Assembly (NCBI GenBank): GCA_902796905.1
Contig: CADBQU010000021.1
Coordinates: forward strand, 1 to 64,000
Reading direction: 5' to 3'
Source: Oscillospiraceae bacterium
Lineage (GTDB): Bacteria; Bacillota; Clostridia; Oscillospirales; Acutalibacteraceae
Length of the DNA: 64,000 bases
Below the pieces are notes generated by a model, which worked only from the letters and a program-made list of their open reading frames with translations, had not been told where the DNA came from and did not search any database. The translations under genes and the position numbers were made by a program. Of this stretch, positions 1 through 64,000 are shown piece after piece. How positions within the stretch are numbered: position 1 is the first letter of the stretch; every line of letters starts with the position of its first letter.

Positions 1-87
1 AGAGAGAAGCCGAAACTTCTCTCAATTCTCTTGCCCTTCGCAATGCTCGCACCCTTGAGTCATTGTCCTTAAGGGTACGATGCATTA

Positions 88-792
88 TTATTTGTTTTTT
101 CTTTTTAAAGTTTTTAAATATACTTTTTGTTCCGGTGTAATTCTAAAGCTTTCAACCGCTTTTTGAATACTTTTATTATATACAAAGTTTGAAAGCGTGC
201 AGTTTTTGTTTGTTAAAAAAGCTACGGTTTTATTATATTGTTTGGCTAAAGCCGTAGCGTAGTACCATGCCTGCATCATTTGCACATAATAGTCGGTTAA
301 TGTTACATTTTGTACGGTTTTTAAAAAATCCTCGTTAAAATCTCGGTCCAAATAAAAAGTCATCAACATTTTTATTGCAAAGCGCACTGTATACACCGAA
401 TTGCTTTTAAGCCAAATATTTATTTGAGGCAAAAGCTCGGCGGTACGGTTTTTAAAAGCCTTGGGCGTAATACAGTCGCAAGAAGCCCAGTTGTTTATGT
501 AGGGCAAAAAGGCGTTTAGCTTTTCCACTGATTTATTAAAATCCTTTTCTTTTTCTATAATAAATCCGTGTAAACAGTTTTCTTCGTGGTAGGTGTGCGG
601 AAGTTCTTTTAAAAAGTTTTTGCAAACAGACTCTTTGGTTTTTTCTTTTAAAAGTATTTTTGCATAATTTCTTAAAACAGGAGTTCTTACGCCCAATATG
701 CTGTTTTTATTAATATTAGGTATTAATTTGGCGGAAAATTCCTTGTATTTTTCGTCTTTTTGACTTAACAGATAGTTTGTTATTTCTTCCAT
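88..792 (-). CDS. DNA alkylation repair protein (AlkD-like HEAT-repeat family)
   Basis: A 234-residue, probably cytoplasmic all-alpha protein. The segment NNWASCDCITPKAF near residues 96-109 matches the NW-x-CD signature of the AlkD/DNA alkylation repair family, whose members form a superhelix of HEAT-like repeats and remove bulky or cationic alkylated bases without base flipping. The length fits the family (about 220-240). It is transcribed away from the lysR gene, so the two share the 793-1016 intergenic region. The function is a family-level assignment; individual AlkD-like proteins may differ in substrate. Bases 1-87, downstream of the stop, hold only short imperfect hairpins and no recognised gene. 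Confidence 0.8.
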   Translation of the reverse strand: MEEITNYLLSQKDEKYKEFSAKLIPNINKNSILGVRTPVLRNYAKILLKEKTKESVCKNFLKELPHTYHEENCLHGFIIEKEKDFNKSVEKLNAFLPYINNWASCDCITPKAFKNRTAELLPQINIWLKSNSVYTVRFAIKMLMTFYLDRDFNEDFLKTVQNVTLTDYYVQMMQAWYYATALAKQYNKTVAFLTNKNCTLSNFVYNKSIQKAVESFRITPEQKVYLKTLKRKNK

Positions 793-859
793 AAATATTT
801 TCCTTACATCATTTTAAGGTTATTATAATATACATTATAAATGCAATCAAGAATATTTA

Positions 860-888
860 TTGACAAAATTATAACAAAGTATTATTAT
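860..888 (+). promoter_or_regulatory. Probable sigma-A promoter of the lysR gene
   Basis: TTGACA at 860-865 is followed after 17 bases by TATTAT at 883-888; an alternative TATAAT lies at 886-891. It would give a leader of about 120 nt before the lysR start. The match is by eye only. Confidence 0.5.
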
Positions 889-1016
889 AATTATATATTC
901 CATAATATATGTATGAGTATATGGTGGAAAAACGCAAACGGTTTAATGAATGGTTTAATAAACGGTTTTGTAAACTGTTAATAAATTGTTTAATGTTAAA
1001 AAATGTGAGGTTTTTA

Positions 1017-1922
1017 ATGAATACACTGCATTTAAAATATGTTGTTGAGGTTGAAAAAACCAGGTCTATTACCGCGGCGGCAAAAAATCTTTTTATGGCG
1101 CAGCCAAATTTAAGCAAAGCTTTAAAAGAACTTGAGGATTCTTTGGGCTTTTCAATTTTTGAGCGTACCAGCAGGGGAGTTACTCCCACAAAAAAAGGAG
1201 CCGAGTTTTTACATTACGCAAAAAATATATTGCAGCAAATGAATAAAATAGAGGCGTTGTATGCCGGTAACGAAGGCAGGCAAAATACGGCGGAAATAGC
1301 AACTGTAAAAGCCGGATATATAAATACCGTAACGGTTAGGTTTTTAGCGGGCTTAAATTTTAACGACACCGTTTTGGATATAGAATGTTTAAGCGCGGAA
1401 GAAGTTTTTAATAAAGTGGCTTCCAGGCAGGCAAGGCTTGGTATTATGAGGATAAGAGAGTCTAAAGTAAAAGTTATGGAAGAGCGTTTTAAAGAAAATT
1501 CTTTAAACAGCGATATTATTTGGACGTTTAACTATCAGCTTATGTTTTCTGCGGGACACGAGCTTGCCGAAAAAGATGTTATTACTTATGAAGACCTTAA
1601 AAAGTATTTGTTGGTTTGCGGAAATGAAAGAGAGTATTCCTGTTTGGATAATAAAAGCAGTAATATTATAACATTAAATAAGAGTGAGCTGGATACTTCT
1701 ATTTTGCAAAATGTAGCCGGAACTTACACTTGGGCAAGCCCTATACCCAACGAAACCTTAACGGAACATTCTTTGGTACAAAGAGGCTGCATAAACGAAA
1801 ACGAAAACTATATGGATATACTTATTTATCCTAAAGGAATAAAATTTAATGAAATAGAAAGCAGATTTATAGATTGTTTATATCAAGTCAAAAAAGAAAT
1901 AACTTTTTTTGAACATTGGTAA
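1017..1922 (+). CDS. LysR-family transcriptional regulator
   Basis: A 301-residue regulator. The N-terminal winged helix-turn-helix is clear: SITAAAKNLFMAQPNLSKAL followed by a segment ending in FERTSRGVTPTKKG. A periplasmic-binding-like effector domain covers roughly residues 90-300. I start it at ATG 1017 because GTGAGG lies just upstream and the protein then begins at the usual LysR position. The open frame runs back to 909, but the extra 36 residues are atypical. It sits directly upstream of the malate-to-succinate gene run in the same direction and is a reasonable candidate for its regulator; that link is inferred from position only, and the effector is unknown. Confidence 0.85.
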   Translation: MNTLHLKYVVEVEKTRSITAAAKNLFMAQPNLSKALKELEDSLGFSIFERTSRGVTPTKKGAEFLHYAKNILQQMNKIEALYAGNEGRQNTAEIATVKAGYINTVTVRFLAGLNFNDTVLDIECLSAEEVFNKVASRQARLGIMRIRESKVKVMEERFKENSLNSDIIWTFNYQLMFSAGHELAEKDVITYEDLKKYLLVCGNEREYSCLDNKSSNIITLNKSELDTSILQNVAGTYTWASPIPNETLTEHSLVQRGCINENENYMDILIYPKGIKFNEIESRFIDCLYQVKKEITFFEHW

Positions 1923-1980
1923 AATTTTGTCAATGGCATATTGGGTTTTATATTAAAGACTATAAAAATATATATAATTA

Positions 1981-2030
1981 AAAAACAACCGTTACTTTTT
2001 TAAAAAAATTGTATTTAGGTTGTTTTTGTT
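1981..2030 (+). terminator. Probable intrinsic terminator after lysR
   Basis: AAACAACC (1983-1990) can pair with GGTTGTTT (2018-2025), followed by a T-rich tail; the long loop is AT-rich. The rest of the 392-base gap up to 2314 is AT-rich and holds the next promoter. Confidence 0.5.
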
Positions 2031-2246
2031 TTACATAAAAACAAAATATATTTTAATGATTGTATAAATGGCTTAAAAAAACGAATTTTTTACTTTTTAT
2101 TGCTTTTAAAAAACATTTAAATATGAATATTTTGTAAATATATTTAAATAATGGTAAAACAAAGTAAAAAAATGTAATATAAAATATGATTAGGATATTT
2201 TAAAGTATATATTAAATGTAGTATATATTTATAGCGTTTATTGTAT

Positions 2247-2275
2247 TTGATTTTTAAATGTTATTCTTGTATAAT
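2247..2275 (+). promoter_or_regulatory. Strong sigma-A promoter of the mdh-fumC-hdr-flx-frd run
   Basis: TTGATT (2247-2252), a 17-base spacer and a perfect TATAAT (2270-2275), 40 bases before the TTG start of the dehydrogenase gene. It is the only clear promoter seen upstream of the cluster. Confidence 0.65.
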
Positions 2276-2314
2276 TTATAATGACCAAAATTCGAAAAAA
2301 GGCAGGGAACAAAA

Positions 2315-3262
2315 TTGAGTAAAATATCAATAATAGGAACAGGTTGCGTTGGTTCTACCATCGCCTACACATTGGCTGTAACGGGTGTTGCAAGCGAAAT
2401 TACAATGATAGACGTAAACAACGACAAAGCTTTGGGCGAAGCTATGGATATTCGCCAGGGAACACCTTTTTGCGCTCCGTGTTCAATTTATGCGGGCGAT
2501 TATTCCGACGCAAAAGGCTCGGATATAGTTATTGTAACTTCCGGCATAGCAAGAAGCATAGGACAAAGCCGTTTGGATTTAGCGCAAACAAATGTTAATA
2601 TAACAAAATCAATAATTCCTCAAATAACAAAATATGCTCCGGACGCAAACTATATTGTTGTAAGCAACCCGGTAGATATTTTAACCTATACGTTCTTTAA
2701 ACGCTCCGGTTTGCCCGAAAACCGCATTATAGGTTCGGGTACTATTCTTGATACCGCCCGTTTAAGAGCAAGACTTTCCGAATGTTATCAAATAAACCAA
2801 AAAAACGTACACGCATACGTTATGGGCGAACACGGAGATTCTTCGTTTATCCCTTGGTCTTTGGCTAATATATCAAACGTACCGGTAGAAAACTATTTGG
2901 GAACTCTTTCTCATGTAGAGGAAAGCAATTTCGGTAAATTTGATAAAGAAGAAATTGAAAATTACGTTAAAAAATCCGGTGCCAGAGTAATAGCTCAAAA
3001 AGGCGCAACATTCTATGCGGTTTCGGTTTCGGTTTGCCATATTTGCAAATGCTTGCTGGGAAGCATAGATACCACTATGACGGTATCTACATTAATGAAA
3101 GGCGAATACGGAATAGACGACGTTTGCTTAAGCGTATTAAACGTTGTAGGCAGATACGGCGCACACGGCAAAGTTTTAATGCCTTTGGAAGATAACGAAT
3201 TAAAATTATTGCGTAAAAGCGCAGACAGCTTAAAAGACGTTATTAAAAACTTAGACATTTAG
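2315..3262 (+). CDS. LDH-fold dehydrogenase, probably NAD-dependent malate dehydrogenase
   Basis: A 315-residue member of the lactate/malate dehydrogenase superfamily. The Rossmann motif GTGCVGST is at residues 8-15, DTAR at 146-149 and the catalytic GEHGDSS (His173) at 171-177. The substrate-specificity loop reads GIARSIGQSR (77-86): Arg80 stands where lactate dehydrogenases have Gln102 (dogfish numbering), and Arg86 is the catalytic Arg109. Arg at position 102 is the classic malate/oxaloacetate determinant. Proteins like this are often labelled L-lactate dehydrogenase by overall similarity, but this residue and the adjacent fumarase favour oxaloacetate reduction to malate. The start is TTG, supported by GGCAGGGAA upstream. 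The fumC gene follows 68 bases later. Confidence 0.75.
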   Translation: MSKISIIGTGCVGSTIAYTLAVTGVASEITMIDVNNDKALGEAMDIRQGTPFCAPCSIYAGDYSDAKGSDIVIVTSGIARSIGQSRLDLAQTNVNITKSIIPQITKYAPDANYIVVSNPVDILTYTFFKRSGLPENRIIGSGTILDTARLRARLSECYQINQKNVHAYVMGEHGDSSFIPWSLANISNVPVENYLGTLSHVEESNFGKFDKEEIENYVKKSGARVIAQKGATFYAVSVSVCHICKCLLGSIDTTMTVSTLMKGEYGIDDVCLSVLNVVGRYGAHGKVLMPLEDNELKLLRKSADSLKDVIKNLDI

Positions 3263-3330
3263 TTTGTTAATAGGTTAATAGTATATAAATTAATTATTAT
3301 AATTAACATAAGGATAAGGAGCCTGTTATA

Positions 3331-4707
3331 ATGGAATATCGTATAGAACATGATTCTATGGGAGAAATGAAAGTTCCCGCAGACCGTTTGTACGGCGCAC
3401 AAACCCAAAGAAGCCATGAAAATTTTGAAATAGGAATGAATATAGAAACTATGCCGAGAGAAATTACTCATGCTTTCGGCATATTAAAAAAAGCTGCGGC
3501 TATTGCCAATCACGGTTTAAAACCCGAAAAAATGACCGATAAAAAGCTTGACGCCATTAAAAAAGCGTGCGATGAGGTAATAAGCGGAAAATTAAACGAT
3601 CATTTTCCGTTGGTCGTTTGGCAAACGGGTTCGGGTACACAAAGCAATATGAACGCAAACGAAGTAATAGCCAACAGAGGCAACCAAATAGCAGGCGAAA
3701 AAATCCTTCATCCCAACGATGATGTTAATATGAGCCAATCTTCTAACGACACTTTTCCTACCGCCATGCATATTTCGGCGGTTTTGGCTATAGAAGATAA
3801 GCTTATACCGGCGGCGGAGCTTTTAATTGATACTTTTAAAAGGCTTGAAAAAGAAAACGAAGGAATAGTTAAAAGCGGAAGAACACATTTACAGGACGCA
3901 ACGCCTATAAAATTCAGCCAGGAGATAAGCGGTTGGAGAAGCAGCTTGGAAAAAGATGTAGAGCTTTTAAAATTCGCCGTAAAACCTTTGTATTCTTTGG
4001 CTTTGGGCGGAACTGCCGTAGGTACCGGTTTAAATACGCCTAAAGGCTTTGCCGAAAACATAGCCGCAGAAGTGGCAAACATAACCGGTAAACCTTTTGT
4101 AACGGCAGAAAATAAATTCCATGCGCTTACAAGCAAAGATGAAATAGTTTTTGCTCACGGTGCAATTAAAGCATTGGCTTGCGATATGATGAAAATAGCA
4201 AACGATGTTCGTTGGCTTGCAAGCGGACCGAGAGACGGTTTGGGAGAAATATTTATTCCCGAAAACGAACCGGGCAGTTCTATAATGCCGGGCAAAGTTA
4301 ATCCTACGCAATGCGAAGCCGTAACAATGGTAGCCGTTCAGGTTATGGGCAACGATGTTGCGGTAGGTATGGCGGCAAGCCAGGGCAATTTTGAGCTTAA
4401 CGTTTTTATGCCGGTATGTATTTATAACTTTTTACAGTCGGCAAGGTTATTGGCGGAAGCCATAGTTTCGTTTAACAAAAACTGTGCAGTAGGTATTAAA
4501 GCCAACACCGAAAAAATGCACCATAATTTATATAATTCGTTAATGCTGGTTACGGCGTTAAATCCTTATATAGGCTACGAGAACGCCGCAAAAACCGCAA
4601 AAAAGGCTTATAAAGATAATATTTCTTTAAAAGAAGCTTGTGTTGAATTGGGCTTTTTAACCGCAGAACGTTTTGACGAAGTTTTTCATCCCGAAGAAAT
4701 GGCTTAA
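3331..4707 (+). CDS. fumC: Class II fumarase (fumarate hydratase)
   Basis: 458 residues, the usual length for the oxygen-stable, iron-sulfur-free class II fumarase that interconverts malate and fumarate in the cytoplasm. The superfamily signature [15 protein letters not shown] is at about residues 314-328. The [11 protein letters not shown] and [11 protein letters not shown] segments of the active site are also visible. AAGGAG precedes the ATG. Lying between a malate-type dehydrogenase and a fumarate reductase, it most simply supplies fumarate for reduction. The gap to hdrB is 121 bases and contains only a weak hairpin, so read-through is likely. Confidence 0.95.
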
Positions 4708-4736
4708 ATATAAAAAGTCAAATTTAAGGAATTGAG

Positions 4737-4760
4737 AAATAAAGAAATAAAGAAATAAAG
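4737..4760. repeat. Short tandem repeat before hdrB
   Basis: Three perfect copies of AAATAAAG. They are followed by a weak hairpin (GGTTTA 4786-4791 with TAAACC 4795-4800, then TTTTAATTTT) that might attenuate transcription between fumC and hdrB. No function is proposed with confidence. Confidence 0.6.
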
Positions 4761-4828
4761 AATAAAATTTTAAAATAAAATATACGGTTTATTTTAAACC
4801 TTTTAATTTTGCCTAAGGGGGAAATTTA

Positions 4829-5614
4829 ATGAAAGTAAGTTACTTTCCTGGTTGTACGCTTAAAAATAAAGCAAAAGACCTTGATAAATATGCAAGGCTT
4901 TGCGCTTTAAAATTGGGCGTTGAACTTGAAGAAATAGAAAATTGGCAATGCTGCGGCGGAGCTTTTTCTATGGGCGAAGACGAAATTGCTTCTAAATTAT
5001 CGTCTGTAAGAGCTTTACAATATGCTAAAGAAAAAGACCAATATTTGGTAAGCGTTTGTTCGGCGTGTCATAATGTGCTTAAACAAACCAATTATCAAAT
5101 GCAAAATAATTCCGATTTTGCTTTTAAGGCCAATAATTATTTGGCTTTTGATAACCCTTACAACGGAGAAACAAAGGTTATTCATTATTTAGAGCTTTTA
5201 AGGGACGTTATAGGTTTTGATAAAATAAAAGAAAATACGGTAAATCCTTTAAAGGATAAAAAAATAGCGGCATATTACGGCTGTTTGCTTTTAAGACCCA
5301 GCAAGGTTTTAGCTATGGATGACGCAGAAAATCCAAGCATAATGGAAGATTTTATTAAAGCTATAGGCGCTACGCCGGTAGTATATCCTTACAGGAACGA
5401 ATGCTGCGGCGGATATGCAACGCTTGAAGATAAAAATTTGGTTAACAAAAAAAGCGGTTTGGTTAAAAACAGCGCTAAAAATAACGGAGCCGATTTAATT
5501 ATTACCGCTTGTCCTTTATGTAAATATAATCTTGAAAAAAATAACAATACGGATATTCCGGTAGTTTATATTACCGAGCTTTTGGCAGAAGCTTTGGGCT
5601 TAAAGGAGGAATAG
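4829..5614 (+). CDS. hdrB: Heterodisulfide reductase subunit B-like (two CCG domains)
   Basis: 261 residues with two complete CCG motifs: Cys9, Cys41-Cys42, Cys77, Cys80 and Cys152, Cys192-Cys193, Cys228, Cys231. In HdrB these ligate the unusual non-cubane [4Fe-4S] clusters that carry out disulfide chemistry or pass electrons on to a partner. All cysteines are present, so the subunit should be functional. Bacteria lack CoM and CoB, so the physiological electron acceptor differs from methanogens. The fumarate reductase genes downstream suggest fumarate, or a dithiol shuttle to it. It is the first gene of a tightly packed set. The ribosome-binding site is AAGGGGGAAA. Confidence 0.9.
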   Translation: MKVSYFPGCTLKNKAKDLDKYARLCALKLGVELEEIENWQCCGGAFSMGEDEIASKLSSVRALQYAKEKDQYLVSVCSACHNVLKQTNYQMQNNSDFAFKANNYLAFDNPYNGETKVIHYLELLRDVIGFDKIKENTVNPLKDKKIAAYYGCLLLRPSKVLAMDDAENPSIMEDFIKAIGATPVVYPYRNECCGGYATLEDKNLVNKKSGLVKNSAKNNGADLIITACPLCKYNLEKNNNTDIPVVYITELLAEALGLKEE

Positions 5615-5616
5615 TG

Positions 5617-5997
5617 ATGGATAAATTAAAAGAACAGATATTGCGTACCAGCGGAGTAAATACTTTAAAATGTATGCGCTGCGGAAAATGTTCGGGCACT
5701 TGTCCTTCGTACGATGAAATGGAATATCATCCGCATCAGTTTGTATATATGGTAGAAAAAGGCGAAATAGAGCCTTTGATGAAATCAAAATCTTTATACA
5801 AATGTCTTTCTTGCTTTGCTTGTGTAGAAAGATGTCCGCGTAATGTGGAGCCTGCAAAAATAGTAGAAGCAGTAAGGCTTATGGTTATAAGACAACAGGG
5901 CGAAAATCATTTGACCGCAAATGATATACCGGATTTGTTAGATGAAGATATGCCGCAACAAGCAATTGTAAGCGCATTCAGAAAATACAGTAAATAG
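5617..5997 (+). CDS. hdrC: Heterodisulfide reductase subunit C-like, 2x[4Fe-4S]
   Basis: 126 residues. Two cubane cluster motifs are seen: Cys19, Cys22, Cys25, Cys29 and Cys63, Cys66, Cys69, Cys73, each ending in Cys-Pro or Cys-Pro-Arg. HdrC bridges the flavin subunit HdrA and HdrB. I chose ATG 5617 over the in-frame GTG at 5614 because the AGGAGG at 5604-5609 is spaced 7 bases from the ATG. The hdrB stop is 2 bases upstream, which suggests translational coupling. No transmembrane segment is present, unlike membrane-bound HdrDE systems. Confidence 0.9.
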   Translation: MDKLKEQILRTSGVNTLKCMRCGKCSGTCPSYDEMEYHPHQFVYMVEKGEIEPLMKSKSLYKCLSCFACVERCPRNVEPAKIVEAVRLMVIRQQGENHLTANDIPDLLDEDMPQQAIVSAFRKYSK

Positions 5998-6008
5998 GGG
6001 AGAAAGAA

Positions 6009-8003
6009 ATGCAGAGAATAGGAGTTTTTGTTTGCTGGTGCGGTAGTAACATCGCAGCAACGGTAGACGTTAAAGCCGTAGCAGAGGCTTTAAAAAGCGA
6101 ACCGGGCGTTGTTTTCTCCACAGATTACCAGTATATGTGTTCTCAGGCAGGACAGGATTTAATTAAGGAAGCTATAAAAGAGCATAAACTTACGGGATTG
6201 GTTATTTGTTCCTGTTCTCCCAGAATGCACGAAAATACATTTAGAAAAGTAGCAGCGGATTCGGGTATAAACCCGTATATGGTTGAAATTGCAAATATAC
6301 GCGAACAGTGTTCGTGGGTACATAAAGATAAAGCTATAGGTACCGAAAAAGCAATTATTTTAGCAAGGGCCGCAGTAGCAAAAGTACATTTAAATACACC
6401 GCTTACACCCGGAGAAAGCGAGGTTACCAAAAGAGCTTTGGTTATAGGCGGCGGCATTGCAGGTATTCAAACCGCTTTGGATATTGCAGACGCCGGTTAT
6501 AAAGTAGATATAGTGGAAACCAAACCTACTATAGGCGGAAAAATGGCTCAGCTTGATAAAACTTTCCCGACTTTGGACTGTGCGGCATGTATATTAACGC
6601 CTAAAATGGTTGAGGTTGCGCAGAACGAAAACGTTAGAATTTTTTCCTACAGCGAAGTAACCGAGGTTGGCGGATTTGTAGGTAATTTTACCGTTAAAAT
6701 CAAGAAAAAAGCAAGATATGTTAAAGAGGATGTTTGTACCGGTTGCGGACTTTGCACCGAAAAATGTCCTATGAAAAAAGTTCCGAACGACTTTAACTTG
6801 GGTATGAACAATAAGGGTGCTATTTACATTCCGTTTGCTCAGGCTGTGCCTAAAGTAGCAACTATAGACCCGAATTATTGTAATATGCTTAAAAACGGCA
6901 AATGCGGACTTTGCGCAAAAGTTTGTACCGCAGGCGCTATTGATTATACGCAAAAAGATGAAATTATTGAAGAAAAATACGGCGCTATTGTAGCTGCTAC
7001 GGGATATAACCCTATCTCTTTGGATAAATTTGATGAATTTGCCTATAATCAAAGCAAAGATGTTATTACTTCTTTGGAATTTGAGCGTTTAACAAATGCG
7101 GCAGGTCCTACAAACGGCGTTTTATTAAGACCTTCCGATTTAAAACATCCCAAAACAATAGTATTTGTACAGTGCGTGGGCTCGCGCTGCAGTGCAGACG
7201 CATCAAAGGGAAAAGAATATTGCTCTAAAATTTGCTGTATGTATACCGCAAAGCACGCAATGCTTACAAGAGATAAATATCCGGATACCGATGTTTACGT
7301 ATTTTATATAGATGTTCGTACACCGGGTAAAAACTTTGATGAATTTTACAGAAGAGCCGTTGAAGAATACGGAGTTCATTATATTAAGGGAATGGTTGGA
7401 AAAGTTATTCCCGAAGGCGATAAGCTTATAGTTCAGGGCTCGGATTTACTTGATAACAAACAGCTTAAAATAGAAGCGGATTTAGTTGTTTTGGCAGCGG
7501 CTATAGAGCCGGATAAATCCGCAAGAAATTTAGCTACAATGCTTACGGCTTCTATGGATACAAACGATTTCTTTACCGAAGCCCATCCTAAGCTTCGTCC
7601 CGTAGAAAGTCCTACGGCCGGAATATTCTTGTCAGGTACCTGCCAAGGTCCTAAAGATATACCCGAAACGGTATCTCAGGCGGGAGCGGCAGCAAGTAAG
7701 GTTATAGGATTGTTGGCAAAAGATAAACTTAAGGGAAATCCCTGCGTAGCGCATTCCGACGAACTTATGTGTAACGGATGCTCCAGCTGCGAAAGAGTTT
7801 GTCCGTACAAAGCCATAACTTATGTTGATAAAGAATTCAGAATGCCGGACAGAACAACAAAAGTAAGAAGAGTGGCTTTTGTAAACGAAGCGGTTTGTCA
7901 GGGCTGCGGAGCCTGTACGGTTGCATGTCCTTCGGGAGCTATGGACTTAAAAGGCTTTAAGAGCAAACAAATTATGGCGGAGGTAGACGCAATATGCAAG
8001 TAA
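6009..8003 (+). CDS. hdrA: Heterodisulfide reductase subunit A-like, electron-bifurcating flavoprotein
   Basis: 664 residues, full HdrA length. An N-terminal cysteine-containing domain (Cys9, Cys11, Cys44) is followed by an FAD-binding thioredoxin-reductase-like core with GGGIAG at 147-152 and the DCAACILTPKM cluster motif at 190-200. A ferredoxin-type cluster starts at Cys243, and two more lie near the C-terminus (from Cys588 and Cys630). In characterised Hdr complexes the HdrA FAD splits electron pairs between a low-potential path to ferredoxin and a high-potential path through HdrBC. Here it should be the bifurcation centre. It starts 11 bases after hdrC behind GGGGAGAAAG and overlaps the next gene by 10 bases. 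Confidence 0.92.
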   Translation: MQRIGVFVCWCGSNIAATVDVKAVAEALKSEPGVVFSTDYQYMCSQAGQDLIKEAIKEHKLTGLVICSCSPRMHENTFRKVAADSGINPYMVEIANIREQCSWVHKDKAIGTEKAIILARAAVAKVHLNTPLTPGESEVTKRALVIGGGIAGIQTALDIADAGYKVDIVETKPTIGGKMAQLDKTFPTLDCAACILTPKMVEVAQNENVRIFSYSEVTEVGGFVGNFTVKIKKKARYVKEDVCTGCGLCTEKCPMKKVPNDFNLGMNNKGAIYIPFAQAVPKVATIDPNYCNMLKNGKCGLCAKVCTAGAIDYTQKDEIIEEKYGAIVAATGYNPISLDKFDEFAYNQSKDVITSLEFERLTNAAGPTNGVLLRPSDLKHPKTIVFVQCVGSRCSADASKGKEYCSKICCMYTAKHAMLTRDKYPDTDVYVFYIDVRTPGKNFDEFYRRAVEEYGVHYIKGMVGKVIPEGDKLIVQGSDLLDNKQLKIEADLVVLAAAIEPDKSARNLATMLTASMDTNDFFTEAHPKLRPVESPTAGIFLSGTCQGPKDIPETVSQAGAAASKVIGLLAKDKLKGNPCVAHSDELMCNGCSSCERVCPYKAITYVDKEFRMPDRTTKVRRVAFVNEAVCQGCGACTVACPSGAMDLKGFKSKQIMAEVDAICK

Positions 8004-8428
8004 ACGAATTTAAACCTAAAATAGTTGCGTTTTGCTGCAACTGGTGTTCGTATGCCGGAGCAGACCTTGCCGGCAACAACCGTTTGAATTATCCCGATAA
8101 TGTAAAAATCATACGCGTACCGTGCTCTTGCAGAGTAAATCCCATGTTTATTTTAAGGGCATTCCAAAGAGGAGCGGACGGCGTAATACTGTGCGGATGC
8201 CATCCGGGCGACTGCCATTATACGTCGGGTAACTATTATACAAGAAGAAGAATGGCACTTTTGTTTTCAATGCTTGAATATTTGGGAATTGAAAAAGAGA
8301 GAACCAGAGTTGAATGGGTATCTGCCGCCGAAGGCGCAAAATTTTCGGCTACTATGAATGAATTTTGCGAGCAGGTAGCAGCTTTGGGCGAAAACAAGCG
8401 ATTGGAGGATTTAAGATGCAAACAGTAA
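7994..8428 (+). CDS. MvhD/FlxD-like [2Fe-2S] electron-transfer subunit
   Basis: 144 residues of the MvhD family (methyl-viologen-reducing hydrogenase delta). The N-terminal motif FCCNWCSYAGAD has Cys14, Cys15 and Cys18, and further cysteines lie in VPCSCR and CGCHPGDCHY. In Mvh-Hdr and Flx-Hdr complexes this subunit passes electrons from the hydrogenase or the NADH-oxidising module to HdrA. There is no hydrogenase large or small subunit in the cluster, so the donor module must be the Flx-type genes that follow. The ATG lies within the hdrA end (10-base overlap). Confidence 0.88.
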   Translation: MQVNEFKPKIVAFCCNWCSYAGADLAGNNRLNYPDNVKIIRVPCSCRVNPMFILRAFQRGADGVILCGCHPGDCHYTSGNYYTRRRMALLFSMLEYLGIEKERTRVEWVSAAEGAKFSATMNEFCEQVAALGENKRLEDLRCKQ

Positions 8429-9405
8429 CTCGAAATCAGCTTGTGGAAAAAGCTAAAGAACTTTTGAATAACGGAACAGTTACAAGAGTTTTAGGTATTA
8501 AAAAAGGCGAATTTTCGTACGATTTAACTCCGGCTGTTTTTACTTCTGCCGAGGAATTGGAAAAAGAGTTTGAGTTTAACGGATTTGCCGCCGCAAATTT
8601 TTCCAAATATTTGGTTAAATTGGCAGACGGCGAAGGAAAAATTTTAGTATTTTTAAAACCGTGCGACAGTTACAGCTTTAACCAGCTTTTAACCGAACAC
8701 CGTTTTAACCGCGAAAATGTTTATGCGGTAGGTATAGAGTGCGATGGCTTTGCCGACTATAAAAAAATTGAAGAAGAATTTAACGACGGAATAAAATCGG
8801 TTGAATTTAACGGCGAAAAAATAGAAGTTACAACTTTATACGACGGTAAAAAAGAACTTGCTTTTGCCGACTATATGTTAGAACGCTGCAAAAATTGCAA
8901 AACAAAAAAAATAGCGGCATTCGACGAGCTTTTAACCGAAAACAGCGATGAAACAAAAAATACGCGTTTTGAAGAAGTTGAAAAACTAGAGGCTATGACT
9001 CCGGATGAAAGATATGCTTTTTGGAGAAATGAGCTTTCAAGATGTATAAGATGTAATGCTTGCAGAGATGTATGTCCTGCTTGTACTTGCGAAAAATGCG
9101 TGTTTAACAATCCCGATTCCGGTGTAGAAAACAAGGCTATTCAAAACAGCTTTGAAGAAAATATGTTCCATATTATAAGGGCGTTTCACGTTGCCGGCAG
9201 ATGTACCGACTGCGGAGAATGCTCCAGAGTATGTCCGCAACATATTCCGCTTCATTTATTAAACAGAAAGTTTATTAAAGATATAAACAGCTTTTACGGA
9301 GAATATCAGGCAGGGGCGGAAGTAGGAAACAGAGCGCCGCTTGTTAATTACACAAAAGAGGATATAGAGCCTAAAGACGCAGTAGGAAGGGGCAGTGAAG
9401 AATAA
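8416..9405 (+). CDS. Iron-sulfur protein, FlxC/FlxB-type electron carrier
   Basis: 329 residues from ATG 8416, chosen because GGAGG lies at 8404-8408; the frame stays open to 8365, deep inside the previous gene. The N-terminal half is a mixed alpha/beta domain with an FLKPCDSYSF motif. The C-terminal half carries two ferredoxin-type motifs, CIRCNACRDVCPACTCEKC and CTDCGECSRVCP. This is the layout of the iron-sulfur subunits of Flx (flavin oxidoreductase) complexes, related to hydrogenase/dehydrogenase electron-transfer subunits. It probably carries electrons between the NADH-oxidising FlxA-like subunit and MvhD. I cannot decide whether it is formally FlxB or FlxC. Confidence 0.75.
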   Translation: MQTVTRNQLVEKAKELLNNGTVTRVLGIKKGEFSYDLTPAVFTSAEELEKEFEFNGFAAANFSKYLVKLADGEGKILVFLKPCDSYSFNQLLTEHRFNRENVYAVGIECDGFADYKKIEEEFNDGIKSVEFNGEKIEVTTLYDGKKELAFADYMLERCKNCKTKKIAAFDELLTENSDETKNTRFEEVEKLEAMTPDERYAFWRNELSRCIRCNACRDVCPACTCEKCVFNNPDSGVENKAIQNSFEENMFHIIRAFHVAGRCTDCGECSRVCPQHIPLHLLNRKFIKDINSFYGEYQAGAEVGNRAPLVNYTKEDIEPKDAVGRGSEE

Positions 9406-10433
9406 TGAAAAAAATATTAAAGAAAAATCTTCAAAACCTTTTTGCAGCAATAAGTAAAGAAACGGATTTATTTTTGCCGGTTTTAAATTCCGCTAAAAAC
9501 GCAGAATTTAAAAAATGGACCGAAGGCACCGAATATTCCGAAGAGCTTAATACCGTTAGAAGCGCAAAAGACTTTTTCTTTCCGCAAACCGAAAATATAT
9601 GCGATTTTAAAACAAGCGGAAAAAATATAGAGATTATAGAAAACAGCGAATTACCCGAAAATTTTGCGGTTTTTGGCGTTAGAGCCTGCGACTTAAAAAG
9701 CTTTGAGGTTTTGGACAATGTATTTTTATCCGAGCCGGTAGACAGCTTTTATAAAACACGCAGAGAAAATGCGGTTATATTTACCATGGCTTGCAATAGG
9801 CCTAAAGAAACCTGTTTTTGCCATACGTTTAATATAAATGCGGCAGACCCAAAAGGGGATGTGGAATGCTTCGAAGACGAAACTTATGTTTATTTAAATC
9901 CTTTAACCCAAAAAGGTAAAGATTTATTAAATAAAGTTACCTCGGCTTTAGAAGATGAAACCGAAGAGCCCGTTAAAAAAATAAAAGCCGAAATAGAAGA
10001 AAGACTTAAAAATCTTCCTTTGTATAATCTTTCGGCTGAAAGCTTCGGCAGCGATAAAACAGAGGAATTCTTTAACCGTAAGGAATGGGACGAACTTTCC
10101 GAGGCCTGCTTAGGGTGCGGTACCTGTACGTTTGTTTGCCCCACTTGCCAATGCTACGATATTAAAGATTTCAATACCGGACACGGAGTAAAACGTTTCA
10201 GATGCTGGGATTCCTGTATGTATTCCGATTTTACAAAAATGTCTGCAGGACAGCCCAGAACGCATCAAAAAGAGCGTTTTCGTCAGCGTTTTATGCACAA
10301 ATTGGTTTATTATCCTACAAACAACAACGGTATGTTCAGTTGTGTAGGCTGCGGCAGATGCTTAAAGAAATGCCCTATTTCAATGAATATTGTAAAAGTT
10401 ATTAAAAAGTTGGGAGGAACTGCAAATGGCTAA
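9405..10433 (+). CDS. Iron-sulfur protein, FlxB/AsrA-like (4Fe-4S dicluster)
   Basis: 342 residues. The N-terminal part resembles anaerobic sulfite reductase subunit A and related hydrogenase beta proteins (segments GVRACDLKSFEVLD and CNRPKETCFCHTF). The C-terminal dicluster has CLGCGTCTFVCPTCQCYD and CVGCGRCLKKCP. Its ATG overlaps the previous stop by one base, so the two are translationally coupled. An AsrA label would be misleading here because no siroheme sulfite reductase subunit AsrC is present. Pairing with the FlxA-like gene and the Hdr genes indicates an electron-relay role in an NADH-linked Flx module. Confidence 0.75.
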   Translation: MKKILKKNLQNLFAAISKETDLFLPVLNSAKNAEFKKWTEGTEYSEELNTVRSAKDFFFPQTENICDFKTSGKNIEIIENSELPENFAVFGVRACDLKSFEVLDNVFLSEPVDSFYKTRRENAVIFTMACNRPKETCFCHTFNINAADPKGDVECFEDETYVYLNPLTQKGKDLLNKVTSALEDETEEPVKKIKAEIEERLKNLPLYNLSAESFGSDKTEEFFNRKEWDELSEACLGCGTCTFVCPTCQCYDIKDFNTGHGVKRFRCWDSCMYSDFTKMSAGQPRTHQKERFRQRFMHKLVYYPTNNNGMFSCVGCGRCLKKCPISMNIVKVIKKLGGTANG

Positions 10434-11259
10434 TATTAACGACCCTTTAATACCGGTTATAGGTGTTGTAACCGATATTAGAATAGATACACCGGACGTT
10501 AAAACCTTCAGAGTAGTAACTCCCGACGGCAAAAAGGCTTTTGAACATAAACCCGGTCAGTGCGCAATGCTTTCTATGCCGGGTGTAGGCGAAGCAATGT
10601 TTTCTATAACTTCTTCACCCACAAACAAAGAATTTATGGAATTTTCCATAAAAAAATGCGGATGTGTAACGCAGTGGCTTCATCAAATAGAAGTAGGTCA
10701 GCAAATAACCATTCGCGGTCCTTACGGACATCCTTTTCCGGTCGATACCGCATTTAAAGGCAAAGATTTATTGTTTATTGCCGGCGGTATAGGATTGGCT
10801 CCTTTAAGAAGCGTTATAAACTATGTTCGTTTTTACAGGGAAAATTACGGTAAAGTAGATATAGTTTACGGTTCGAGAAGTAAAGACGATTTGGTAGACT
10901 ATAAAGAAATTATAGACGAATGGTGTAATGATGAAGGAATAAACGTTCATTTAACCATAGACCGTGAGCAAGAGGGTTGGGACGGACACGTAGGATTTGT
11001 TCCCAATTATGTTAAAGAATTGGGCTTTGATACAAATAAAGTAGCAATTATTTGCGGTCCGCCTATAATGATTAAATTTACTCTTGCGGGACTTACCGAA
11101 TTGGGCTTTGATAAAACCCAGGTATATACTACTATGGAATTAAGAATGAAGTGCGGTATTGGAAAATGCGGAAGATGCAACATAGGTTCTAAATATGTTT
11201 GCAAAGACGGACCTGTTTTCCGTTGCGATGAGCTTGACGAACTACCGGACGAATATTAA
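10426..11259 (+). CDS. FlxA-like FAD/NAD(P)-binding oxidoreductase subunit with C-terminal [2Fe-2S]
   Basis: 277 residues of the ferredoxin-NADP reductase superfamily. The FAD segment around GQCAMLSMPGVGEAMFSITS is at 44-63, the nucleotide-binding GGIGLAPLRS at 120-129, and the C-terminal cluster cysteines are at 243, 248, 251 and 259. It resembles AsrB, PyrK and FlxA. In Flx complexes this is the subunit that takes electrons from NADH, and it should be the entry point of this cluster. It overlaps the previous gene by 8 bases, with GGGAGG upstream of the ATG. NADH versus NADPH preference cannot be read off here. Confidence 0.82.
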   Translation: MANINDPLIPVIGVVTDIRIDTPDVKTFRVVTPDGKKAFEHKPGQCAMLSMPGVGEAMFSITSSPTNKEFMEFSIKKCGCVTQWLHQIEVGQQITIRGPYGHPFPVDTAFKGKDLLFIAGGIGLAPLRSVINYVRFYRENYGKVDIVYGSRSKDDLVDYKEIIDEWCNDEGINVHLTIDREQEGWDGHVGFVPNYVKELGFDTNKVAIICGPPIMIKFTLAGLTELGFDKTQVYTTMELRMKCGIGKCGRCNIGSKYVCKDGPVFRCDELDELPDEY

Positions 11260-11296
11260 AGATAAACATATTAAAAGGTAAAAGGAGAAAGGCTTT

Positions 11297-11971
11297 ATGG
11301 AAAATATGGTTAACGTATTTATATTCGGTAAAAGATATTCCGTACCCGAAAATCTTACTATTATGCGCGCTATGGAATATTCCGGATATCAGTTAATAAG
11401 GGGCTGCGGATGCCGTAACGGATTTTGCGGTGCATGTGCCACTATTTACAGAATAAAGGGAGATAAAGAGCTTCACGCCTGCTTGGCTTGTCAAACAAAG
11501 GTTGAAGACAATATGTACATTGCTACATTACCGTTTTTTCCGCTTGTTAAACAAGTTTACGATATTGAAAAAATATCGGTTAACGAGCAGATTATGATGC
11601 AGCTTTATCCCGAAATTTATGCTTGTATAGGTTGTAACGCCTGTACAAAAAGCTGTACGCAGGGCTTAAACGTTATGCAATACATAGCTTATGCGCAAAG
11701 GGGAGAATTCGACAAGTGTGCCGATGAATCTTTTGACTGCGTTATGTGCGGCGTTTGCTCTTCCAGATGTCCGGCGGGAATATCTCATCCGCAGGTAGCA
11801 ATGCTTGCCAGAAGAATAAACGGCAAATATTTGGCTCCTAAATGCGGTCATCTTGAAAACAGAGTTAAAGAAATTAAAGACGGTACTTTTAAAGACCTTT
11901 TAGAAGACCTTATGCAAAAACCGGTGGAAGAAATGAAAGAACTTTACAACCACCGCGAAATAGAGAAATAG
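11297..11971 (+). CDS. Soluble fumarate reductase iron-sulfur subunit (TfrB N-half-like)
   Basis: 224 residues. An N-terminal plant-type [2Fe-2S] domain has Cys37, Cys39, Cys44, Cys47, Cys62 and Cys65. The C-terminal dicluster domain has Cys110, Cys113, Cys116, Cys120 and Cys148, Cys151, Cys154, Cys158. Both clusters show the full four-cysteine [4Fe-4S] pattern, whereas quinone-linked SdhB/FrdB has one [3Fe-4S] site. Together with the absence of any membrane anchor gene, this points to a cytoplasmic, quinone-independent enzyme. It matches the first part of methanogen thiol:fumarate reductase TfrB but lacks TfrB's C-terminal CCG domain, which here may be supplied by HdrB. It starts 37 bases after the flxA-like gene. 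Confidence 0.82.
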   Translation: MENMVNVFIFGKRYSVPENLTIMRAMEYSGYQLIRGCGCRNGFCGACATIYRIKGDKELHACLACQTKVEDNMYIATLPFFPLVKQVYDIEKISVNEQIMMQLYPEIYACIGCNACTKSCTQGLNVMQYIAYAQRGEFDKCADESFDCVMCGVCSSRCPAGISHPQVAMLARRINGKYLAPKCGHLENRVKEIKDGTFKDLLEDLMQKPVEEMKELYNHREIEK

Positions 11972-11985
11972 GGAGGGTAAAAACA

Positions 11986-13593
11986 ATGTATTCAGAAAAA
12001 TTCAGCGAATCCTTAAAACTTGTTGAACAGGCCAGGGATAAAAATATTGCTTTAGAACCCGCCCGTATGACAGCCGAACAGAAAGATACTTTGCTTGCCA
12101 CATATCATCCGGATTATAAAACGGATGAATTTGAGGTTTTAAAAATAGGCGCTAACAAAGGCGAAAAAGTTCCTATGGAATTAGCCGCAATGTTAGAGGC
12201 AAAAAGCAGAATATCGGCAAACGATGTTGATTTAACAAAACCCGATATAGACTGTGATGTTTTAATTATAGGCGGAGGCGGAGCAGGATGCTCGGCAGCT
12301 ATTGAAGCCGACGAAGCGGGAGCCAAAGCCGTTATAGTTACAAAACTGAGAATAGGCGACGCAAATACAATGATGGCCGAAGGCGGTATTCAGGCTGCCG
12401 ATAAAGAAAACGACAGCCCGGCAATACATTTTTTAGACGCATTTGGCGGCGGACATTTTGCCGCTAAAAAAGAGCTTTTGTATAAATTGGTAAACAATGC
12501 TCCCGAAGCTATACTTTGGTTAAACGAACTTGGTGTTGAATTTGATAAAGATAAAGACGGCAATATGATTACCACCCACGGCGGCGGTACCAGCCGTAAA
12601 CGTATGCATGCCGCAAAAGACTATTCGGGTGCGGAAATTATGAGAACTTTAAGAGATGAAGTTTTAAACAGAAAAATTCCCGTAATAGATTTTACAGCTG
12701 CCATTGAGCTTATTTTAGACGAAAACGGAAATGCAGCCGGCGCAGTTTTAATGAATATGGAAACCAAGGATTTATTGGTTGCAAAGGCTAAAACCGTTAT
12801 TATAGCCACCGGCGGAGCCGGAAGAATGCATTATCAGGGATTTCCCACTTCAAACCATTACGGCGCTACAGCCGACGGTTTGGTTTTAGGCTACCGTGTA
12901 GGCGCAAAACTTTTATACGCCGATACATTACAGTATCATCCTACAGGCGCAGCATTCCCGGAACAGATTTTCGGTGCTTTGGTTACCGAAAAAGTACGTT
13001 CTTTGGGTGCAAAATTAGTTAATAAAAACGGCGAAGTATTTATGCATCCGCTTGAAACCAGAGATGTTGCCGCAGCTTCTATAATTCGTGAATGCGGCGA
13101 CAGACAAAACGGAGTAGATACCGGCAACGGTTTGGGCGTTTGGTTGGATACTCCTATGATTGAAAAAATAGGCGGAGAAGGTACTATAGAAAAACGTATT
13201 CCGGCTATGATGCGTATGTTTGGAAAATACGGAATAGATATAAGAAAAGAACCTATTTTGGTTTATCCTACTTTGCATTATCAAAACGGCGGATTGGATA
13301 TTAATGAAAACGGCGAAACCACAAACGTTAAAAACTTGTTTGTAGCCGGCGAAGCCGTTGGCGGAATACACGGCAGAAACAGACTTATGGGAAATTCTTT
13401 ACTTGATATTATAGTTTTCGGAAGAAATGCCGGAACAAATGCGGCACAAAGAAGTAAAGAAGTTAATGTAGGAAAATTAACGCTTTCCCATATAGATAAA
13501 TTTTTAAAAGAACGTAATGAGGCGGGTATAGACAGCACGGAAGTTTCTCCTAAGCTTTTACCGAATTATGTTCATAATGCTAAAGAACAATAA
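11986..13593 (+). CDS. Fumarate reductase/succinate dehydrogenase flavoprotein subunit, soluble type
   Basis: 535 residues. A charged N-terminal extension of about 88 residues precedes the FAD motif IGGGGAG (95-101). Family landmarks follow: MMAEGGIQAADK (129-140), HGGGTSRKRMH (198-208), HPTG (318-321) and a C-terminal GEAVGGIHGRNRLMGNS that closes the FAD site. These support fumarate reduction to succinate at a covalently or tightly bound FAD. The same N-extended type occurs in other anaerobes with soluble Tfr-like enzymes, as far as I recall. It lies 14 bases after the iron-sulfur subunit with a GGGAGG ribosome-binding site. L-aspartate oxidase is a less likely alternative because no nadA or nadC is nearby. 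Confidence 0.85.
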   Translation: MYSEKFSESLKLVEQARDKNIALEPARMTAEQKDTLLATYHPDYKTDEFEVLKIGANKGEKVPMELAAMLEAKSRISANDVDLTKPDIDCDVLIIGGGGAGCSAAIEADEAGAKAVIVTKLRIGDANTMMAEGGIQAADKENDSPAIHFLDAFGGGHFAAKKELLYKLVNNAPEAILWLNELGVEFDKDKDGNMITTHGGGTSRKRMHAAKDYSGAEIMRTLRDEVLNRKIPVIDFTAAIELILDENGNAAGAVLMNMETKDLLVAKAKTVIIATGGAGRMHYQGFPTSNHYGATADGLVLGYRVGAKLLYADTLQYHPTGAAFPEQIFGALVTEKVRSLGAKLVNKNGEVFMHPLETRDVAAASIIRECGDRQNGVDTGNGLGVWLDTPMIEKIGGEGTIEKRIPAMMRMFGKYGIDIRKEPILVYPTLHYQNGGLDINENGETTNVKNLFVAGEAVGGIHGRNRLMGNSLLDIIVFGRNAGTNAAQRSKEVNVGKLTLSHIDKFLKERNEAGIDSTEVSPKLLPNYVHNAKEQ

Positions 13594-13610
13594 TTCGGAG
13601 GAAAATTTAA

Positions 13611-14861
13611 ATGAAACTTTTCGGCGGTGTAATTTCAATATCCGGAATTACTTATATGATGTTTGCCGTATTTATAATTGCGGCTTTAGGATATCTTTTA
13701 GGAAGAATTACCATTAAAGGCGTTTCTTTAGGTACGGCAGGCGTTTTTGTGGTAGCTATATTATTCGGCGCTTTGTTTTCTAACACCATTACACAAACGG
13801 TGGTGCAAAATATAGGCGGACACGCCGAAAACATAAGTTCCAACATTTTAAAAACCATAGAAAATATAGGCTTGGTATTGTTTGTAACTTCTGTTGGTTT
13901 TATAGCCGGTCCCAACTTTTTTAAAAACCTAAAGAAGAATTTTAAATCTTATATTTTATTGGGTGTAGTTATTATTGTTTCCGGCGGATTGGCTTGTATT
14001 GCCTGTTATTATATGGGCGTTTCCGGTGCAAAAGATACAAAAGAATTTGCTGCAATATTAGTAGGCGCTTTATCAGGTGCATTAACAAGCACTCCGGCTT
14101 TCAGTTCTTCTAAAGCTGCGGTAGCGCCGCAATATGAAGACGCAGTTACCGTAGGTTACGGTATAGCGTATTTATTCGGCGTTATAGGCGTTGTACTTTT
14201 TGTTCAGTTAATGCCTAAAATATTAAAGGCGGATATAAATGAAGAACGCAAAAAAATAGCGGTTGTAGATACAGGCAAAAAAACCGAAGTTACCGGAAAA
14301 CTTATAGAAATGGACGATTTTGGAATTATGCCTTTTGCTTTGGCCGCGGTTATAGGCGTTTTGGTAGGCGCTATTAAAATTCCTTTAACTTCTAAAGGAT
14401 TAAGCGGAACTTGTTTTTCCCTTACAACTACCGGCGGAGCGCTTATAACGGCACTTGTTTTCGGACATTTCGGCAAATGCGGAAAAATAAGCTTAAAGGT
14501 TAAAGATTCTACCGCAAAAGTATTCAGAGAATTCGGTTTAATGCTGTTTTTAATTGGAGCAGGCGTTGCCGGAGGTACAAACTTTGTAAAATACTTTAAA
14601 CCTATATATTTTGTTTACGGAATGATTATGACTTTAGTGCCTATGATTATAGGCTTTATAGTAGCAAAATATGTATTAAAACTAAACTTGCTTAACAACT
14701 TAGGCTCTATTACCGGCGGTATGACAAGTACCCCGGCGTTAGGAACGTTAATTCATGTTTCGGGAACGGAAGACGTAGCCTCTGCTTACGCCGCAACATA
14801 CCCAATAGCATTAATTTCGGTTGTTTTAATTTCGCAAGGACTGTGTTTGTTCCTGGGTTAG
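13611..14861 (+). CDS. AspT/AAE-family transporter, short form; probable dicarboxylate (succinate) exporter
   Basis: 416 residues, almost entirely hydrophobic, with two homologous AspT/YidE-like halves. Each half has the family signature near its end of the repeat: GALSGALTSTPAFSSSKAAV and GSITGGMTSTPALGTL. A typical VGYGIAYLFGVIGVVLFVQL segment is also seen. AAE members include the aspartate:alanine exchanger AspT and the succinate exporter SucE1 of Corynebacterium. Usual family members of about 550 residues carry two RCK_C (TrkA-C) domains between the halves; here that region is only about 40 residues, so the cytoplasmic domains are missing. It follows the fumarate reductase by 17 bases and is the last gene of the run, which favours succinate export. 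Confidence 0.75.
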   Translation: MKLFGGVISISGITYMMFAVFIIAALGYLLGRITIKGVSLGTAGVFVVAILFGALFSNTITQTVVQNIGGHAENISSNILKTIENIGLVLFVTSVGFIAGPNFFKNLKKNFKSYILLGVVIIVSGGLACIACYYMGVSGAKDTKEFAAILVGALSGALTSTPAFSSSKAAVAPQYEDAVTVGYGIAYLFGVIGVVLFVQLMPKILKADINEERKKIAVVDTGKKTEVTGKLIEMDDFGIMPFALAAVIGVLVGAIKIPLTSKGLSGTCFSLTTTGGALITALVFGHFGKCGKISLKVKDSTAKVFREFGLMLFLIGAGVAGGTNFVKYFKPIYFVYGMIMTLVPMIIGFIVAKYVLKLNLLNNLGSITGGMTSTPALGTLIHVSGTEDVASAYAATYPIALISVVLISQGLCLFLG

Positions 14862-14943
14862 TACAGGCCGGTTTATAAAATAAAAACCGTACACAAAAAT
14901 ACATAACCGATATATAAATAGTAAATGTTAAAAAATAAAAAGA

Positions 14944-14977
14944 CCGATAACCTTAATTACGGGTTATCGGCCTTTTT
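14944..14977. terminator. Bidirectional intrinsic terminator
   Basis: CCGATAACC (14944-14952) pairs with GGTTATCGG (14962-14970), followed by CCTTTTTGTT. A-rich sequence on the other side lets it serve the convergent minus-strand gene too. It closes the plus-strand redox cluster. Confidence 0.85.
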
Positions 14978-14978
14978 G

Positions 14979-16049
14979 TTATTTGATAAATATTTTTTTA
15001 AATATAGGTTTTAAAGCTTTTGCCATAAAATAAAAGCCCAAATCGTTAGGATGAATTTCATCAACCGAAACATTATCTTTAAATTCGTCGTTAAAAATTT
15101 CAAGTCCGTCTATAAAATAAACATTTTTATCGTTATTGTTTAAAGCGTTTTTATAGGTTTTATAAATTATGTTCCGTCTTTCTGTATCTTCTTCGGTTTT
15201 ATGCGCGTACGGAGCGGTTAAAAAAATTACGGGAACCGTAGGATTAACCTCCCTAAAGCCTTTAAAAAACTTTTCGTGCGTATTGTTTAAATATTCGGCG
15301 GTAGGGGCGTTATGGTCGTAATCAAAAACAAATGCGCTCATTTTAAAAGAATTTATTATATTAAGCATTTCGGGTTCTGCCAAACAACCTCCCGAAAATC
15401 CCAAATTGTAAAAATCTAAATTTAAAAGTTTGGAAAGAGAGGCTATATATGTATTGCCGGGTCTTGAGGCGCAGCCACCTTGAGTAATTGAGGAGCCGTA
15501 AACCAAAACAGGTTCTTTATTTAAATAATTGTCGGCAGGTTTTATAAAAGCATTTTTATTTAAACCTATTTCTATATTTTTTACTCCTCCGTAGCAGGGA
15601 AAATTAACGGTAATTTCTCTTGTCTCGCATTCGCCTAAAAATACGGTGCCTTCGCATTTTTCTGTTTTTTCAAAATCGGCAAAAACAATAGAAGCATAAC
15701 GGTATGAATCGCCTTCTTTTTTTGTATAAATATCAAATCCCAAAGAGTTTGTAGACGCCATATGCGGCACTTTGCAGGTTTCGTGTAAAATAGCTTTAAT
15801 GCTTAAAAAATCGGAATTTGTTTTAAATCTTATTCTTCCGCCGGAAGTATGTTTAACTAAGGTTTCTACATTTTGGCTTACTTTAGAAGCTTTATTTTTG
15901 GGCAAACGCTTAAAATAAGGTTCCTCTTTTGTGGGCGGTATAACACCGTATAAATTAATATTGTTATTCGGAACGGTATAAAAGCAAGTGTTTTCTGTAT
16001 TTTGTAATTCCAAAGTATGATAGTTTTTATCTATTTTTTTAATATCCAT
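14979..16049 (-). CDS. SGNH/GDSL-family hydrolase with N-terminal GxDLY domain
   Basis: 356 residues, no clear signal peptide. The N-terminal half contains an LGFDIY motif typical of the GxDLY beta-sandwich domain. The SGNH hydrolase domain follows, with the nucleophile block VYGSSITQGG, the glycine block NLGFSGG, and Asp330/His333 in DEIHPND. Such enzymes are probably carbohydrate esterases (deacetylases). The gene begins exactly where the upstream AraC-type regulator ends, so the two form a minus-strand operon, and the regulator may sense the sugar concerned. The true substrate is unknown. Confidence 0.8.
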   Translation of the reverse strand: MDIKKIDKNYHTLELQNTENTCFYTVPNNNINLYGVIPPTKEEPYFKRLPKNKASKVSQNVETLVKHTSGGRIRFKTNSDFLSIKAILHETCKVPHMASTNSLGFDIYTKKEGDSYRYASIVFADFEKTEKCEGTVFLGECETREITVNFPCYGGVKNIEIGLNKNAFIKPADNYLNKEPVLVYGSSITQGGCASRPGNTYIASLSKLLNLDFYNLGFSGGCLAEPEMLNIINSFKMSAFVFDYDHNAPTAEYLNNTHEKFFKGFREVNPTVPVIFLTAPYAHKTEEDTERRNIIYKTYKNALNNNDKNVYFIDGLEIFNDEFKDNVSVDEIHPNDLGFYFMAKALKPIFKKIFIK

Positions 16050-16907
16050 TTATAAAGCCTTCTTAAAATTATTTTTACGGTATTTTAAAGGTGTGCATCC
16101 GTATTCTTTTTTAAAATTATTACAAAAAATATAGGCGTTTTTAAAGCCGGAGCTGATTGCTATTTCCGAAACGGGAATATCTGTATTTTTAAGCAAATTG
16201 CAGGCAAACTCCAGGCGCCTTAACCTTATATATTTATAAATTGTGCAATTAAAGCTTTCTTCGAATTCACGGTAGAGAGTACTTTTTGAAATATGAATTT
16301 CTCGGCAAATATCCGAAATATTAATATCTTTTAAAAAGTTTTTATTAATATATTCAGAAATTTTAAAGGTTAAACTGGTTTCGTCAAATTTAACTATGTT
16401 TTCCGTTAAAATATAAGAAACCATAAGGTTTGCCAAAAAAATAATGCTTTCAAGCTGTTTTTGAGAAAAGACCGGTATTTTTTTATAAGCTTCGGTTAGC
16501 TCGCTTTGGTTTAAATTATATTTTTCGGTTAAATTTAAAGTTTCGGATAACGATAGATCGGCTTTTTCTTTAATAAGAATTTGACCGGAAATAATAAAAC
16601 CTATAATTTTTTCATTAAAAATAATAGGCGATGCTATATCAATAAGTCCCGCATGACATTTTTTATAGCAGGCGGTTTTGGTTTTTCTGCATTCGTCAAA
16701 TAAATCCAAATCACTTTTTTTACAGTTTTTTTGAGCAACCGGGCTTTTATATAACAGGTTGCAAAATATGGGTTCCGCAATATTGTCGTAAGTGTTTGCG
16801 CTGCAAATGTTATTGTAAAATTCATCGCAAACGGAAATATTTAAATGGGTTATTTCGTAAAAGTGATTTATAACGTTTAACAGTTTTTCTTTGTTAAAAT
16901 TTATCAA
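16050..16907 (-). CDS. PocR-domain AraC-family transcriptional regulator
   Basis: 285 residues. The N-terminal half is a PocR-type ligand-binding domain: it has the cysteine-rich stretch QKNCKKSDLDLFDECRKTKT, then CYKKCHAGLIDIASPI, and the GFIISGQIL strand. The C-terminal region carries two helix-turn-helix motifs of the AraC family (ISDICREIHISKSTLYREFE and PVSEIAISSGFKNAYIFCNN). PocR domains are thought to bind small hydrocarbon ligands and are common in Firmicutes sugar regulators. It is followed without a gap by the SGNH esterase and diverges from the transporter operon at 17142, which it may also control. Confidence 0.82.
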   Translation of the reverse strand: MINFNKEKLLNVINHFYEITHLNISVCDEFYNNICSANTYDNIAEPIFCNLLYKSPVAQKNCKKSDLDLFDECRKTKTACYKKCHAGLIDIASPIIFNEKIIGFIISGQILIKEKADLSLSETLNLTEKYNLNQSELTEAYKKIPVFSQKQLESIIFLANLMVSYILTENIVKFDETSLTFKISEYINKNFLKDINISDICREIHISKSTLYREFEESFNCTIYKYIRLRRLEFACNLLKNTDIPVSEIAISSGFKNAYIFCNNFKKEYGCTPLKYRKNNFKKAL

Positions 16908-17141
16908 AGCTTATCACCAACGCAAATAATAGCATATTTTTATTTTAAAGTCAATAACAAAACCGTTAATAAAATTATGGTGAAAAAACGCAATTTTATG
17001 AAACCTTTAATACTTGTTTTAAATAATAAATTAAAGTAAAATATTGTGGTGCAAAAACAGTATTAAAAGTTAATGCTGTAAATAATTTTTGTTGTAGAAA
17101 ATATTTTTTATGGTAATATCAGAAAGGAATATAAAATTAAA

Positions 17142-17993
17142 ATGGCAAGTGCTCTTTTTTTATTGTTGGTAATAGTATGTTCCGTAAGCGGTACAATTTT
17201 TAGAAAATATTATAATTTATTGGGCGGAAGAACAATCTACTTTTTTAACGCTGTTGTTTTTTTAGTATCCGGAATATGTTTTTTAATTAATTCCAAAGGG
17301 CTTACTTTTTCGTATAACGCGTTAATTTATGGCACTTTTTTTGCGGTTTCCTGTATAATTACTGCCATTTTCGGTCTTTTGGCAATAAACTGCGGTCCGG
17401 TGGCTTTAGGTTCGTTATTTTCTTCTTATTCGCTTTTGATGCCTACATTTTACGGTTTAATATTTTTAAAAGACCCAATAGGCAAAGGTTTTTTTATAGG
17501 TTTGTTATTTTTGCTGCTTTCAATATATTTTATTAATAAAAAAAGCCAAAAAGAAGAATCGGTAAAATTTACGGTTAAATGGTTAATATTTGTAATAATA
17601 GGCGCCGTAGGTAACGGTTTTTGTTCTATTTCTCAAAAAGCGGGGCAATTAACCGGTACCGATACAAACGCCATGATGATAACGGCATATATAATATGCG
17701 TTATATTTTTTACCGCAGCGGGATTTGTTAAAGAAAGAAAATTAAAAGTTAAAACAGAGCTTAAACTTTCTTTTATGCCGGTAATATGCGGTATTTGCAA
17801 CGGACTGGTAAATATTTTTGTTATAGTATTAAATAAAAGCGTTCCGGCAGCGGTATTGTTCCCGTTAATTTCCTGCGGCGGATTAATTGTTACGTTTATT
17901 ACATCTTACATTGCTTTTAAAGAAAAATTTTCAAAAATACAAATTTTAGGTTTTGTTCTCGGCGTAATTTCTATAGTAATGCTTAATATTTAA
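17142..17993 (+). CDS. DMT-superfamily (EamA-like) membrane transporter
   Basis: 283 residues with about ten hydrophobic segments in two homologous halves, consistent with the drug/metabolite transporter superfamily. Substrates of such proteins cannot be predicted from sequence. The next gene begins 27 bases later, so they are probably co-transcribed. The divergent arrangement with the PocR-AraC gene (234-base gap) suggests a shared control region for the block. Confidence 0.75.
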   Translation: MASALFLLLVIVCSVSGTIFRKYYNLLGGRTIYFFNAVVFLVSGICFLINSKGLTFSYNALIYGTFFAVSCIITAIFGLLAINCGPVALGSLFSSYSLLMPTFYGLIFLKDPIGKGFFIGLLFLLLSIYFINKKSQKEESVKFTVKWLIFVIIGAVGNGFCSISQKAGQLTGTDTNAMMITAYIICVIFFTAAGFVKERKLKVKTELKLSFMPVICGICNGLVNIFVIVLNKSVPAAVLFPLISCGGLIVTFITSYIAFKEKFSKIQILGFVLGVISIVMLNI

Positions 17994-18020
17994 AAAAATT
18001 ATTTTTAAAGGAGAAACAGA

Positions 18021-19934
18021 ATGTATAATACATATATACCCGTAATGTTAAAAGAGATTGACGATAATAATATTTATAATATTATTGAAACTTTAAAAAA
18101 AGCCGATGTAAACAAAATTTTTATAGCTATTCACAGCAGCCGTAAAAGAGAAAACACAGAAGAAAACATTGCTTTTTTTAATAAATTGAAAAAATTTGTG
18201 CAAATATTTAAAAGCAACAACATAATTGTTGGCATTTGGCTTTTGGCGTTTGATATTGATTTTGAAAATAATTTTACAAAAATAACGGGGCATACATCTC
18301 ACATGGGAAACTGCTGTCCTTCGGACGATAATTTTATAAAATTGGTGTCGGAATTTTTAGAGGATTTGGCTAAAACCGGCGTTGATATTATTCTTTTGGA
18401 TGATGATTTACGCTTAAATAATTTAGGCGTAGGTATTGGCTGTTTATGCAAAAACCATATAAAACGCATAAGCGAAATACTTAATAAAAACGTTACTAAA
18501 GAGGAAGTAGAACGAAAGGCTTTTTGCGGCAAGCCTAATAAATACAGAAGCGCATTTTTACAGGCTAACAGGGAGGCAATGCTGAAATTTGCCGACGGAT
18601 TAAGAAAAGGAGTTAATAAGGCAAATAAAAATGTAAGAATAGGAATATGCTCCTGTATGTCTGTTTGGGATTTGGACGGAGCGGACACTTATGAAATTGC
18701 CGAGCATTTGGCAGGGGATACAAAACCGTTTGTTAGGCTTATAGGCGCTCCTTATTGGGCGTCCATAAACTTTTTCGGTAACAGGTTGGCAGATGTTATA
18801 AGCCTGGAGCGTATGGAGATTTCGTGGAGAAAAAACAAAAATATCGAAACGGTAGCAGAAGGCGATACTTTCCCAAGACCTTGCTATTCTACACCTGCCA
18901 GCTATTTGGAGAATTTTGAATTGGCGCTTTTGGCGGACGGTAAACAGGACGGTATTTTAAAATACGCATTTTTTGATTATTTTAACGCTTTTTACGAAAC
19001 CCGTTATTTTGAAGAACATCAAAGAAACAAATTAAAAAGAGAATATGTGCAAAATATTTTTAAAAATAAAGAGGAATGCGGATTAAATATTATTGAAAAT
19101 TTAAAAAAATTGCAAAGTGCGGTATTGCCCGAAGAATATATAGGCGACGAAAAAATAGAAAATATTTTCTTTACATATGCTTCTAAAGCGGCAAACGCAA
19201 ACGCTGTTCCCGTAAAATATAATAATCCCATAAACAGCTGTTTTATGGCCTTTGGCGAAAATATAAGATTTATAACCGAAGAAGAAATGAAATGCGGAGC
19301 AATTATAGACTTATGGGCGGCAAAAATATTAACGGAACGCGGAATAGATGTTGGTATTGAAAACATAGGCGAAGAGCTTTCGGGCAGACCTGTAATATTT
19401 AACGACGGAGAAATAACCAATATTGTCGGCATAGAACCGCCAAAATACAACAGGCTTAAATTAAATAAAAACTGCAAAGTTTTAGCCAACGCTTTTAAAA
19501 ACGGTTCTTCTTACCACAGTTTTAAGGCGGAAGACGAAAGCCCTGTAATTTATACTTACGAAAATAAAAACGGCGCAAAATTTTTGGTTTTGGCTGTAAT
19601 GGGTTATTATTTTAATAATTCTTTGTTTTTCAGAAATTATAAAACCGCAAAAATTATTAAAGACCAAATAAAACAATTTAATAAAAAGCCGTTAACGGCT
19701 ACGGTTAATAATTGTCCGGATGTTTATGTTATAGCTAAAGAAAATAAAGAAAGCATAGCTGTTGGTATATTTAATTTTTCGGATGATACATATAGGGACA
19801 CCGAAGTTATTATAGGCGAGCCTTTTAATAAAATAAAATCTTCTTTTGAACCGGGTATAAATATGCATAACGGAAATATTACGGTAGAAAACCTTCCGCC
19901 GTATTCTAATGTGTTTTTCGAACTTGAAAAGTAA
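18021..19934 (+). CDS. Unrecognised 637-residue protein, TIM-barrel glycoside-hydrolase-like
   Basis: I do not recognise the family with confidence. The first 330 or so residues alternate hydrophobic strands and helices as in a (beta/alpha)8 barrel, with acidic strand ends typical of glycosidases (DIILLDDDLRL near 120-130, LARxxGAPYWAS near 235-245, AEGDTFPRPCYS). The remainder reads as beta-sandwich-like C-terminal domains ending in a short all-beta segment (GIFNFSDDTY, ENLPPYSNVFF). There is no signal peptide, so it should act in the cytoplasm on imported saccharides. It is co-directional with the DMT transporter, with AAAGGAGAAA before the ATG. Confidence 0.5.
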   Translation: MYNTYIPVMLKEIDDNNIYNIIETLKKADVNKIFIAIHSSRKRENTEENIAFFNKLKKFVQIFKSNNIIVGIWLLAFDIDFENNFTKITGHTSHMGNCCPSDDNFIKLVSEFLEDLAKTGVDIILLDDDLRLNNLGVGIGCLCKNHIKRISEILNKNVTKEEVERKAFCGKPNKYRSAFLQANREAMLKFADGLRKGVNKANKNVRIGICSCMSVWDLDGADTYEIAEHLAGDTKPFVRLIGAPYWASINFFGNRLADVISLERMEISWRKNKNIETVAEGDTFPRPCYSTPASYLENFELALLADGKQDGILKYAFFDYFNAFYETRYFEEHQRNKLKREYVQNIFKNKEECGLNIIENLKKLQSAVLPEEYIGDEKIENIFFTYASKAANANAVPVKYNNPINSCFMAFGENIRFITEEEMKCGAIIDLWAAKILTERGIDVGIENIGEELSGRPVIFNDGEITNIVGIEPPKYNRLKLNKNCKVLANAFKNGSSYHSFKAEDESPVIYTYENKNGAKFLVLAVMGYYFNNSLFFRNYKTAKIIKDQIKQFNKKPLTATVNNCPDVYVIAKENKESIAVGIFNFSDDTYRDTEVIIGEPFNKIKSSFEPGINMHNGNITVENLPPYSNVFFELEK

Positions 19935-19946
19935 AAAACAAAAAGA

Positions 19947-19992
19947 GGCAAGCACCAAAACAACACTTTGTTATAGGTGTTTGCCGCTTTTT
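19947..19992. terminator. Bidirectional terminator between glycosidase-like gene and endolysin
   Basis: GGCAAGCACC (19947-19956) pairs with GGTGTTTGCC (19976-19985), with an inner AACA/TGTT pairing. T-runs occur on both strands, so it serves the convergent genes. Confidence 0.8.
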
Positions 19993-20025
19993 TATTTGTA
20001 GGTTTATGTATTTATTTTAAAAAAT

Positions 20026-21039
20026 TTATATTGCTTCTATTTCCTGTCCTAAAAATCCTGCGTAACCGTTGTTACCGTCGTTGGCGTTATAACCGGTTAC
20101 CCAGCTGAGCCATTTTTTCTTTCGGCGTAAATGCACGCGGTAGCAAACGGTTTTTCCGGTATCGGTTTTTATCATTAAGCCGTCTATGGGTTTGTTATAA
20201 ACTCCGGCAAAATCTATACGGTTTTTAACCTCCGGCAGCCACACGCCGCCTTTTATATGTGCTTTGTACCAAATGTTTCCCTCCGATAAACTTGCAAATA
20301 CCGCGCATACATCATGTTTAAATATACCTGCGTAATCGGTTTTATCGGTAACGTTCGGCAGCCAACAATTTAATACATCGTCCCAAACCTGATATTTAAC
20401 CGATATTTTCTTTTTGTTTACTGTAGTATTTAAATTATTTGTTTTGGTATTGTTTTGCGGATGATTTGAAATAACGGAAGTATTGTTTTTAACGTTTGGT
20501 TCCAGTGTTTTTAAAATGCCGTAAGCTATGGCTGTGCCCATTTTTTTCTGTTTTTCGGCCGTATTAATTATTTCTATATCTTTTACATTATCAATAAAAG
20601 CTCCTTCTACAATTACAGAAGGAGCTTTTATTTCTCGGATAAAACCAAAATAATCTTTGCCGAAAATATTCTTTTTTATTTTTAAACCTCTGGAATTTTG
20701 ACCTATTTTAACTATTTCGTTTAAAATATTTTGTGCCAAGATTTTTGAGGTTCCGCCTTTTGAGTAATGGAACACTTCCGCTCCGTCTCCGCCGCCTGAA
20801 TTGTTATGTATATCCAATGCCAAATCGGGGTTAAAATTATTACATTCTTTTATTTCGTCCGTAAGCGGGTCATTTTCGTCTTTTGTTCGGCTCATTAATA
20901 CAGAAACGCCGTTTTTAACCAATTCATCTCTGCAAGCTAATGCTATTGATAAATTTAAATCTTTTTCTTTAAAACCGTTGCCCGTGGCTCCGCTGTCTCT
21001 ACCTCCGTGCCCTACGCCTATAAAAACTTTTTTTGCCAT
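20026..21039 (-). CDS. Phage-type N-acetylmuramoyl-L-alanine amidase (endolysin)
   Basis: 337 residues. An N-terminal Amidase_3 zinc amidase domain (residues 1-175) shows the GVGHGGRDSGATG start and the glutamate of VIVEGAFIDN near 140. It cleaves the amide bond between MurNAc and L-Ala. After a Thr/Asn-rich linker the C-terminal 125 residues contain Trp-containing repeats (WLPNVTDKTDYAG, WLPEVKNRIDFAGV, WVTGYN...NGYAGFLGQEIEAI) resembling clostridial ChW-like wall-binding repeats. There is no signal peptide, and the gene follows a holin gene, both typical of a phage lysis cassette. Confidence 0.88.
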   Translation of the reverse strand: MAKKVFIGVGHGGRDSGATGNGFKEKDLNLSIALACRDELVKNGVSVLMSRTKDENDPLTDEIKECNNFNPDLALDIHNNSGGGDGAEVFHYSKGGTSKILAQNILNEIVKIGQNSRGLKIKKNIFGKDYFGFIREIKAPSVIVEGAFIDNVKDIEIINTAEKQKKMGTAIAYGILKTLEPNVKNNTSVISNHPQNNTKTNNLNTTVNKKKISVKYQVWDDVLNCWLPNVTDKTDYAGIFKHDVCAVFASLSEGNIWYKAHIKGGVWLPEVKNRIDFAGVYNKPIDGLMIKTDTGKTVCYRVHLRRKKKWLSWVTGYNANDGNNGYAGFLGQEIEAI

Positions 21040-21041
21040 AA

Positions 21042-21275
21042 TTATTCTCGCTCTTTAAGTTTTTTTAAATATATGTCCGCCGCTTTTGCCTCTTTGGTTA
21101 CGGAATTGTTTTTCCACCAAGCTATAACCGAGGTAACCAAAGTAAATATAATTGTTACCGTTTGGTATATTGCGTCTTCGCCAAACGGCAATACTTCTTT
21201 GCCGAACATAGCTAAAAATTGATTAATTAAAGCAACTGTTAAGCAAATTGTTCTTGCCAATGTATCTGCACTCAT
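21042..21275 (-). CDS. Phage holin (SPP1/phi LC3-like)
   Basis: 77 residues with two hydrophobic segments (about 8-25 and 38-52) and a strongly charged C-terminal tail (KLKERE). The segment VIAWWKNNSVTKEAKAAD near residues 51-68 is characteristic of small clostridial phage holins. It would form membrane lesions releasing the adjacent endolysin, whose gene starts 2 bases downstream. Confidence 0.85.
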   Translation of the reverse strand: MSADTLARTICLTVALINQFLAMFGKEVLPFGEDAIYQTVTIIFTLVTSVIAWWKNNSVTKEAKAADIYLKKLKERE

Positions 21276-21287
21276 ATTTTATCCCCC

Positions 21288-22622
21288 TTAAGAATAATAT
21301 CTTTTACCGTATACCGATATTTTTGTACCTGCTTTTAATTTCCAACCTTCAGTAGGAATGGAAACCGTTAAGTTATTTAAATAATGTGTTGTAATGTTAA
21401 CGCCTTGTGTTCGTTTAGAGGTTGAGGCTTGGGCTTGGTATTGTAGGCTTGTATTTTCCATAATAACAATACCAATTGCATTAATAAATGTTGAAGTAAT
21501 ATATTTTGCGCCCTTGTTAAGGCTATCACTTGCAACCGTAGTAACTGTGCCGTTAGCGTTAGTAACCTTGTATTCTATTTGTCCGTTTGCGGCACTTGAC
21601 GCCGTATCTGCCGGATATTCTATTTTTACCATTAATTCTGCATAATTGCCGTTTAAAGTAATGGCTTGGCTTTCGGCTTCCGCTTCTATTGTTATATCGT
21701 CGGCGGCTTTTTGCCACTGTGTTAAATTAATAAGCTCATTAGTTATTATTTTATTTTGTACCGTATTGGCAGAAGTAGTGCTTAATGCGTCATCAACCAT
21801 AACTACCGAGGTTTTAAACCAGGTAACAGTTCCCGTGTCCGAAACATATGCCGTAGCATAATATCCGTTTTTGTCATTCGGTTCGTTTCCTATAAAATAT
21901 GTGTCGCCGTACCAAACGCTACCTGTCGGTAAGCCTTGTTGAGGAAAACGTATTCCTTTAAATGTCATACATTTATTTAAATTTAAATAGCCCGGTACTT
22001 CTGCGGTTTTAAACCATGTTAAGCCTGAACCGTCGGAACTTATCCACGCCGATGCAAAAGCATTTTTATCTAATAAATAGTAAGTGTCGCCCATTTTTAT
22101 GTTTTCGGTAGGCAAAGCAGAAGACGAAATAACACCTTTAAAAGTCATAATTCCTACTTTTTTAATTTCGGTATTTACTTCTTCGCTTACCAAAGCGTCT
22201 ACCATTGTTTGTAATTCTTCTTTTGTGGCTGCGGGGTTTAATACCTCGTCTTCGCCATTCGGGCTGTTTAATATTTGTAAAATACAGGAAGCCGTTTTGC
22301 CTTTAACGTTGATTGCGCCGTCCGCATCGTTTTGTACGGCAGTAACACAAAAAATCAAATCTCCCGCCTGCGGCATAAGCTGTTCCCACAAAGTAAGTTT
22401 AACGGTGTTGTTTGTTAATTCATTTTTAGGAATATTGGGCGAAGCCAAATGCGTTCCGTAAATTGTTTGAAATTCAAAGTAATAATATGCTATATCTTCG
22501 GAAATAATTCGGGTGGGTAAGGTAACAACCAACTCGGTTTCATTGTGTTCTTTTGCATATCCTCCGAATATTTTTTGAGGGTGTGTTTCATCCCGAGATA
22601 AGTCTATGTTAATAGTTCTCAT
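21288..22622 (-). CDS. Phage tail-fibre/upper baseplate-like protein
   Basis: 444 residues. The N-terminal part (about 1-125) looks like a BppU/phage tail N-terminal domain (INIDLSRDE...). A short coiled region follows (EELQTMVDALVSEEV). Two tandem repeats come next, each beginning MTFKG and ending near TWFKT, about residues 158-280 (MTFKGVISS...LTWFKTAEV and MTFKGIRFP...VTWFKTSVV). The C-terminus is beta-rich. The order tail fibre, holin, endolysin is a standard late phage module. The ribosome-binding site is AAGGAGTGA. Host-receptor binding is the likely role if any phage particle or tailocin is made. Confidence 0.75.
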   Translation of the reverse strand: MRTINIDLSRDETHPQKIFGGYAKEHNETELVVTLPTRIISEDIAYYYFEFQTIYGTHLASPNIPKNELTNNTVKLTLWEQLMPQAGDLIFCVTAVQNDADGAINVKGKTASCILQILNSPNGEDEVLNPAATKEELQTMVDALVSEEVNTEIKKVGIMTFKGVISSSALPTENIKMGDTYYLLDKNAFASAWISSDGSGLTWFKTAEVPGYLNLNKCMTFKGIRFPQQGLPTGSVWYGDTYFIGNEPNDKNGYYATAYVSDTGTVTWFKTSVVMVDDALSTTSANTVQNKIITNELINLTQWQKAADDITIEAEAESQAITLNGNYAELMVKIEYPADTASSAANGQIEYKVTNANGTVTTVASDSLNKGAKYITSTFINAIGIVIMENTSLQYQAQASTSKRTQGVNITTHYLNNLTVSIPTEGWKLKAGTKISVYGKRYYS

Positions 22623-22637
22623 TAAATCACTCCTTTC

Positions 22638-22955
22638 TTATTTTTCTTTTATAAACGGATAAATAGAATATAATCCTGTTCCTGTTAAATAGCATTTACT
22701 TAATTCTTCAAATGTAAATTTAACTTCCGGCATTTTAACTTCTACTTCGTTTAAAGCGTTAAGTTCCTGCGTAAATTTCTCTGTGCATTTATTTTTTTAT
22801 TTTAACGCTGTTTTCTGTTTGTACAGGGTTACCTTATTTATCATTTTCGGTATATTTTAAAATTATTTCTTTGTATTTATCGTAGTAAAAGTTTGATTTT
22901 CTTCAACGGATTTTACAAACTTTTAAGCTTTATAAAAATTACGAATAAAATGCGC
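22638..22955 (-). pseudogene. Decayed phage gene (DUF1617-like?) upstream of the tail-fibre gene
   Basis: On the minus strand a protein can be read only by changing frame twice and passing two TAA stops. The pieces in order are RNFYKA-stop-KFVKSVEENQ, frameshift, FYYDKYKEIILKYTENDK-stop-GNPVQTENSVKIK, frameshift near an 8-base T run, and then a C-terminal run ending LYSIYPFIKEK at a stop (22638-22640). The composition and charged-helix pattern resemble small DUF1617-type phage proteins, an assignment made from memory. No start codon is left. Unlike the three intact genes after it, this one has clearly lost function. Confidence 0.7.
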
Positions 22956-23187
22956 CCTAAAAACCTTAACACAAAATTACGCTTTTCTCATTTGGGGTAC
23001 ATTTGGGTAAAGGTAAATAATGCAGTTAAAACTTTAAATTTGAGATGAAAGGTAGAGCCGAAATTTTTCAAACCAAACAATTAAGCCTGTTTGTTTTGTG
23101 GCAGAGAAGATAAATAGGCGATGTTGGTTTACAGTACTGATTTATTGCAAATAAAGTTTTGCTGTTTTATTTACCTTAAAAAGCCTG

Positions 23188-23229
23188 CGGGCGTGTTGTT
23201 CACACCATCAACACGCCCGTTATTTTTTA
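23188..23229 (+). terminator. Strong intrinsic terminator
   Basis: An 11-bp perfect stem, CGGGCGTGTTG (23188-23198) with CAACACGCCCG (23209-23219), followed by TTATTTTTT. The stretch 22956-23187 before it shows no convincing gene; a 22-codon frame at 23044 lacks support. It may mark the edge of the prophage remnant. Confidence 0.85.
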
Positions 23230-23304
23230 TGTATTGTTATAAATATAAGTAAAATTAAAAATATTATATTCATATATATAATATTTTTAATTTTTATAAA
23301 CAGT

Positions 23305-23820
23305 ATGAAAAAAGTAATATTGTTATTAATAGCGGCTTTATTGATTTTTACCTTGTGTGCTTGCGGCAAAGATAACAATTCTTCTAATGTAAAAACGAAC
23401 AAAAAATCGTTTCTCAGTCTTATACCGTTGCCGTGCCCAACATTGTAGGTATGGATAAAGATGAGACTATAAAAAAGCTTGAAGAATTAGGGCTGAATGT
23501 AAAAATTAATTATAAACATTTTTTTACTAAAAAAAATGATAATTTTGCATTTTTGCGGTAAAACTATTGCCTTGGTTTATAGGGTAGGGAATAACATAGA
23601 AATTTTTAAATTTTTAAAATTTAAAAAATATAATTTTGAGCATTTAACTTCAAATATTTCGTTTGTAAAAGAATTGGATTTTTCTGAATTTACAAATTAA
23701 CAGTCTTTAGGTATAACAAAATGTGTTCCTAAAATTACAAATAAAGGAGATGATGAAGAATTAAAAAGATATACCGAGTGCATTTTTTGTGATAAAGTTT
23801 GCTGTTCGGAGCCAAATTAA
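23305..23820 (+). pseudogene. Broken PASTA-domain lipoprotein gene
   Basis: It opens with a lipoprotein signal, MKKVILLLIAALLIFTLCAC (Cys20 in a lipobox), and stops after 47 codons at 23446. In another frame from about 23420 a PASTA-like segment is readable: TVAVPNIVGMDKDETIKKLE followed by ELGLNVKINY. After a further shift, a frame runs through VYRVGNNIEIF, hits a stop at about 23700, and continues through KGDDEELKRYTECIFCDK to the stop at 23818. At least two frameshifts and one nonsense change are needed, so the gene is dead or badly eroded. PASTA domains bind cell-wall muropeptides or beta-lactams. Confidence 0.7.
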
Positions 23821-23892
23821 ACGGTTTAAATGAGGTACGGTTATAGTTTTGCAGGGGGGGTAAAGATATAAAAAGTTTAGGAATTTAAAACG

Positions 23893-23928
23893 AAAAATCC
23901 TGTCAAGAAAATGACGGGATTTTTGTTT
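23893..23928 (+). terminator. Intrinsic terminator after the lipoprotein pseudogene
   Basis: AAAAATCCTGTCA (23893-23905) pairs with TGACGGGATTTTT (23912-23924) with one G-T pair, then TTTG and T-rich sequence. Confidence 0.8.
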
Positions 23929-23960
23929 AAAATAAACGTAAATTAAAGTAGATTTTTCTA

Positions 23961-23988
23961 TTGACAAATAAGTTTTTTGTGGTATAAT
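23961..23988 (+). promoter_or_regulatory. Promoter of tRNA-Trp
   Basis: TTGACA (23961-23966), 16 bases, TATAAT (23983-23988) with GTGG just before the -10 element. It lies 53 bases before the tRNA, as expected for a stable RNA promoter. Confidence 0.75.
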
Positions 23989-24041
23989 AATTGTTGTTTA
24001 TTTAGTTTAAAAATGTAAAAAAATTGTTGTTAATATTATAT

Positions 24042-24117
24042 AGGGGTATAGCTCAGTTGGTAGAGCAGCGGTCTCCAAAACCGCGTGCCGAGGGTTCAAG
24101 TCCTTCTGCCCCTGCCA
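24042..24117 (+). tRNA. tRNA-Trp (anticodon CCA)
   Basis: Complete cloverleaf. Acceptor arm AGGGGTA pairs with TGCCCCT, the D arm is GCTC/GAGC, the anticodon arm is GCGGT-CTCCAAA-ACCGC with CCA as anticodon, and the T arm is GAGGG-TTCAAGT-CCTTC. The 3' CCA is encoded. Confidence 0.97.
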
Positions 24118-24148
24118 TAAAGAGGCTACATAAAAGATGCAGCCAAAG

Positions 24149-24175
24149 AAAACCCCGATTTTTATCGGGGTTTTC
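24149..24175 (+). terminator. Terminator of tRNA-Trp
   Basis: AAAACCCCGAT (24149-24159) pairs with ATCGGGGTTTT (24164-24174). Confidence 0.85.
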
Positions 24176-24229
24176 GCCATTTATACTGTAAAATTTCAGC
24201 AAATGATTTTTTGTAGAAATAAAAAAGGT

Positions 24230-24363
24230 ATTTTCCCTTTGTAAGAGGATTTGAACTCTCATACAACCGAATAATGATACACAGGCAGATAGATTTTTAA
24301 TTTATATCTGCCTATATATCTGATATTTATTTTTCTGGAGTTCAAGTCCTGCCACAAAAGGGA
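24230..24363. repeat. Nested inverted repeat with tRNA T-arm-like arms
   Basis: The left arm CCCTTTGTAAGAGGATTTGA continues with ACTC, and the right arm reads GAGTTCAAGTCCTGCCAC followed by AAAAGGG. They are near reverse complements, and both carry the conserved tRNA T-loop word TTGAAC/GTTCAA. The interior has a second perfect stem, AGGCAGATA with TATCTGCCT. They look like remnants of tRNA 3' ends in opposite orientations, one resembling the nearby tRNA-Trp (AGTTCAAGTCC). No full tRNA is present. Confidence 0.55.
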
Positions 24364-24470
24364 AACGGCGATTTTACATCTGCATTTCAGTACAGAAAAA
24401 AATCGCCGTTTGAGTAGCAAAAAGCCCGATATAATCGGGCTTTTTCATGGGAGACATCTGTTTTGTCTCC
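24364..24470. terminator. Array of three hairpins between converging tRNA genes
   Basis: AAACGGCGATTTT pairs with AAAATCGCCGTTT (about 24363-24412). A perfect bidirectional terminator follows, AAAAAGCCCGAT (24419-24430) with ATCGGGCTTTTT (24434-24445). The third is GGAGACA/TGTCTCC (about 24450-24470). The middle hairpin most plausibly terminates both the tRNA-Ser transcript and any read-through from the left. Confidence 0.75.
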
Positions 24471-24476
24471 ACAGTA

Positions 24477-24567
24477 TGGCGGAGAAGAGGAGATTCGAAC
24501 TCCTGCGCCGGTTTCCCGACCTACGCCCTTAGCAGGGGCGCCTCGTCACCAACTTGAGTACTTCTCC
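24477..24567 (-). tRNA. tRNA-Ser (anticodon GCT)
   Basis: Minus strand. The acceptor is GGAGAAG/CTTCTCC, the anticodon loop CTGCTAA reads GCT, and there is a long variable arm (TAGGTCGGGAAACCGGCG). The T loop is TTCGAAT and the 3' CCA is encoded (24477-24479). A long variable arm is diagnostic of class II tRNAs. Confidence 0.96.
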
Positions 24568-24656
24568 ATTGATAACGTTTTTTAAAATATTGAATTGTGT
24601 TTTTGCCGTTATTATTTGCTACTAATGTTTTAGCAATCGGCTTTTATTAAAGGTGT

Positions 24657-24743
24657 TGGCGGAGAGGAAGGGATTCGAACCCTTGGCTCTTACGAGTCAC
24701 TGGTTTTCAAGACCAGCTCCTTAAACCGCTCGGACACCTCTCC
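24657..24743 (-). tRNA. tRNA-Ser (anticodon TGA)
   Basis: Minus strand. The acceptor is GGAGAGG/CCTCTCC, the anticodon loop CTTGAAA reads TGA, the variable arm is long, the T loop is TTCGAAT and CCA is encoded at 24657-24659. It lies 89 bases upstream of tRNA-Ser(GCT), probably in one transcript. Confidence 0.96.
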
Positions 24744-24757
24744 GTTTCGACTAAACC

Positions 24758-24786
24758 ATTCTATCATAACGGCCCTAAAAAGTCAA
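24758..24786 (-). promoter_or_regulatory. Promoter of the tRNA-Ser pair
   Basis: Reading the minus strand: TTGACT (24781-24786), a 17-base spacer and TAGAAT (24758-24763), 15 bases before the tRNA 5' end. Confidence 0.65.
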
Positions 24787-24890
24787 TAGAAAATTAGCAA
24801 ATGTCTTTAATTTTTAACTTATAAAAAGGTTATGTTTTTAATTCTTTATTTTAAATTTTTAATAATATTACTACGGATTGTATAAAAAAT

Positions 24891-24917
24891 AAAAGTCGGA
24901 GCAAAACTCCGACTTTT
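24891..24917 (-). terminator. Terminator after gapA
   Basis: AAAAGTCGGAG (24891-24901) pairs perfectly with CTCCGACTTTT (24907-24917) around a 5-base loop. T-rich on the minus strand, it sits 44 bases beyond the gapA stop. Confidence 0.88.
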
Positions 24918-24960
24918 AAACTTTAAAGAATATTAATTAAAACCGATAATTAGTTTTAAA

Positions 24961-25974
24961 TTAGTCTAATTCTGCAAAGTATTTAATGGTTCTAACCATT
25001 TGGCTGGTATAGCTGTTTTCATTGTCGTACCAAGAAACAACCTGTACCTGATATAAATCGTCGCCGATTTTAGAAACCATAGTTTGTGTAGCGTCAAACA
25101 AAGAACCGTAAGTGATGCCAACGATATCGGAAGATACCAAGGGTTCTTCGGTGTAGCCGAAAGATGCGGAAGAAGCAGCTTTCATAGCGGCGTTAATACC
25201 TTCTACAGTTACATCTTTGCCTTTAACTACAGCTACTAAAATAGTTGTGGAACCTGTAGGAACAGGAACACGCTGAGCAGAACCGATAAGTTTGCCGTTT
25301 AATTCCGGAATAACCAAACCGATAGCTTTTGCAGCGCCGGTAGAGTTAGGAACGATGTTAACGGAAGCAGCACGTGCTCTGCGTAAATCGCCTTTTCTGT
25401 GAGGACCGTCCAATACCATTTGGTCGCCTGTAAATGCGTGAATGGTAGACATAATACCGCTTTCGATAGGAGCGTAGTCGTTTAAAGCTTTAGCCATAGG
25501 AGCTAAGCAGTTTGTTGTACAAGAAGCTGCGGAAATAATTTTATCTTCAGCTTTTAAAGTTTTTTCGTTTACGCTGTAAACGATTGTAGGAAGATCGCTG
25601 CCTGCGGGAGCAGAAATAACAACCTTTTTAGCGCCGGCGTCTAAGTGAGCCTGAGCTTTAGCTTTAGAAGTATAGAAACCTGTACATTCCAAAACTACAT
25701 CAACGCCGATTTTTCCCCAAGGAAGATCTTTAGCGTCTTTTTCTGCATAGATGGTAATTTCTTTACCGTCTACAACAATAGAATTTTCTTTTGCTACAAC
25801 TGTATCGGCTTTAGCATATCTGCCTTGTGCTGAATCATACTTTAAAAGATGAGCAAGCATCTTTGCGTCAGTAAGATCATTGATAGCAACTACTTCGTAA
25901 CCTTCGGCACCAAACATCTGGCGGAAAGCAAGACGGCCTATACGGCCAAAACCATTAATAGCAACTTTAACCAT
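24961..25974 (-). CDS. gapA: Glyceraldehyde-3-phosphate dehydrogenase
   Basis: 337 residues, the standard length for the phosphorylating NAD-dependent glycolytic enzyme. The Rossmann motif NGFGRIGR is at 7-14, the active site is [12 protein letters not shown] with catalytic Cys152, and the C-terminal [15 protein letters not shown] is present. AGGAGG lies before the ATG. It stands alone between its own promoter and terminator rather than with pgk and tpi. Its codon choice is more biased than that of its neighbours, as expected for a highly expressed gene (visual impression). Confidence 0.98.
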
Positions 25975-26027
25975 AGTTTAAAACCTCCTAAAATTAGTTC
26001 ACATTAAATTTTGTAAACTTTATACTT

Positions 26028-26056
26028 ATTTTAACTCTTTTTTAAATATTTTTCAA
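26028..26056 (-). promoter_or_regulatory. Promoter of gapA
   Basis: On the minus strand TTGAAA (26051-26056), a 17-base spacer and TAAAAT (26028-26033), about 54 bases from the gapA start. Confidence 0.65.
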
Positions 26057-26169
26057 GAACTTTGTTTATTATTTAACTATTTTTTTAAAATTTTTTATAA
26101 AAACCGTTTGAAATAATTTTAATTTACCTTTTAAAGGGTAAAATATTTTAAAACGGAGGCTTACAGTAT

Positions 26170-26733
26170 ATGATAAAAAATTTAAAAGATGATGTTTTAA
26201 GAGAACGCTTAAACGATATGTTTTATAAAAAAGAAAACAAAAAGTATTTTTACCGTATTTTAAAAAATCTTGAAATAAAAAGAATTACAAAATACTACAA
26301 CGCTTTAAAAATAAATTTTGCTGCAGATGAAGCTTTTAAAGCTATAGTTTACGGTACGTTGCTTTTAAAGGGAAGCGATTTTTTAAATTTTAATATATTG
26401 GGATTCGGTAATTATTTTGAAAACTGCGACGCCTTTATTTTTACGGTTTGCTCCGTTATAGGCCAAATATATAAAAATTCAAAGCATTTAACCGTAAACG
26501 CCGCTTTTTTAAATAACAGTATTATTATTCAGTTTATATATAAGGGTAAAGAGGTTAATCCCGATATTTTAATTAAAAACGCAAAAATTGAGCGTTTTAT
26601 AAAAAATAACAAAAATTATATAAATTTAAAAATAAAAACCGATAAAAATAAAAAAACCGCTAAATCTTTTAAATTTAACAGTTTAATTAATAACCGTATG
26701 TCGGCGCTTTATACAACATTGTCTTTTGCCTAA
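26170..26733 (+). CDS. Hypothetical protein, 187 residues
   Basis: Not recognised. It is Lys/Asn/Phe-rich with no transmembrane helix, signal peptide or Cys motif. Predicted order: an N-terminal helical stretch (LKDDVLRERLNDMFYKKENK), an alpha/beta core (FKAIVYGTLLLKGSDF, DAFIFTVCSVIGQIY), strands (LTVNAAFLNNSIIIQFIY) and a basic C-terminus. A good ribosome-binding site (AAAACGGAGG) and the long open frame support expression. It sits alone between gapA (divergent) and a convergent flavoprotein gene, so context gives no clue. Confidence 0.6.
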   Translation: MIKNLKDDVLRERLNDMFYKKENKKYFYRILKNLEIKRITKYYNALKINFAADEAFKAIVYGTLLLKGSDFLNFNILGFGNYFENCDAFIFTVCSVIGQIYKNSKHLTVNAAFLNNSIIIQFIYKGKEVNPDILIKNAKIERFIKNNKNYINLKIKTDKNKKTAKSFKFNSLINNRMSALYTTLSFA

Positions 26734-26780
26734 AATACGGTAATATTTAAAATTTTTAAGAGCAGTATGTGCTGTGTGTA

Positions 26781-28412
26781 TTAATAATTATTAATACTTT
26801 TAATAATGTTTTCGGCAGCTTTTATTCCGTCTACAGCCGAAGACATTATTCCGCCTGCATACCCGGAACCTTCTCCGCAAGGGAAAACCCCTTTTATATT
26901 GCTTTCCATATTTTCGTTGCGGTCTATTCTTACAGGGCAGCTGCTGCGGGTTTCGGGGGCGGTAAGAACGGCGTTTTCATCTGCAAAACCTTTTATTTTT
27001 TTATCAAATAATAAAAGTGCCTCTTTTAAAGATTTAACTATAAATTCGGGGAACAAACGGTTTAATTTAGACGGTACCGCAAAAGGCCTAATGCTTGGTT
27101 TAACGCTGCCGAAGCTTTCGGTTTTTTTACTTTTTAAAAAATCTCCCACTTTTTGTGCAGGCGCGCCGTAACCGCCCGTTAAATTAAATGCGTTTTTTTC
27201 TATTTTTTCCTGAAGTTCCATACCTGCCAAAACATTATCGTTTTTTAGGTCTTCGGGATAAACCGATACCAAAAGCGCCGAATTTGCGTTTATATTATCT
27301 CGCTTTTGGTTACTCATACCATTGGTAACAACAGAGTTTTTGCAGCTGGCACCGTTTATAACATATCCGCCGGGACACATACAAAATGTATATACTCCGC
27401 GGTTAATGTTATTTACGGTGCTTTTGGTTTCTTTAGTTTTGTTGTTATTTTTCGGCGTTAAATGAACAGCCATTTTATAGTCTGCCGGCGGTAATTGCTT
27501 ATAGCTTTGGCGATACAAAGCTTTATTTATAAACTCCTGTTTATGTTCTATTCTAACACCTATGGAAAAAGGTTTTTTAGAAAGCTTAAAATTTTTTGTG
27601 TTAAGAATTTTAAAGGTATCTCTTGCGGCATTTCCTATAGCCAAAACCAAAAAATCGCTTAAATATTTTTCTTTATTATTTATAACTACGCCCTTTAAGC
27701 GGTATTCGGTGCCGTTATTCTTTTCAATTATAAATTCGGTAGCTTTACTGTTAAAATGAATTTCTCCGCCCAAATTTATAATTTCTTCTCTCATATTTTT
27801 AACTACATTTATTAAAACATCGGTACCTATATGAGGTTTGGCATCGTACAATATATTTTTATTTGCGCCGAAAAAACAATAGGTTTTTAAAACAAAGTCA
27901 ATGCGATCATCCTTAATACCGGTGTTTAATTTTCCGTCCGAAAAAGTTCCGGCTCCGCCTTCGCCGAACTGAACGTTGCTTTGTTCGTTTAAATTTCCGT
28001 TTTGCCAAAAATCGTTAATGTCTTTTGCTCGGTCTTCTACCGGTTTTCCTTGCTCAAAAACAATAGGTTTTAAACCCGATTTTGCCAAAATTAATGCCGC
28101 AAACATTCCTGCGGGACCGAAACCTATAACAATAGGCTTTATATTTGAGTGCTTTGCTTTTAAAAAGTTGTATTCTTTTTCGGTATATTTTTTTGCATTT
28201 TTATTTTGACCGATAATTTCTTCTTCGTTGTTGCAACAAAAAATTACGCTGCAACAATATTTTGGTATTTTAAAACGGGCGTCAACAGAAAGTCTTTTAA
28301 GTTTAGAGTTATAACATTTTGTGTTTAACTCTTTGCTTAAAAGACTGTCTAAATTATTAAAATCCGTTGAAATATCAAAATATAAATTATTTAAAAAAAT
28401 CATAAATTTCAA
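26781..28412 (-). CDS. FAD-dependent dehydrogenase, COG2509 family
   Basis: 543 residues. The dinucleotide-binding motif GFGPAGMFAALILAKSG begins near residue 98 and is followed by FEQGKPVEDRAKD. The QFGEGGAGTFSDGKLNTG block is typical of this uncharacterised flavoprotein family of anaerobes. The C-terminal GEGSGYAGGIMSSAVDGIKA completes the FAD site. The family has a small N-terminal domain, seen here as about 90 residues before the first glycine motif. The substrate is unknown. It follows the second flavoprotein gene on the same strand, separated by a cloverleaf-like repeat. Confidence 0.85.
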   Translation of the reverse strand: MKFMIFLNNLYFDISTDFNNLDSLLSKELNTKCYNSKLKRLSVDARFKIPKYCCSVIFCCNNEEEIIGQNKNAKKYTEKEYNFLKAKHSNIKPIVIGFGPAGMFAALILAKSGLKPIVFEQGKPVEDRAKDINDFWQNGNLNEQSNVQFGEGGAGTFSDGKLNTGIKDDRIDFVLKTYCFFGANKNILYDAKPHIGTDVLINVVKNMREEIINLGGEIHFNSKATEFIIEKNNGTEYRLKGVVINNKEKYLSDFLVLAIGNAARDTFKILNTKNFKLSKKPFSIGVRIEHKQEFINKALYRQSYKQLPPADYKMAVHLTPKNNNKTKETKSTVNNINRGVYTFCMCPGGYVINGASCKNSVVTNGMSNQKRDNINANSALLVSVYPEDLKNDNVLAGMELQEKIEKNAFNLTGGYGAPAQKVGDFLKSKKTESFGSVKPSIRPFAVPSKLNRLFPEFIVKSLKEALLLFDKKIKGFADENAVLTAPETRSSCPVRIDRNENMESNIKGVFPCGEGSGYAGGIMSSAVDGIKAAENIIKSINNY

Positions 28413-28433
28413 GTTACCTTTTTATTTGCTTGA

Positions 28434-28524
28434 GGCAAGCCCAAAGCCCGTTTTAGGGCTTTGCAAAAGCTTTAGCTTTTACCCAAAACAAAAATTATAT
28501 TTTTGTTTTGGGGGCTTGGCCGCC
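28434..28524. repeat. Cloverleaf-like three-hairpin repeat, copy A
   Basis: The outer stem GGCAAGCC pairs with GGCTTGGCC (one bulge) and the element ends in CCGCC. Inside are three hairpins: CAAAGCCC/GGGCTTTG, AAAAGC/GCTTTT and CCCAAAACAAAAAT/ATTTTTGTTTTGGG. It lies between two minus-strand flavoprotein genes, 11 bases beyond the stop of the upstream one. It is the least regular of the five copies. Confidence 0.75.
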
Positions 28525-28534
28525 GTTACATAAA

Positions 28535-29770
28535 TTACCGTTTGCCATAAAGTTCTTTATTTAATATACCGTTTGCCGCGGCAAAGGCGCTGGCAAATGC
28601 CCAATGTAAATTATAACCTCCGCAGTCGCCGTCTATATTTAAAATTTCTCCGGTGCAGTAAAGATTATTGATTTTTTTTGAGCACAAATTTTCGGTAAAT
28701 TCTTTTAATAAAAATCCGCCCGAAGTACTTTGGGCATTTTTAAAACCTGTGGTGTCTAAGTATTTAAAATTAAAGCTTTTAACGGTTTTGGCAATAAGCG
28801 TTGCTTCTTTTAAAGTGTATTTTGTATTTTTGTTTTGCAAGTTAAGTGATTTTAAAATTGCAAAACCGACGCGTTTATTTAAAAGACCCGCAAAAAAATC
28901 GGTTCCGGCTAAATTTAAATCATTTCTTTTTAAAATAAAATCCGTTATTTGTTTTTCGGAAAATTCCGGCATTAAATCCAAACTGACAATATCATTTTTT
29001 TTGCAATATCTTGAAAGCTGTAATATAGGCGGACCGGAAAGCCCGTAATCGCAAAATAAAACTTCTCCGGTATCGCTGTGATTATTTATTGTTACTTTTG
29101 CCGTTACTTTTATTCCTTTTAAAGAGCGCGTTACGGTATTTTCGGTTTTAATTTGCACTATAACGGGTTTTGGCTTTTGCATGGTATGAATTTTGTTTAA
29201 AAGATTATAAGCCGAACCGTCGGTGCCGTACTGGGCTCCTCCTGCCATTCCGCCGCAAGAAATAATAACATATTTTGAATTTATTTTTATTTCGTCGCCA
29301 AAGGAGGTAAAAGCAGTATCTTTGCCGCTTTTGGTATTGCCGGTTTTTAAAAATTCCGTTTTTTTAATTTCGGTGTTTGTTAAGGTTTTTATATTAAGTC
29401 TTTCGGCTTCAAAACGCAAAGCGTCTACAACGCCGGAAGCCTGCAGGGAATAAGGGTATGCTTTTTTGGAATTAAATTCATAAACCAATACGCCTATAGA
29501 ACCGAAGAAATCTTTCAAATTATCAAAAGTAAAATTATTTAATATTTGCTTTGCCGATAAAGTGTCTCCGTGATAATGAGAAATATTTTGGTCTTTATTG
29601 GAAATATTACATCTGCCGTTTCCGGTAACGCTTAATTTTTTGCCCACTCTTGAAAGCTTTTCAGCTAAAATTATGTTAAGGTTAACGTTTTTTCGTTTAA
29701 GCATTATAGCCGCAGTTAAACCCGAAGCGCCTGCGCCAATGATTAAAACGTCGCAGTTAACTGTTTCCAT
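28535..29770 (-). CDS. BaiN/HI0933-family NAD(P)/FAD-dependent oxidoreductase
   Basis: 411 residues. The FAD motif IIGAGASGLTAAIMLKR is at about 10-26, and the family hallmark SVTGNGRCNISNKD at about 47-60. The C-terminal TGEILNIDGDCGGYNLHWAF is also typical of the HI0933 family. Members have been linked to flavin-dependent reduction (BaiN in bile-acid 7-dehydroxylation was proposed), but most remain uncharacterised housekeeping-type flavoproteins. It is co-directional with the cation efflux gene upstream. Confidence 0.85.
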   Translation of the reverse strand: METVNCDVLIIGAGASGLTAAIMLKRKNVNLNIILAEKLSRVGKKLSVTGNGRCNISNKDQNISHYHGDTLSAKQILNNFTFDNLKDFFGSIGVLVYEFNSKKAYPYSLQASGVVDALRFEAERLNIKTLTNTEIKKTEFLKTGNTKSGKDTAFTSFGDEIKINSKYVIISCGGMAGGAQYGTDGSAYNLLNKIHTMQKPKPVIVQIKTENTVTRSLKGIKVTAKVTINNHSDTGEVLFCDYGLSGPPILQLSRYCKKNDIVSLDLMPEFSEKQITDFILKRNDLNLAGTDFFAGLLNKRVGFAILKSLNLQNKNTKYTLKEATLIAKTVKSFNFKYLDTTGFKNAQSTSGGFLLKEFTENLCSKKINNLYCTGEILNIDGDCGGYNLHWAFASAFAAANGILNKELYGKR

Positions 29771-29941
29771 TATATCTCCTTTGTTTATTTCATTTTTATT
29801 TTTTATATTCTTTATTCTTTATTTTTTCTATGTCCGTGTTTTTAGTTTGATTTTGTTTTTTATTTTTGTTATAGCTGAATCGGCATATAAAACTGTTTAT
29901 AATATTAATCTTTATTTTTATAATATTAATATTTATTAATG

Positions 29942-31090
29942 TTAGCAGTAATTTCTGTCTACCGTAATTACCGCATTATATAACGGATTTACTTCTTTTA
30001 CAAGTGCAGATACCGCCTTTTTAATTTCTGTTTCCGTTAATTTTATACTAAAGGGCACAGATATATCAAAAATAACATTTATTCTGCGGTCGCCTTCAAC
30101 TATTCTAAAATCGTGAATACTGCATTCTTCGTTAAACTCTTTAATTTTTTCTTCAACTTCAAATTTTATTTCGTTAACACGTTTATCATTGGTAGCTATT
30201 GGGTCCATATGAATAACAATGTGTGAAGAAAGCGCTATGGAAAGTTCTTTTTCGCATTCGTCTATTTCTTCGTGGCATTTTATAATATCTATATTATCCG
30301 GCACTTCAACATGTAAAGTTGCAAAGGTCCTTCCGGGGCCGTAATTATGCACAACTAAATCGTGTATGCCTTTAAAATCATCATAAGACATAACAATATC
30401 TTTTATGGTTTCTACCATTTTCGGTTCAGGGGGCATTCCCAAAAGGGGATTTATGGTTTCTTTAAAGCTTTTTATACCGGAATAAATAATAAATAAGGAT
30501 ACCGCCGCACTTATAAAACCGTCTATATTAAGCGAAAAAACTACATTTATAATTACCGAAAGCAATACGGCAGAAGTAGAAACAACATCGCTTAAACTGT
30601 CAAAAGCGGTGGCAATAAGTGCATTAGAATTAATGGTTTTACCAAGTTTTCTGTTAAACAAAAACATCCAAAATTTAAGTAAAATAGAAAAAATTAAAAC
30701 TATAAGCGTTATTATGCTTATGTTAAGCGTTACGGGATGTATTATTTTTTCCGCCGAACTTTTTAAAAGCTCAAAACCTACCAGCATAATTATAAAACTT
30801 ATAATTAATCCCGACATATATTCCATTCTGCCGTGTCCGAAAGGATGTTCCTTATCCGCCGGTTTGTTGGAAAGTTTAAAACCTACAAAAGTAACTATAG
30901 ATGAACCCATATCGGATAAGTTGTTAAATGCGTCGGCTACTACCGAAGAACTGAAAGATAAAATACCAACCGAAAGTTTGGTTAAAAATAAAATTAAATT
31001 GCAAACTATTCCGGCAGCGGCACCTAAATTAACGGCCTTTGAACGGTCGTTTTTGTTTTTTAAAAAAAGTTTCATCAATAAAGCGGTCAT
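29942..31090 (-). CDS. Cation diffusion facilitator (CDF) metal efflux transporter
   Basis: 382 residues with five to six transmembrane segments in the first 215. The metal-binding signature DAFNNLSDMGSSIV is in the second segment and the DSLSDVVSTSAVLLS motif in the fifth. An extended cytoplasmic C-terminal domain contains HDLVVHNYGPG and HEEIDECEKEL. It probably exports Zn, Mn or Fe by proton antiport. The two motifs read HPFGHGRMEY/N-x-x-SD and D-x-x-SD, a pattern shared with Mn-type members, but metal choice is not secure. Confidence 0.88.
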   Translation of the reverse strand: MTALLMKLFLKNKNDRSKAVNLGAAAGIVCNLILFLTKLSVGILSFSSSVVADAFNNLSDMGSSIVTFVGFKLSNKPADKEHPFGHGRMEYMSGLIISFIIMLVGFELLKSSAEKIIHPVTLNISIITLIVLIFSILLKFWMFLFNRKLGKTINSNALIATAFDSLSDVVSTSAVLLSVIINVVFSLNIDGFISAAVSLFIIYSGIKSFKETINPLLGMPPEPKMVETIKDIVMSYDDFKGIHDLVVHNYGPGRTFATLHVEVPDNIDIIKCHEEIDECEKELSIALSSHIVIHMDPIATNDKRVNEIKFEVEEKIKEFNEECSIHDFRIVEGDRRINVIFDISVPFSIKLTETEIKKAVSALVKEVNPLYNAVITVDRNYC

Positions 31091-31226
31091 ATAAACCTCA
31101 TATTTATTTAATACTTATTTTGTGTTGCCATTGATAATATAAATTTAAATTGCAACAGTTTATTAAATTTAATTTTTAAATTAAAAATAAAAAAATTCCG
31201 ATTTTAATTTTAAAAAATTCAAAATA

Positions 31227-32417
31227 TTATTTTTTTAATCCGCCGAAATTTCCGTTTAAAATATTTGTGTTAATAGAAAAGCTTAAATTTTCTTTGTTGC
31301 GCTGCCTTTTAAATGCAAGTTTAATAAGCTTGGTTATAAGCTCGCTGTAAGGAATACCCGAGGCCTCCCATAAATAAAAAGCCAAAGAGCCGGGAATGGT
31401 ATTTATTTCGTTAACAAAAATTTCTTTTGTTTTATCGTTCATTAAAAAGTCTATTCTTGCCACACCGTGTCCGCCTATGGCTTTAAAGCTCTCAACAGCA
31501 TATTTTTGAATTAAAGCTTTTTGTTCTGCGGTAATATCCGCCGGTAATTTTCGGCTTAAACTGCTCATGCCTTTGCTGCCTTCTGTTTTGGCGTCTTTTG
31601 AGTTTTTTCCGCCGCTTAAATATTTATCTTCGTAAGATAATATTTTGTCTTGCATAATGGGCTCTTCGCATTCGCTGGCTTCAAATTCATCATAATATCC
31701 CACAACCGAACAATTTATTTCTCTTAAATTTTCCACGGCTTTTTCGGCTAAAATATTAAGCGCAAAATTTTGTGCCAAAAGAATAGCTTCTTTTAGTTCG
31801 TCTATGTTTTCCACCTTGCTTATTCCAACGCTTGAGCCTAAATTTTGGGGTTTTATTATAAGAGGGTAGCCAATGTTTTTTTCTATATTTTCAATTATTT
31901 TTTCGCTGTTTTCGGTGTATTCGTTTGAAGTAAACGTAATGCAGTTTAAAACAGGAACATTTTTTTCTTTAAGCGCTAATTTAAACATATATTTATCCAT
32001 ACCCAAAGCGGATGCCAAAACATCGCAGCCTACATAAGGTATACCCAAAAGTTCAAAATATCCCTGCAAAGAACCGTCCTCACAGTTGGTACCGTGAACT
32101 ACCGGAAAAGCCACATCCAAAGCAATGGGCTTAAATTTTTTAAATACCGAATCTTTTTGTGCTTTTATTACAACGCTGTTGTTTTCTATGGTTAAAAATA
32201 CCGGAACGGCTTTTTTTAAAAGTTCGGAAATATTTTTAAAATTTTCAATATTAAAAAAATGTTCCGAATAATACATTTTTTTGTTTTTTGCAATGTATAT
32301 GGGAATTATATTATATTTTTCTTTGTTAGTATTTTGCATTGCCTGAACGCACGAAATAATAGAAACCTCGTGTTCCACACTGTTCCCGCCAAAGAAAAAA
32401 CCAACGGTTGTTTTCAT
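31227..32417 (-). CDS. ddl: D-alanine--D-alanine ligase
   Basis: 396 residues, ATP-grasp fold. Landmarks are the N-terminal FFGGNSVEHEVSIIS, HGTNCEDGSLQGYFELLGIP near 108-127, IKPQNLGSSVGISKV, the omega loop with SYEDKY, and the metal site EINTIPGS. The Tyr-containing omega loop favours D-Ala-D-Ala rather than D-Ala-D-Lac. It is about 30-40 residues longer than the minimal enzyme, mainly in the N-terminal region and the omega loop. It lies downstream of murF on the same strand; the two enzymes act consecutively in muropeptide synthesis. Confidence 0.95.
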   Translation of the reverse strand: MKTTVGFFFGGNSVEHEVSIISCVQAMQNTNKEKYNIIPIYIAKNKKMYYSEHFFNIENFKNISELLKKAVPVFLTIENNSVVIKAQKDSVFKKFKPIALDVAFPVVHGTNCEDGSLQGYFELLGIPYVGCDVLASALGMDKYMFKLALKEKNVPVLNCITFTSNEYTENSEKIIENIEKNIGYPLIIKPQNLGSSVGISKVENIDELKEAILLAQNFALNILAEKAVENLREINCSVVGYYDEFEASECEEPIMQDKILSYEDKYLSGGKNSKDAKTEGSKGMSSLSRKLPADITAEQKALIQKYAVESFKAIGGHGVARIDFLMNDKTKEIFVNEINTIPGSLAFYLWEASGIPYSELITKLIKLAFKRQRNKENLSFSINTNILNGNFGGLKK

Positions 32418-32583
32418 AAAATCACCAAACCTTAAAATTTAAATTAAAATTAAAATTAAAATATCCAAAATTAAAATATTTAAAATAAAAACTAATAAAA
32501 GCTATTATATAAAAATTATTATATTTTACCGAATTTAATTTATCTTACCGATTTATTTATATCGTTTTGCCAAAAAAGATTTA

Positions 32584-32670
32584 TCGGCGGCAAAAACGCC
32601 AAGGCGTTTTAAATCCGAAAATTTAATTTTCGGATTTAGGAACAAAATTTATTTTGTTCCTTGCCGCCGA
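32584..32670. repeat. Cloverleaf-like three-hairpin repeat, copy B
   Basis: A perfect 10-bp outer stem TCGGCGGCAA (32584-32593) with TTGCCGCCGA (32661-32670) encloses three perfect hairpins: AAAACGCC/GGCGTTTT, AAATCCGAAAAT/ATTTTCGGATTT and GGAACAAAAT/ATTTTGTTCC. It begins 10 bases past the murF stop, between murF and ddl. This is the clearest copy. Confidence 0.9.
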
Positions 32671-32680
32671 ACTCAAAATT

Positions 32681-34234
32681 TTATTTAACGTAATTATCCG
32701 GCAAATCGTTTTCAAATAACACTACGGTATTTTTATTGCATAATCCGGTAAGTTTGCTGTAAGCTTCTTTAAACGAATTAACAACAAAAATATTATCTTC
32801 GTTAAAATTAACGCTTTTTGCAGCGCTTAAAAACGGCTTGCTGCGTTCTTTACCTACCAAAATAAGAATATCGGAATTTTCAGCCAAATTAACTCCGAAA
32901 TTATAATTAAGCTCATATTCTTTATCGCCTAATTCCACCATACCGGGGGTAACGGCAATTTTTGTTTTGTTTTTAAAGCTTCCTAAAACATTTGCGGCTT
33001 CTACAGAGCCTTCGGGGTTGGAATTGTAACTGTCATCTAATAAAATGCTGCCGTTTAAAAAGCTTTTCTTTTCCAAACGGTGTTCGGTGGGTTTTAAAAG
33101 AGCCACCGCATGTTTAATTTGATTTTCCGATACATCCAAACTTAAAGCCACCGCAACTGCACCCACAATATTTATAACATTGTGCATACCTAAAAGAGAA
33201 GTGGTTAAGTGTATTTGCTTATCGTAAAAAACAACGTCAAATTCCGTTCCGTGTATACCTACTTTTATGTTTTTTGCGTATGTTTCGCAATCGTCGGTAG
33301 TGCCGAAAGAATGGGTAACATATTCCGCAGCTTTTTCTCTTGCATATTTTGAATTAAAATTAACATATACGTTTTGGGTATATTCGCAAAGTTCGAATTT
33401 TGTTTTTTGAACGTTTTTTATAGTTTTAAATGTTTCAAGATGCTGCGGTCCCACAGCGGTTATAATAGCTATATCGGGTTTTGCTATTTCGCATAACTCT
33501 TTAATATCGCCTATGTTTTTGGCGCCCATTTCGGCTATAAAAATTTCTGCCGAAGGCGTTAGATGTTCGTTTACGGTTCTAACAATTCCCATGGGCGTAT
33601 TAAAGCTTTCGGGGGTGGCTACAACATTGTATTTTTCAGATAAAATTCGTTTTAAAATAAATTTTGAAGATGTTTTTCCGTAGCTTCCGGTAATAGCTAT
33701 TATTTTTAAATCCGGTATGCTTTTTAAAGATTTTTTTGCATTTTTTATATAGTTGTTTGTAATTGCTTTTTCCGTAAAAGACATTAAAAAAGCAGACAAA
33801 ACCGTAAAAATAAAAGAATAACTGCAAATAAAAATAAAAACGGATGTTAAATAAATATTGTTAACCGCAGCGGTAACGGTAACAAGAATAATATAAATTA
33901 AACTTAAAGCTGTAATTAAGCGTTTTATTCTTTTGGTAAAAACCAGTTTTTTTATTGCTTTCTTTTGTACGTTTATACAAATTAAAAATCTTATAACACA
34001 TTCCGTTAACGATAAAATTAAAAGCGGAATGTACATTTTAAGTGCCAAAAATAAAACCTCTGCCGCAAAAACAATCAGTCCCATAAAGAATAAAGGTTTC
34101 AGTTGACCTTTGAACCACTTAAAATACCTTTTTAAAAAATAAGAATTTTGTTGGAACATCTGAATATGCTTTACAGAAGAAAATATTGCTCCCAACATTA
34201 AAAACAAAAGCGAAAGTATTAATAAAATATTCAA
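32681..34234 (-). CDS. murF: MurF-type Mur ligase with N-terminal membrane domain
   Basis: 517 residues. About 150 N-terminal residues hold four hydrophobic segments and the membrane-proximal MFQQNSYFLKRYFKWFK motif. The Mur ligase central domain begins with the P-loop ITGSYGKTSSK, followed by AEMGAKNIGDIKELCEI and the C-terminal LLDDSYNSNPEGS motif typical of MurF. It adds D-Ala-D-Ala to UDP-MurNAc-tripeptide. The membrane domain replaces the usual N-terminal UDP-MurNAc domain; the same form is common in Clostridia. It lies four bases from the alpha/beta hydrolase gene and upstream of ddl. Confidence 0.88.
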   Translation of the reverse strand: MNILLILSLLFLMLGAIFSSVKHIQMFQQNSYFLKRYFKWFKGQLKPLFFMGLIVFAAEVLFLALKMYIPLLILSLTECVIRFLICINVQKKAIKKLVFTKRIKRLITALSLIYIILVTVTAAVNNIYLTSVFIFICSYSFIFTVLSAFLMSFTEKAITNNYIKNAKKSLKSIPDLKIIAITGSYGKTSSKFILKRILSEKYNVVATPESFNTPMGIVRTVNEHLTPSAEIFIAEMGAKNIGDIKELCEIAKPDIAIITAVGPQHLETFKTIKNVQKTKFELCEYTQNVYVNFNSKYAREKAAEYVTHSFGTTDDCETYAKNIKVGIHGTEFDVVFYDKQIHLTTSLLGMHNVINIVGAVAVALSLDVSENQIKHAVALLKPTEHRLEKKSFLNGSILLDDSYNSNPEGSVEAANVLGSFKNKTKIAVTPGMVELGDKEYELNYNFGVNLAENSDILILVGKERSKPFLSAAKSVNFNEDNIFVVNSFKEAYSKLTGLCNKNTVVLFENDLPDNYVK

Positions 34235-34238
34235 GTTT

Positions 34239-35003
34239 TCACCTCAAAAAGCTGTTTAATATGGCATTTGTTTGATTTGGTTTTTGAACAAAACCGAAAT
34301 GTCCCACTCCGCTTAAAACGCAAAGACCGCAGTCTTTAATTAAGCTTTCAATCAGTTTTGCATTTTTTAAAGGGGTGTCGGTGTCGTTTTCGCCCCAAAT
34401 AAGCAAAACGGGACAATCTATATTTTTTAAATTTTCGCGTATGTCAACGCTTACTACCATAACCATTGTTTTACGCATAACTTCGGGGGAATTTGAATAA
34501 TCCGCCGAACCGAAGTGCTTTTTTGCCTTTTCTATGGCAGAAGAAGTATAATTTTTAATAAACGGTAAAGAAAGCGCTCCCTTTACTATTTTATAGGTGC
34601 GTATTTTAGCTCTTGTTTTAAAGCTTTTTTTATTTACTATTCCCGCCGCGCCGAAAAGCACCGCTTTTTTAGGCGTAAGTAATTTTTTGCCCATTAACGA
34701 AAGCGCTACTCTTCCTCCGTGAGAATGACCCATAATAATAAGCTCTTTTTTATTTAAATTAAGCTTTTCTATAAATTCCAAAACCAAATTTTCGTAATCG
34801 GTTAAACTTAATGGATTTTTCGGAAGTTCGCTTTCTCCGCAGCCCGGAAAGTCTAAAGCTATTGTTCTGAATCCGTTTTTTAAATTGTTTATTACAGATT
34901 TCCAAACTATTACGGAACTGCCCCAGCCGTGAAGCATTAAAATCGGAGAACCTTCGCCTTCATCTATATAGTTAATGTTTATACCGTTTATGTTAACTGT
35001 CAA
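34239..35003 (-). CDS. Alpha/beta-fold hydrolase
   Basis: 254 residues. The oxyanion segment LHGWGSS is near residue 25, the nucleophile elbow GHSHGGR near 93-99, the acid in IWGENDTDTP and the catalytic His in GVGHFGFVQKP near the C-terminus, so the triad Ser-Asp-His is complete. No signal peptide. The substrate cannot be told from sequence. Placed between ylbJ and murF with a 4-base gap to murF, it is probably co-expressed with cell-wall genes. Confidence 0.85.
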   Translation of the reverse strand: MTVNINGININYIDEGEGSPILMLHGWGSSVIVWKSVINNLKNGFRTIALDFPGCGESELPKNPLSLTDYENLVLEFIEKLNLNKKELIIMGHSHGGRVALSLMGKKLLTPKKAVLFGAAGIVNKKSFKTRAKIRTYKIVKGALSLPFIKNYTSSAIEKAKKHFGSADYSNSPEVMRKTMVMVVSVDIRENLKNIDCPVLLIWGENDTDTPLKNAKLIESLIKDCGLCVLSGVGHFGFVQKPNQTNAILNSFLR

Positions 35004-35073
35004 AAAAACACCCTCAATTTTTGCTATATTGTTAATTATAACACATTACATATTAAATTTAAATTGTTTTTTA

Positions 35074-36174
35074 TTATTTTACGCTATTATTTTTAATATT
35101 CTTTTTCGGCTTAGCATTTTTATTATTATCGTTATTAATATCTTTGCTTATATATATAATAAACATTACGCATAAAATTAAAACGGATATGGCGGAAGGC
35201 GCCGAAATACAGTATTCTTTAATATTTAAATTTATATTTTTGCAGTTAGATATTACGCTTATACTTTTAGGAAAAATAAAAAAATAAAGTTTTAAAAGCA
35301 AGGCGCTTAAAAAACCGTGCACAAACCTAAAAAAGACAATTTTTAAAGCGTTGATTTTTATTTCGCTGCTAAAATACAAAATTTGAAGTATTACCGAAAA
35401 GCCTGAAAATCCCAGTAAAAATATACAAAAATAAATATTGTTTACATTTTCTTTTATCCCTACGGTTACTTCGCATAATGCTAAAATAAATTTTGCAAAG
35501 CCGTATTTTTTAAAACAAAAAAATAACGAGGATGAAAGAACGACCGTGCCGGTAATTTTTAAAAACGAATCGCAGGAAGAACTTAAACTTTTAAAAAAAG
35601 CTTCGCTTAAAGAAACATTTAATTTTTCGCTATTTATGGCTTTATAATTAATAGCTCCTATTTTAAAAAATAACATAATAATAAAGCTGCTTAAAATATG
35701 TATTGATAAAAATATTATTCCTATATTTATATTATTAAAAAATACATTGCCCACGGCAAAAAGTATAAATAACGGACCTGAATTTACGCAAAAACAAAGC
35801 AAATTTTCCGCTTGCTTTTTGTTTATGTATTCTTTTTTGTAAAGCTCGTTTACAACAATGCTGCCCGAAGGGTATCCGCCTAAAACGGAAAGTAAAAAAA
35901 CGGCTCCTTTAAGTTTTAAATATTTTGCTGTTTTTAAAATTAAGTTGCTGTTAATTAAAAATAGCGCTATAACGCAAAAAGGGAAAAGCGATGGTATTAA
36001 AACGTTTGCCGTTAAACTTAAACCGCTTATTGCCCCTTTTGAAACGGCTTTGGAATTAACTAAAATTATAAAAATACCCGAAAAAGAAAAAAACAAAGCC
36101 AAATTTGCTTTTAACCCGTTTTTTCTTTTTATGTTTGTTTTTTTAATCTCTTTTATATCGTTCATATAAATCAC
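35074..36174 (-). CDS. ylbJ: Sporulation integral membrane protein YlbJ-like
   Basis: 366 residues with about eight to nine transmembrane segments and a Lys-rich end on each side. The conserved Gate-like motifs LSVLGGYPSGSIVVNELY and CFCVNSGPLFILFAVGN match the YlbJ/nucleoside-recognition family, which in Bacillus is sigma-E controlled and needed for heat-resistant spores. A second start (MNDIKEI) lies three codons in. It is divergent from the yqfC-yqfD sporulation pair, which strengthens the assignment. Confidence 0.82.
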   Translation of the reverse strand: MIYMNDIKEIKKTNIKRKNGLKANLALFFSFSGIFIILVNSKAVSKGAISGLSLTANVLIPSLFPFCVIALFLINSNLILKTAKYLKLKGAVFLLSVLGGYPSGSIVVNELYKKEYINKKQAENLLCFCVNSGPLFILFAVGNVFFNNINIGIIFLSIHILSSFIIMLFFKIGAINYKAINSEKLNVSLSEAFFKSLSSSCDSFLKITGTVVLSSSLFFCFKKYGFAKFILALCEVTVGIKENVNNIYFCIFLLGFSGFSVILQILYFSSEIKINALKIVFFRFVHGFLSALLLKLYFFIFPKSISVISNCKNINLNIKEYCISAPSAISVLILCVMFIIYISKDINNDNNKNAKPKKNIKNNSVK

Positions 36175-36264
36175 CCTTTAAATGATATGTATTAAAACGG
36201 TTTTTTTATCATATTTTTTAATATAATTAATAAAAACGGCAAAATTTTAATGGGGGAAAAGTAT

Positions 36265-36594
36265 TTGAACATAAAATCTTCGGGTAAAAAAACATCAAAC
36301 AAAAAATCGCTTAAAATAAAATCTTCGGGAATAAAAAACTTAGGTATAAAATCTTTGCAAAAAGGCTTTGAGCTACCGCCGGCAGCTTTAATGGGAGCCA
36401 GTAAAATTACAATCAGTTCCAATAAAGAAGCGGTTATAGAGGGCTGCAGGGGTATTTTGGAATATTGCAGCGACCGTATAAAGCTTAACATAGGATGCGC
36501 CACCGTACTTTTTATAGGGAATTCTTTAACCATAGATTCTTTAAATGTAGGCAGTATTGTAATAAGCGGCAAAATAACAAATGTGGAATTTTAA
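36265..36594 (+). CDS. yqfC: YqfC/YabP-family sporulation protein
   Basis: About 109 residues. I prefer the TTG start at 36265, 8 bases after GGGGG, over the in-frame ATG at 36250, which lacks a ribosome-binding site. A basic N-terminal tail precedes the YabP/YqfC domain (ITISSNKEAVIEGCRGILEY, VLFIGNSLTIDSLNVGSIVI), a small beta-rich fold. YqfC is a sigma-E-dependent mother-cell protein, and the yqfC-yqfD order here is the same as in other spore formers. Confidence 0.85.
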   Translation: MNIKSSGKKTSNKKSLKIKSSGIKNLGIKSLQKGFELPPAALMGASKITISSNKEAVIEGCRGILEYCSDRIKLNIGCATVLFIGNSLTIDSLNVGSIVISGKITNVEF

Positions 36595-36695
36595 TTTTTA
36601 GAATTTATTGTATTTAATTTTTTTAATTTTTTATATTTTTTATTTTTACGGCTTTATAAAAATTTTATAATATAAAAAATAAAGGGAGGATAAAT

Positions 36696-37865
36696 TTGCT
36701 TTTTTTAAAGTTTTTTAGGTTTTTAAAGGGAAGCATAAAGGTTAAAGCCTATGGGGGATTTCCCGAAAGAATAATAAATATTTGTTATAAAAAACAAATT
36801 TCTATTTGGAATATAAAAAACAAAAACGAAAACATTTATTTTTATACCGATGTTAACGGCTTTAAAAATTTAAGATACGCAAAAAGAAACAGCGGAGTTA
36901 AGCTTAAAGCCGTTAATAAATACGGCTTTCCTTTTTTTGCGGTTAAAAGAAAAGACCGCTACGGTCTTATAATAGGCGCGGTTATTTTTTTTGCCGTAAT
37001 AAATTTTTTATCTTCTTTTGTTTGGAACATAAATATTGTAGGAAATAAAAATATTTCCGATTCCGAAGTTATAAAGCTTTGCAATTCCATAGGTATAAAA
37101 GAGGGTATGAAAAGAACAAAAATAGAATCGGCTTTAATGAGAAACGAAATATTGCTTAAAACAAATAAAATTTCATGGATAAGCTTTAATGTTGAAGGTT
37201 CTGTTTTAAACGTTAATGTTTCCGAAAATAATGTTATAGAAAAAACAAAAAAAGAGCCTTCTAACTTAATTGCAAAAAGCGACGGTATAATAAAAAAAAT
37301 AGAAGTAAGAAACGGAGAAATCGCCGTTAAAATAAACGGTACGGTTAAAAAGGGAGATTTGCTGGTAAGCGGAATAACCGAATACGAAGGCGGATTAAGC
37401 AGTTTTATAAATTCTTCCGGCGAAGTCTATGCCGAAACCGAAAAAGAAATTTCTGTTTCCACACCGTTAACCGTAACCGAAACCGTAACGGAAGAAAAAG
37501 AATACAATAGATATATGCTAACGTTTTTCGGTATTGATATACCGCTTTATTTAGGCAGTATTAAAGGAGATTACGATATTAATATTACCGAAAAAAAGAT
37601 AGAACATAACGGCTTTTATGCACCGGTTTTTATTACCAAGGCCGAAATTCATAAAAAAAATAAGGTTTTAAAAAAATTAACCTATAATCAAGCTAAAGAA
37701 ATTTTAACCGAGGAATTAAATAAAAAACAAAAAGAAGAAAATTATATAAGCGTTTCAAAAACCATAGATAAGGCGGAATTAAAAGAAAACCGTTTAACCG
37801 TAACGCGTAAAATTACGGGTGTTGAAAACATAGCGGTAGAAGAAAAGATAAAAATTTCAAAATAA
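36696..37865 (+). CDS. yqfD: Sporulation protein YqfD
   Basis: 389 residues, TTG start after GGGAGG. One transmembrane segment near residues 90-108 (IIGAVIFFAVINFLSSFVW) is preceded by a cytoplasmic region (KVKAYGGFPERIINICYKK). It is followed by an extracytoplasmic beta-rich region with a POTRA-like segment (NIVGNKNISDSEVIKLC) and SDGIIKKIEVRNGEIAVKIN. This is the usual YqfD layout, and it pairs with YqfC upstream. Its exact biochemical role in sporulation is not established. Confidence 0.88.
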   Translation: MLFLKFFRFLKGSIKVKAYGGFPERIINICYKKQISIWNIKNKNENIYFYTDVNGFKNLRYAKRNSGVKLKAVNKYGFPFFAVKRKDRYGLIIGAVIFFAVINFLSSFVWNINIVGNKNISDSEVIKLCNSIGIKEGMKRTKIESALMRNEILLKTNKISWISFNVEGSVLNVNVSENNVIEKTKKEPSNLIAKSDGIIKKIEVRNGEIAVKINGTVKKGDLLVSGITEYEGGLSSFINSSGEVYAETEKEISVSTPLTVTETVTEEKEYNRYMLTFFGIDIPLYLGSIKGDYDINITEKKIEHNGFYAPVFITKAEIHKKNKVLKKLTYNQAKEILTEELNKKQKEENYISVSKTIDKAELKENRLTVTRKITGVENIAVEEKIKISK

Positions 37866-37923
37866 CTTGCAGAATGTAAAACTTTGTGTTAGAATAAAAC
37901 CAAATTATATGGGAGGGAAAAAT

Positions 37924-38343
37924 ATGATTTGCAAAAAATGTTCTTATGTAAATAACGATGAAAGCAAATTTTGTCAAAATTGCGGAGAATTGTTGGAAGC
38001 ACCTGCTAAAAACGTACAAACCGAAATTATAAACAATAATTCGGCGCTTACGGTTCATGTGCCTCAAAAACATTTAAATCCAACGCCGAAAGCCAAGTCG
38101 TTAGGCGATGTTTTTACTATTTTAGGCTTTGTTTTTTCAATAGTAAGCTTTTTTTGGTTCGGCATAGTTTTGGCTCCTTGCGGTTTGGGCTTTTCTATTT
38201 ACGGTTACAGAAAAAACAACACCAAAAAATTGGCGGTTGCGGGCATTGTAATTGCGGCGCTTTCGGTTATTTTAAAAATATGCTCAATTCTTACAAATTT
38301 AGATTTTATTCCCGAATGGGTTTTAAGCGGAGTTTTAAGTTAA
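37924..38343 (+). CDS. Zinc-ribbon membrane protein (DUF4190-like)
   Basis: 139 residues from ATG 37924 (GGGAGG upstream); the frame is open to 37867 but without a ribosome-binding site. The N-terminal zinc ribbon CKKC...CQNCG (Cys3, Cys6, Cys17, Cys20) is followed by a polar linker and two hydrophobic segments with a GYRKNNTKKLAVAGI turn, similar to DUF4190. The function is unknown. It resembles in architecture the next gene, and both are probably membrane proteins with a cytoplasmic zinc ribbon. Confidence 0.7.
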   Translation: MICKKCSYVNNDESKFCQNCGELLEAPAKNVQTEIINNNSALTVHVPQKHLNPTPKAKSLGDVFTILGFVFSIVSFFWFGIVLAPCGLGFSIYGYRKNNTKKLAVAGIVIAALSVILKICSILTNLDFIPEWVLSGVLS

Positions 38344-38466
38344 AAACCGATTGATTTTTAACTGTTTGATTATTTTGAATTTTTAATTTTTAAATTTAAA
38401 AAAAGTGTACAATTGATATATATTAAATTATGTAAATAAGATATAAAAAATTTTAAGGAGTAATAT

Positions 38467-38994
38467 ATGTTTTGCAAAAATTGTAATAAAGAAATAGATG
38501 ATAATGCGGTATTTTGCCCATATTGCGGCGTAAAACAGCAAGAGGAGCCTCAGGCACAATCGTTTAACCAAAACAATACTGCGGGTTTTGAACAAAACGC
38601 AGCTCAAAACATCAATCAAAACGCAAACCAAAACACAAATCAAAATCCGTATGCGCAGCCTATAAACCAAAATGTATTTACGGGTAATCAGTTTAATAAT
38701 TCTATAAACAAACCTTTAAATGCTACGCCTTATTTGGTATTTGCTATTTTAACTACCGTTCTTTGCTTTTTACCGTTAGGAATACCCGCAATAGTATATG
38801 CCACTAAAATTAACACGGCTTTAGCTATGGGCGATATGATTACGGCTTGGGATGCCGCTAAAAAATCAAGATTGTTCAGTATTCTTTCGGCTGTTATAGC
38901 TGCGGTGCTTGTAATTTTATGGGTTGTATTAATGGTTGTTATAGGCGTTTACTGGGCAAGTACTTATCCTATAGATGAATCGATTTTCTATTAA
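38467..38994 (+). CDS. Zinc-ribbon protein with CD225/dispanin-like membrane domain
   Basis: 175 residues. The zinc ribbon CKNC...CPYCG at the N-terminus is followed by an Asn/Gln-rich linker with imperfect NQNxNQN repeats (about 30-65). A two-helix membrane domain follows (PYLVFAILTTVLCFLPLGIP and a second helix near 135-160) with the intervening AAKKSR loop of the CD225/dispanin (IFITM-like) family. The function in bacteria is unknown. It overlaps the DUF2752 gene by 20 bases, indicating translational coupling. Confidence 0.78.
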   Translation: MFCKNCNKEIDDNAVFCPYCGVKQQEEPQAQSFNQNNTAGFEQNAAQNINQNANQNTNQNPYAQPINQNVFTGNQFNNSINKPLNATPYLVFAILTTVLCFLPLGIPAIVYATKINTALAMGDMITAWDAAKKSRLFSILSAVIAAVLVILWVVLMVVIGVYWASTYPIDESIFY

Positions 38995-39418
38995 AATTAA
39001 AATACAAAATAAACAAAGCTTTTTTAAAAGGTCTGTTGTAAGCCTTTTATGGTTTACGGTTTTTATAGGTGTAATATTTTTGGTTTTATATATTTTAAGG
39101 CATAAAATTGTTATTCCTTGTGTTTTTAATAAATTAACCGGATTTTACTGTCCGGGTTGCGGTGCGGCAAGGGCTACAAACGCTTTAATACATTTAAAAA
39201 TATTAAAGGCATTTAAAAGCAATGCAGCCTATTGTATTTTAATGCCGCTTATAATTTTTTATTTTTTGGCAAGGTTAACGGAGTATTTATTTACCGGAGA
39301 AAATAAAATAGATAAAGCTATTCCCAAAAAACTTTTATACGGAATTTTTATAGGTTTAATGGTTTTTGGTTTTTTAAGGAATATTCCTTTTGTTCCGTTT
39401 AAATACTTAGCGCCGTAA
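38975..39418 (+). CDS. DUF2752-domain membrane protein
   Basis: 147 residues with three hydrophobic segments and the hallmark FYCPGCGAARATNALIHL near residues 57-74. The function is unknown. DUF2752 proteins often neighbour CD225-type proteins, as here. The overlap with the preceding gene suggests they act together. Confidence 0.82.
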   Translation: MNRFSIKIKIQNKQSFFKRSVVSLLWFTVFIGVIFLVLYILRHKIVIPCVFNKLTGFYCPGCGAARATNALIHLKILKAFKSNAAYCILMPLIIFYFLARLTEYLFTGENKIDKAIPKKLLYGIFIGLMVFGFLRNIPFVPFKYLAP

Positions 39419-39451
39419 AACTACAAAAAATAAGCAAAATATAAAACAAAT

Positions 39452-39493
39452 AAAGCAAATCACAAAACAAAAAATGTGGTTTGCTTTTTTATT
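39452..39493 (+). terminator. Intrinsic terminator after the DUF2752 gene
   Basis: AAAGCAAATCACA (39452-39464) pairs with TGTGGTTTGCTTT (39475-39487) with one G-T pair, followed by a T tract. Confidence 0.85.
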
Positions 39494-39520
39494 TTTTTGC
39501 TTTTTTAAAATTTAAAAATG

Positions 39521-39549
39521 TTGATAAAACCGTTTTTATTTGATACACT
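39521..39549 (+). promoter_or_regulatory. Promoter of the FkbM methyltransferase gene
   Basis: TTGATA (39521-39526), 17 bases, TACACT (39544-39549), with the start codon 18 bases further; the leader is very short. Confidence 0.55.
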
Positions 39550-39567
39550 GTTTTTGGTGATAAAATA

Positions 39568-40692
39568 ATGGAAAAAATTACGGAACAAAGTTTATGGGAT
39601 TATTTAAAAACGGTTAAAAAACCTATAGTTCTTTACGGTATGGGAAACGGTGCCGAAAGGGTAATGGACAAATTAGAAGAAATTAACGTTTTTCCTAAAG
39701 GGATTTTTTCAAGCAGCGGTTTTGCCAAAAATAAAGTATTCAGAGGGTTAAAACTTTGTTCTTTTGAAGACATTGAAAAAACATATAAAGATTTTTTGGT
39801 TTTGGTTTGTTTTGGCTCCGCAAGAGATGAAGTTTTAGAAAACATAAACCGTATAGCGAAAAGTAAAGAACTTTATATACCGGATGTACCGGTATACGGA
39901 AATACGGTTTTTACCAAAGAATATTATTTAAAACACAAAGAAAATTCGGCGTTTATAAAAAATAATTTTAGCGACGAACGTTCAAAAGAGGTTTTTGAAA
40001 ATATAATTAATTTTAAACTGAGCGGTAAGCTTGAATTTTTAAAAGCCGCGGAAGATAACGAAACTGAAGTTTTTAATAATATTTTAAATTTTAATAAAGT
40101 GAATTCTGTTTTGGATTTAGGCGCATATAAAGGAGATACGGCGGAATATTATTTAAATTTAAAGGGTAATTTAAAAATTTTTGCGGTGGAGCCCGATGTG
40201 AAAAATTTTAAAAAACTAAAAGCCTTTGCCGAAAATAAAAATATAAAATGTTATAATTACGCAATTTTAAATAAATGCGGAGATTTTGAGTTTGGGGGTA
40301 ACGGCGGAAGAAATCAAACTTTTGCGTCGCAAATGTCCTACCCGAATTTTAAATTAAATAACAAAGGTATTTATAATAAAAATAATAAAAAAACGGAAGA
40401 AAAAGATATAAAAACCGTTAAAACGGTTACTATAGATTTTTTGTGCGAAAACGAAAATATAAATCCGGATTTTATTAAGTTTGATATAGAGGGAGAAGAG
40501 CTTAATGCGCTGAAGGGTGCGGTAAATACCATAAAAACCAAAAAACCCGTACTTTATATTTCGGCTTATCATAAAACGGAAGATATATTGGATATTCCTA
40601 ACTTTGTTTTAAGTTTAAATATGGGTTATAAAATGTATATACGCCATTATAAATGTACGCCTTGTTGGGATACTTACTATATTTTTAAATAA
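39568..40692 (+). CDS. FkbM-family methyltransferase with N-terminal Rossmann-like domain
   Basis: 374 residues in two parts. Residues 1-110 resemble a nucleotide-binding fold (IVLYGMGNGAERVMDKLEE, FLVLVCFGSARDEV), as often found in sugar-modifying acetyltransferases. The C-terminal half is an FkbM methyltransferase with the SAM motif VLDLGAYKGDTAEYYL, acidic loop FAVEPD and the FIKFDIEGEELNALKGA motif. Such proteins usually O-methylate sugars or glycans. It stands alone between its own promoter and a convergent gene. Confidence 0.82.
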   Translation: MEKITEQSLWDYLKTVKKPIVLYGMGNGAERVMDKLEEINVFPKGIFSSSGFAKNKVFRGLKLCSFEDIEKTYKDFLVLVCFGSARDEVLENINRIAKSKELYIPDVPVYGNTVFTKEYYLKHKENSAFIKNNFSDERSKEVFENIINFKLSGKLEFLKAAEDNETEVFNNILNFNKVNSVLDLGAYKGDTAEYYLNLKGNLKIFAVEPDVKNFKKLKAFAENKNIKCYNYAILNKCGDFEFGGNGGRNQTFASQMSYPNFKLNNKGIYNKNNKKTEEKDIKTVKTVTIDFLCENENINPDFIKFDIEGEELNALKGAVNTIKTKKPVLYISAYHKTEDILDIPNFVLSLNMGYKMYIRHYKCTPCWDTYYIFK

Positions 40693-40730
40693 TACAAATA
40701 TTTATTTTGTTATTTTTAAATTTATTTTGC

Positions 40731-41165
40731 TTACAAATAAACTCGTATATCTATAGCAAGTCTTTCTTCAATGTTAATTAATTTTTTGGCTATATCTTTA
40801 ATATCTTCCCCGGCGGATTTATATTGATTTAAATAACGGTGTAAACTTTTTACTCCCATATTTAAGCCGTCGGTAATAATACTTGCTATTTCATTGTCGG
40901 TTTTATCAAAAGCGGTTACCATTTCGGTTTTAATGCGTTTCATACCTACGGCAACGGCGTTTGGGTTTTTGCCTTCGGCGTTTAAAGCCAAAAGCAAAGT
41001 TTTTACTTTTGAGTGCAGTTTTTCGTGCTCGTTTTTAGAATCTGTTAATAAGGCTTTGAAATTTTCGTTTTGTACTTTGTCAATAACGTCGTTTAAGGCG
41101 GATACTCCCATTTTAATTCCGGCGTCGCATTCCTTTAGCATTTTTACGGTATCGTTTTCTGTCAT
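40731..41165 (-). CDS. Hypothetical four-helix-bundle protein (DUF2383-like)
   Basis: 144 residues, all-alpha by composition, no signal or membrane segment. The pattern of long amphipathic helices with conserved acidic/His positions (DSKNEHEKLHSKVKTLL, GLNMGVKSLHRYLNQY) recalls ferritin-like DUF2383/DUF892 stress proteins, but I cannot confirm metal ligands. The ribosome-binding site AAGGAGAATT precedes the ATG. The gap 41167-41482 beyond it holds only AT-rich sequence and one terminator. Confidence 0.55.
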   Translation of the reverse strand: MTENDTVKMLKECDAGIKMGVSALNDVIDKVQNENFKALLTDSKNEHEKLHSKVKTLLLALNAEGKNPNAVAVGMKRIKTEMVTAFDKTDNEIASIITDGLNMGVKSLHRYLNQYKSAGEDIKDIAKKLINIEERLAIDIRVYL

Positions 41166-41401
41166 AAAAAATTCTCCTTAAGTTTGTATGGTTAATTTGT
41201 ATTGTTGGTATTGCTTTGTCTCGGTTTATAGATTATAGATATATATATATTATAAAAATATATAAAGATTATAAAAAGCTTACTAAACGCAATTACAGTT
41301 TTAGTATGTCCATGTTTTTATATAATATAAGTGTTGGTTTACAGGCGTTATATATAACGGTTAGAGTAAAGCGTTAATTTGCTGAACGCCGGAGTATAAT
41401 A

Positions 41402-41430
41402 AAAAAGCTACCTAAAAAAGGTAGCTTTTT
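41402..41430. terminator. Bidirectional terminator near the flavodoxin gene
   Basis: AAAAAGCTACC (41402-41412) pairs perfectly with GGTAGCTTTTT (41420-41430). It lies 52 bases past the flavodoxin stop on the minus strand. Confidence 0.85.
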
Positions 41431-41482
41431 GCAAATATAAAACTGTTTACTGTTTATATTTTTGTTTCGTATATTTTGTTTT

Positions 41483-41966
41483 TTATAAGTTAAGGGAATT
41501 TACCCATTTTTCTATTTCCTCGGTACTGTAATTTCCGTTTAACAGTTTTCCTTCTACAATTTTTGTTTCGGGAGAAACGCTGCCTTTTAATTCCGCTGCG
41601 GTTTTGCCGAAACCGCTTCCGCCGGAAGTGGCAAATAAAACCACGGTCTTATTTGAAAAATCGTAACTTTCCAAAAAAGTGTTAATAATTGTAGGCGCTA
41701 CATACCACCAAATAGGGAAGCCTAAAAATATAACGTCGTATTCTGCAATATTTAATTCTTTGCTTATAATTTCGGGTCTTGAATTTTTGTTGTTCATTTC
41801 TACCGAAGAACGGGAGTTTTTATTTGTCCAGTCAAGATCAGCCTTGGTATACGGTTCTTTAGGCTCTATTTCGTAAATATCGGCTTTAGCCGCTTTTGCT
41901 AACTGTTTTGCAACATTTGCGGTTACTCCGCTTGCGGAAAAATAAGCTACTAATTTTTTTTGACAT
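41483..41966 (-). pseudogene. Flavodoxin gene, out of frame at a poly-A tract after the start codon
   Basis: The minus strand has AAGGAG, then ATG at 41966, then TC and eight A residues. Read from this ATG the frame gives MSKKISSLFF and is wrong. One more A (nine) would give MSKKKLVAYFSASGVTANVA and then an intact flavodoxin of about 160 residues to the stop at 41483. The flavodoxin contains the phosphate loop SASGVTANVAKQ, DVIFLGFPIWWYVAP and LFATSGGSGFGKT. All later sequence is clean, so the lesion is recent, a phase-variable switch in OFF, or a sequencing error. A shorter internal start (41797) would lack the FMN phosphate loop. Confidence 0.8.
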
Positions 41967-42014
41967 AAAATTATCTCCTTTTTTATCTTTTATTCGTTAT
42001 TTTTGTTTGGCAAA

Positions 42015-42098
42015 GGCGGTTTAGCAAACCTTTGGTTTGCTAATGCCTTTAAAATGTATTTTAAAGGCATTAAAAAGGCAAAGCCTTTTTAAACCGCC
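42015..42098. repeat. Cloverleaf-like three-hairpin repeat, copy C
   Basis: Outer stem GGCGGTTTA (42015-42023) with TAAACCGCC (42090-42098). Inner hairpins are AGCAAACC/GGTTTGCT, AATGCCTTTAAAAT/ATTTTAAAGGCATT and AAAAAGGC/GCCTTTTT. It starts 17 bases beyond the stop of the minus-strand DUF1893 gene. Confidence 0.9.
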
Positions 42099-42115
42099 GT
42101 TATAATCTTTACCGT

Positions 42116-42553
42116 TTAAACTTTTTTAAATTCGTTTAATTTTTTTAAAAGTAAATCGGTACCGATTTCTATATCAAACGTTTTGCTTACCAGCTTTTCC
42201 ATAGGGCAAATATCAGTTTTGTTAAAGTTTGAAATATTTTCCGTTAAAGTGTTGTAGCTAACGGCGATATTGTGTTTTTCTAAAATTTCTTTACCGCCTA
42301 CAGAAAGCGTTTCGGCAAACACTTCTTTAATTTCGGCTTTTATAAATAATATTGCCGCCGCTTTTCCTATTACTTTATCGGCGGCGGAAAATCCGCAAAG
42401 GCTTTTTTTGGAAATAATAAAATCCGCTATAGCCGATATGCCTTTTTTATCGCTTATTATTAATTCTTCGTTTTTGCATAAAACCAAAGAATGACCCGGT
42501 AAAATTTTTTTAGCCTTAATAATATCTTTATTGGTGCTTACGGTGTTTGTCAT
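42116..42553 (-). CDS. DUF1893-domain protein
   Basis: 145 residues from the ATG at 42553 (AAAAGGAAAA upstream); the frame is open to 42655 but the extra residues are low-complexity. Family landmarks are HSLVLCKNEELIISDKKGIS, FSAADKVIGKAAAILFI, VSYNTLTENI and DICPMEKLV. The conserved Cys and the AADKVIGKAAA block suggest an enzyme-like fold, but the function is unknown. It follows an ECF transporter S component by 79 bases on the same strand, so it may act on the same small molecule. Confidence 0.8.
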   Translation of the reverse strand: MTNTVSTNKDIIKAKKILPGHSLVLCKNEELIISDKKGISAIADFIISKKSLCGFSAADKVIGKAAAILFIKAEIKEVFAETLSVGGKEILEKHNIAVSYNTLTENISNFNKTDICPMEKLVSKTFDIEIGTDLLLKKLNEFKKV

Positions 42554-42632
42554 AATTTTTCCTTTTAATACTTTTAATGTTTTAATTATGTTAATATAAA
42601 TATAAATATTTTTAAATATTTTAAATGTCGGC

Positions 42633-43217
42633 TTATTTTTGCGTATTTTTATCAAGCAATTTTTTTATTCCCATTACCATTAACGGAACTAATATTGCCT
42701 GAATTATTAAACCTATATAACCGGTTTTAATTTGTGCTAAAACCATAGAGGGCGTAAACGATACCAAACCGTTAAAAATAAATGCCGAAGCCGCAAAAAA
42801 CGCTCTTCCGGCTATTTGTGCCGATATTACCGCCAAGAACGCAAACCAAGCGTTATTTTGAATTTTTTTATAAAATAAACCCGAAACCAAAGCAAATATT
42901 GCTAATTCGGCCATCATAAACGGCATTCTTTCTAAAGTAGGCATAGGCGATTTATTTAAAAGTGAAGTTATAATAAAGCTTGTAAGCGGAGATAAAACGG
43001 CAGATACAATACCCCATTTGTAACCCAGCAAACAACTGCCAAGCAATATAGGCAAATACATAGGAAGTAATGTTACTCCGGCTTTGGCACCAACGGCAAA
43101 ATGCGCCATTTGAGGAAGAATTACGGCAAGGGCTATAATTGCAGCCGATATAACGGTTTTAACCGTAAAAATTGTTTTATAAGATGCGTTTTTTAATTTA
43201 AGTGCGTTTTCAATCAT
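42633..43217 (-). CDS. ECF transporter S component (substrate-binding membrane subunit)
   Basis: 194 residues with about six transmembrane segments. Near the N-terminus is an AVILPQMAHFAVGAKAGVTLLPMYLPILLG region matching the first helices and loop of S components. An ATPase/EcfT module is not present here, consistent with group II ECF systems that share a distant energising module. The substrate (vitamin or other micronutrient) cannot be identified; no riboswitch was seen in the 152-base upstream gap. Confidence 0.8.
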   Translation of the reverse strand: MIENALKLKNASYKTIFTVKTVISAAIIALAVILPQMAHFAVGAKAGVTLLPMYLPILLGSCLLGYKWGIVSAVLSPLTSFIITSLLNKSPMPTLERMPFMMAELAIFALVSGLFYKKIQNNAWFAFLAVISAQIAGRAFFAASAFIFNGLVSFTPSMVLAQIKTGYIGLIIQAILVPLMVMGIKKLLDKNTQK

Positions 43218-43368
43218 CTTTATTTCTCCTTTTAATACTATTTATTAATATTTTAAATATTTTGTTTTTATCTTTTGCTTAATTTTAATATTTTGATATT
43301 TTAATATACGATATTTTTATGTTTTGTTTAAACATTGCAATATTTTTATTTAAATATTTTTGCCTAAT

Positions 43369-44493
43369 TTATGCTTGTTGATTTTCAAATGTTTTTGCAA
43401 CATCTTTAAGCAATTTTCTTATGGGTAAATGCTGCGGACAGGATTTTTCGCACTTGCCGCATTCTATGCAATCCGAAGCTTTTCCGTTATTTTTGGTATA
43501 AACTTCGTTATAGTAATAGTCCGGGTTCCAATCGTGATACATTTCTTTTGCATTTATACACGAAAATAAATCAGGTATAGATATATTTTTGGGACAGCCG
43601 TCTATACAATATCTGCAAGCGGTGCAGGGTATAAGGTGCATAGAATGCAAAATGTTGCAAACCTTATCTATGGCTTTAAGCTCGGTATTGTTAAGCGGTT
43701 TAAAATCTTTCATATAAGAAACATTATCTTTTAACTGTTCTAAATTGCTCATTCCGGAAAGCACCATAATAATGCCGTCAAATCCGGCGGCAAAGCGTAT
43801 GGCATAGCTTGCCGGACTGCCGTTGTTAAGGCTGTTTAAAACATCTTTGGCTTTTTGCGGCAAATTAACTAAATTTCCGCCTTTAACGGGTTCCATAACT
43901 ATTATGGGTTTGTTGTGCTTACGGCAAACCTCGTAACATTTTTGAGCCTGTACGGCAGGGTCTTTAAAATCTATGTAATTAAGCTGTATTTGTACTACTT
44001 CCACTTGCGGGTATTCCGTTAATATTTCTTCTAAAACTTCTGCGGTATCGTGAAAAGAAATACCCAAATGTTTAATTTTACCCTCTTTTTTAAATTCAAG
44101 GCTTTTTTCAAAAGCATGGCAGCGTTTGTATTTTTCGTAAATAGATTTTGTTAATGCATGCATAAGGTAAAAATCAAAATATTCTACTCCGCAGGATTCC
44201 AGCTGTTTTTCAAAAAGCGGACGAATTTCTTCTTCGGAATTAAAAAGGTGGGTGGAAAGTTTATTTGTTAAAATAAAATCTTCTCTTTTATATCTTTTGG
44301 AAATACAGTCTCTTATGGCTGTTTCGCTTTGTCCTTCCAAATAAACTCTGGCGGTATCAAAATAGTTAAATCCTTCGGCCATAAATAGGTCTACCATTTT
44401 AGAAAATTCGTTGTAATCTACTTTGTTTCCGTCCATAGGCAAACGCATACAGCCAAATCCGAAATTCTTTTTTATATTATTAAAACTGTTCAT
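43369..44493 (-). CDS. Aldo/keto reductase with C-terminal ferredoxin-type domain
   Basis: 374 residues. An N-terminal TIM barrel shows FGCMRLPM, the catalytic Asp/Tyr region YFDTARVYLEGQSE, the Lys in ILTNKLS and the His in YLMHAL. The C-terminal 90 residues add 4Fe-4S motifs CTACRYCIDGCPKNI and CIECGKCEKSCPQHL. This fused form is common in anaerobes and is thought to couple carbonyl reduction to ferredoxin. It is the fourth minus-strand gene after the MerR regulator and may belong to its regulon. Confidence 0.9.
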   Translation of the reverse strand: MNSFNNIKKNFGFGCMRLPMDGNKVDYNEFSKMVDLFMAEGFNYFDTARVYLEGQSETAIRDCISKRYKREDFILTNKLSTHLFNSEEEIRPLFEKQLESCGVEYFDFYLMHALTKSIYEKYKRCHAFEKSLEFKKEGKIKHLGISFHDTAEVLEEILTEYPQVEVVQIQLNYIDFKDPAVQAQKCYEVCRKHNKPIIVMEPVKGGNLVNLPQKAKDVLNSLNNGSPASYAIRFAAGFDGIIMVLSGMSNLEQLKDNVSYMKDFKPLNNTELKAIDKVCNILHSMHLIPCTACRYCIDGCPKNISIPDLFSCINAKEMYHDWNPDYYYNEVYTKNNGKASDCIECGKCEKSCPQHLPIRKLLKDVAKTFENQQA

Positions 44494-44634
44494 AAAATAT
44501 CTTCCTTTTAAATTTATTGTTTTATTATTATTTAATTTAAAAATCGCTTAAATTGTTAAAATATTTAGAATGGTTAGTAGAGTGGTTAAAATTTCCGTTA
44601 TATATACAAAAAATTATTGTATACTACTGTATTC

Positions 44635-45270
44635 TTATTGTTTTTCTAACCATTCTTTTACTTCACTTGAATCCGCATAAGAAGAAAATCTTTTTCCGCT
44701 TTTCCAATTTCCGCCATTGGCTTTTTTAGAAAGCTCTTTATCACTGTTGCCTATATCCGAAGAAGCCGAAGTGCAAAAGGGAATTACGGTTTTTCCGTTA
44801 AAATTATTTGATGTTACAAAAGAATTAACGGGCCAAGCGGCTTCGCCCCACCAAATGGGGTAGCCTATATATACGGTTGTGTAGTTTTCCCAATTTTTTA
44901 CCGTAACCGATTTTAAGGGGATATTTTGTTTTGAAGTATCGCTGTGCTCGGTATAAACTCTGCTTTTTTCATTTGTGTAATCTAAGTCTTGTGAAGAATA
45001 AGGGTTTATCGGAATAAGTTCAAACAAATCCGCACCGGTTTCCGCCGCTATATCTCCGGCTGTTTTTTTGGTGTTTCCGGTAGCCGAAAAATATACCACC
45101 AAAGTTTTAGAGTTGTTTTTTAAGTCGGAAGAACTTTCGGTTTTTAAATCGGAATTTTCATCGGATTTTTCGGCGTTCGGCAAACTGCTGTTTTGTTTTA
45201 ATGTATTGTTACAGGCAGAAACGGAAAACAATAAAAAAGCAGTTAATAAAATACCTAAAAATTTTTTCAT
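44635..45270 (-). CDS. Flavodoxin-domain lipoprotein
   Basis: 211 residues. The signal peptide ends in a lipobox (LFSVSACNN, Cys20), followed by an Asn/Ser-rich linker and a flavodoxin domain with VVYFSATGNTKKTAGDIA as FMN phosphate loop, YIGYPIWWGEAAWP and PFCTSASSDIGNSDKEL. It should be an FMN protein tethered to the outer face of the cytoplasmic membrane, possibly in electrophile or disulfide reduction. It lies in a redox cluster behind the AdhR-like MerR gene. Confidence 0.88.
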   Translation of the reverse strand: MKKFLGILLTAFLLFSVSACNNTLKQNSSLPNAEKSDENSDLKTESSSDLKNNSKTLVVYFSATGNTKKTAGDIAAETGADLFELIPINPYSSQDLDYTNEKSRVYTEHSDTSKQNIPLKSVTVKNWENYTTVYIGYPIWWGEAAWPVNSFVTSNNFNGKTVIPFCTSASSDIGNSDKELSKKANGGNWKSGKRFSSYADSSEVKEWLEKQ

Positions 45271-45367
45271 TTTTTTCCTCCTGTATTTTGCTTTTATTTT
45301 TGTTTTTAAAATTTTTATAAAACCTTATAATTTTATAATTTAGATATCGGATTTTATATTTTTGCGG

Positions 45368-45437
45368 TTTAAAGTTAATTTTAAAGTGTATTTTAAGATT
45401 TATTTTAAAGTTTATTTTAAAGTTTATTTTAAAGTTT
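45368..45437. repeat. 12-bp tandem repeat array across a stop codon
   Basis: Five full units and one partial unit with exact 12-base spacing (TTTAAAGTTAAT, TTTAAAGTGTAT, TTTAAGATTTAT, TTTAAAGTTTAT twice, TTTAAAGTTT). The stop codon of the minus-strand decarboxylase-cupin gene (45429-45431) is inside the last units. Confidence 0.85.
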
Positions 45438-46190
45438 GTTATATTCTTCGTCGGATACCGCTTCTAACCAAACGGTAGAAGTGTTTTCGCCCGGAACTTC
45501 TACCGCAATATAGCTAAACCAAGAATTTTTTGCGGCTCCGTGCCAATGCTTAACATTTGCGGGAATAGTTACCACATCACCCGGTTTAAGGCTTTGCGCC
45601 GGTTTTCCTTCTTCGCAATACCAGCCGTTGCCTTCGGTGCAAATAAGAATTTGACCGCCGTTAGAAGAAGCTTTATGAATGTGCCAATTGTTGCGGCATT
45701 TAGGCTCGAATGTTACGTTTGCCAAATTAATATTATTTGTTTTTGCCAAAGGTTTTAAATATGAATTTCCTATAAAATACTTTGCATAATTTACATTCGG
45801 TTCGCCTATACCGAACATTCCGCCGTGATTATTTAACTCTTTATTATTATTTTCCGAATTTTCGGTATTATCGTCTTTATATACTTCTTTTGCCAAATTA
45901 AATACTGCCCAAGCATTTGGCCAACCGGCATAAAATGCCGCATGGGTTATTATTTCTGCCATTTCTTCTTTGCTTATTCCGTTGTTTTTGGCATTTATTA
46001 AATGATATTTTAAAGAATTATCCACTAATCCTTTTCCCATAAAAATACAAACGGTAACAAGCGAGCGGTCCCTTAAAGATAATTTATCTTCTCTTGACCA
46101 AACTTCCCCAAATAATACATCATCGTTTAATTGAGCAAATTTAGGAGCAAATTTTCCCAAAGCATCTCTGCCGGCTGTTTGTTTTTTCAT
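45429..46190 (-). CDS. Carboxymuconolactone decarboxylase-cupin fusion protein
   Basis: 253 residues. Residues 1-110 form a carboxymuconolactone decarboxylase/AhpD-like helical domain (VWSREDKLSLRDRSLVTVC, EMAEIITHAAFYAGWPNA). Residues 125-245 are a cupin with metal-ligand motifs EPKCRNNWHIHKAS and GDVVTIPANVKHWHGA. Fused forms are frequent in anaerobes next to flavodoxins and aldo/keto reductases, as here, suggesting detoxification of reactive carbonyls or quinones. The substrate is unknown. Its 3' end lies in a 12-bp tandem repeat. Confidence 0.88.
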   Translation of the reverse strand: MKKQTAGRDALGKFAPKFAQLNDDVLFGEVWSREDKLSLRDRSLVTVCIFMGKGLVDNSLKYHLINAKNNGISKEEMAEIITHAAFYAGWPNAWAVFNLAKEVYKDDNTENSENNNKELNNHGGMFGIGEPNVNYAKYFIGNSYLKPLAKTNNINLANVTFEPKCRNNWHIHKASSNGGQILICTEGNGWYCEEGKPAQSLKPGDVVTIPANVKHWHGAAKNSWFSYIAVEVPGENTSTVWLEAVSDEEYNKL

Positions 46191-46342
46191 TTTTTATACC
46201 TCCGTTATAATTTAACATAATTTATTAAATTTTAAGTGTGCTTTGTCTTTTAAAAACCGTAAGAATTAATTTTATTTTATATTTATATTTTATATTTAAA
46301 TCATAAATTAAAAACATAACTTAAAACACAATTTTAAAAAAG

Positions 46343-46735
46343 TTATTTTTTACAGTCTTCTGCGTCCCAGGTAAGCTTTCCAGTTTCAACCGCAATTTCG
46401 TATCTTGCAATTTTGTAGTTAAGCCTTTCAAGCATAATATCTATTTTCTTTTTTTGTTCTATTAAAGCTTCGCGTTGTTCGGTTAAAAGATTAAGTCTTG
46501 CTTCAAAAGTTTTGTCTCCCATTTTAAAAAGCTTAACGTATTCAATAATTGCTTCTATAGGTAAACCCGCATTTCTCATACAAAGTACAAGTTCAATCCA
46601 ACTTAAATCTTTTTCGGTATAATTTCTTATTCCGCTTTCTGTTCTCTCAACCGGAGGAATCATACCTATACGCTCGTAATACCTAAGCGTATCCGAAGAA
46701 ATACCGTATTTTTCGCCTACTTCTTTAATTGTCAT
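46343..46735 (-). CDS. MerR-family regulator, AdhR/NmlR-like
   Basis: 130 residues. The winged helix has VGEKYGISSDTLRYYERIGM, followed by the dimerisation helix (EARLNLLTEQREALIEQKKK). There is a single Cys at position 52 in LCMRNAGLPI, the position of the conserved thiol of the AdhR/NmlR subgroup that responds to aldehydes and other electrophiles. A palindromic operator sits in a 19-bp-spaced promoter upstream. The downstream genes (decarboxylase-cupin, flavodoxin, aldo/keto reductase) fit the electrophile-defence regulons of this subgroup. Confidence 0.87.
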   Translation of the reverse strand: MTIKEVGEKYGISSDTLRYYERIGMIPPVERTESGIRNYTEKDLSWIELVLCMRNAGLPIEAIIEYVKLFKMGDKTFEARLNLLTEQREALIEQKKKIDIMLERLNYKIARYEIAVETGKLTWDAEDCKK

Positions 46736-46762
46736 TATTTACGCCTCCTTTAGCTTTTTTAT

Positions 46763-46793
46763 ATTATATACCTTGGAGTTAACTCTAAGTCAA
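46763..46793 (-). promoter_or_regulatory. MerR-type promoter with 19-bp spacer and dyad operator
   Basis: On the minus strand, TTGACT (46788-46793), a 19-base spacer and TATAAT (46763-46768). The spacer carries the near-perfect palindrome CTTAGAGTTAACTCCAAG (46772-46789). Overlong spacers with a central dyad are the hallmark of MerR-activated promoters, and the site lies directly upstream of the merR-like gene, implying autoregulation and possibly control of the genes after it. Confidence 0.85.
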
Positions 46794-46918
46794 TAGTAAA
46801 AATAAAAAATTTTAAATAAAATTAAAGAATTATAAATAAATTTAAGGCATAAAATTTTTTAGGCAAAAGTTTTTATGATTTTGGGGGAATTGTTATTTTT
46901 TATGTTAAAAAAGTTTGG

Positions 46919-47692
46919 TTGATTTTTATTGTGGCTTTAATAATTATTTGTATAGGATTTATGATATGTTACAGTCAAAATATTTTTACTTTGGCAAGTA
47001 CAGGCAATAAAAATGTTTATGGTGAAAGCCAAAGCAATAACGAAAGCAATATAAAAAATTCCGATTCGGAACTTTTATTTAATTTTAAATTAAATAAAAA
47101 AGATACGGTTATTATTTTAGACGCCGGGCACGGAGGCTTTGACGGCGGAGCAGGTGTTAATGGTACATTTGAAAAAGATATAAATTTAAAAATAGTTTTA
47201 TTTTTAAACGAATATTTAACCCATAACGGTTATAAAACGGTTTTAACCAGAAAAGACGATAAAGCGTTAAATGATGAAAGCACCAAAGAAAGCTCTTTAA
47301 GAAGTAAAAAGGTAAGTGATATGAAAAACAGGTTAAATACTATGAATATACATAAAAATTCAATATTTGTAAGTGTACATTTAAATAAATACAACGCTTC
47401 TTCGGTAAAAGGCGCACAGGTATTTTATTCTAAAAATTTTAAACAAAGCAGAATTTTGGCGGATAACATTCAAAAAAGCATTGTTAAAAATATTCAAAAA
47501 AATAATAAAAGAGAAATAAAAAAAGCAAATAAAAACATTTATCTTTTACACAACGCTACAGTTCCGGCTGTTTTGGTGGAATGCGGATTTTTAAGCAACA
47601 GTGAAGAACTTGCTCTTTTAAAAACGGAAAAATATCAAAAAAATATGGCTTTTTCCGTTTTTTGTGGTATTATAGAATTAATGGAAAAATAA
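46919..47692 (+). CDS. CwlD-like N-acetylmuramoyl-L-alanine amidase
   Basis: About 257 residues from a TTG at 46919. An N-terminal hydrophobic anchor is followed by a short linker and an Amidase_3 domain beginning VIILDAGHGGFDGGAG (zinc His, Glu/Asp), with VHLNKYNAS and VPAVLVECGFLSN. The length and anchored layout resemble spore-cortex amidase CwlD. The start is uncertain: the frame stays open upstream (reading VIFYVKKVW) with no ATG in frame and GGGGGAA at 46883-46889, so the true start could be a few codons earlier at a rare codon. It is divergent from the MerR gene and 168 bases before radA. Confidence 0.8.
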   Translation: MIFIVALIIICIGFMICYSQNIFTLASTGNKNVYGESQSNNESNIKNSDSELLFNFKLNKKDTVIILDAGHGGFDGGAGVNGTFEKDINLKIVLFLNEYLTHNGYKTVLTRKDDKALNDESTKESSLRSKKVSDMKNRLNTMNIHKNSIFVSVHLNKYNASSVKGAQVFYSKNFKQSRILADNIQKSIVKNIQKNNKREIKKANKNIYLLHNATVPAVLVECGFLSNSEELALLKTEKYQKNMAFSVFCGIIELMEK

Positions 47693-47701
47693 AATTAAAA
47701 A

Positions 47702-47816
47702 GCCGTAAATATAAATACAGTTTTATATTTACGGCGGCGAAAACGCTTTATGCGTTTTAAAGCCAAAACCTTTGTTTTGGCTTTGCCACCGTTTTTTTAA
47801 AACGGTGGCCGCCGCC
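47702..47816. repeat. Cloverleaf-like three-hairpin repeat, copy D, with preceding hairpin
   Basis: The three-hairpin element is 47733-47816: outer GGCGGC with GCCGCC, inner AAAACGC/GCGTTTT, AAAGCCAAAAC/GTTTTGGCTTT and GCCACCGTTTT/AAAACGGTGGC. It overlaps a separate perfect 14-bp hairpin, GCCGTAAATATAAA/TTTATATTTACGGC (47702-47735), that starts 10 bases beyond the amidase stop. It lies between two plus-strand genes, amidase and radA. Confidence 0.88.
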
Positions 47817-47860
47817 TTGCAAAAAACAAATTTTATAAATTTAAAGGAATTTTAATTTTT

Positions 47861-49216
47861 ATGGCTAAAGTAAAAACCGTTTTTATGTGTAAAGAGTGCG
47901 GTGGCAAAACACCTAAATGGAGCGGTCAATGTCCGTTTTGCGGAGAATGGAACACTATGGAAGAAACCACGGAGGTACAAAATTCCGGTAAAAAAGTTAC
48001 TTCTTTGGGCCTTACATCCGTAAACGCCGTACAGCTTTCGGAAATAAATATAAACGATACCAAAAGAATAGATACCGGTATAAAAGAATTTAACAGGGTT
48101 TTGGGCGGTGGTTTGGTAGAAGGCTCTATAGTTTTGTTAAGCGGAGACCCCGGTATAGGAAAATCCACATTGCTTTTGCAAATTTGTAACAATATAAAAG
48201 AAAATATTTTATATGTTACTGGCGAAGAATCCGCAGGGCAAATAAAACTTAGGGCAGAAAGATTAAAAACCGATAACCCAAACCTTAAAGTAATGTGCCA
48301 AACCGATATGCTTGCTATTTGCGACTATATAAAAACCGAAAAACCAAAACTGGTTTTAATAGATTCTATTCAAACTATGTGCCACGAGGGCATAGCATCT
48401 TCGCCGGGCAGTATTACCCAGGTAAGGGAATGCACAAACTTGCTTTTAAAGGTTGGAAAAAACTATAATATACCTATAATTATTGTGGGTCATATTAATA
48501 AAGGCGGAGATATTGCGGGACCGAAGGTTATGGAACATATAGTGGATACCGTTCTTTATTTTGACGGAGAAAAATCCAGCGCTTACAGAATTTTAAGAGC
48601 GCATAAAAACAGATTCGGCTCTACTAACGAAATAGGTGTTTTCGAAATGGGAAGTTGCGGTTTGACCGAAGTTGAAAACCCTTCTTCGTTAATGCTTTCC
48701 GGAAGGTTGGACGGCGTTTCGGGCTCCAGCGTGTGTTGCGTTTTAGAAGGAACCAGACCGGTATTTGTAGAAGTGCAGGGCTTGGTGGCCGAAAGCGGCT
48801 TTGGGAATGCAAGGCGTATGGCGGGCGGATTTGACTATAACAGATTAAACCTTATTTTGGCAGTGCTTGAAAAGCGTACGGGAATAATATTTAATACAAT
48901 GGATGTTTATTTAAATGTTGTAGGCGGATTAAAATTAGAAGAGCCGGCGGCGGATTTGGCTGTTACCGCTTCTTTAATTTCGGCGCAAAGAGATATTCCC
49001 ATAAGCGGCGATGTTTGCGTTTTCGGAGAAATAGGACTTTCTGGCGAGGTAAGGGCTGTGCCGCAGGCAGCCGCCAGAGTAGCGGAAGCTAAAAGATTGG
49101 GCTTTAAGCATTGCATTGTTCCCAAAGGCTGTTTTAAACAGTTGATGAACTTTAATGTTGACGGTATGAAGATAGATTACATAAGAACCGTAAGCGAGCT
49201 TGCAAAAATTTTATAA
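47861..49216 (+). CDS. radA: DNA repair protein RadA (Sms)
   Basis: 451 residues, standard length. The N-terminal zinc finger is CKECGGKTPKWSGQCPFCGEW, the RecA-like core has Walker A GDPGIGKST, the RadA-specific motif KNRFGST is present, and the C-terminal half is Lon-protease-like (LKLEEPAADLAV, GEIGLSGEVRAVPQ). A DnaB-like branch-migration helicase in recombination. It starts 45 bases after the copy D repeat, with AAAGGAATT as a weak ribosome-binding site. Confidence 0.97.
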   Translation: MAKVKTVFMCKECGGKTPKWSGQCPFCGEWNTMEETTEVQNSGKKVTSLGLTSVNAVQLSEININDTKRIDTGIKEFNRVLGGGLVEGSIVLLSGDPGIGKSTLLLQICNNIKENILYVTGEESAGQIKLRAERLKTDNPNLKVMCQTDMLAICDYIKTEKPKLVLIDSIQTMCHEGIASSPGSITQVRECTNLLLKVGKNYNIPIIIVGHINKGGDIAGPKVMEHIVDTVLYFDGEKSSAYRILRAHKNRFGSTNEIGVFEMGSCGLTEVENPSSLMLSGRLDGVSGSSVCCVLEGTRPVFVEVQGLVAESGFGNARRMAGGFDYNRLNLILAVLEKRTGIIFNTMDVYLNVVGGLKLEEPAADLAVTASLISAQRDIPISGDVCVFGEIGLSGEVRAVPQAAARVAEAKRLGFKHCIVPKGCFKQLMNFNVDGMKIDYIRTVSELAKIL

Positions 49217-49384
49217 TTTTAATATACATAATTAATAAAAGTGTTATAAATATGTTTATGTAATTTTTGTGTCCGGAATTTTGTATAAATATAAATTTGT
49301 ACTGATATTGGCGGTTTAATTGTATAAAAAAGCTGAAAAAGGCTGAATTTATTTATTATAATGTATATATTTAATATATTTTTG

Positions 49385-49413
49385 TTGACAAATAAGATAA
49401 ACAGTGATAAAAT
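49385..49413 (+). promoter_or_regulatory. Promoter of the riboswitch-nhaC transcript
   Basis: TTGACA (49385-49390), a 17-base spacer and TAAAAT (49408-49413), just before the riboswitch aptamer. Confidence 0.75.
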
Positions 49414-49420
49414 TTTTTTG

Positions 49421-49592
49421 TTGATAGAGGAGCAATAATTATAAGTAGCGGTATGTGCTTTTAAAAGCAAAATAGGGTTAATTTATTACCGCAAAAGGGA
49501 TTGTTGCCGAAACAAAAAATAAAACCCGTTATTTTTTGTTGGACTGCAGCAGAATATGCTGTAGGCTGTCACTTTTGTGGAGCGCTATCTGA
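49421..49592 (+). ncRNA. Lysine riboswitch (L box)
   Basis: Conserved L-box words occur in order: GATAGAGGAGCAATAATTAT followed by AAGTAG, then GGGATTGTTGCCGAAACAA, then TTGGACTGCAGCAGAATATG with CTGTAGGCTGTCAC, then TGGAGCGCTATC. P1 closes by GATAG (49423-49427) with CTATC (49585-49589). The aptamer is about 170 nt, as usual for this class. A terminator hairpin downstream provides the expression platform, so lysine should switch the transporter gene off. Confidence 0.9.
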
Positions 49593-49712
49593 TAATTATT
49601 GTGTTTATTAATTTTTTTGGTTTTTATCTTTTAAGTTTTTTAAAATTTAATTTTTAATGTTTTAAAAAATAAAGGATATTTTAAAACGGAAATTGATATT
49701 TTATAATTATTT

Positions 49713-49745
49713 AGACTTGCTTTACAAAAGCAGGTCTATTTTTAT
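49713..49745 (+). terminator. Expression-platform terminator of the lysine riboswitch
   Basis: AGACTTGCTTT (49713-49723) pairs with AAAGCAGGTCT (49727-49737) with one G-T pair, followed by ATTTTTATTTTA, 44 bases before the nhaC-like start codon. Confidence 0.85.
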
Positions 49746-49780
49746 TTTATTTTTAAAAATTTTTAAGAGGAGTGTAAAAA

Positions 49781-51607
49781 ATGCAAAGAATTAAAAAACT
49801 GTCTTTAAAAAGATGGCTTTGCTTAGCGGCGGTTTTATCTGTTATAGTTTTCAGCTTTACGGCTATCAGCTTAAATGCTTCGGCAAAAACAGAAGATACC
49901 GCAAAGGAAAATGCAAATTCTTCGTTTACGGTAACGGCGGACGGCGAAGAAACAACTTACGATTTATCGAAAGATGAAGACGCAAAAGCTTATATTGATA
50001 ATTACGGAAACAACATTAATGCCGACAAAAGTTTTGAAGAGCATGTGGATTCCGCATTAAAAACCATCAGAAAATCCGTTAAAGCGTATGCTTCGGTTTG
50101 GGCTTTGTTACCGCCTATTATTGCTATTGTTTTGGCGTTGATTACCAAAGAGGTTTATTCTTCTTTATTTTTAGGTATTTTGGCAGGCGGACTTATTTAT
50201 TCCAATTTCGGATTTGAAGGAACAATGGTTCATGTTTTTTCCGACGGATTTGTAAGCAGCATTGCCGATTCGTATAATATAGGTATTTTAATTTTCTTGG
50301 TTATGCTTGGCGCTATGGTTGCTATGATGAACAAAGCGGGAGGTTCCGCGGCGTTCGGCAAATGGACTACAAAGCATATAAAAACAAGAGTGGGCGCTCA
50401 GCTGGCTACTATTTTACTCGGCGTTTTAATTTTTGTAGACGATTACTTTAACTGTTTAACAGTAGGTTCCGTTATGAGACCGGTAACCGACAAACATAAT
50501 GTTTCGCGCGAAAAGCTTTCGTATTTAATAGATTCAACGGCGGCTCCCGTTTGTATTATAGCGCCTATTTCTTCTTGGGCTGCGGCGGTTGTGGCTTTTG
50601 CTAAAGGTTCGGGTGCAGACAGCGGAATATCTTTATTTATAAGCGCTATACCGTTTAACTTTTATGCTTTGTTAACTATAACCATGATGATTTTCCTTGC
50701 GGTTTCAAATATGGATTACGGTCCTATGAAAAAATTGGAAGTAAACGCGGTACAATACGGTGTTACTGTAGATAAAACTGTTTCGGGCGAAGAAATAGTC
50801 GAAAACGAAAAAAGCAGAGTTTGCGACCTTGTAGTACCGGTTATTTTCTTAATAATCGCTTGTATTTTAGGTATGGTATATTCCGGCGGTTTCTTTACAA
50901 AAGGAAACGAAGGATATATGGATTTTGTTACCGCTTTTTCAAACAGCGATGCTTCGGTAGGTTTGGTTTACGGCTCTTTTGCAGCGGTTATTTTTACGGT
51001 AATATTCTATTTAATAAGAAGGGTACTTTCGTTTAAATCTTGTATGGAATCTATTCCCGAAGGCTTTAAGGCAATGGTACCGGCTATAATGATATTGGCA
51101 TGTGCATGGACTTTAAAAACCATGACCGACAGCTTGGGAGCAAAAATATTTATATCCAATTTGGTAGAAGGCTCTGCAAGCGCATTCAGAATGCTTTTAC
51201 CGGCAATAATATTCTTAATTGCTGTAGGACTTTCTTTTGCAACCGGAACTTCTTGGGGTACTTTCGGTATATTAATTCCCATAGTTTTAAGTGTATTCGG
51301 TGCAAACAGCGGAAACATAACAATCGTTGCTATTTCGGCTTGTATGGCAGGCGCCGTTTGCGGCGACCATTGCTCGCCTATATCGGACACAACAATTATG
51401 TCTTCTGCGGGAGCGCAGTGTAACCACATAAATCACGTATCTACACAGCTGCCGTATGCGTTAACCGTAGCAGGCGTTTCTTTTGTAAGTTATGTAATAG
51501 CCGGATTTATTCCGCATTGGTACATTTCTTTACCTATAGCTGTTGCTTTAATGATAGGTACGCTTTTTGTTATAAAATTTTTCACTGCAAAAAAACAAGT
51601 TAATTAA
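49781..51607 (+). CDS. NhaC-superfamily transporter, probable lysine transporter (LysW-like)
   Basis: 608 residues. The transporter domain (about 105-605) has about eleven to twelve membrane segments with NhaC-type motifs (LGVLIFVDDYFNCLTVGSVM, IDSTAAPVCIIAPISSWAA, SFATGTSWGTFGILIP). The first 100 residues are unusual: a basic, hydrophobic signal-like segment ending ISLNASAKTED and then an acidic region (FTVTADGEETTYDLSKDEDA) before the first transporter helix. Annotation by similarity alone would say Na+/H+ antiporter, but the lysine riboswitch upstream argues for lysine transport, as predicted for the LysW group of this superfamily. It is followed by a repeated terminator. Confidence 0.85.
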   Translation: MQRIKKLSLKRWLCLAAVLSVIVFSFTAISLNASAKTEDTAKENANSSFTVTADGEETTYDLSKDEDAKAYIDNYGNNINADKSFEEHVDSALKTIRKSVKAYASVWALLPPIIAIVLALITKEVYSSLFLGILAGGLIYSNFGFEGTMVHVFSDGFVSSIADSYNIGILIFLVMLGAMVAMMNKAGGSAAFGKWTTKHIKTRVGAQLATILLGVLIFVDDYFNCLTVGSVMRPVTDKHNVSREKLSYLIDSTAAPVCIIAPISSWAAAVVAFAKGSGADSGISLFISAIPFNFYALLTITMMIFLAVSNMDYGPMKKLEVNAVQYGVTVDKTVSGEEIVENEKSRVCDLVVPVIFLIIACILGMVYSGGFFTKGNEGYMDFVTAFSNSDASVGLVYGSFAAVIFTVIFYLIRRVLSFKSCMESIPEGFKAMVPAIMILACAWTLKTMTDSLGAKIFISNLVEGSASAFRMLLPAIIFLIAVGLSFATGTSWGTFGILIPIVLSVFGANSGNITIVAISACMAGAVCGDHCSPISDTTIMSSAGAQCNHINHVSTQLPYALTVAGVSFVSYVIAGFIPHWYISLPIAVALMIGTLFVIKFFTAKKQVN

Positions 51608-51625
51608 AATTTAATACTTATTTAA

Positions 51626-51662
51626 CCGTTCGGGAGCAACACTGCTTTCGGACGGTTTTTTT
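51626..51662 (+). terminator. Dispersed terminator hairpin, copy 1
   Basis: CCGTTCGGGAGCA (51626-51638), loop ACAC, TGCTTTCGGACGG (51643-51655), then a T tract. All 13 positions pair if G-T is allowed (three G-T pairs). The same 30 bases recur at 57677 and 60729. Confidence 0.92.
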
Positions 51663-51685
51663 ATTTTCGGTTTTTGGTTTGTTTA

Positions 51686-51768
51686 GGCGGTTTTAGGCAA
51701 TCCAAAGGATTGCCTAAACGCCAAACCTTTGCTTTGGCGTTTAAAAGGCAAAGCCTTTTAAAACCGCC
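51686..51768. repeat. Cloverleaf-like three-hairpin repeat, copy E
   Basis: Outer stem GGCGGTTTTA (51686-51695) with TAAAACCGCC (51759-51768). Inner hairpins are AGGCAATCC/GGATTGCCT, AAACGCCAAA/TTTGGCGTTT and AAAAGGC/GCCTTTT. It is located 78 bases beyond the nhaC-like stop, after the dispersed terminator. Confidence 0.9.
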
Positions 51769-52003
51769 GTATTTTTTAATAAAATTTTCATAATAACAAA
51801 CAAAAACGCAAAAATTAAAAAACTTTTTAAAAATATAAAAAAGTTATTGCATTTAAGTTATGTGTGTGGTATATTCTCCTCGTAAAAACATTTATTTTGT
51901 TTTAAAAATTATATTTATAAAAAATATTATATTAAAGCACTTTAAATATTTGAATTTTTCGTTACTTGATAAAACTATTTATTTATGATAGGGGTATATC
52001 TGA

Positions 52004-54960
52004 ATGAAAGTAAATAAGGATTTTTCACAAAAAGAACAAAGGTTGGATTTTTGCCTTAATGTTGCGGGCGAGGGAATAGTACTTTTAAAAAACGAAAACA
52101 ATATTTTACCGCTTAAAAATGCCCGACTTGCGGTGAGTGGCGCAACGCACACGTTTTTTCAGAAATGGAAATAACTGCCCAAAAGGTATTTGAAGTAAAA
52201 AAACGCGGGGCGGATACTGCCGTTATGGTTATAACCCGCGCCAGTTATGAAAACAGCGATATGGAAATTGAAATAGGCGATTATATTATAAGTGAGACCG
52301 AGCGCAATATGATAAAAAACGTCTGTTCGGTTTTTGAAAACACCGTTTTAATACTGCATATCGGCTGTAATATTGATCTCGGGTTTCTCAGTGACTTTAA
52401 TATAAAAGGAATAATTTATACCAATCACTTAGGTGTAAACGGAAATTTATCCATAGCAGATGTTATGTCCGGAAAAATAAATCCATCGGGCAAGCTGCCC
52501 GTAACTCTTGCGCGGCATTTTGAGGATTATCCATCCTCTGCAAATTTCGGACAGCATGGCGGCGGACTTTTGCAAGATTACACCGAGGATATTTTTGTAG
52601 GCTACCGTTATTTTGAAAGCTTTGAAAAAGAATATAAAAAAGTGGTTTTCCCGTTTGGATTTGGACTTTCTTATACCACATTTGAAATAAAAGATAAAGC
52701 TTTTAAAGATGAAAATGGAATAATAACGGTTACGGTAAATGTTAAAAACACGGGAAATATGCCCGGTAAAGAGGTTTTGCAGCTTTATTATTCCGTACCT
52801 GATATAAATGATAGCGCTCGGCTTTCAGGTGCCGGAAAACAGCTTTGCGGCTTTGAAAAAACAAGGCTTTTGTTGCCCGGTGAAATGCAAAGAATAAGTA
52901 TTTCCTTTAAAATTGACAGTATGGCGGCTTTTGATGATACCGGTGTTTTAGGTAATAAATCCGTTTGGGTTATGGAAAAGGGCGAATATAAATTAATGCT
53001 CGGTACCGATTCGCACAATACCGAGGTTATAGCCGTTCACACAGAACAGTGCACAAGAGTAACAAAACGCTGCCACGAAATTATAACCACCCTATTTGAA
53101 AGACTTACCCGCAGCGGAAAATATGAAAAGCTGCCGCAGCTAAGCACGGGCGACGGCTGCCATGGAATAAGTGCAATAGGCAAAACGGAAATTAAAGCCG
53201 AGAGTTTTAATAGCATACACGAAAAATTTTCCGGCTTTTGCATGGGAGAAAGCTACACATATTTGCTGTTGCCTGGAAGCGGAGGGGCTTACGGAATATC
53301 GTTTAAGGGTCTTGAAATGCCACATGATAATGCTGAAAACTTATGTGAAATTTATGTAAACAATGTTAAGGTAAAAAATTTAAAAGCAACGAAAAATTAT
53401 GCTGAAATAATTCTGCCGCTTAGCCGTTGCAGCCTAAAAATTATACCGTTTAAAAACTTTAATGCGTATAGTATTATTTTTGACAAAGTAGATTCTTTAA
53501 ATTGTATTTTTGCAGATAAACTTAACAGTATTGACGCGGCTAATTTTTATGAAAATGATTTTTTTATTACGACTGCCAATTACAATAACGGAAACGGTGA
53601 TAGCGGTTCATATGTTACCAATTTTGACTGTGCAGGAAGATTTGCAACCTATAAGCTTGATGTTGCGGAAGCAGGAACATATGAAATTGCTTTCAAATAT
53701 GCATATTCGGGTGAAGAAAAAGCTGTAAATACAATTATAACTGTGCTTGCCTCAAATATAGTGCAGCCTCTTGGTGGAAATCTGCTTAAAAGGACATATA
53801 ACGAGGGCGAACCAAAGAGATTTATTACAGGCGACCGCTTTGCAATTTCGTTGCCACAAGGCAAAGTTTATTTAAAAATTGCAGCGGAAAACGTTCCGTT
53901 CCCCGACATAAGCTTAATTTATCTTGAAAAGACAGAATGTGAAATAACCGCGGCGGATATTTCGCTTGACGATATAAAAAAACGCAATGACGATTATCAG
54001 GGAATACCGCGTTGTCAGCTGATAGATGACCCCGCAAACTATCCGAAAAAAGGTATACAATTAAGCGAAGTATACCGCAATTCAGAGTTGATGAAACCGT
54101 TTTTGGAGCAGCTTACCAACAGGGAACTTGCAACAATTGTTTCGGGAACAACCACAAATTTAACACCGGGTGGGGATGTAGGATGCAATTCACCGCTTCA
54201 CGAACGCGGTGTTCCGGCGGCGCAAACGGCTGACGGACCCTGCGGTTTAAAGCAGTTTGACCAAATACCTATTGCTTTTCCGGTGGGAATGGTACTGTCA
54301 GCTACCTTTAACAAGGAAATTTTTGCCGATTATGGGCTTTGTATGGCGGAGGAATGTTTAAAGTATAGTGTAGATTACCTTTTGGGTCCATCAATAAATA
54401 TTATTCGCAACCCTGCAGGTGGCAGAAATTGCACGTATAGTTCGGAAGATCCCTATCTTGCGGGCATTATGGCAGCTTACTGCATAAATGCACTGCAATC
54501 AAAAGGAATATCGGCGGTATTAAAGCATTATACGGCAAACAGCACCGAGTTTGAGCGATTGAAATCCAATAGCCGCATATCGGCAAGAGCGTTGCGTGAA
54601 ATATATTTAAAGGCGTTTGAAATTGCCGTTAAAGAAAGCGACCCATGGTGTATGATGAGCTCATACAATCATGTAAACGATAAAAAGGTTTGTGAGGATT
54701 ACACCCTTATAACCGAGATTCCGCACGATGAGTGGGGCTGGCACGGCATTTTTATGACCGACTGGTGGAACGACTCAAAGCACACCAATGAGTTGAAAGC
54801 GGGACATGACCTTAAAATGTCCGCAGGGAATATTGAGGAAGTAACGCAGGCATTGAATAGCGGCGAGCTTACCCGTGAGCAGGTATATGTTTGCGCAGAA
54901 CGTGTGCTTAAAACGCTTATGAAAATAGGCAGAATAAAGAAAAAATTCGAGAAAGAATAA
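52004..54960 (+). pseudogene. Glycoside hydrolase family 3 gene with internal deletion and frameshift
   Basis: The natural start is ATG 52004, giving a 56-codon frame with EGIVLLKNENNILPLKNARL, a typical N-terminus of the GH3 C-domain. It stops at 52172. A second frame (first ATG 52165, 931 codons to 54960) continues at KRGADTAVMVITR, skipping the stretch that normally links them (roughly 50-80 residues). The long part retains the rest of the GH3 C-domain, a fibronectin III-like domain (VTVNVKNTGNMPGKEVLQLY), a jelly-roll region and, last, the GH3 catalytic domain with nucleophile Asp866 in FMTDWW. The domain order is permuted, as in Ruminococcus-type beta-glucosidases. The long frame may still make protein but should be impaired. 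Confidence 0.75.
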
Positions 54961-55054
54961 AACTGAGATTTTTTTGTGTTTTTGTAGAGAAAATAATTAA
55001 ATGATTATTAAACTTTATTTAAAAAGAAAAACTGCAACAATGTGAGGTATTATT

Positions 55055-57553
55055 ATGAAAAAATATACTGGTAATTACACAAAACAAATTGCTTTTCCGC
55101 TTGGCGGCATAGGTACGGGAAGTATATCGATTTCCGGCAACGGAATGCTTGTAGACCCCGAAATTAACGGTTATCCCGATAGAGAAAAAGAATGTAAATT
55201 TACAAATTTTGCAATTAAAGCCGAGGCAGACGGCAAAGTTATAGACAGCCGCTTGCTTAGCGGAGATCATATACACGACGCCGTAGGAACCATACGCGGA
55301 AGTTACGGCGTCGGTAATGCGCCGCTGTCGGGCTTTAAGCATTTTGACAACAGTGTGTTTAAAGCTGAATTTCCTTTTGCCGAAATTGAATTTAAGGATT
55401 CGGTTTTTCCGGCAGAAGTTGTATTGGAAGCATTTAATCCGTTTATTCCGTCCGATGATAAAAACAGCAGTATACCGGCGGCATTTTTTAATATAACCAT
55501 AAAAAATACATCAAATAAAAATATCAAATACACGGTTTTGGGAACATTATCAAATCTGTTAAAAAGCGGTGGGTTAAACCGTTACAGCGAAAAAAACGGT
55601 ATAAAGATGATAACATTAAACGGCGGCGAAAAAAACGGTAACGATAATATAACCATAGCTACCGATTCGGAAAATACCGCTCATCAGGATTACTGGTTTC
55701 GCGGCGGATGGTTTGATACGCTTACAATGTTTATGAACGAGCTTATTACTCCGGGCAGTATAACCAAGCGCACTTACGAAACCGAAAATTCCGGCGGAAA
55801 CGGAGACGCCGCAACTTTAACGGCAGAGGTAAATTTAAAGCCGGGAGAAACCAAAACGGTAAAATTTTTAATTAGTTGGTATGTGCCGTACTTACACGCC
55901 AAACCCGGCAATTGGTGGGGGTTATCCAAAGAAAAAGATTTGAAAAATTATTATGCGGTTTTATTTAAAAACTCAATCGAAACTGCAACATATTGTTTTG
56001 AAAATTGGAAAAAACTTTATACCGAAACAAAAACATTTGCAAACGCTTTGTATTCGTCATCTGTTCCCGAAGAGGTTAAAGAAGCAATACAGGCAAACCT
56101 TGCCATATTAAAATCCACTACATGTTTAAGGCTTGAAAACGGCAGTTTTTGGGCTTGGGAGGGAGTTTACCGAAACGTAGGCTCTTGCGCAGGCACTTGC
56201 CAGCATGTATGGAATTATGCTTACGCCTTGCCGTTTCTTTTTCCTAAGCTTGAAATGGGTATAAGAACAAATGAATTTAAGTATTGTCTTGAAAAAAGCG
56301 GAATGACGCATTTTAGAATGTCGGTGGATCTTGAACCTACCAAATGGGGCAGCAGACCCTGCGTAGACGGTCAAATGGGAAATGTGGTAAAGTGCTACAG
56401 GGAGTGGAAAATATCCGGCAATGACAAGTGGCTTAAAGATAATTGGGAAAATATTAAAAAAACCATAGAATATGCTTGGAGCAAAGAAAATTTTGATAAA
56501 TGGGACCCCGAAAAAAGCGGAGTTATAACCGGCAGACAGCACCATACGCTTGATGTTGAGATGTTCGGGCTTTATTCTTGGCTTACGGGATTTTATCATG
56601 CGGCACTTCTTGCAGGTGCCGAAATGGCAGAATATTTAGGCGAAAAAAATACTGCCGATGAATACCGTGCCTTATTTAAAAAAGGCAAAAAAACACTTGA
56701 CAAAACATTTAACGGCGAATATTACGAGCAAAAAATAGACATAACCGATAAATCTTTGCTTGATAATTATAAAAATGCTCAGGATTATTGGGATGATGAA
56801 ACAAAGCAAATAAAGTACCAGATAATTTCGGGCTGCGGTATAGACCAGGTGCTTGCAGATTGGCATACCGATATAGTGGGGCTTGAAAACGTATTTAAAA
56901 AAGAGCACCGTAAAAGTGCGCTTGAGGCAATTTATAAGTATAACTTTGTTAAAATGCACGATTATCATAACCCATGTCGTGTATTTGCCTGTAATGATGA
57001 AAAAGGCGTTACTATGTTTTGCTGGCCCAATATAGAAAAGAAACCGAAAATACCGGTGCCGTACAGCGAAGAATGTATGACCGGATTTGAATATGCCGTA
57101 GCGGATAATATGTTACAATGCGGTATGGAAGATAAGGCACTTGAAATTGTAAGGGCAATTAGGGAGAGATATAACGGAGAATTACGAAATCCTTGGGCGG
57201 AAATAGAGTGCGGGGCAAGCTATGCGCGAGCTATGGCGTCCTATTCGTTTTTGCTTACATACAGCGGATTTATTTTTGATATGCCCAAAAAACGCATAGG
57301 CTTTAATCCTATTAAAAACGGCAAGTATTTTTGGTCTGTTGACGGTGCATGGGGTACTGTTGAGTGCTTAAAAGAAAATTATGATTTTGCTGTTTTGTAC
57401 GGTGAAATTGAACTTAAAACCTTTATTACAAAGCTTGGTTTTGTATCAAACGTTTTGCTGAACGATAAACCGGTTTGCTTTAAAGCCAACGGAGATGCGG
57501 TTGCTATAAATTGTACCTTGCACAAAAACGATATTTTGAAAATTTGTAAATAA
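55055..57553 (+). CDS. Glycoside hydrolase family 116-like protein (beta-glucosidase/xylosidase type)
   Basis: 832 residues. The N-terminal beta-sandwich domain begins AFPLGGIGTGSISISGNGML, typical of the GBA2-like N domain. The (alpha/alpha)6 catalytic DUF608 domain contains CAGTCQHVWNYAYALPFLFP (nucleophile region, about 380-400), KWGSRPCVDGQMGNV and the SGCGIDQVLADWHTDIVG acid/base region. There is no signal peptide, so the enzyme is cytoplasmic. GH116 members hydrolyse beta-glucosides, beta-xylosides or glucosylceramide; the exact activity is open. It lies 94 bases downstream of the GH3 gene, in the same orientation, and ends at a repeated terminator element. Confidence 0.87.
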   Translation: MKKYTGNYTKQIAFPLGGIGTGSISISGNGMLVDPEINGYPDREKECKFTNFAIKAEADGKVIDSRLLSGDHIHDAVGTIRGSYGVGNAPLSGFKHFDNSVFKAEFPFAEIEFKDSVFPAEVVLEAFNPFIPSDDKNSSIPAAFFNITIKNTSNKNIKYTVLGTLSNLLKSGGLNRYSEKNGIKMITLNGGEKNGNDNITIATDSENTAHQDYWFRGGWFDTLTMFMNELITPGSITKRTYETENSGGNGDAATLTAEVNLKPGETKTVKFLISWYVPYLHAKPGNWWGLSKEKDLKNYYAVLFKNSIETATYCFENWKKLYTETKTFANALYSSSVPEEVKEAIQANLAILKSTTCLRLENGSFWAWEGVYRNVGSCAGTCQHVWNYAYALPFLFPKLEMGIRTNEFKYCLEKSGMTHFRMSVDLEPTKWGSRPCVDGQMGNVVKCYREWKISGNDKWLKDNWENIKKTIEYAWSKENFDKWDPEKSGVITGRQHHTLDVEMFGLYSWLTGFYHAALLAGAEMAEYLGEKNTADEYRALFKKGKKTLDKTFNGEYYEQKIDITDKSLLDNYKNAQDYWDDETKQIKYQIISGCGIDQVLADWHTDIVGLENVFKKEHRKSALEAIYKYNFVKMHDYHNPCRVFACNDEKGVTMFCWPNIEKKPKIPVPYSEECMTGFEYAVADNMLQCGMEDKALEIVRAIRERYNGELRNPWAEIECGASYARAMASYSFLLTYSGFIFDMPKKRIGFNPIKNGKYFWSVDGAWGTVECLKENYDFAVLYGEIELKTFITKLGFVSNVLLNDKPVCFKANGDAVAINCTLHKNDILKICK

Positions 57554-57575
57554 AAGGTAGTATTATATAAATAAA

Positions 57576-57712
57576 GCGTTACAAAAATTTAAAAATTTAC
57601 AATGTAAATAATTTTTGTAACGCAAAAAACAAAACAATTAATAAAAAGGCGAAAAATAGTTTTTATAAAAAAATTACCGTTCGGGAGCAACACTGCTTTC
57701 GAACGGTTTTTT
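57576..57712 (+). repeat. Terminator-bearing direct repeat, copy 1 (with dispersed terminator copy 2)
   Basis: A perfect 14-bp hairpin GCGTTACAAAAATT (57576-57589)/AATTTTTGTAACGC (57610-57623) is followed by an AT-rich linker and the terminator CCGTTCGGGAGCA (57677-57689)/TGCTTTCGAACGG (57694-57706) with T tail. About 135 bases are nearly identical to 60633-60767. It is the 3' end of the GH116 gene. Confidence 0.88.
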
Positions 57713-57761
57713 ATTATGGCTTTAGCCGGATAGGCTTATAGCCCTTGTGCAAACTACCGTT

Positions 57762-58622
57762 TTACGGGTGGTTTTGATTGATTTTTAAATAAAGTTTAGG
57801 TGAAATTCCTTTTTCTTTTTTAAATATTCTTGCAAAATAACTTGGATCGTTAAAGCCGTTTTCAACTGTAATATCAGTTATGGTTTTCTGTGTGGATTTT
57901 AGCTCGCGACAAGCATTTTCTATTCTTATTTTATTAATATAATTTATCGGAGTGGCTCCGGTTATTTCTTTAAAGGAATGACATAGATATTTTTTATTCA
58001 ATCCGCACACTGCAGATAAATCATCTAAGCTTATTTTTTCAACATAGTGCTCATCTATCCATTTAAGTAAATTTTCAATCTCATTTATTTTTTTCCTTCT
58101 TCTTTTTTCTGTTCCTATTTCTATTTTATTTAAAGAATAAAGATTGAAAAATATATTATACAGTAAACCATACGATGAAAGCTCATAATATTTCGGTTTA
58201 AAATGAAAAAGATTAAAAAAAGAAATAAGCTCGGCATAAAGTTTGCTTTCATCCCGATTAAGAAGAGCGGTAACTGTTTTTTCTCCGCTTACCAAAGGAA
58301 ATAAGATTTCCGATATCTTATCTTGATGACTTCTAAAAAGCATTTTTAAATCAAAAACCAATACTTCGTATATGCAGTTATCCGGTTCGCCCCTGTGCAG
58401 AAACCCGCAGTTTATAAAAGCAATATCTCCCTGTTTTAAGCTGTACTCAACATTTTGAATAAACAGCTTAAAATTTCCGCTTAAAATATGAATTATTTCA
58501 AACTCATTGTGCCAATGAAGAGGCATAATATACTGAAAATAATTTTTATTAACATAGTAATATTGAAGCGGAAATTCACCGGTTCCGTGTTTTTTATTTT
58601 CGTAATAATCGTATATTTTCAT
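57762..58622 (-). CDS. AraC-family regulator with cupin sensor domain
   Basis: 286 residues. The N-terminal cupin has MPLHWHNEFEIIHILSGNFK (about 34-53) and GDIAFINCGFLHRGEP. The C-terminal AraC DNA-binding domain carries SLDDLSAVCGLNKKYLCHSF and ITDITVENGFNDPSYFARIF. This layout is typical of sugar-responsive activators of glycan-utilisation genes. It diverges from fucI (171-base gap) and follows GH116 convergently, so it is the likely local regulator of the island. Confidence 0.88.
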   Translation of the reverse strand: MKIYDYYENKKHGTGEFPLQYYYVNKNYFQYIMPLHWHNEFEIIHILSGNFKLFIQNVEYSLKQGDIAFINCGFLHRGEPDNCIYEVLVFDLKMLFRSHQDKISEILFPLVSGEKTVTALLNRDESKLYAELISFFNLFHFKPKYYELSSYGLLYNIFFNLYSLNKIEIGTEKRRRKKINEIENLLKWIDEHYVEKISLDDLSAVCGLNKKYLCHSFKEITGATPINYINKIRIENACRELKSTQKTITDITVENGFNDPSYFARIFKKEKGISPKLYLKINQNHP

Positions 58623-58793
58623 AATTTTTTCAAAAAATGAATTTTGTCCTTTTTTTAGCTATTATTTTTATAGTATTATATCATAAATATGACTATAATA
58701 CAATTATAAATATAAAATTATAATAAAATTTTATGGATAGATTGCCGTTTAGACGAATTATATAAAAAATCTAATAATAAAGAAGTGTGAAAA

Positions 58794-60590
58794 ATGAAAG
58801 AAAACAGATACATAGGAGAATATCCCGTAATAGGAATAAGACCTACTATTGATGGCAGAAGAGGCGTGCTGGGAGTTCGCGAATCGCTGGAAGATCAGAC
58901 TATGAATATGGCAAGATCTGCCGCAAAGCTTTTTACGGAAAACCTTAAATATTCAAACGGAGAGCCCGTTAAGGTAATTATTGCGGATACAACAATAGGC
59001 AGAGTAGCGGAAGCTGCTGCCTGCGCGGATAAGTTTCGCAAAGCCGGTGTTGATATAACGCTTACCGTTACTCCTTGCTGGTGCTACGGTGCCGAAACTA
59101 TGGATATGGAAAAGGATACCATTAAAGCGGTTTGGGGATTTAACGGTACAGAAAGACCGGGAGCCGTATACTTGGCGTCGGTTCTTGCTACCCATGCACA
59201 AAAGGGACTTCCGGCATTCGGCATTTACGGACAGGATGTATGTAACGCCGACGACACCGATATCCCCGAAGACGTTCGCGAAAAATTGCTTCGTTTTGGC
59301 AGGGCGGCGGTAGCGGCGGCTACAATGCGCGGTAAATCGTATTTACAGATAGGTTCTATTACAATGGGCATAGGCGGTTCTATAATTGATCCGCATTTTA
59401 TTGAAGACTATTTGGGTATGCGTGTTGAATCGGTAGACGAGGTAGAAATAATCCGTAGAATAACCGAGGGTATTTATGACGAAAAAGAGTATAAAAAAGC
59501 TCTTGAATGGTCTAAAAAATATTGTAAAACAGGGTTTGATAAAAATCCTGAAAACCTTCAAAAAACAGATAAAGAAAAAGCGGAGGATTGGGAATTTACC
59601 GTTAAAATGTGCGTTATAATAAAAGACCTTATGAACGGTAACAAAAACCTTCCTAAAGGTTGCGAAGAAGAGGCTGTAGGACATAACGCAATAGCCGCGG
59701 GCTTCCAAGGTCAGCGCCAGTGGACCGATTTTTACCCGAACTGTGATTTTCCCGAAGCACTTCTTAATACTTCGTTTGATTGGAACGGGGCCAGAGAACC
59801 GTATATATTGGCAACCGAAAATGATGTTTTAAACGGACTGGGTATGCTGTTTATGAAATTGCTTACCAACCGTGCCCAAATGTTTGCGGATGTAAGAACA
59901 TGCTGGAACGGTAACTCCGTTAAGCGTTGTACCGGCTATGAACTTGAAGGACACGCAAAAGAGGCAGATGGTTTTATACACCTGATAAATTCAGGTGCTT
60001 GTTGTCTTGATGCCAACGGTGCGGCTAAAGATAAAAACGGCAACGCCGTTATGAAGCCATGGTATGATGTAACGGAAGACGACCAAAAGGCTATTATGGA
60101 TAATACCACATGGAATTATGCAGACTTAGGATATTTTAGAGGCGGCGGATTTTCTTCGCGATTTGAAACAAAGGCCGAAATGCCGGCCACAATGATACGG
60201 CTCAACCTTATAAAAGGCTTGGGTCCGGTACTGCAAATAGCAGAGGGCTGGACCGTAGATTTGCCGGCAGAGGTTAGTGATACATTATGGAAACGCACCG
60301 ACTTTACCTGGCCTTGCACGTGGTTTACACCGCGCGTTACAAAAAGCGGTCCGTTTAAATCGGCTTACGATGTTATGAATAATTGGGGCGCTAACCACGG
60401 CGCTATATCTTACGGACATATCGGTGCGGATTTAATTACACTTTGCTCAATTTTACGTATTCCGGTTTGTATGCACAATGTGCCGGAAAGCGATATATTC
60501 CGTCCGGCGGCGTGGAATGCATTTGGAATGGATAAAGAGAGCGCGGATTACAGAGCCTGCGCTAACTACGGCGCACAGTTTAAAAAGTAA
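58794..60590 (+). CDS. fucI: L-fucose isomerase
   Basis: 598 residues, close to the usual 590. Family landmarks are the N-terminal [31 protein letters not shown] near residues 96-106, [19 protein letters not shown] (about 180-198), [20 protein letters not shown], and the C-terminal [20 protein letters not shown]. It interconverts L-fucose and L-fuculose (also D-arabinose/D-ribulose) using Mn2+. No fuculokinase, aldolase or fucose permease is found in the window, so the rest of the pathway must lie elsewhere or the enzyme serves another sugar. It is divergent from the AraC gene and has a repeated terminator downstream. Confidence 0.93.
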
Positions 60591-60617
60591 ATTTTTTAAA
60601 AAAGTAAAAAGAAAAGA

Positions 60618-60767
60618 GCGGTATTTTTATTTATAAAAATTTGAAAATTTACAATGTAAATAACTTTTGTACCGCAAAAAACAAAACAATTAATAAAAAA
60701 GCATAAAATTGTTTTTATAAAAAAATTACCGTTCGGGAGCAACACTGCTTTCGGACGGTTTTTTATT
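60618..60767 (+). repeat. Terminator-bearing direct repeat, copy 2 (with dispersed terminator copy 3)
   Basis: Same layout as the copy at 57576. GCGGTA (60618-60623) pairs with TACCGC (60670-60675), where copy 1 has GCGTTA/TAACGC, so both arms changed together. The shared AT-rich linker follows, and then CCGTTCGGGAGCA (60729-60741)/TGCTTTCGGACGG (60746-60758) with T tail. It terminates fucI. Confidence 0.85.
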
Positions 60768-60793
60768 GAAAAATTTTTATAGTATGTTATAAT
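60766..60793 (+). promoter_or_regulatory. Possible promoter of the flavodiiron protein gene
   Basis: TTGAAA (60766-60771), 16 bases, TATAAT (60788-60793). If used, the leader is about 335 nt long and includes the hairpins at 60896-61025. Confidence 0.55.
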
Positions 60794-60895
60794 ATTAAAA
60801 AGTGCGTTACAGACAAAACAATCACTGCTTTGTTTAGAAAAAGGATTTTAAAAAAGCTTTTTGTTTTTTATTTGCTGTAATTTAACAAAGAAGTA

Positions 60896-61025
60896 AATTA
60901 ATTAAAAGCTTTCGGCTTTTTAATTATTAATATGGCAGTAACATATTGCCTTGTTTTTATTAATTAAAAGCCGCAAATATAAGCCGAAAATATGCGGCAA
61001 TACGGTTGTGCTGCGGCTTTTTGGC
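60896..61025 (+). promoter_or_regulatory. Structured leader with alternative hairpins (candidate attenuator)
   Basis: Segment 1 (TTAATTAAAAGC, 60898-60909) can pair with segment 2 (GGCTTTTTAATTATTAA, 60914-60930). Segment 2 can instead pair with segment 3 (TTAATTAAAAGCC, 60960-60972). Segment 3 extended (AAAAGCCGCA, 60966-60975) can pair with segment 4 (TGCGGCTTTT, 61012-61021), which is followed by T residues like a terminator. Mutually exclusive pairings of this kind are typical of attenuators. It does not match a riboswitch class I know. Confidence 0.45.
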
Positions 61026-61135
61026 AAAAAAATAATTTTTTAAGCTAAAGCGCTGTTTTTTATATTAACAAACAATAATATGCACTTAAATATTATGCGA
61101 AATTTTTTAAATTATTAAAACAACGGAGGCATTTT

Positions 61136-62284
61136 ATGAATATTACAAATGATATTAAATATATAGGCGTTAACGACCACGCAATTGACCTTTTTGAGGG
61201 GCAGTATACTGTGCCTAACGGTATGGCTTATAATTCTTATGTTATTAAAGACGAAAAAATTGCGGTTTTAGATACGGTAGATAAAAATTTTTCGGAAGAA
61301 TGGTTTAATAATTTAAAAGAGGCAACCGAAAAAGAGCCGGATTATTTAATAGTACAGCATATGGAGCCCGATCATTCGGCTAATATAGATAATTTTATGT
61401 CGATTTACAAAAACACTAAAATTGTTGCAACCGATAAAGCCTTTAAAATGATGCAGCAATTTTTTGGCACCGATTACAAAGAAAGAGCCATAGTTGTTAA
61501 AGAAGGCGACACATTAAATTTAGGCAAACACACATTAACGTTTATTATGGCGCCTATGGTGCATTGGCCGGAAGTTATGGTTACTTACGACAGTTTTGAC
61601 AAGGTTTTGTTTTCGGCTGACGGCTTTGGAAAATTCGGAGCTTTAGATGTTGAAGAGGACTGGGCTTGCGAAGCCAGGCGCTATTATATAGGCATTGTAG
61701 GCAAATACGGTTTACAGGTACAAAACCTTTTAAAAAAGGCAAGCGCTTTGGATATAAAAACCATTTGTCCTTTGCACGGACCTATTTTAACCGAAAACTT
61801 GGAATATTATATTAATTTATATAATATTTGGTCTTCTTACGGCGTTGAAAGCGAGGGTGTTGTTATAGCATACACCTCTGTTTACGGCAATACCAAAAAG
61901 GCTGCCGAAACATTGCAACAGCTTTTAACAAAAAAAGGCTGTAAAAAGGTTGTTTTAAACGATTTGGCAAGATGCGATATGGCAGAAGCGGTTGAAGACG
62001 CTTTTAGGTACGGCAAAATTGTTTTGGCTACAACTACTTATAACGCCGATATTTTTCCGTTTATGCGTGAATTTATAAATCATTTAACCGAGCGGAATTT
62101 TCTAAATAAAAAAATAGGCATTATAGAAAACGGAAGCTGGGCGCCTACCGCCGCAAAAACAATTAAAAAAATGTTTGAAAACAGCAAAAATTTGGAATTT
62201 ACCGATACCACCGTTACGGTAAAATCCGCTTTAAATAAAGAAAGTTTAAATCAGATAGAAGCATTGGCTGAGGAATTGCTTTAA
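61136..62284 (+). CDS. Flavodiiron protein (A-type flavoprotein, FprA-like)
   Basis: 382 residues. The N-terminal metallo-beta-lactamase-like domain has the diiron ligand motif HMEPDHSAN (His75, Glu77, Asp79, His80) plus MVHWPEV, SADGFG and CPLHGPI ligands. The C-terminal flavodoxin domain begins AYTSVYGNTKKAAETL. These enzymes reduce O2 to water and/or NO to N2O in the cytoplasm of anaerobes, with electrons from rubredoxin or coenzyme F420H2. No rubredoxin domain or gene is adjacent. ACGGAGG precedes the ATG. Confidence 0.95.
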   Translation: MNITNDIKYIGVNDHAIDLFEGQYTVPNGMAYNSYVIKDEKIAVLDTVDKNFSEEWFNNLKEATEKEPDYLIVQHMEPDHSANIDNFMSIYKNTKIVATDKAFKMMQQFFGTDYKERAIVVKEGDTLNLGKHTLTFIMAPMVHWPEVMVTYDSFDKVLFSADGFGKFGALDVEEDWACEARRYYIGIVGKYGLQVQNLLKKASALDIKTICPLHGPILTENLEYYINLYNIWSSYGVESEGVVIAYTSVYGNTKKAAETLQQLLTKKGCKKVVLNDLARCDMAEAVEDAFRYGKIVLATTTYNADIFPFMREFINHLTERNFLNKKIGIIENGSWAPTAAKTIKKMFENSKNLEFTDTTVTVKSALNKESLNQIEALAEELL

Positions 62285-62332
62285 AGAAAAATTTAAAAAT
62301 TGATTTTAACTTTTAAAGAAGGGTAAAAAGAT

Positions 62333-63478
62333 ATGAATATATTAGTTACCGGAGCACACGGATTTGTAGGTAAAAACCTTTGCGCTACACTTAATAACAT
62401 TAAAGAAAACAAAGATAAATCTTTTGGTAAATTTGAGGACCTTAATGTTTTTGAATACGATTTGGATACCGAGCCTTCGCTTTTGGATGAATATGCAAAA
62501 AAATGCGATTTTGTATTTCATCTTGCAGGTGTAAACCGCCCCGAAAACCAAGAGGATTTTATGAAGGGAAATTTCGGCTTTACCTCTGTTTTGCTTGAAA
62601 AGCTTAAAGCAAACAACAACAAAGCCGCAATAATGATAAGCTCTTCCATACAAGCAGAATTAGACAATCCGTACGGACAATCTAAAAAAGCGGGAGAAGA
62701 TTTGATTATTAAATACGGTAAAGAAAATAATGTAAACGTATACATTTACCGTTTTCCTAATTTGTTCGGCAAATGGTGTAAGCCTAATTATAATTCGGTT
62801 ATTGCAACATTTTGCAATAATATTGCGCACAATAAAGAAATAACGGTTAATAACGAAAGTACGGTTCTTAATTTGGTTTATATAGATGATTTGGTTTGCG
62901 AACTTATTAATCTGTTAAAAGGAAACCCCAACAAAGCCGACAACGGTTTTTACAGGGTAGAACCGATTTACACGGTTACTTTAGGTAAAATTGCCGCTTT
63001 AATTAAAAAATTTAAAGAAAGCAGAAATAATATAACCGTTCCGGATTTATCCGATGCTTTTGAGAAAAAACTGTACTCAACATATCTTTCTTATTTGCCG
63101 GAGGACGAATTTGGTTATCCTTTAAAAATGAATGTGGATAGCAGGGGAAGTTTTACCGAGATAATAAGAACTGCCGACAGGGGTCAGTTTAGCGTTAATA
63201 TTTCAAAACCCGGAATAACCAAGGGCAACCACTGGCACCATACAAAAAACGAAAAGTTTTTGGTAGTAAGCGGAAAAGGCGTTATAAGATTCAGAAAAGT
63301 AGGCGAAAGCAAAGTTTACGAATATTTTGTTTCGGGAGATAAGCTTACGGTTATAGATATTCCGGTAGGATATACCCATAATATTGAAAATTTGGGCGAA
63401 ACCGATATGGTAACGTTTATGTGGTGCAATGAATGTTTTAATCCCGATAAACCCGATACGTTCTTTTTAGAAGTGTAA
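62333..63478 (+). CDS. CapF/WbjC-like bifunctional sugar-nucleotide enzyme (SDR plus cupin)
   Basis: 381 residues. The N-terminal extended SDR domain has ILVTGAHGFVGKNL, FHLAGVNRPE, the serine of ISSSIQAELDNP and YGQSKKAGEDL (Tyr-x3-Lys). The C-terminal cupin starts near residue 265 (GSFTEIIRTADRGQFSVNIS, KGNHWHHTKNEKFLVVSG). This matches CapF, which makes UDP-2-acetamido-2,6-dideoxy-L-talose, the precursor of UDP-L-FucNAc, for capsule or cell-surface glycans. The partner enzymes CapE and CapG are not in the window. A 13-base duplication (TTAGAAGTGTAAA twice) spans the stop codon. Confidence 0.88.
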   Translation: MNILVTGAHGFVGKNLCATLNNIKENKDKSFGKFEDLNVFEYDLDTEPSLLDEYAKKCDFVFHLAGVNRPENQEDFMKGNFGFTSVLLEKLKANNNKAAIMISSSIQAELDNPYGQSKKAGEDLIIKYGKENNVNVYIYRFPNLFGKWCKPNYNSVIATFCNNIAHNKEITVNNESTVLNLVYIDDLVCELINLLKGNPNKADNGFYRVEPIYTVTLGKIAALIKKFKESRNNITVPDLSDAFEKKLYSTYLSYLPEDEFGYPLKMNVDSRGSFTEIIRTADRGQFSVNISKPGITKGNHWHHTKNEKFLVVSGKGVIRFRKVGESKVYEYFVSGDKLTVIDIPVGYTHNIENLGETDMVTFMWCNECFNPDKPDTFFLEV

Positions 63479-64000
63479 ATTAGAAGTGTAAAAATAACTG
63501 TTTACAAATTATTAAAAATAAGTTAAAATAAATATAGTAATAAATCTAACATAAAGATAATATCTGAGTGAAAGATGCATGCATTTATAAAAATATTATT
63601 TTAAATTATTGTGTTATATAAAAAAGAAAAATATTATTATTTAAATATAAATTTTTCTTTAAAGTTGTAGCACATAATAAATAATAAAAACAAAAGTTGC
63701 ATTTGGGGCATCTTCCATACGGGAGGTGCCCCAATGGCGACTTTGTACATAAATTTAATACTATTGTTTTTATACGGTGTGGCCTTAGTTTCCGCACAAG
63801 TTAAAAAGTTTTCTTATCCCATCCAATAGCAGGCCGAATATTTTCAAATATTTGCTATTTTTCTTTTGGCTTTTTAATCGCTTTTTAGACTTAAAAGATT
63901 TGCTTGTGGTACGAAAGTTTACGGTGTTACCGTTTGCTAATCTTAATTTTTAAATTCATTCTATTTATGGAGATTTAAGAATTGTCTTTTGAGTATTATC
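63479..64000. other. Gene-poor end of window with one long hairpin
   Basis: No supported coding sequence. A long hairpin covers 63694-63743: AAGTTGC (63694-63700) with GCGACTT (63737-63743), and inside it TTGGGGCATCTTCC (63703-63716) with GGGAGGTGCCCCAA (63721-63734), with three G-T pairs. The minus strand continues into a T-rich run, so it could be a minus-strand terminator for an RNA or gene entering from beyond 64000. Minus-strand frames from the right edge all stop by about 63960. Confidence 0.6.

Follow-up and report, generated by a model that had tools for sequence, protein, structure and literature searches.

The closest described counterpart of the locus considered here is the 'succinate operon' of Pseudoclostridium thermosuccinogenes. 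In the parts of the published account that we draw on, this operon brings together a fumarate hydratase, an NADH dehydrogenase/heterodisulfide reductase (Flx-Hdr), a fumarate reductase and what may be a succinate transporter (PMC7282089). The same excerpts already propose, for P. thermosuccinogenes, that fumarate reduction is coupled to the reduction of ferredoxin, and report that the operon is up about 4-fold under CO2 limitation, although not significantly for all subunits (PMC7282089); they also cite a 2019 preprint on this fumarate reductase (10.20944/preprints201912.0288.v1). Here we analyse a stretch of 64,000 nucleotides, hereafter the window, from an Oscillospiraceae bacterium (GCA_902796905.1, contig CADBQU010000021.1, positions 1-64,000). 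Compared by gene list with the operon as excerpted, the window's gene string also has a fumarase, HdrABC, a FlxABCD-type module, FrdAB and a transporter. The window is a further example of this known operon type, for which the coupling was proposed earlier, and the system is not new. In the literature searched, part of it in excerpt, the coupling is described only in PMC7282089, and other descriptions may exist. What is added here is the order-wide co-occurrence of the components, the HdrCB-FrdB cassettes, the Hdr-free genomes, the fold of FrdB and an apparent repeated rewiring.

A second point of comparison is provided by the type-E SdhABE enzymes and the MFR of Wolinella and Campylobacter. 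In the excerpted source, the cysteine pattern of type-E SdhB implies a second [4Fe-4S] cluster instead of a [3Fe-4S] cluster, and the Wolinella MFR, itself of type E, has a non-covalent FAD, lacks the FAD-linking histidine and gave no detectable succinate oxidation (PMC2680327). The second-[4Fe-4S] cysteine pattern, a ten-cysteine CCG partner and the missing FAD histidine are shared by the window's proteins. MFR, however, is a membrane-bound enzyme of the periplasm, to which it is exported, and oxidises menaquinol (excerpts of PMC2680327), whereas the window's CCG protein is part of an HdrABC set and its genome yielded no UbiA. The window's FrdA also differs from the type-E enzymes and MFR in having no C-terminal flavoprotein domain.

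Methanogen TfrAB consists of a fumarate-reductase flavoprotein and an Fe-S subunit with two four-cysteine motifs, to which a CCG domain is fused. The window has the same kind of flavoprotein, the two motifs and the CCG chemistry, but its CCG domain is unfused and its proteins score below the NCBIfam TfrA and TfrB cut-offs. The FlxABCD-HdrABC of Desulfovibrio vulgaris was reportedly described by Ramos et al. in 2015, and work on D. alaskensis by Meyer et al. in 2014 is said, by its title, to connect endogenous fumarate reduction with Hdr-Flox. The NADH/Hdr half of the gene set is common to D. vulgaris and the window, and the D. alaskensis system shares, by title, the link to fumarate reduction; the window differs from both in that HdrB is tied to an adjacent FrdBA and DsrC is absent from the genome. 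E. coli FrdABCD (NC_000913) has a two-domain Fe-S subunit with the same domain order and the same fumarate-site residues in FrdA, whereas the window has a four-cysteine second site, no anchor genes following and no covalent-FAD histidine.

Gene string, cysteine motifs and fold of FrdB

All genes of the string lie on the forward strand. The first (2315-3262) encodes an LDH/MDH-family dehydrogenase with Pfam Ldh_1_N/C matches, which scores over the NCBIfam cut-off for L-LDH and under that for MDH. In its translation the specificity loop is GIARSIGQSR, with Arg at the MDH-type position; on the Arg/Gln rule for this loop, which we assume to apply, the Arg is read as MDH-type and the product is possibly a malate dehydrogenase. 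The gene lies just upstream of fumC and, if it does encode MDH, the route from oxaloacetate to succinate would be encoded in one stretch. FumC, a class II fumarase (3331-4707; TIGR00979, 711.2 bits, over cut-off), is followed by HdrB (4829-5614), the proposed electron donor to FrdB; its two PF02754 matches bear out the original prediction of a separate HdrB with both CCG domains in FrdB's gene string. Next come HdrC (5614-5997; GTG start, two four-cysteine motifs; TIGR03290, 65.7 bits, under cut-off) and HdrA (6009-8003; NF040770 HdrA2, 792 bits, under its cut-off of 1100), an FAD protein presumed to carry the bifurcating flavin.

The Flx names are given by resemblance, to an MvhD/FlpD-like subunit (FlxD, 7994-8428; PF02662, 187.9 bits), a 4Fe-4S protein (FlxC-like, 8413-9405; Fer4_8; the ORF is also open from TTG at 8365), a ShyB/AsrA-like 4Fe-4S protein (FlxB-like, 9405-10433; NF040829, 168.9 bits, under cut-off) and an FAD/NAD(P)H-binding subunit with a DHODB-type Fe-S domain (FlxA-like, 10426-11259; PF00175, PF00970, PF10418), the presumed point of entry for NADH. 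FrdB (11297-11971; 224 residues, ATG start) and FrdA (11986-13593; 535 residues), a fumarate-reductase-type flavoprotein, precede an AspT/YidE-family transporter (13611-14861; PF06826, 200.5 bits), which may export or exchange succinate. The string ends with a terminator-like 10-pair stem with a T tail (14944-14970, forward strand); terminator-like sites in the region number 12, against 13.6 expected from shuffles. Further downstream, a gene for an N-acetylmuramoyl-L-alanine amidase (20026-21039, reverse strand) adjoins a 444-residue ORF (21288-22622) without a Pfam match, the two possibly being a phage remnant.

FrdB comprises a [2Fe-2S] domain, whose ligands are taken to be Cys39/44/47/65, and two four-cysteine motifs, Cys110/113/116/120 (CIGCNACTKSC) and Cys148/151/154/158 (CVMCGVCSSRC, then P), both of them complete C-x2-C-x2-C-x3-C patterns. 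The 12 ligand cysteines are invariant in 41/41 and, in a larger set, 151/151 relatives, and the pattern is therefore not due to chance; Cys37, Cys62, Cys141 and Cys183 vary. The second site of E. coli FrdB is CTFVGYCSEVCP, which is without the second cysteine of the motif, and the [3Fe-4S] motif of classical types A-D is absent from FrdB, since Cys151 is kept in all 151 relatives. From these cysteines we infer that the second site holds a [4Fe-4S] rather than a [3Fe-4S] cluster. FrdB stops at residue 224, with no Pfam match to a CCG domain. Thus, the original prediction was right about the two full motifs, the missing [3Fe-4S] cysteine pattern and the end of the protein without a TfrB-like CCG domain. 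Two four-cysteine motifs in the Fe-S subunit are nevertheless the already known type-E/MFR pattern, and in the phylum scan they also occur in Bacillota SdhB (of an SdhB-SdhE pair), a second SdhB-like protein and a TfrB-family protein.

For the fold, an AlphaFold2 model of FrdB built with 63 sequences was used (mean pLDDT 89.5, pTM 0.78); an earlier model from 22 sequences (mean pLDDT 59.9) was left out of the comparison. With VIA-align, residues 94-180 matched HdrC of Methanothermobacter marburgensis best (Z 11.3, rmsd 2.2, 87 aligned), followed by a second HdrC chain (Z 11.2), CODH/ACS, tied at 10.5, and RnfC (Z 9.9 with rmsd 12.3, and 9.4); SdhB is not among the best 50 VIA-align matches, which excludes nothing. 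For the N-terminal part, the matches are [2Fe-2S]-bearing chains of complex I and of an Nfn-ABC complex (Z 9.8). In Foldseek, the top rank goes to a tungsten aldehyde oxidoreductase chain and ranks two to four to chains of respiratory complex II or fumarate reductase, all at E of about 1e-4 to 2e-4 and TM of about 0.3; complex II and E. coli fumarate reductase B chains hold ranks 3 and 4, with low TM. At the profile level, hhalign pairs FrdB with the window's own HdrC at 95.0% over 75 columns. Other sequence evidence speaks against HdrC in particular: among NCBIfam models the dicluster part scores highest on RnfC (40.0 bits) and CdhA (36.8), and no HdrC model is among the 16 NCBIfam matches of FrdB, nor is HdrC among its best 60 PDB profile-search matches, which list RnfC and other ferredoxin-type chains. 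In the model, FrdB consists of a [2Fe-2S] domain followed by a dicluster domain of the HdrC/CODH/RnfC type. Because HdrC is the natural neighbour of HdrB and the FrdB dicluster is of this type, docking of FrdB on HdrB is plausible on the modelled fold.

A possible electron route to fumarate

In the route that we propose, FrdBA is a soluble fumarate reductase that needs no quinone and would serve as the high-potential outlet for a FlxABCD-HdrABC complex. NADH would reduce FlxA, and electrons would pass by way of FlxB, FlxC and FlxD to the HdrA flavin, which would bifurcate them, one going to ferredoxin and the other through HdrC to the two CCG clusters of HdrB. These clusters would act as a relay, as in type-E SdhE, and not as a disulfide-reducing site. 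From HdrB the path would lead through the distal [4Fe-4S], proximal [4Fe-4S] and [2Fe-2S] clusters of FrdB to the non-covalent FAD of FrdA, where fumarate would be reduced, so that the net reaction would be 2 NADH + fumarate + Fd(ox) -> 2 NAD+ + succinate + Fd(red). With ferredoxin potentials of -500 to -420 mV, simple arithmetic puts the coupled reaction at about -33 to -49 kJ/mol. The values used for NAD and fumarate/succinate, -320 mV and +33 mV, come from an excerpt of PMC5861303.

That FrdBA is the exit of a bifurcating FlxABCD-HdrABC, fed through HdrC-HdrB, is in our judgement reasonably likely. Gene content, cysteine motifs, site residues, the lack of Sdh_cyt and UbiA matches in the genome and the co-occurrence of the genes are read directly from the sequence; complex formation, the HdrB-FrdB contact, bifurcation and its direction are what we infer. 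If the proposal is true, each succinate yields reduced ferredoxin, which Rnf could spend, and an Rnf-type pump could turn it into an ion gradient; the window's genome has two NQR2/RnfD/RnfE-family genes. The joint between HdrB and FrdB would be the deciding step for fumarate reduction as a bifurcation exit. A relay role for HdrB, if true, would also change the reading of HdrB homologues that have no known disulfide substrate.

Partners of FrdBA and competing explanations

Within the order, FrdB (E<=1e-15) is present in 54 of 295 genomes and HdrB (E<=1e-20) in 53, with both in 52 (raw counts, uncorrected for kinship). The two genes share a contig, 6.3-6.6 kb apart, in 50 of these 52 and lie on different contigs in G155 and G088. 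Only G179 and G286, both 99% complete, have FrdB without HdrB, and they have no HdrA match either; HdrB without FrdB is confined to G142, which is 80% complete and also has HdrA. The order HdrBCA-FlxDCBA-FrdBA is found in 37 of 40 regions from the order and class, one of them cut by the contig end before HdrBC; of the others, one places FrdBA ahead of HdrBCA-FlxDCBA and two carry FrdBA with neither Hdr nor Flx. Among named loci, the full series occurs in 65 of the best 80 of 569 matches and only its 3' part in 15; these 80 are all 80-89% identical to the query, which places distant organisms outside the sample, and many come from ruminant guts, by their record titles.

At the level of the phylum, an FrdB match at E<=1e-15 is present in 39 of 398 genomes, the window's included, and every such match reaches E 2e-84 or better, so the family is sharply bounded. 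The sample from outside the class comprises 30 phylum-level regions, out of 38 genomes that could have been drawn on. Flx-Hdr accompanies FrdBA in 4 of them. A further 5 carry HdrC-HdrB-FrdB with no HdrA or Flx within the region (L274 ends before FrdA), and another 5 have HdrA, a second, larger HdrA-like protein, an FlxD-like and a weakly FlxC-like protein before FrdBA, with HdrB visible in 4 and the fifth cut. The other 16 have no Hdr beside FrdBA, a count that refers to the immediate surroundings and not to the rest of those genomes (L248, L256 and L265 are cut less than 2.5 kb upstream). Within these 16, a 4Fe-4S/cytochrome b561-type protein adjoins FrdBA in three (L265 and L266 by Pfam, L269 by clustering), an FMN_bind/4Fe-4S module is present in two (L264 by Pfam, L252 by clustering) and, by clustering, FrdBA stands with class I fumarase and malic enzyme in five. 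No FrdB-HdrB fusion was noticed, in passing, among the regions viewed.

The putative FrdB-HdrB wire is supported because of the co-occurrence in the order (52 with both, one with HdrB only and two with FrdB only) and the cassettes in 5 of 30 regions without HdrA or Flx. The wiring put forward in the original prediction thus stands in part: synteny, co-occurrence and HdrCB-FrdB cassettes make HdrB the best donor candidate, but the partnership is not exclusive, as FrdBA free of Hdr exists. G179 and G286 are the clearest evidence against exclusivity; with FrdBA present and both HdrB and HdrA missing, FrdB can therefore take electrons from something else. Together with the HdrCB-FrdBA cassettes, these two genomes are natural material bearing on the HdrB-FrdB joint. 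FrdBA is found at L071 (3367-5660) and, with FumC, at L083 (7915-11751), in genomes that are 99% complete and give no match to HdrA or HdrB; judged by their gene content these appear to be natural uncoupled forms.

G179 and G286, and the 16 of 30 regions outside the class in which FrdBA has no neighbouring Hdr, lend some weight to a different explanation, namely that FrdBA receives its electrons from ferredoxin or some other soluble carrier, with Flx-Hdr acting in parallel on a small disulfide and the operon reflecting shared redox physiology only. We regard this as unlikely, though it deserves attention, since HdrB in the order occurs almost only with FrdB and HdrCB-FrdB cassettes occur with neither Flx nor HdrA next to them. 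DsrC, the only disulfide substrate looked for, also counts against it: there is no DsrC match in the window's genome or in any of the 16 Flx-Hdr genomes searched, and the four genomes with DsrC among the 23 searched are all of the HdrCB-cassette type. DsrC as a substrate of HdrB was accordingly rejected for the Flx-Hdr genomes.

A further possibility is a thiol:fumarate reductase, in which HdrB would oxidise a dithiol and feed FrdB as the CCG domain of TfrB does, and this is close to the original prediction that FrdB and HdrB together are a split TfrB. HdrB does have both CCG domains, the only CCG matches in the window's genome, with ten cysteines invariant in 116/116 relatives; FrdB has its two four-cysteine motifs, and the best NCBIfam match of FrdA is TfrA, at 345.3 bits against a cut-off of 718. 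However, HdrB aligns with a type-E SdhE from Bacillota over its whole length (31% identity over 274 residues, E 2e-52) and with the TfrB CCG domain examined in short pieces only, the best being 24% over 76 residues (E 5e-5). The TfrB used here, a single protein from Bacillota and not a methanogen TfrB, scores over the NCBIfam TfrB cut-off, but its flavoprotein partner lacks the fumarate-site motifs HPTG and TExxR, which makes it a family benchmark and not a proven thiol:fumarate reductase. On the family models HdrB scores 147.4 bits for HdrB and 144.5 for SdhE (cut-off 500), both under cut-off, while FrdB (35.4 bits) and HdrB (49.6 bits) fall short of the TfrB cut-off of 385.

FrdB itself resembles its four reference Fe-S subunits weakly (best BLAST piece of each at E 7e-6 to 5e-3). 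In the alignment with TfrB and SdhB/FrdB that the original prediction had called for, it is collinear over both domains and about equally far from TfrB (hhalign 94.6%), type-E SdhB (95.7%) and E. coli FrdB (95.6%). As an evolutionary statement the split TfrB is rejected, pairwise and profile comparisons placing FrdB no closer to TfrB than to SdhB. Because HdrB is closer to SdhE than to the TfrB CCG domain, SdhB plus SdhE is, on these comparisons, the closer analogy for FrdB plus HdrB. With HdrA and an NADH-type input encoded alongside, no thiol would be needed and, to our knowledge, the CoM and CoB thiols are not expected in Clostridia; we consider a thiol donor very improbable. A Bacillota protein over the TfrB cut-off is encoded in L212 (1302-4532); its flavoprotein partner has FYPIG in place of HPTG and no TExxR, and is, from these motifs, probably not a fumarate reductase.

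Should FrdBA instead be a quinol:fumarate reductase with an unrecognised membrane anchor, its neighbours in L265, L266 and L269, where the adjoining 4Fe-4S/cytochrome b561-type protein comes with UbiA in all three genomes, would speak for it. The window's genome, which is 96.96% complete, gives no match to the Sdh_cyt anchor (PF01127), in a search that took in Sdh_cyt and not the FrdC/FrdD models, and none to the UbiA prenyltransferase, for which the controls gave 14/14. A membrane anchor partner, which the original prediction had named as telling against it, is thus not seen by the Sdh_cyt search, and both a quinone anchor and, indirectly from the absence of UbiA, a quinone as electron partner of FrdBA find no place in this genome as searched. 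UbiA over cut-off is likewise absent from 11 of 12 Flx-Hdr genomes of the order and class, and a quinol donor seems to us highly doubtful. If bifurcation to FrdBA is true, these genomes would be a case of quinone-free energy conservation by fumarate reduction in Clostridia. Among Flx-Hdr genomes from outside the class, 3 of 4 have UbiA, as do 4/4 HdrCB genomes and 3/3 cytochrome b genomes; because of those 3 Flx-Hdr genomes, the idea that UbiA tracks the input module holds only partly, and the family takes in other enzymes as well.

FrdA bears on the direction of the reaction. Aligned to solved chains, its H318, T320, E335, R338, H431 and R466 are kept in 141/141 sequences and T334 in 140/141; together we take these residues to be the dicarboxylate site of fumarate reductases and succinate dehydrogenases. 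Asn127 occupies the position of the FAD-linking histidine (alignment to chain 1nek) and is Asn in 141/141, and a non-covalent FAD is therefore predicted. Pfam finds no C-terminal Succ_DH_flav_C match, and FrdA lacks a C-terminal region of about 130 residues that three comparison proteins have; its N-terminal extension of 88 residues has 17 positions conserved at >=90% and no Pfam match. Bifurcating flavoenzymes are reversible in principle, and the complex could then oxidise succinate together with reduced ferredoxin to make NADH (confurcation). Given the Asn at the FAD-linking position throughout, the lack of succinate oxidation by MFR, also without covalent FAD (excerpts of PMC2680327), and the expression of this operon type during fermentation in the succinate producer P. 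thermosuccinogenes (excerpts of PMC7282089), we give confurcation hardly any credence.

FrdBA as a possible plug-in fumarate-reducing head

A concatenated FrdB+FrdA tree of 54 rows was built by a quick method and given six input labels; L267, L083 and L268 are long branches. The six labels need 12 changes on the tree, against a minimum of 5 and a mean of 25.1 when shuffled, with none of 200 shuffles as low; label changes may be gains or losses, which are indistinguishable here. The Flx-Hdr label alone needs 7 changes, at least 6 of them forced by starred branches, and its members are spread over three distinct parts of the tree; one of them, L263, is placed with a support of only 84. The FMN label does not cluster beyond shuffles.

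A wider reading, which we offer tentatively and with somewhat less than even confidence, is that FrdBA is a plug-in fumarate-reducing head of the Bacillota. The HdrC-like dicluster of FrdB would dock on the outlet side of HdrB, HdrB would be a pure wire without disulfide turnover, and the head would have been rewired repeatedly. Its targets would include Flx-HdrABC (in three tree parts and three gene arrangements), HdrCB alone, HdrA with the larger HdrA-like protein, the 4Fe-4S/cytochrome b561 protein and the FMN_bind module.

Several of the loci merit mention in their own right. FrdBA with the cytochrome b561-type protein (L265, 2332-5855; L266, 6927-10248; L269, 6653-10002) is a possible quinone-linked version of the enzyme. 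At L252 (9418-13794) and L264 (3962-9516), an FMN_bind + 4Fe-4S protein precedes FrdB, along with proteins of 536-558 and 190-192 residues that have no Pfam match; this redox module looks undescribed. Of the five regions with HdrA and the larger HdrA-like protein, four adjoin 2-oxoacid:ferredoxin oxidoreductase-type genes. At L275 (3604-17749), HdrB, HdrA, a 1073-residue HdrA-like protein, an FlxD-like protein, an FeS protein and FrdBA stand in series and continue, by Pfam, into 2-oxoacid:ferredoxin oxidoreductase-type and succinyl-CoA ligase-type (SucC-type) genes, so that fumarate reduction here adjoins a ferredoxin-using step. By clustering, the downstream genes of L275 also occur in L258 and partly in L259 and L272.
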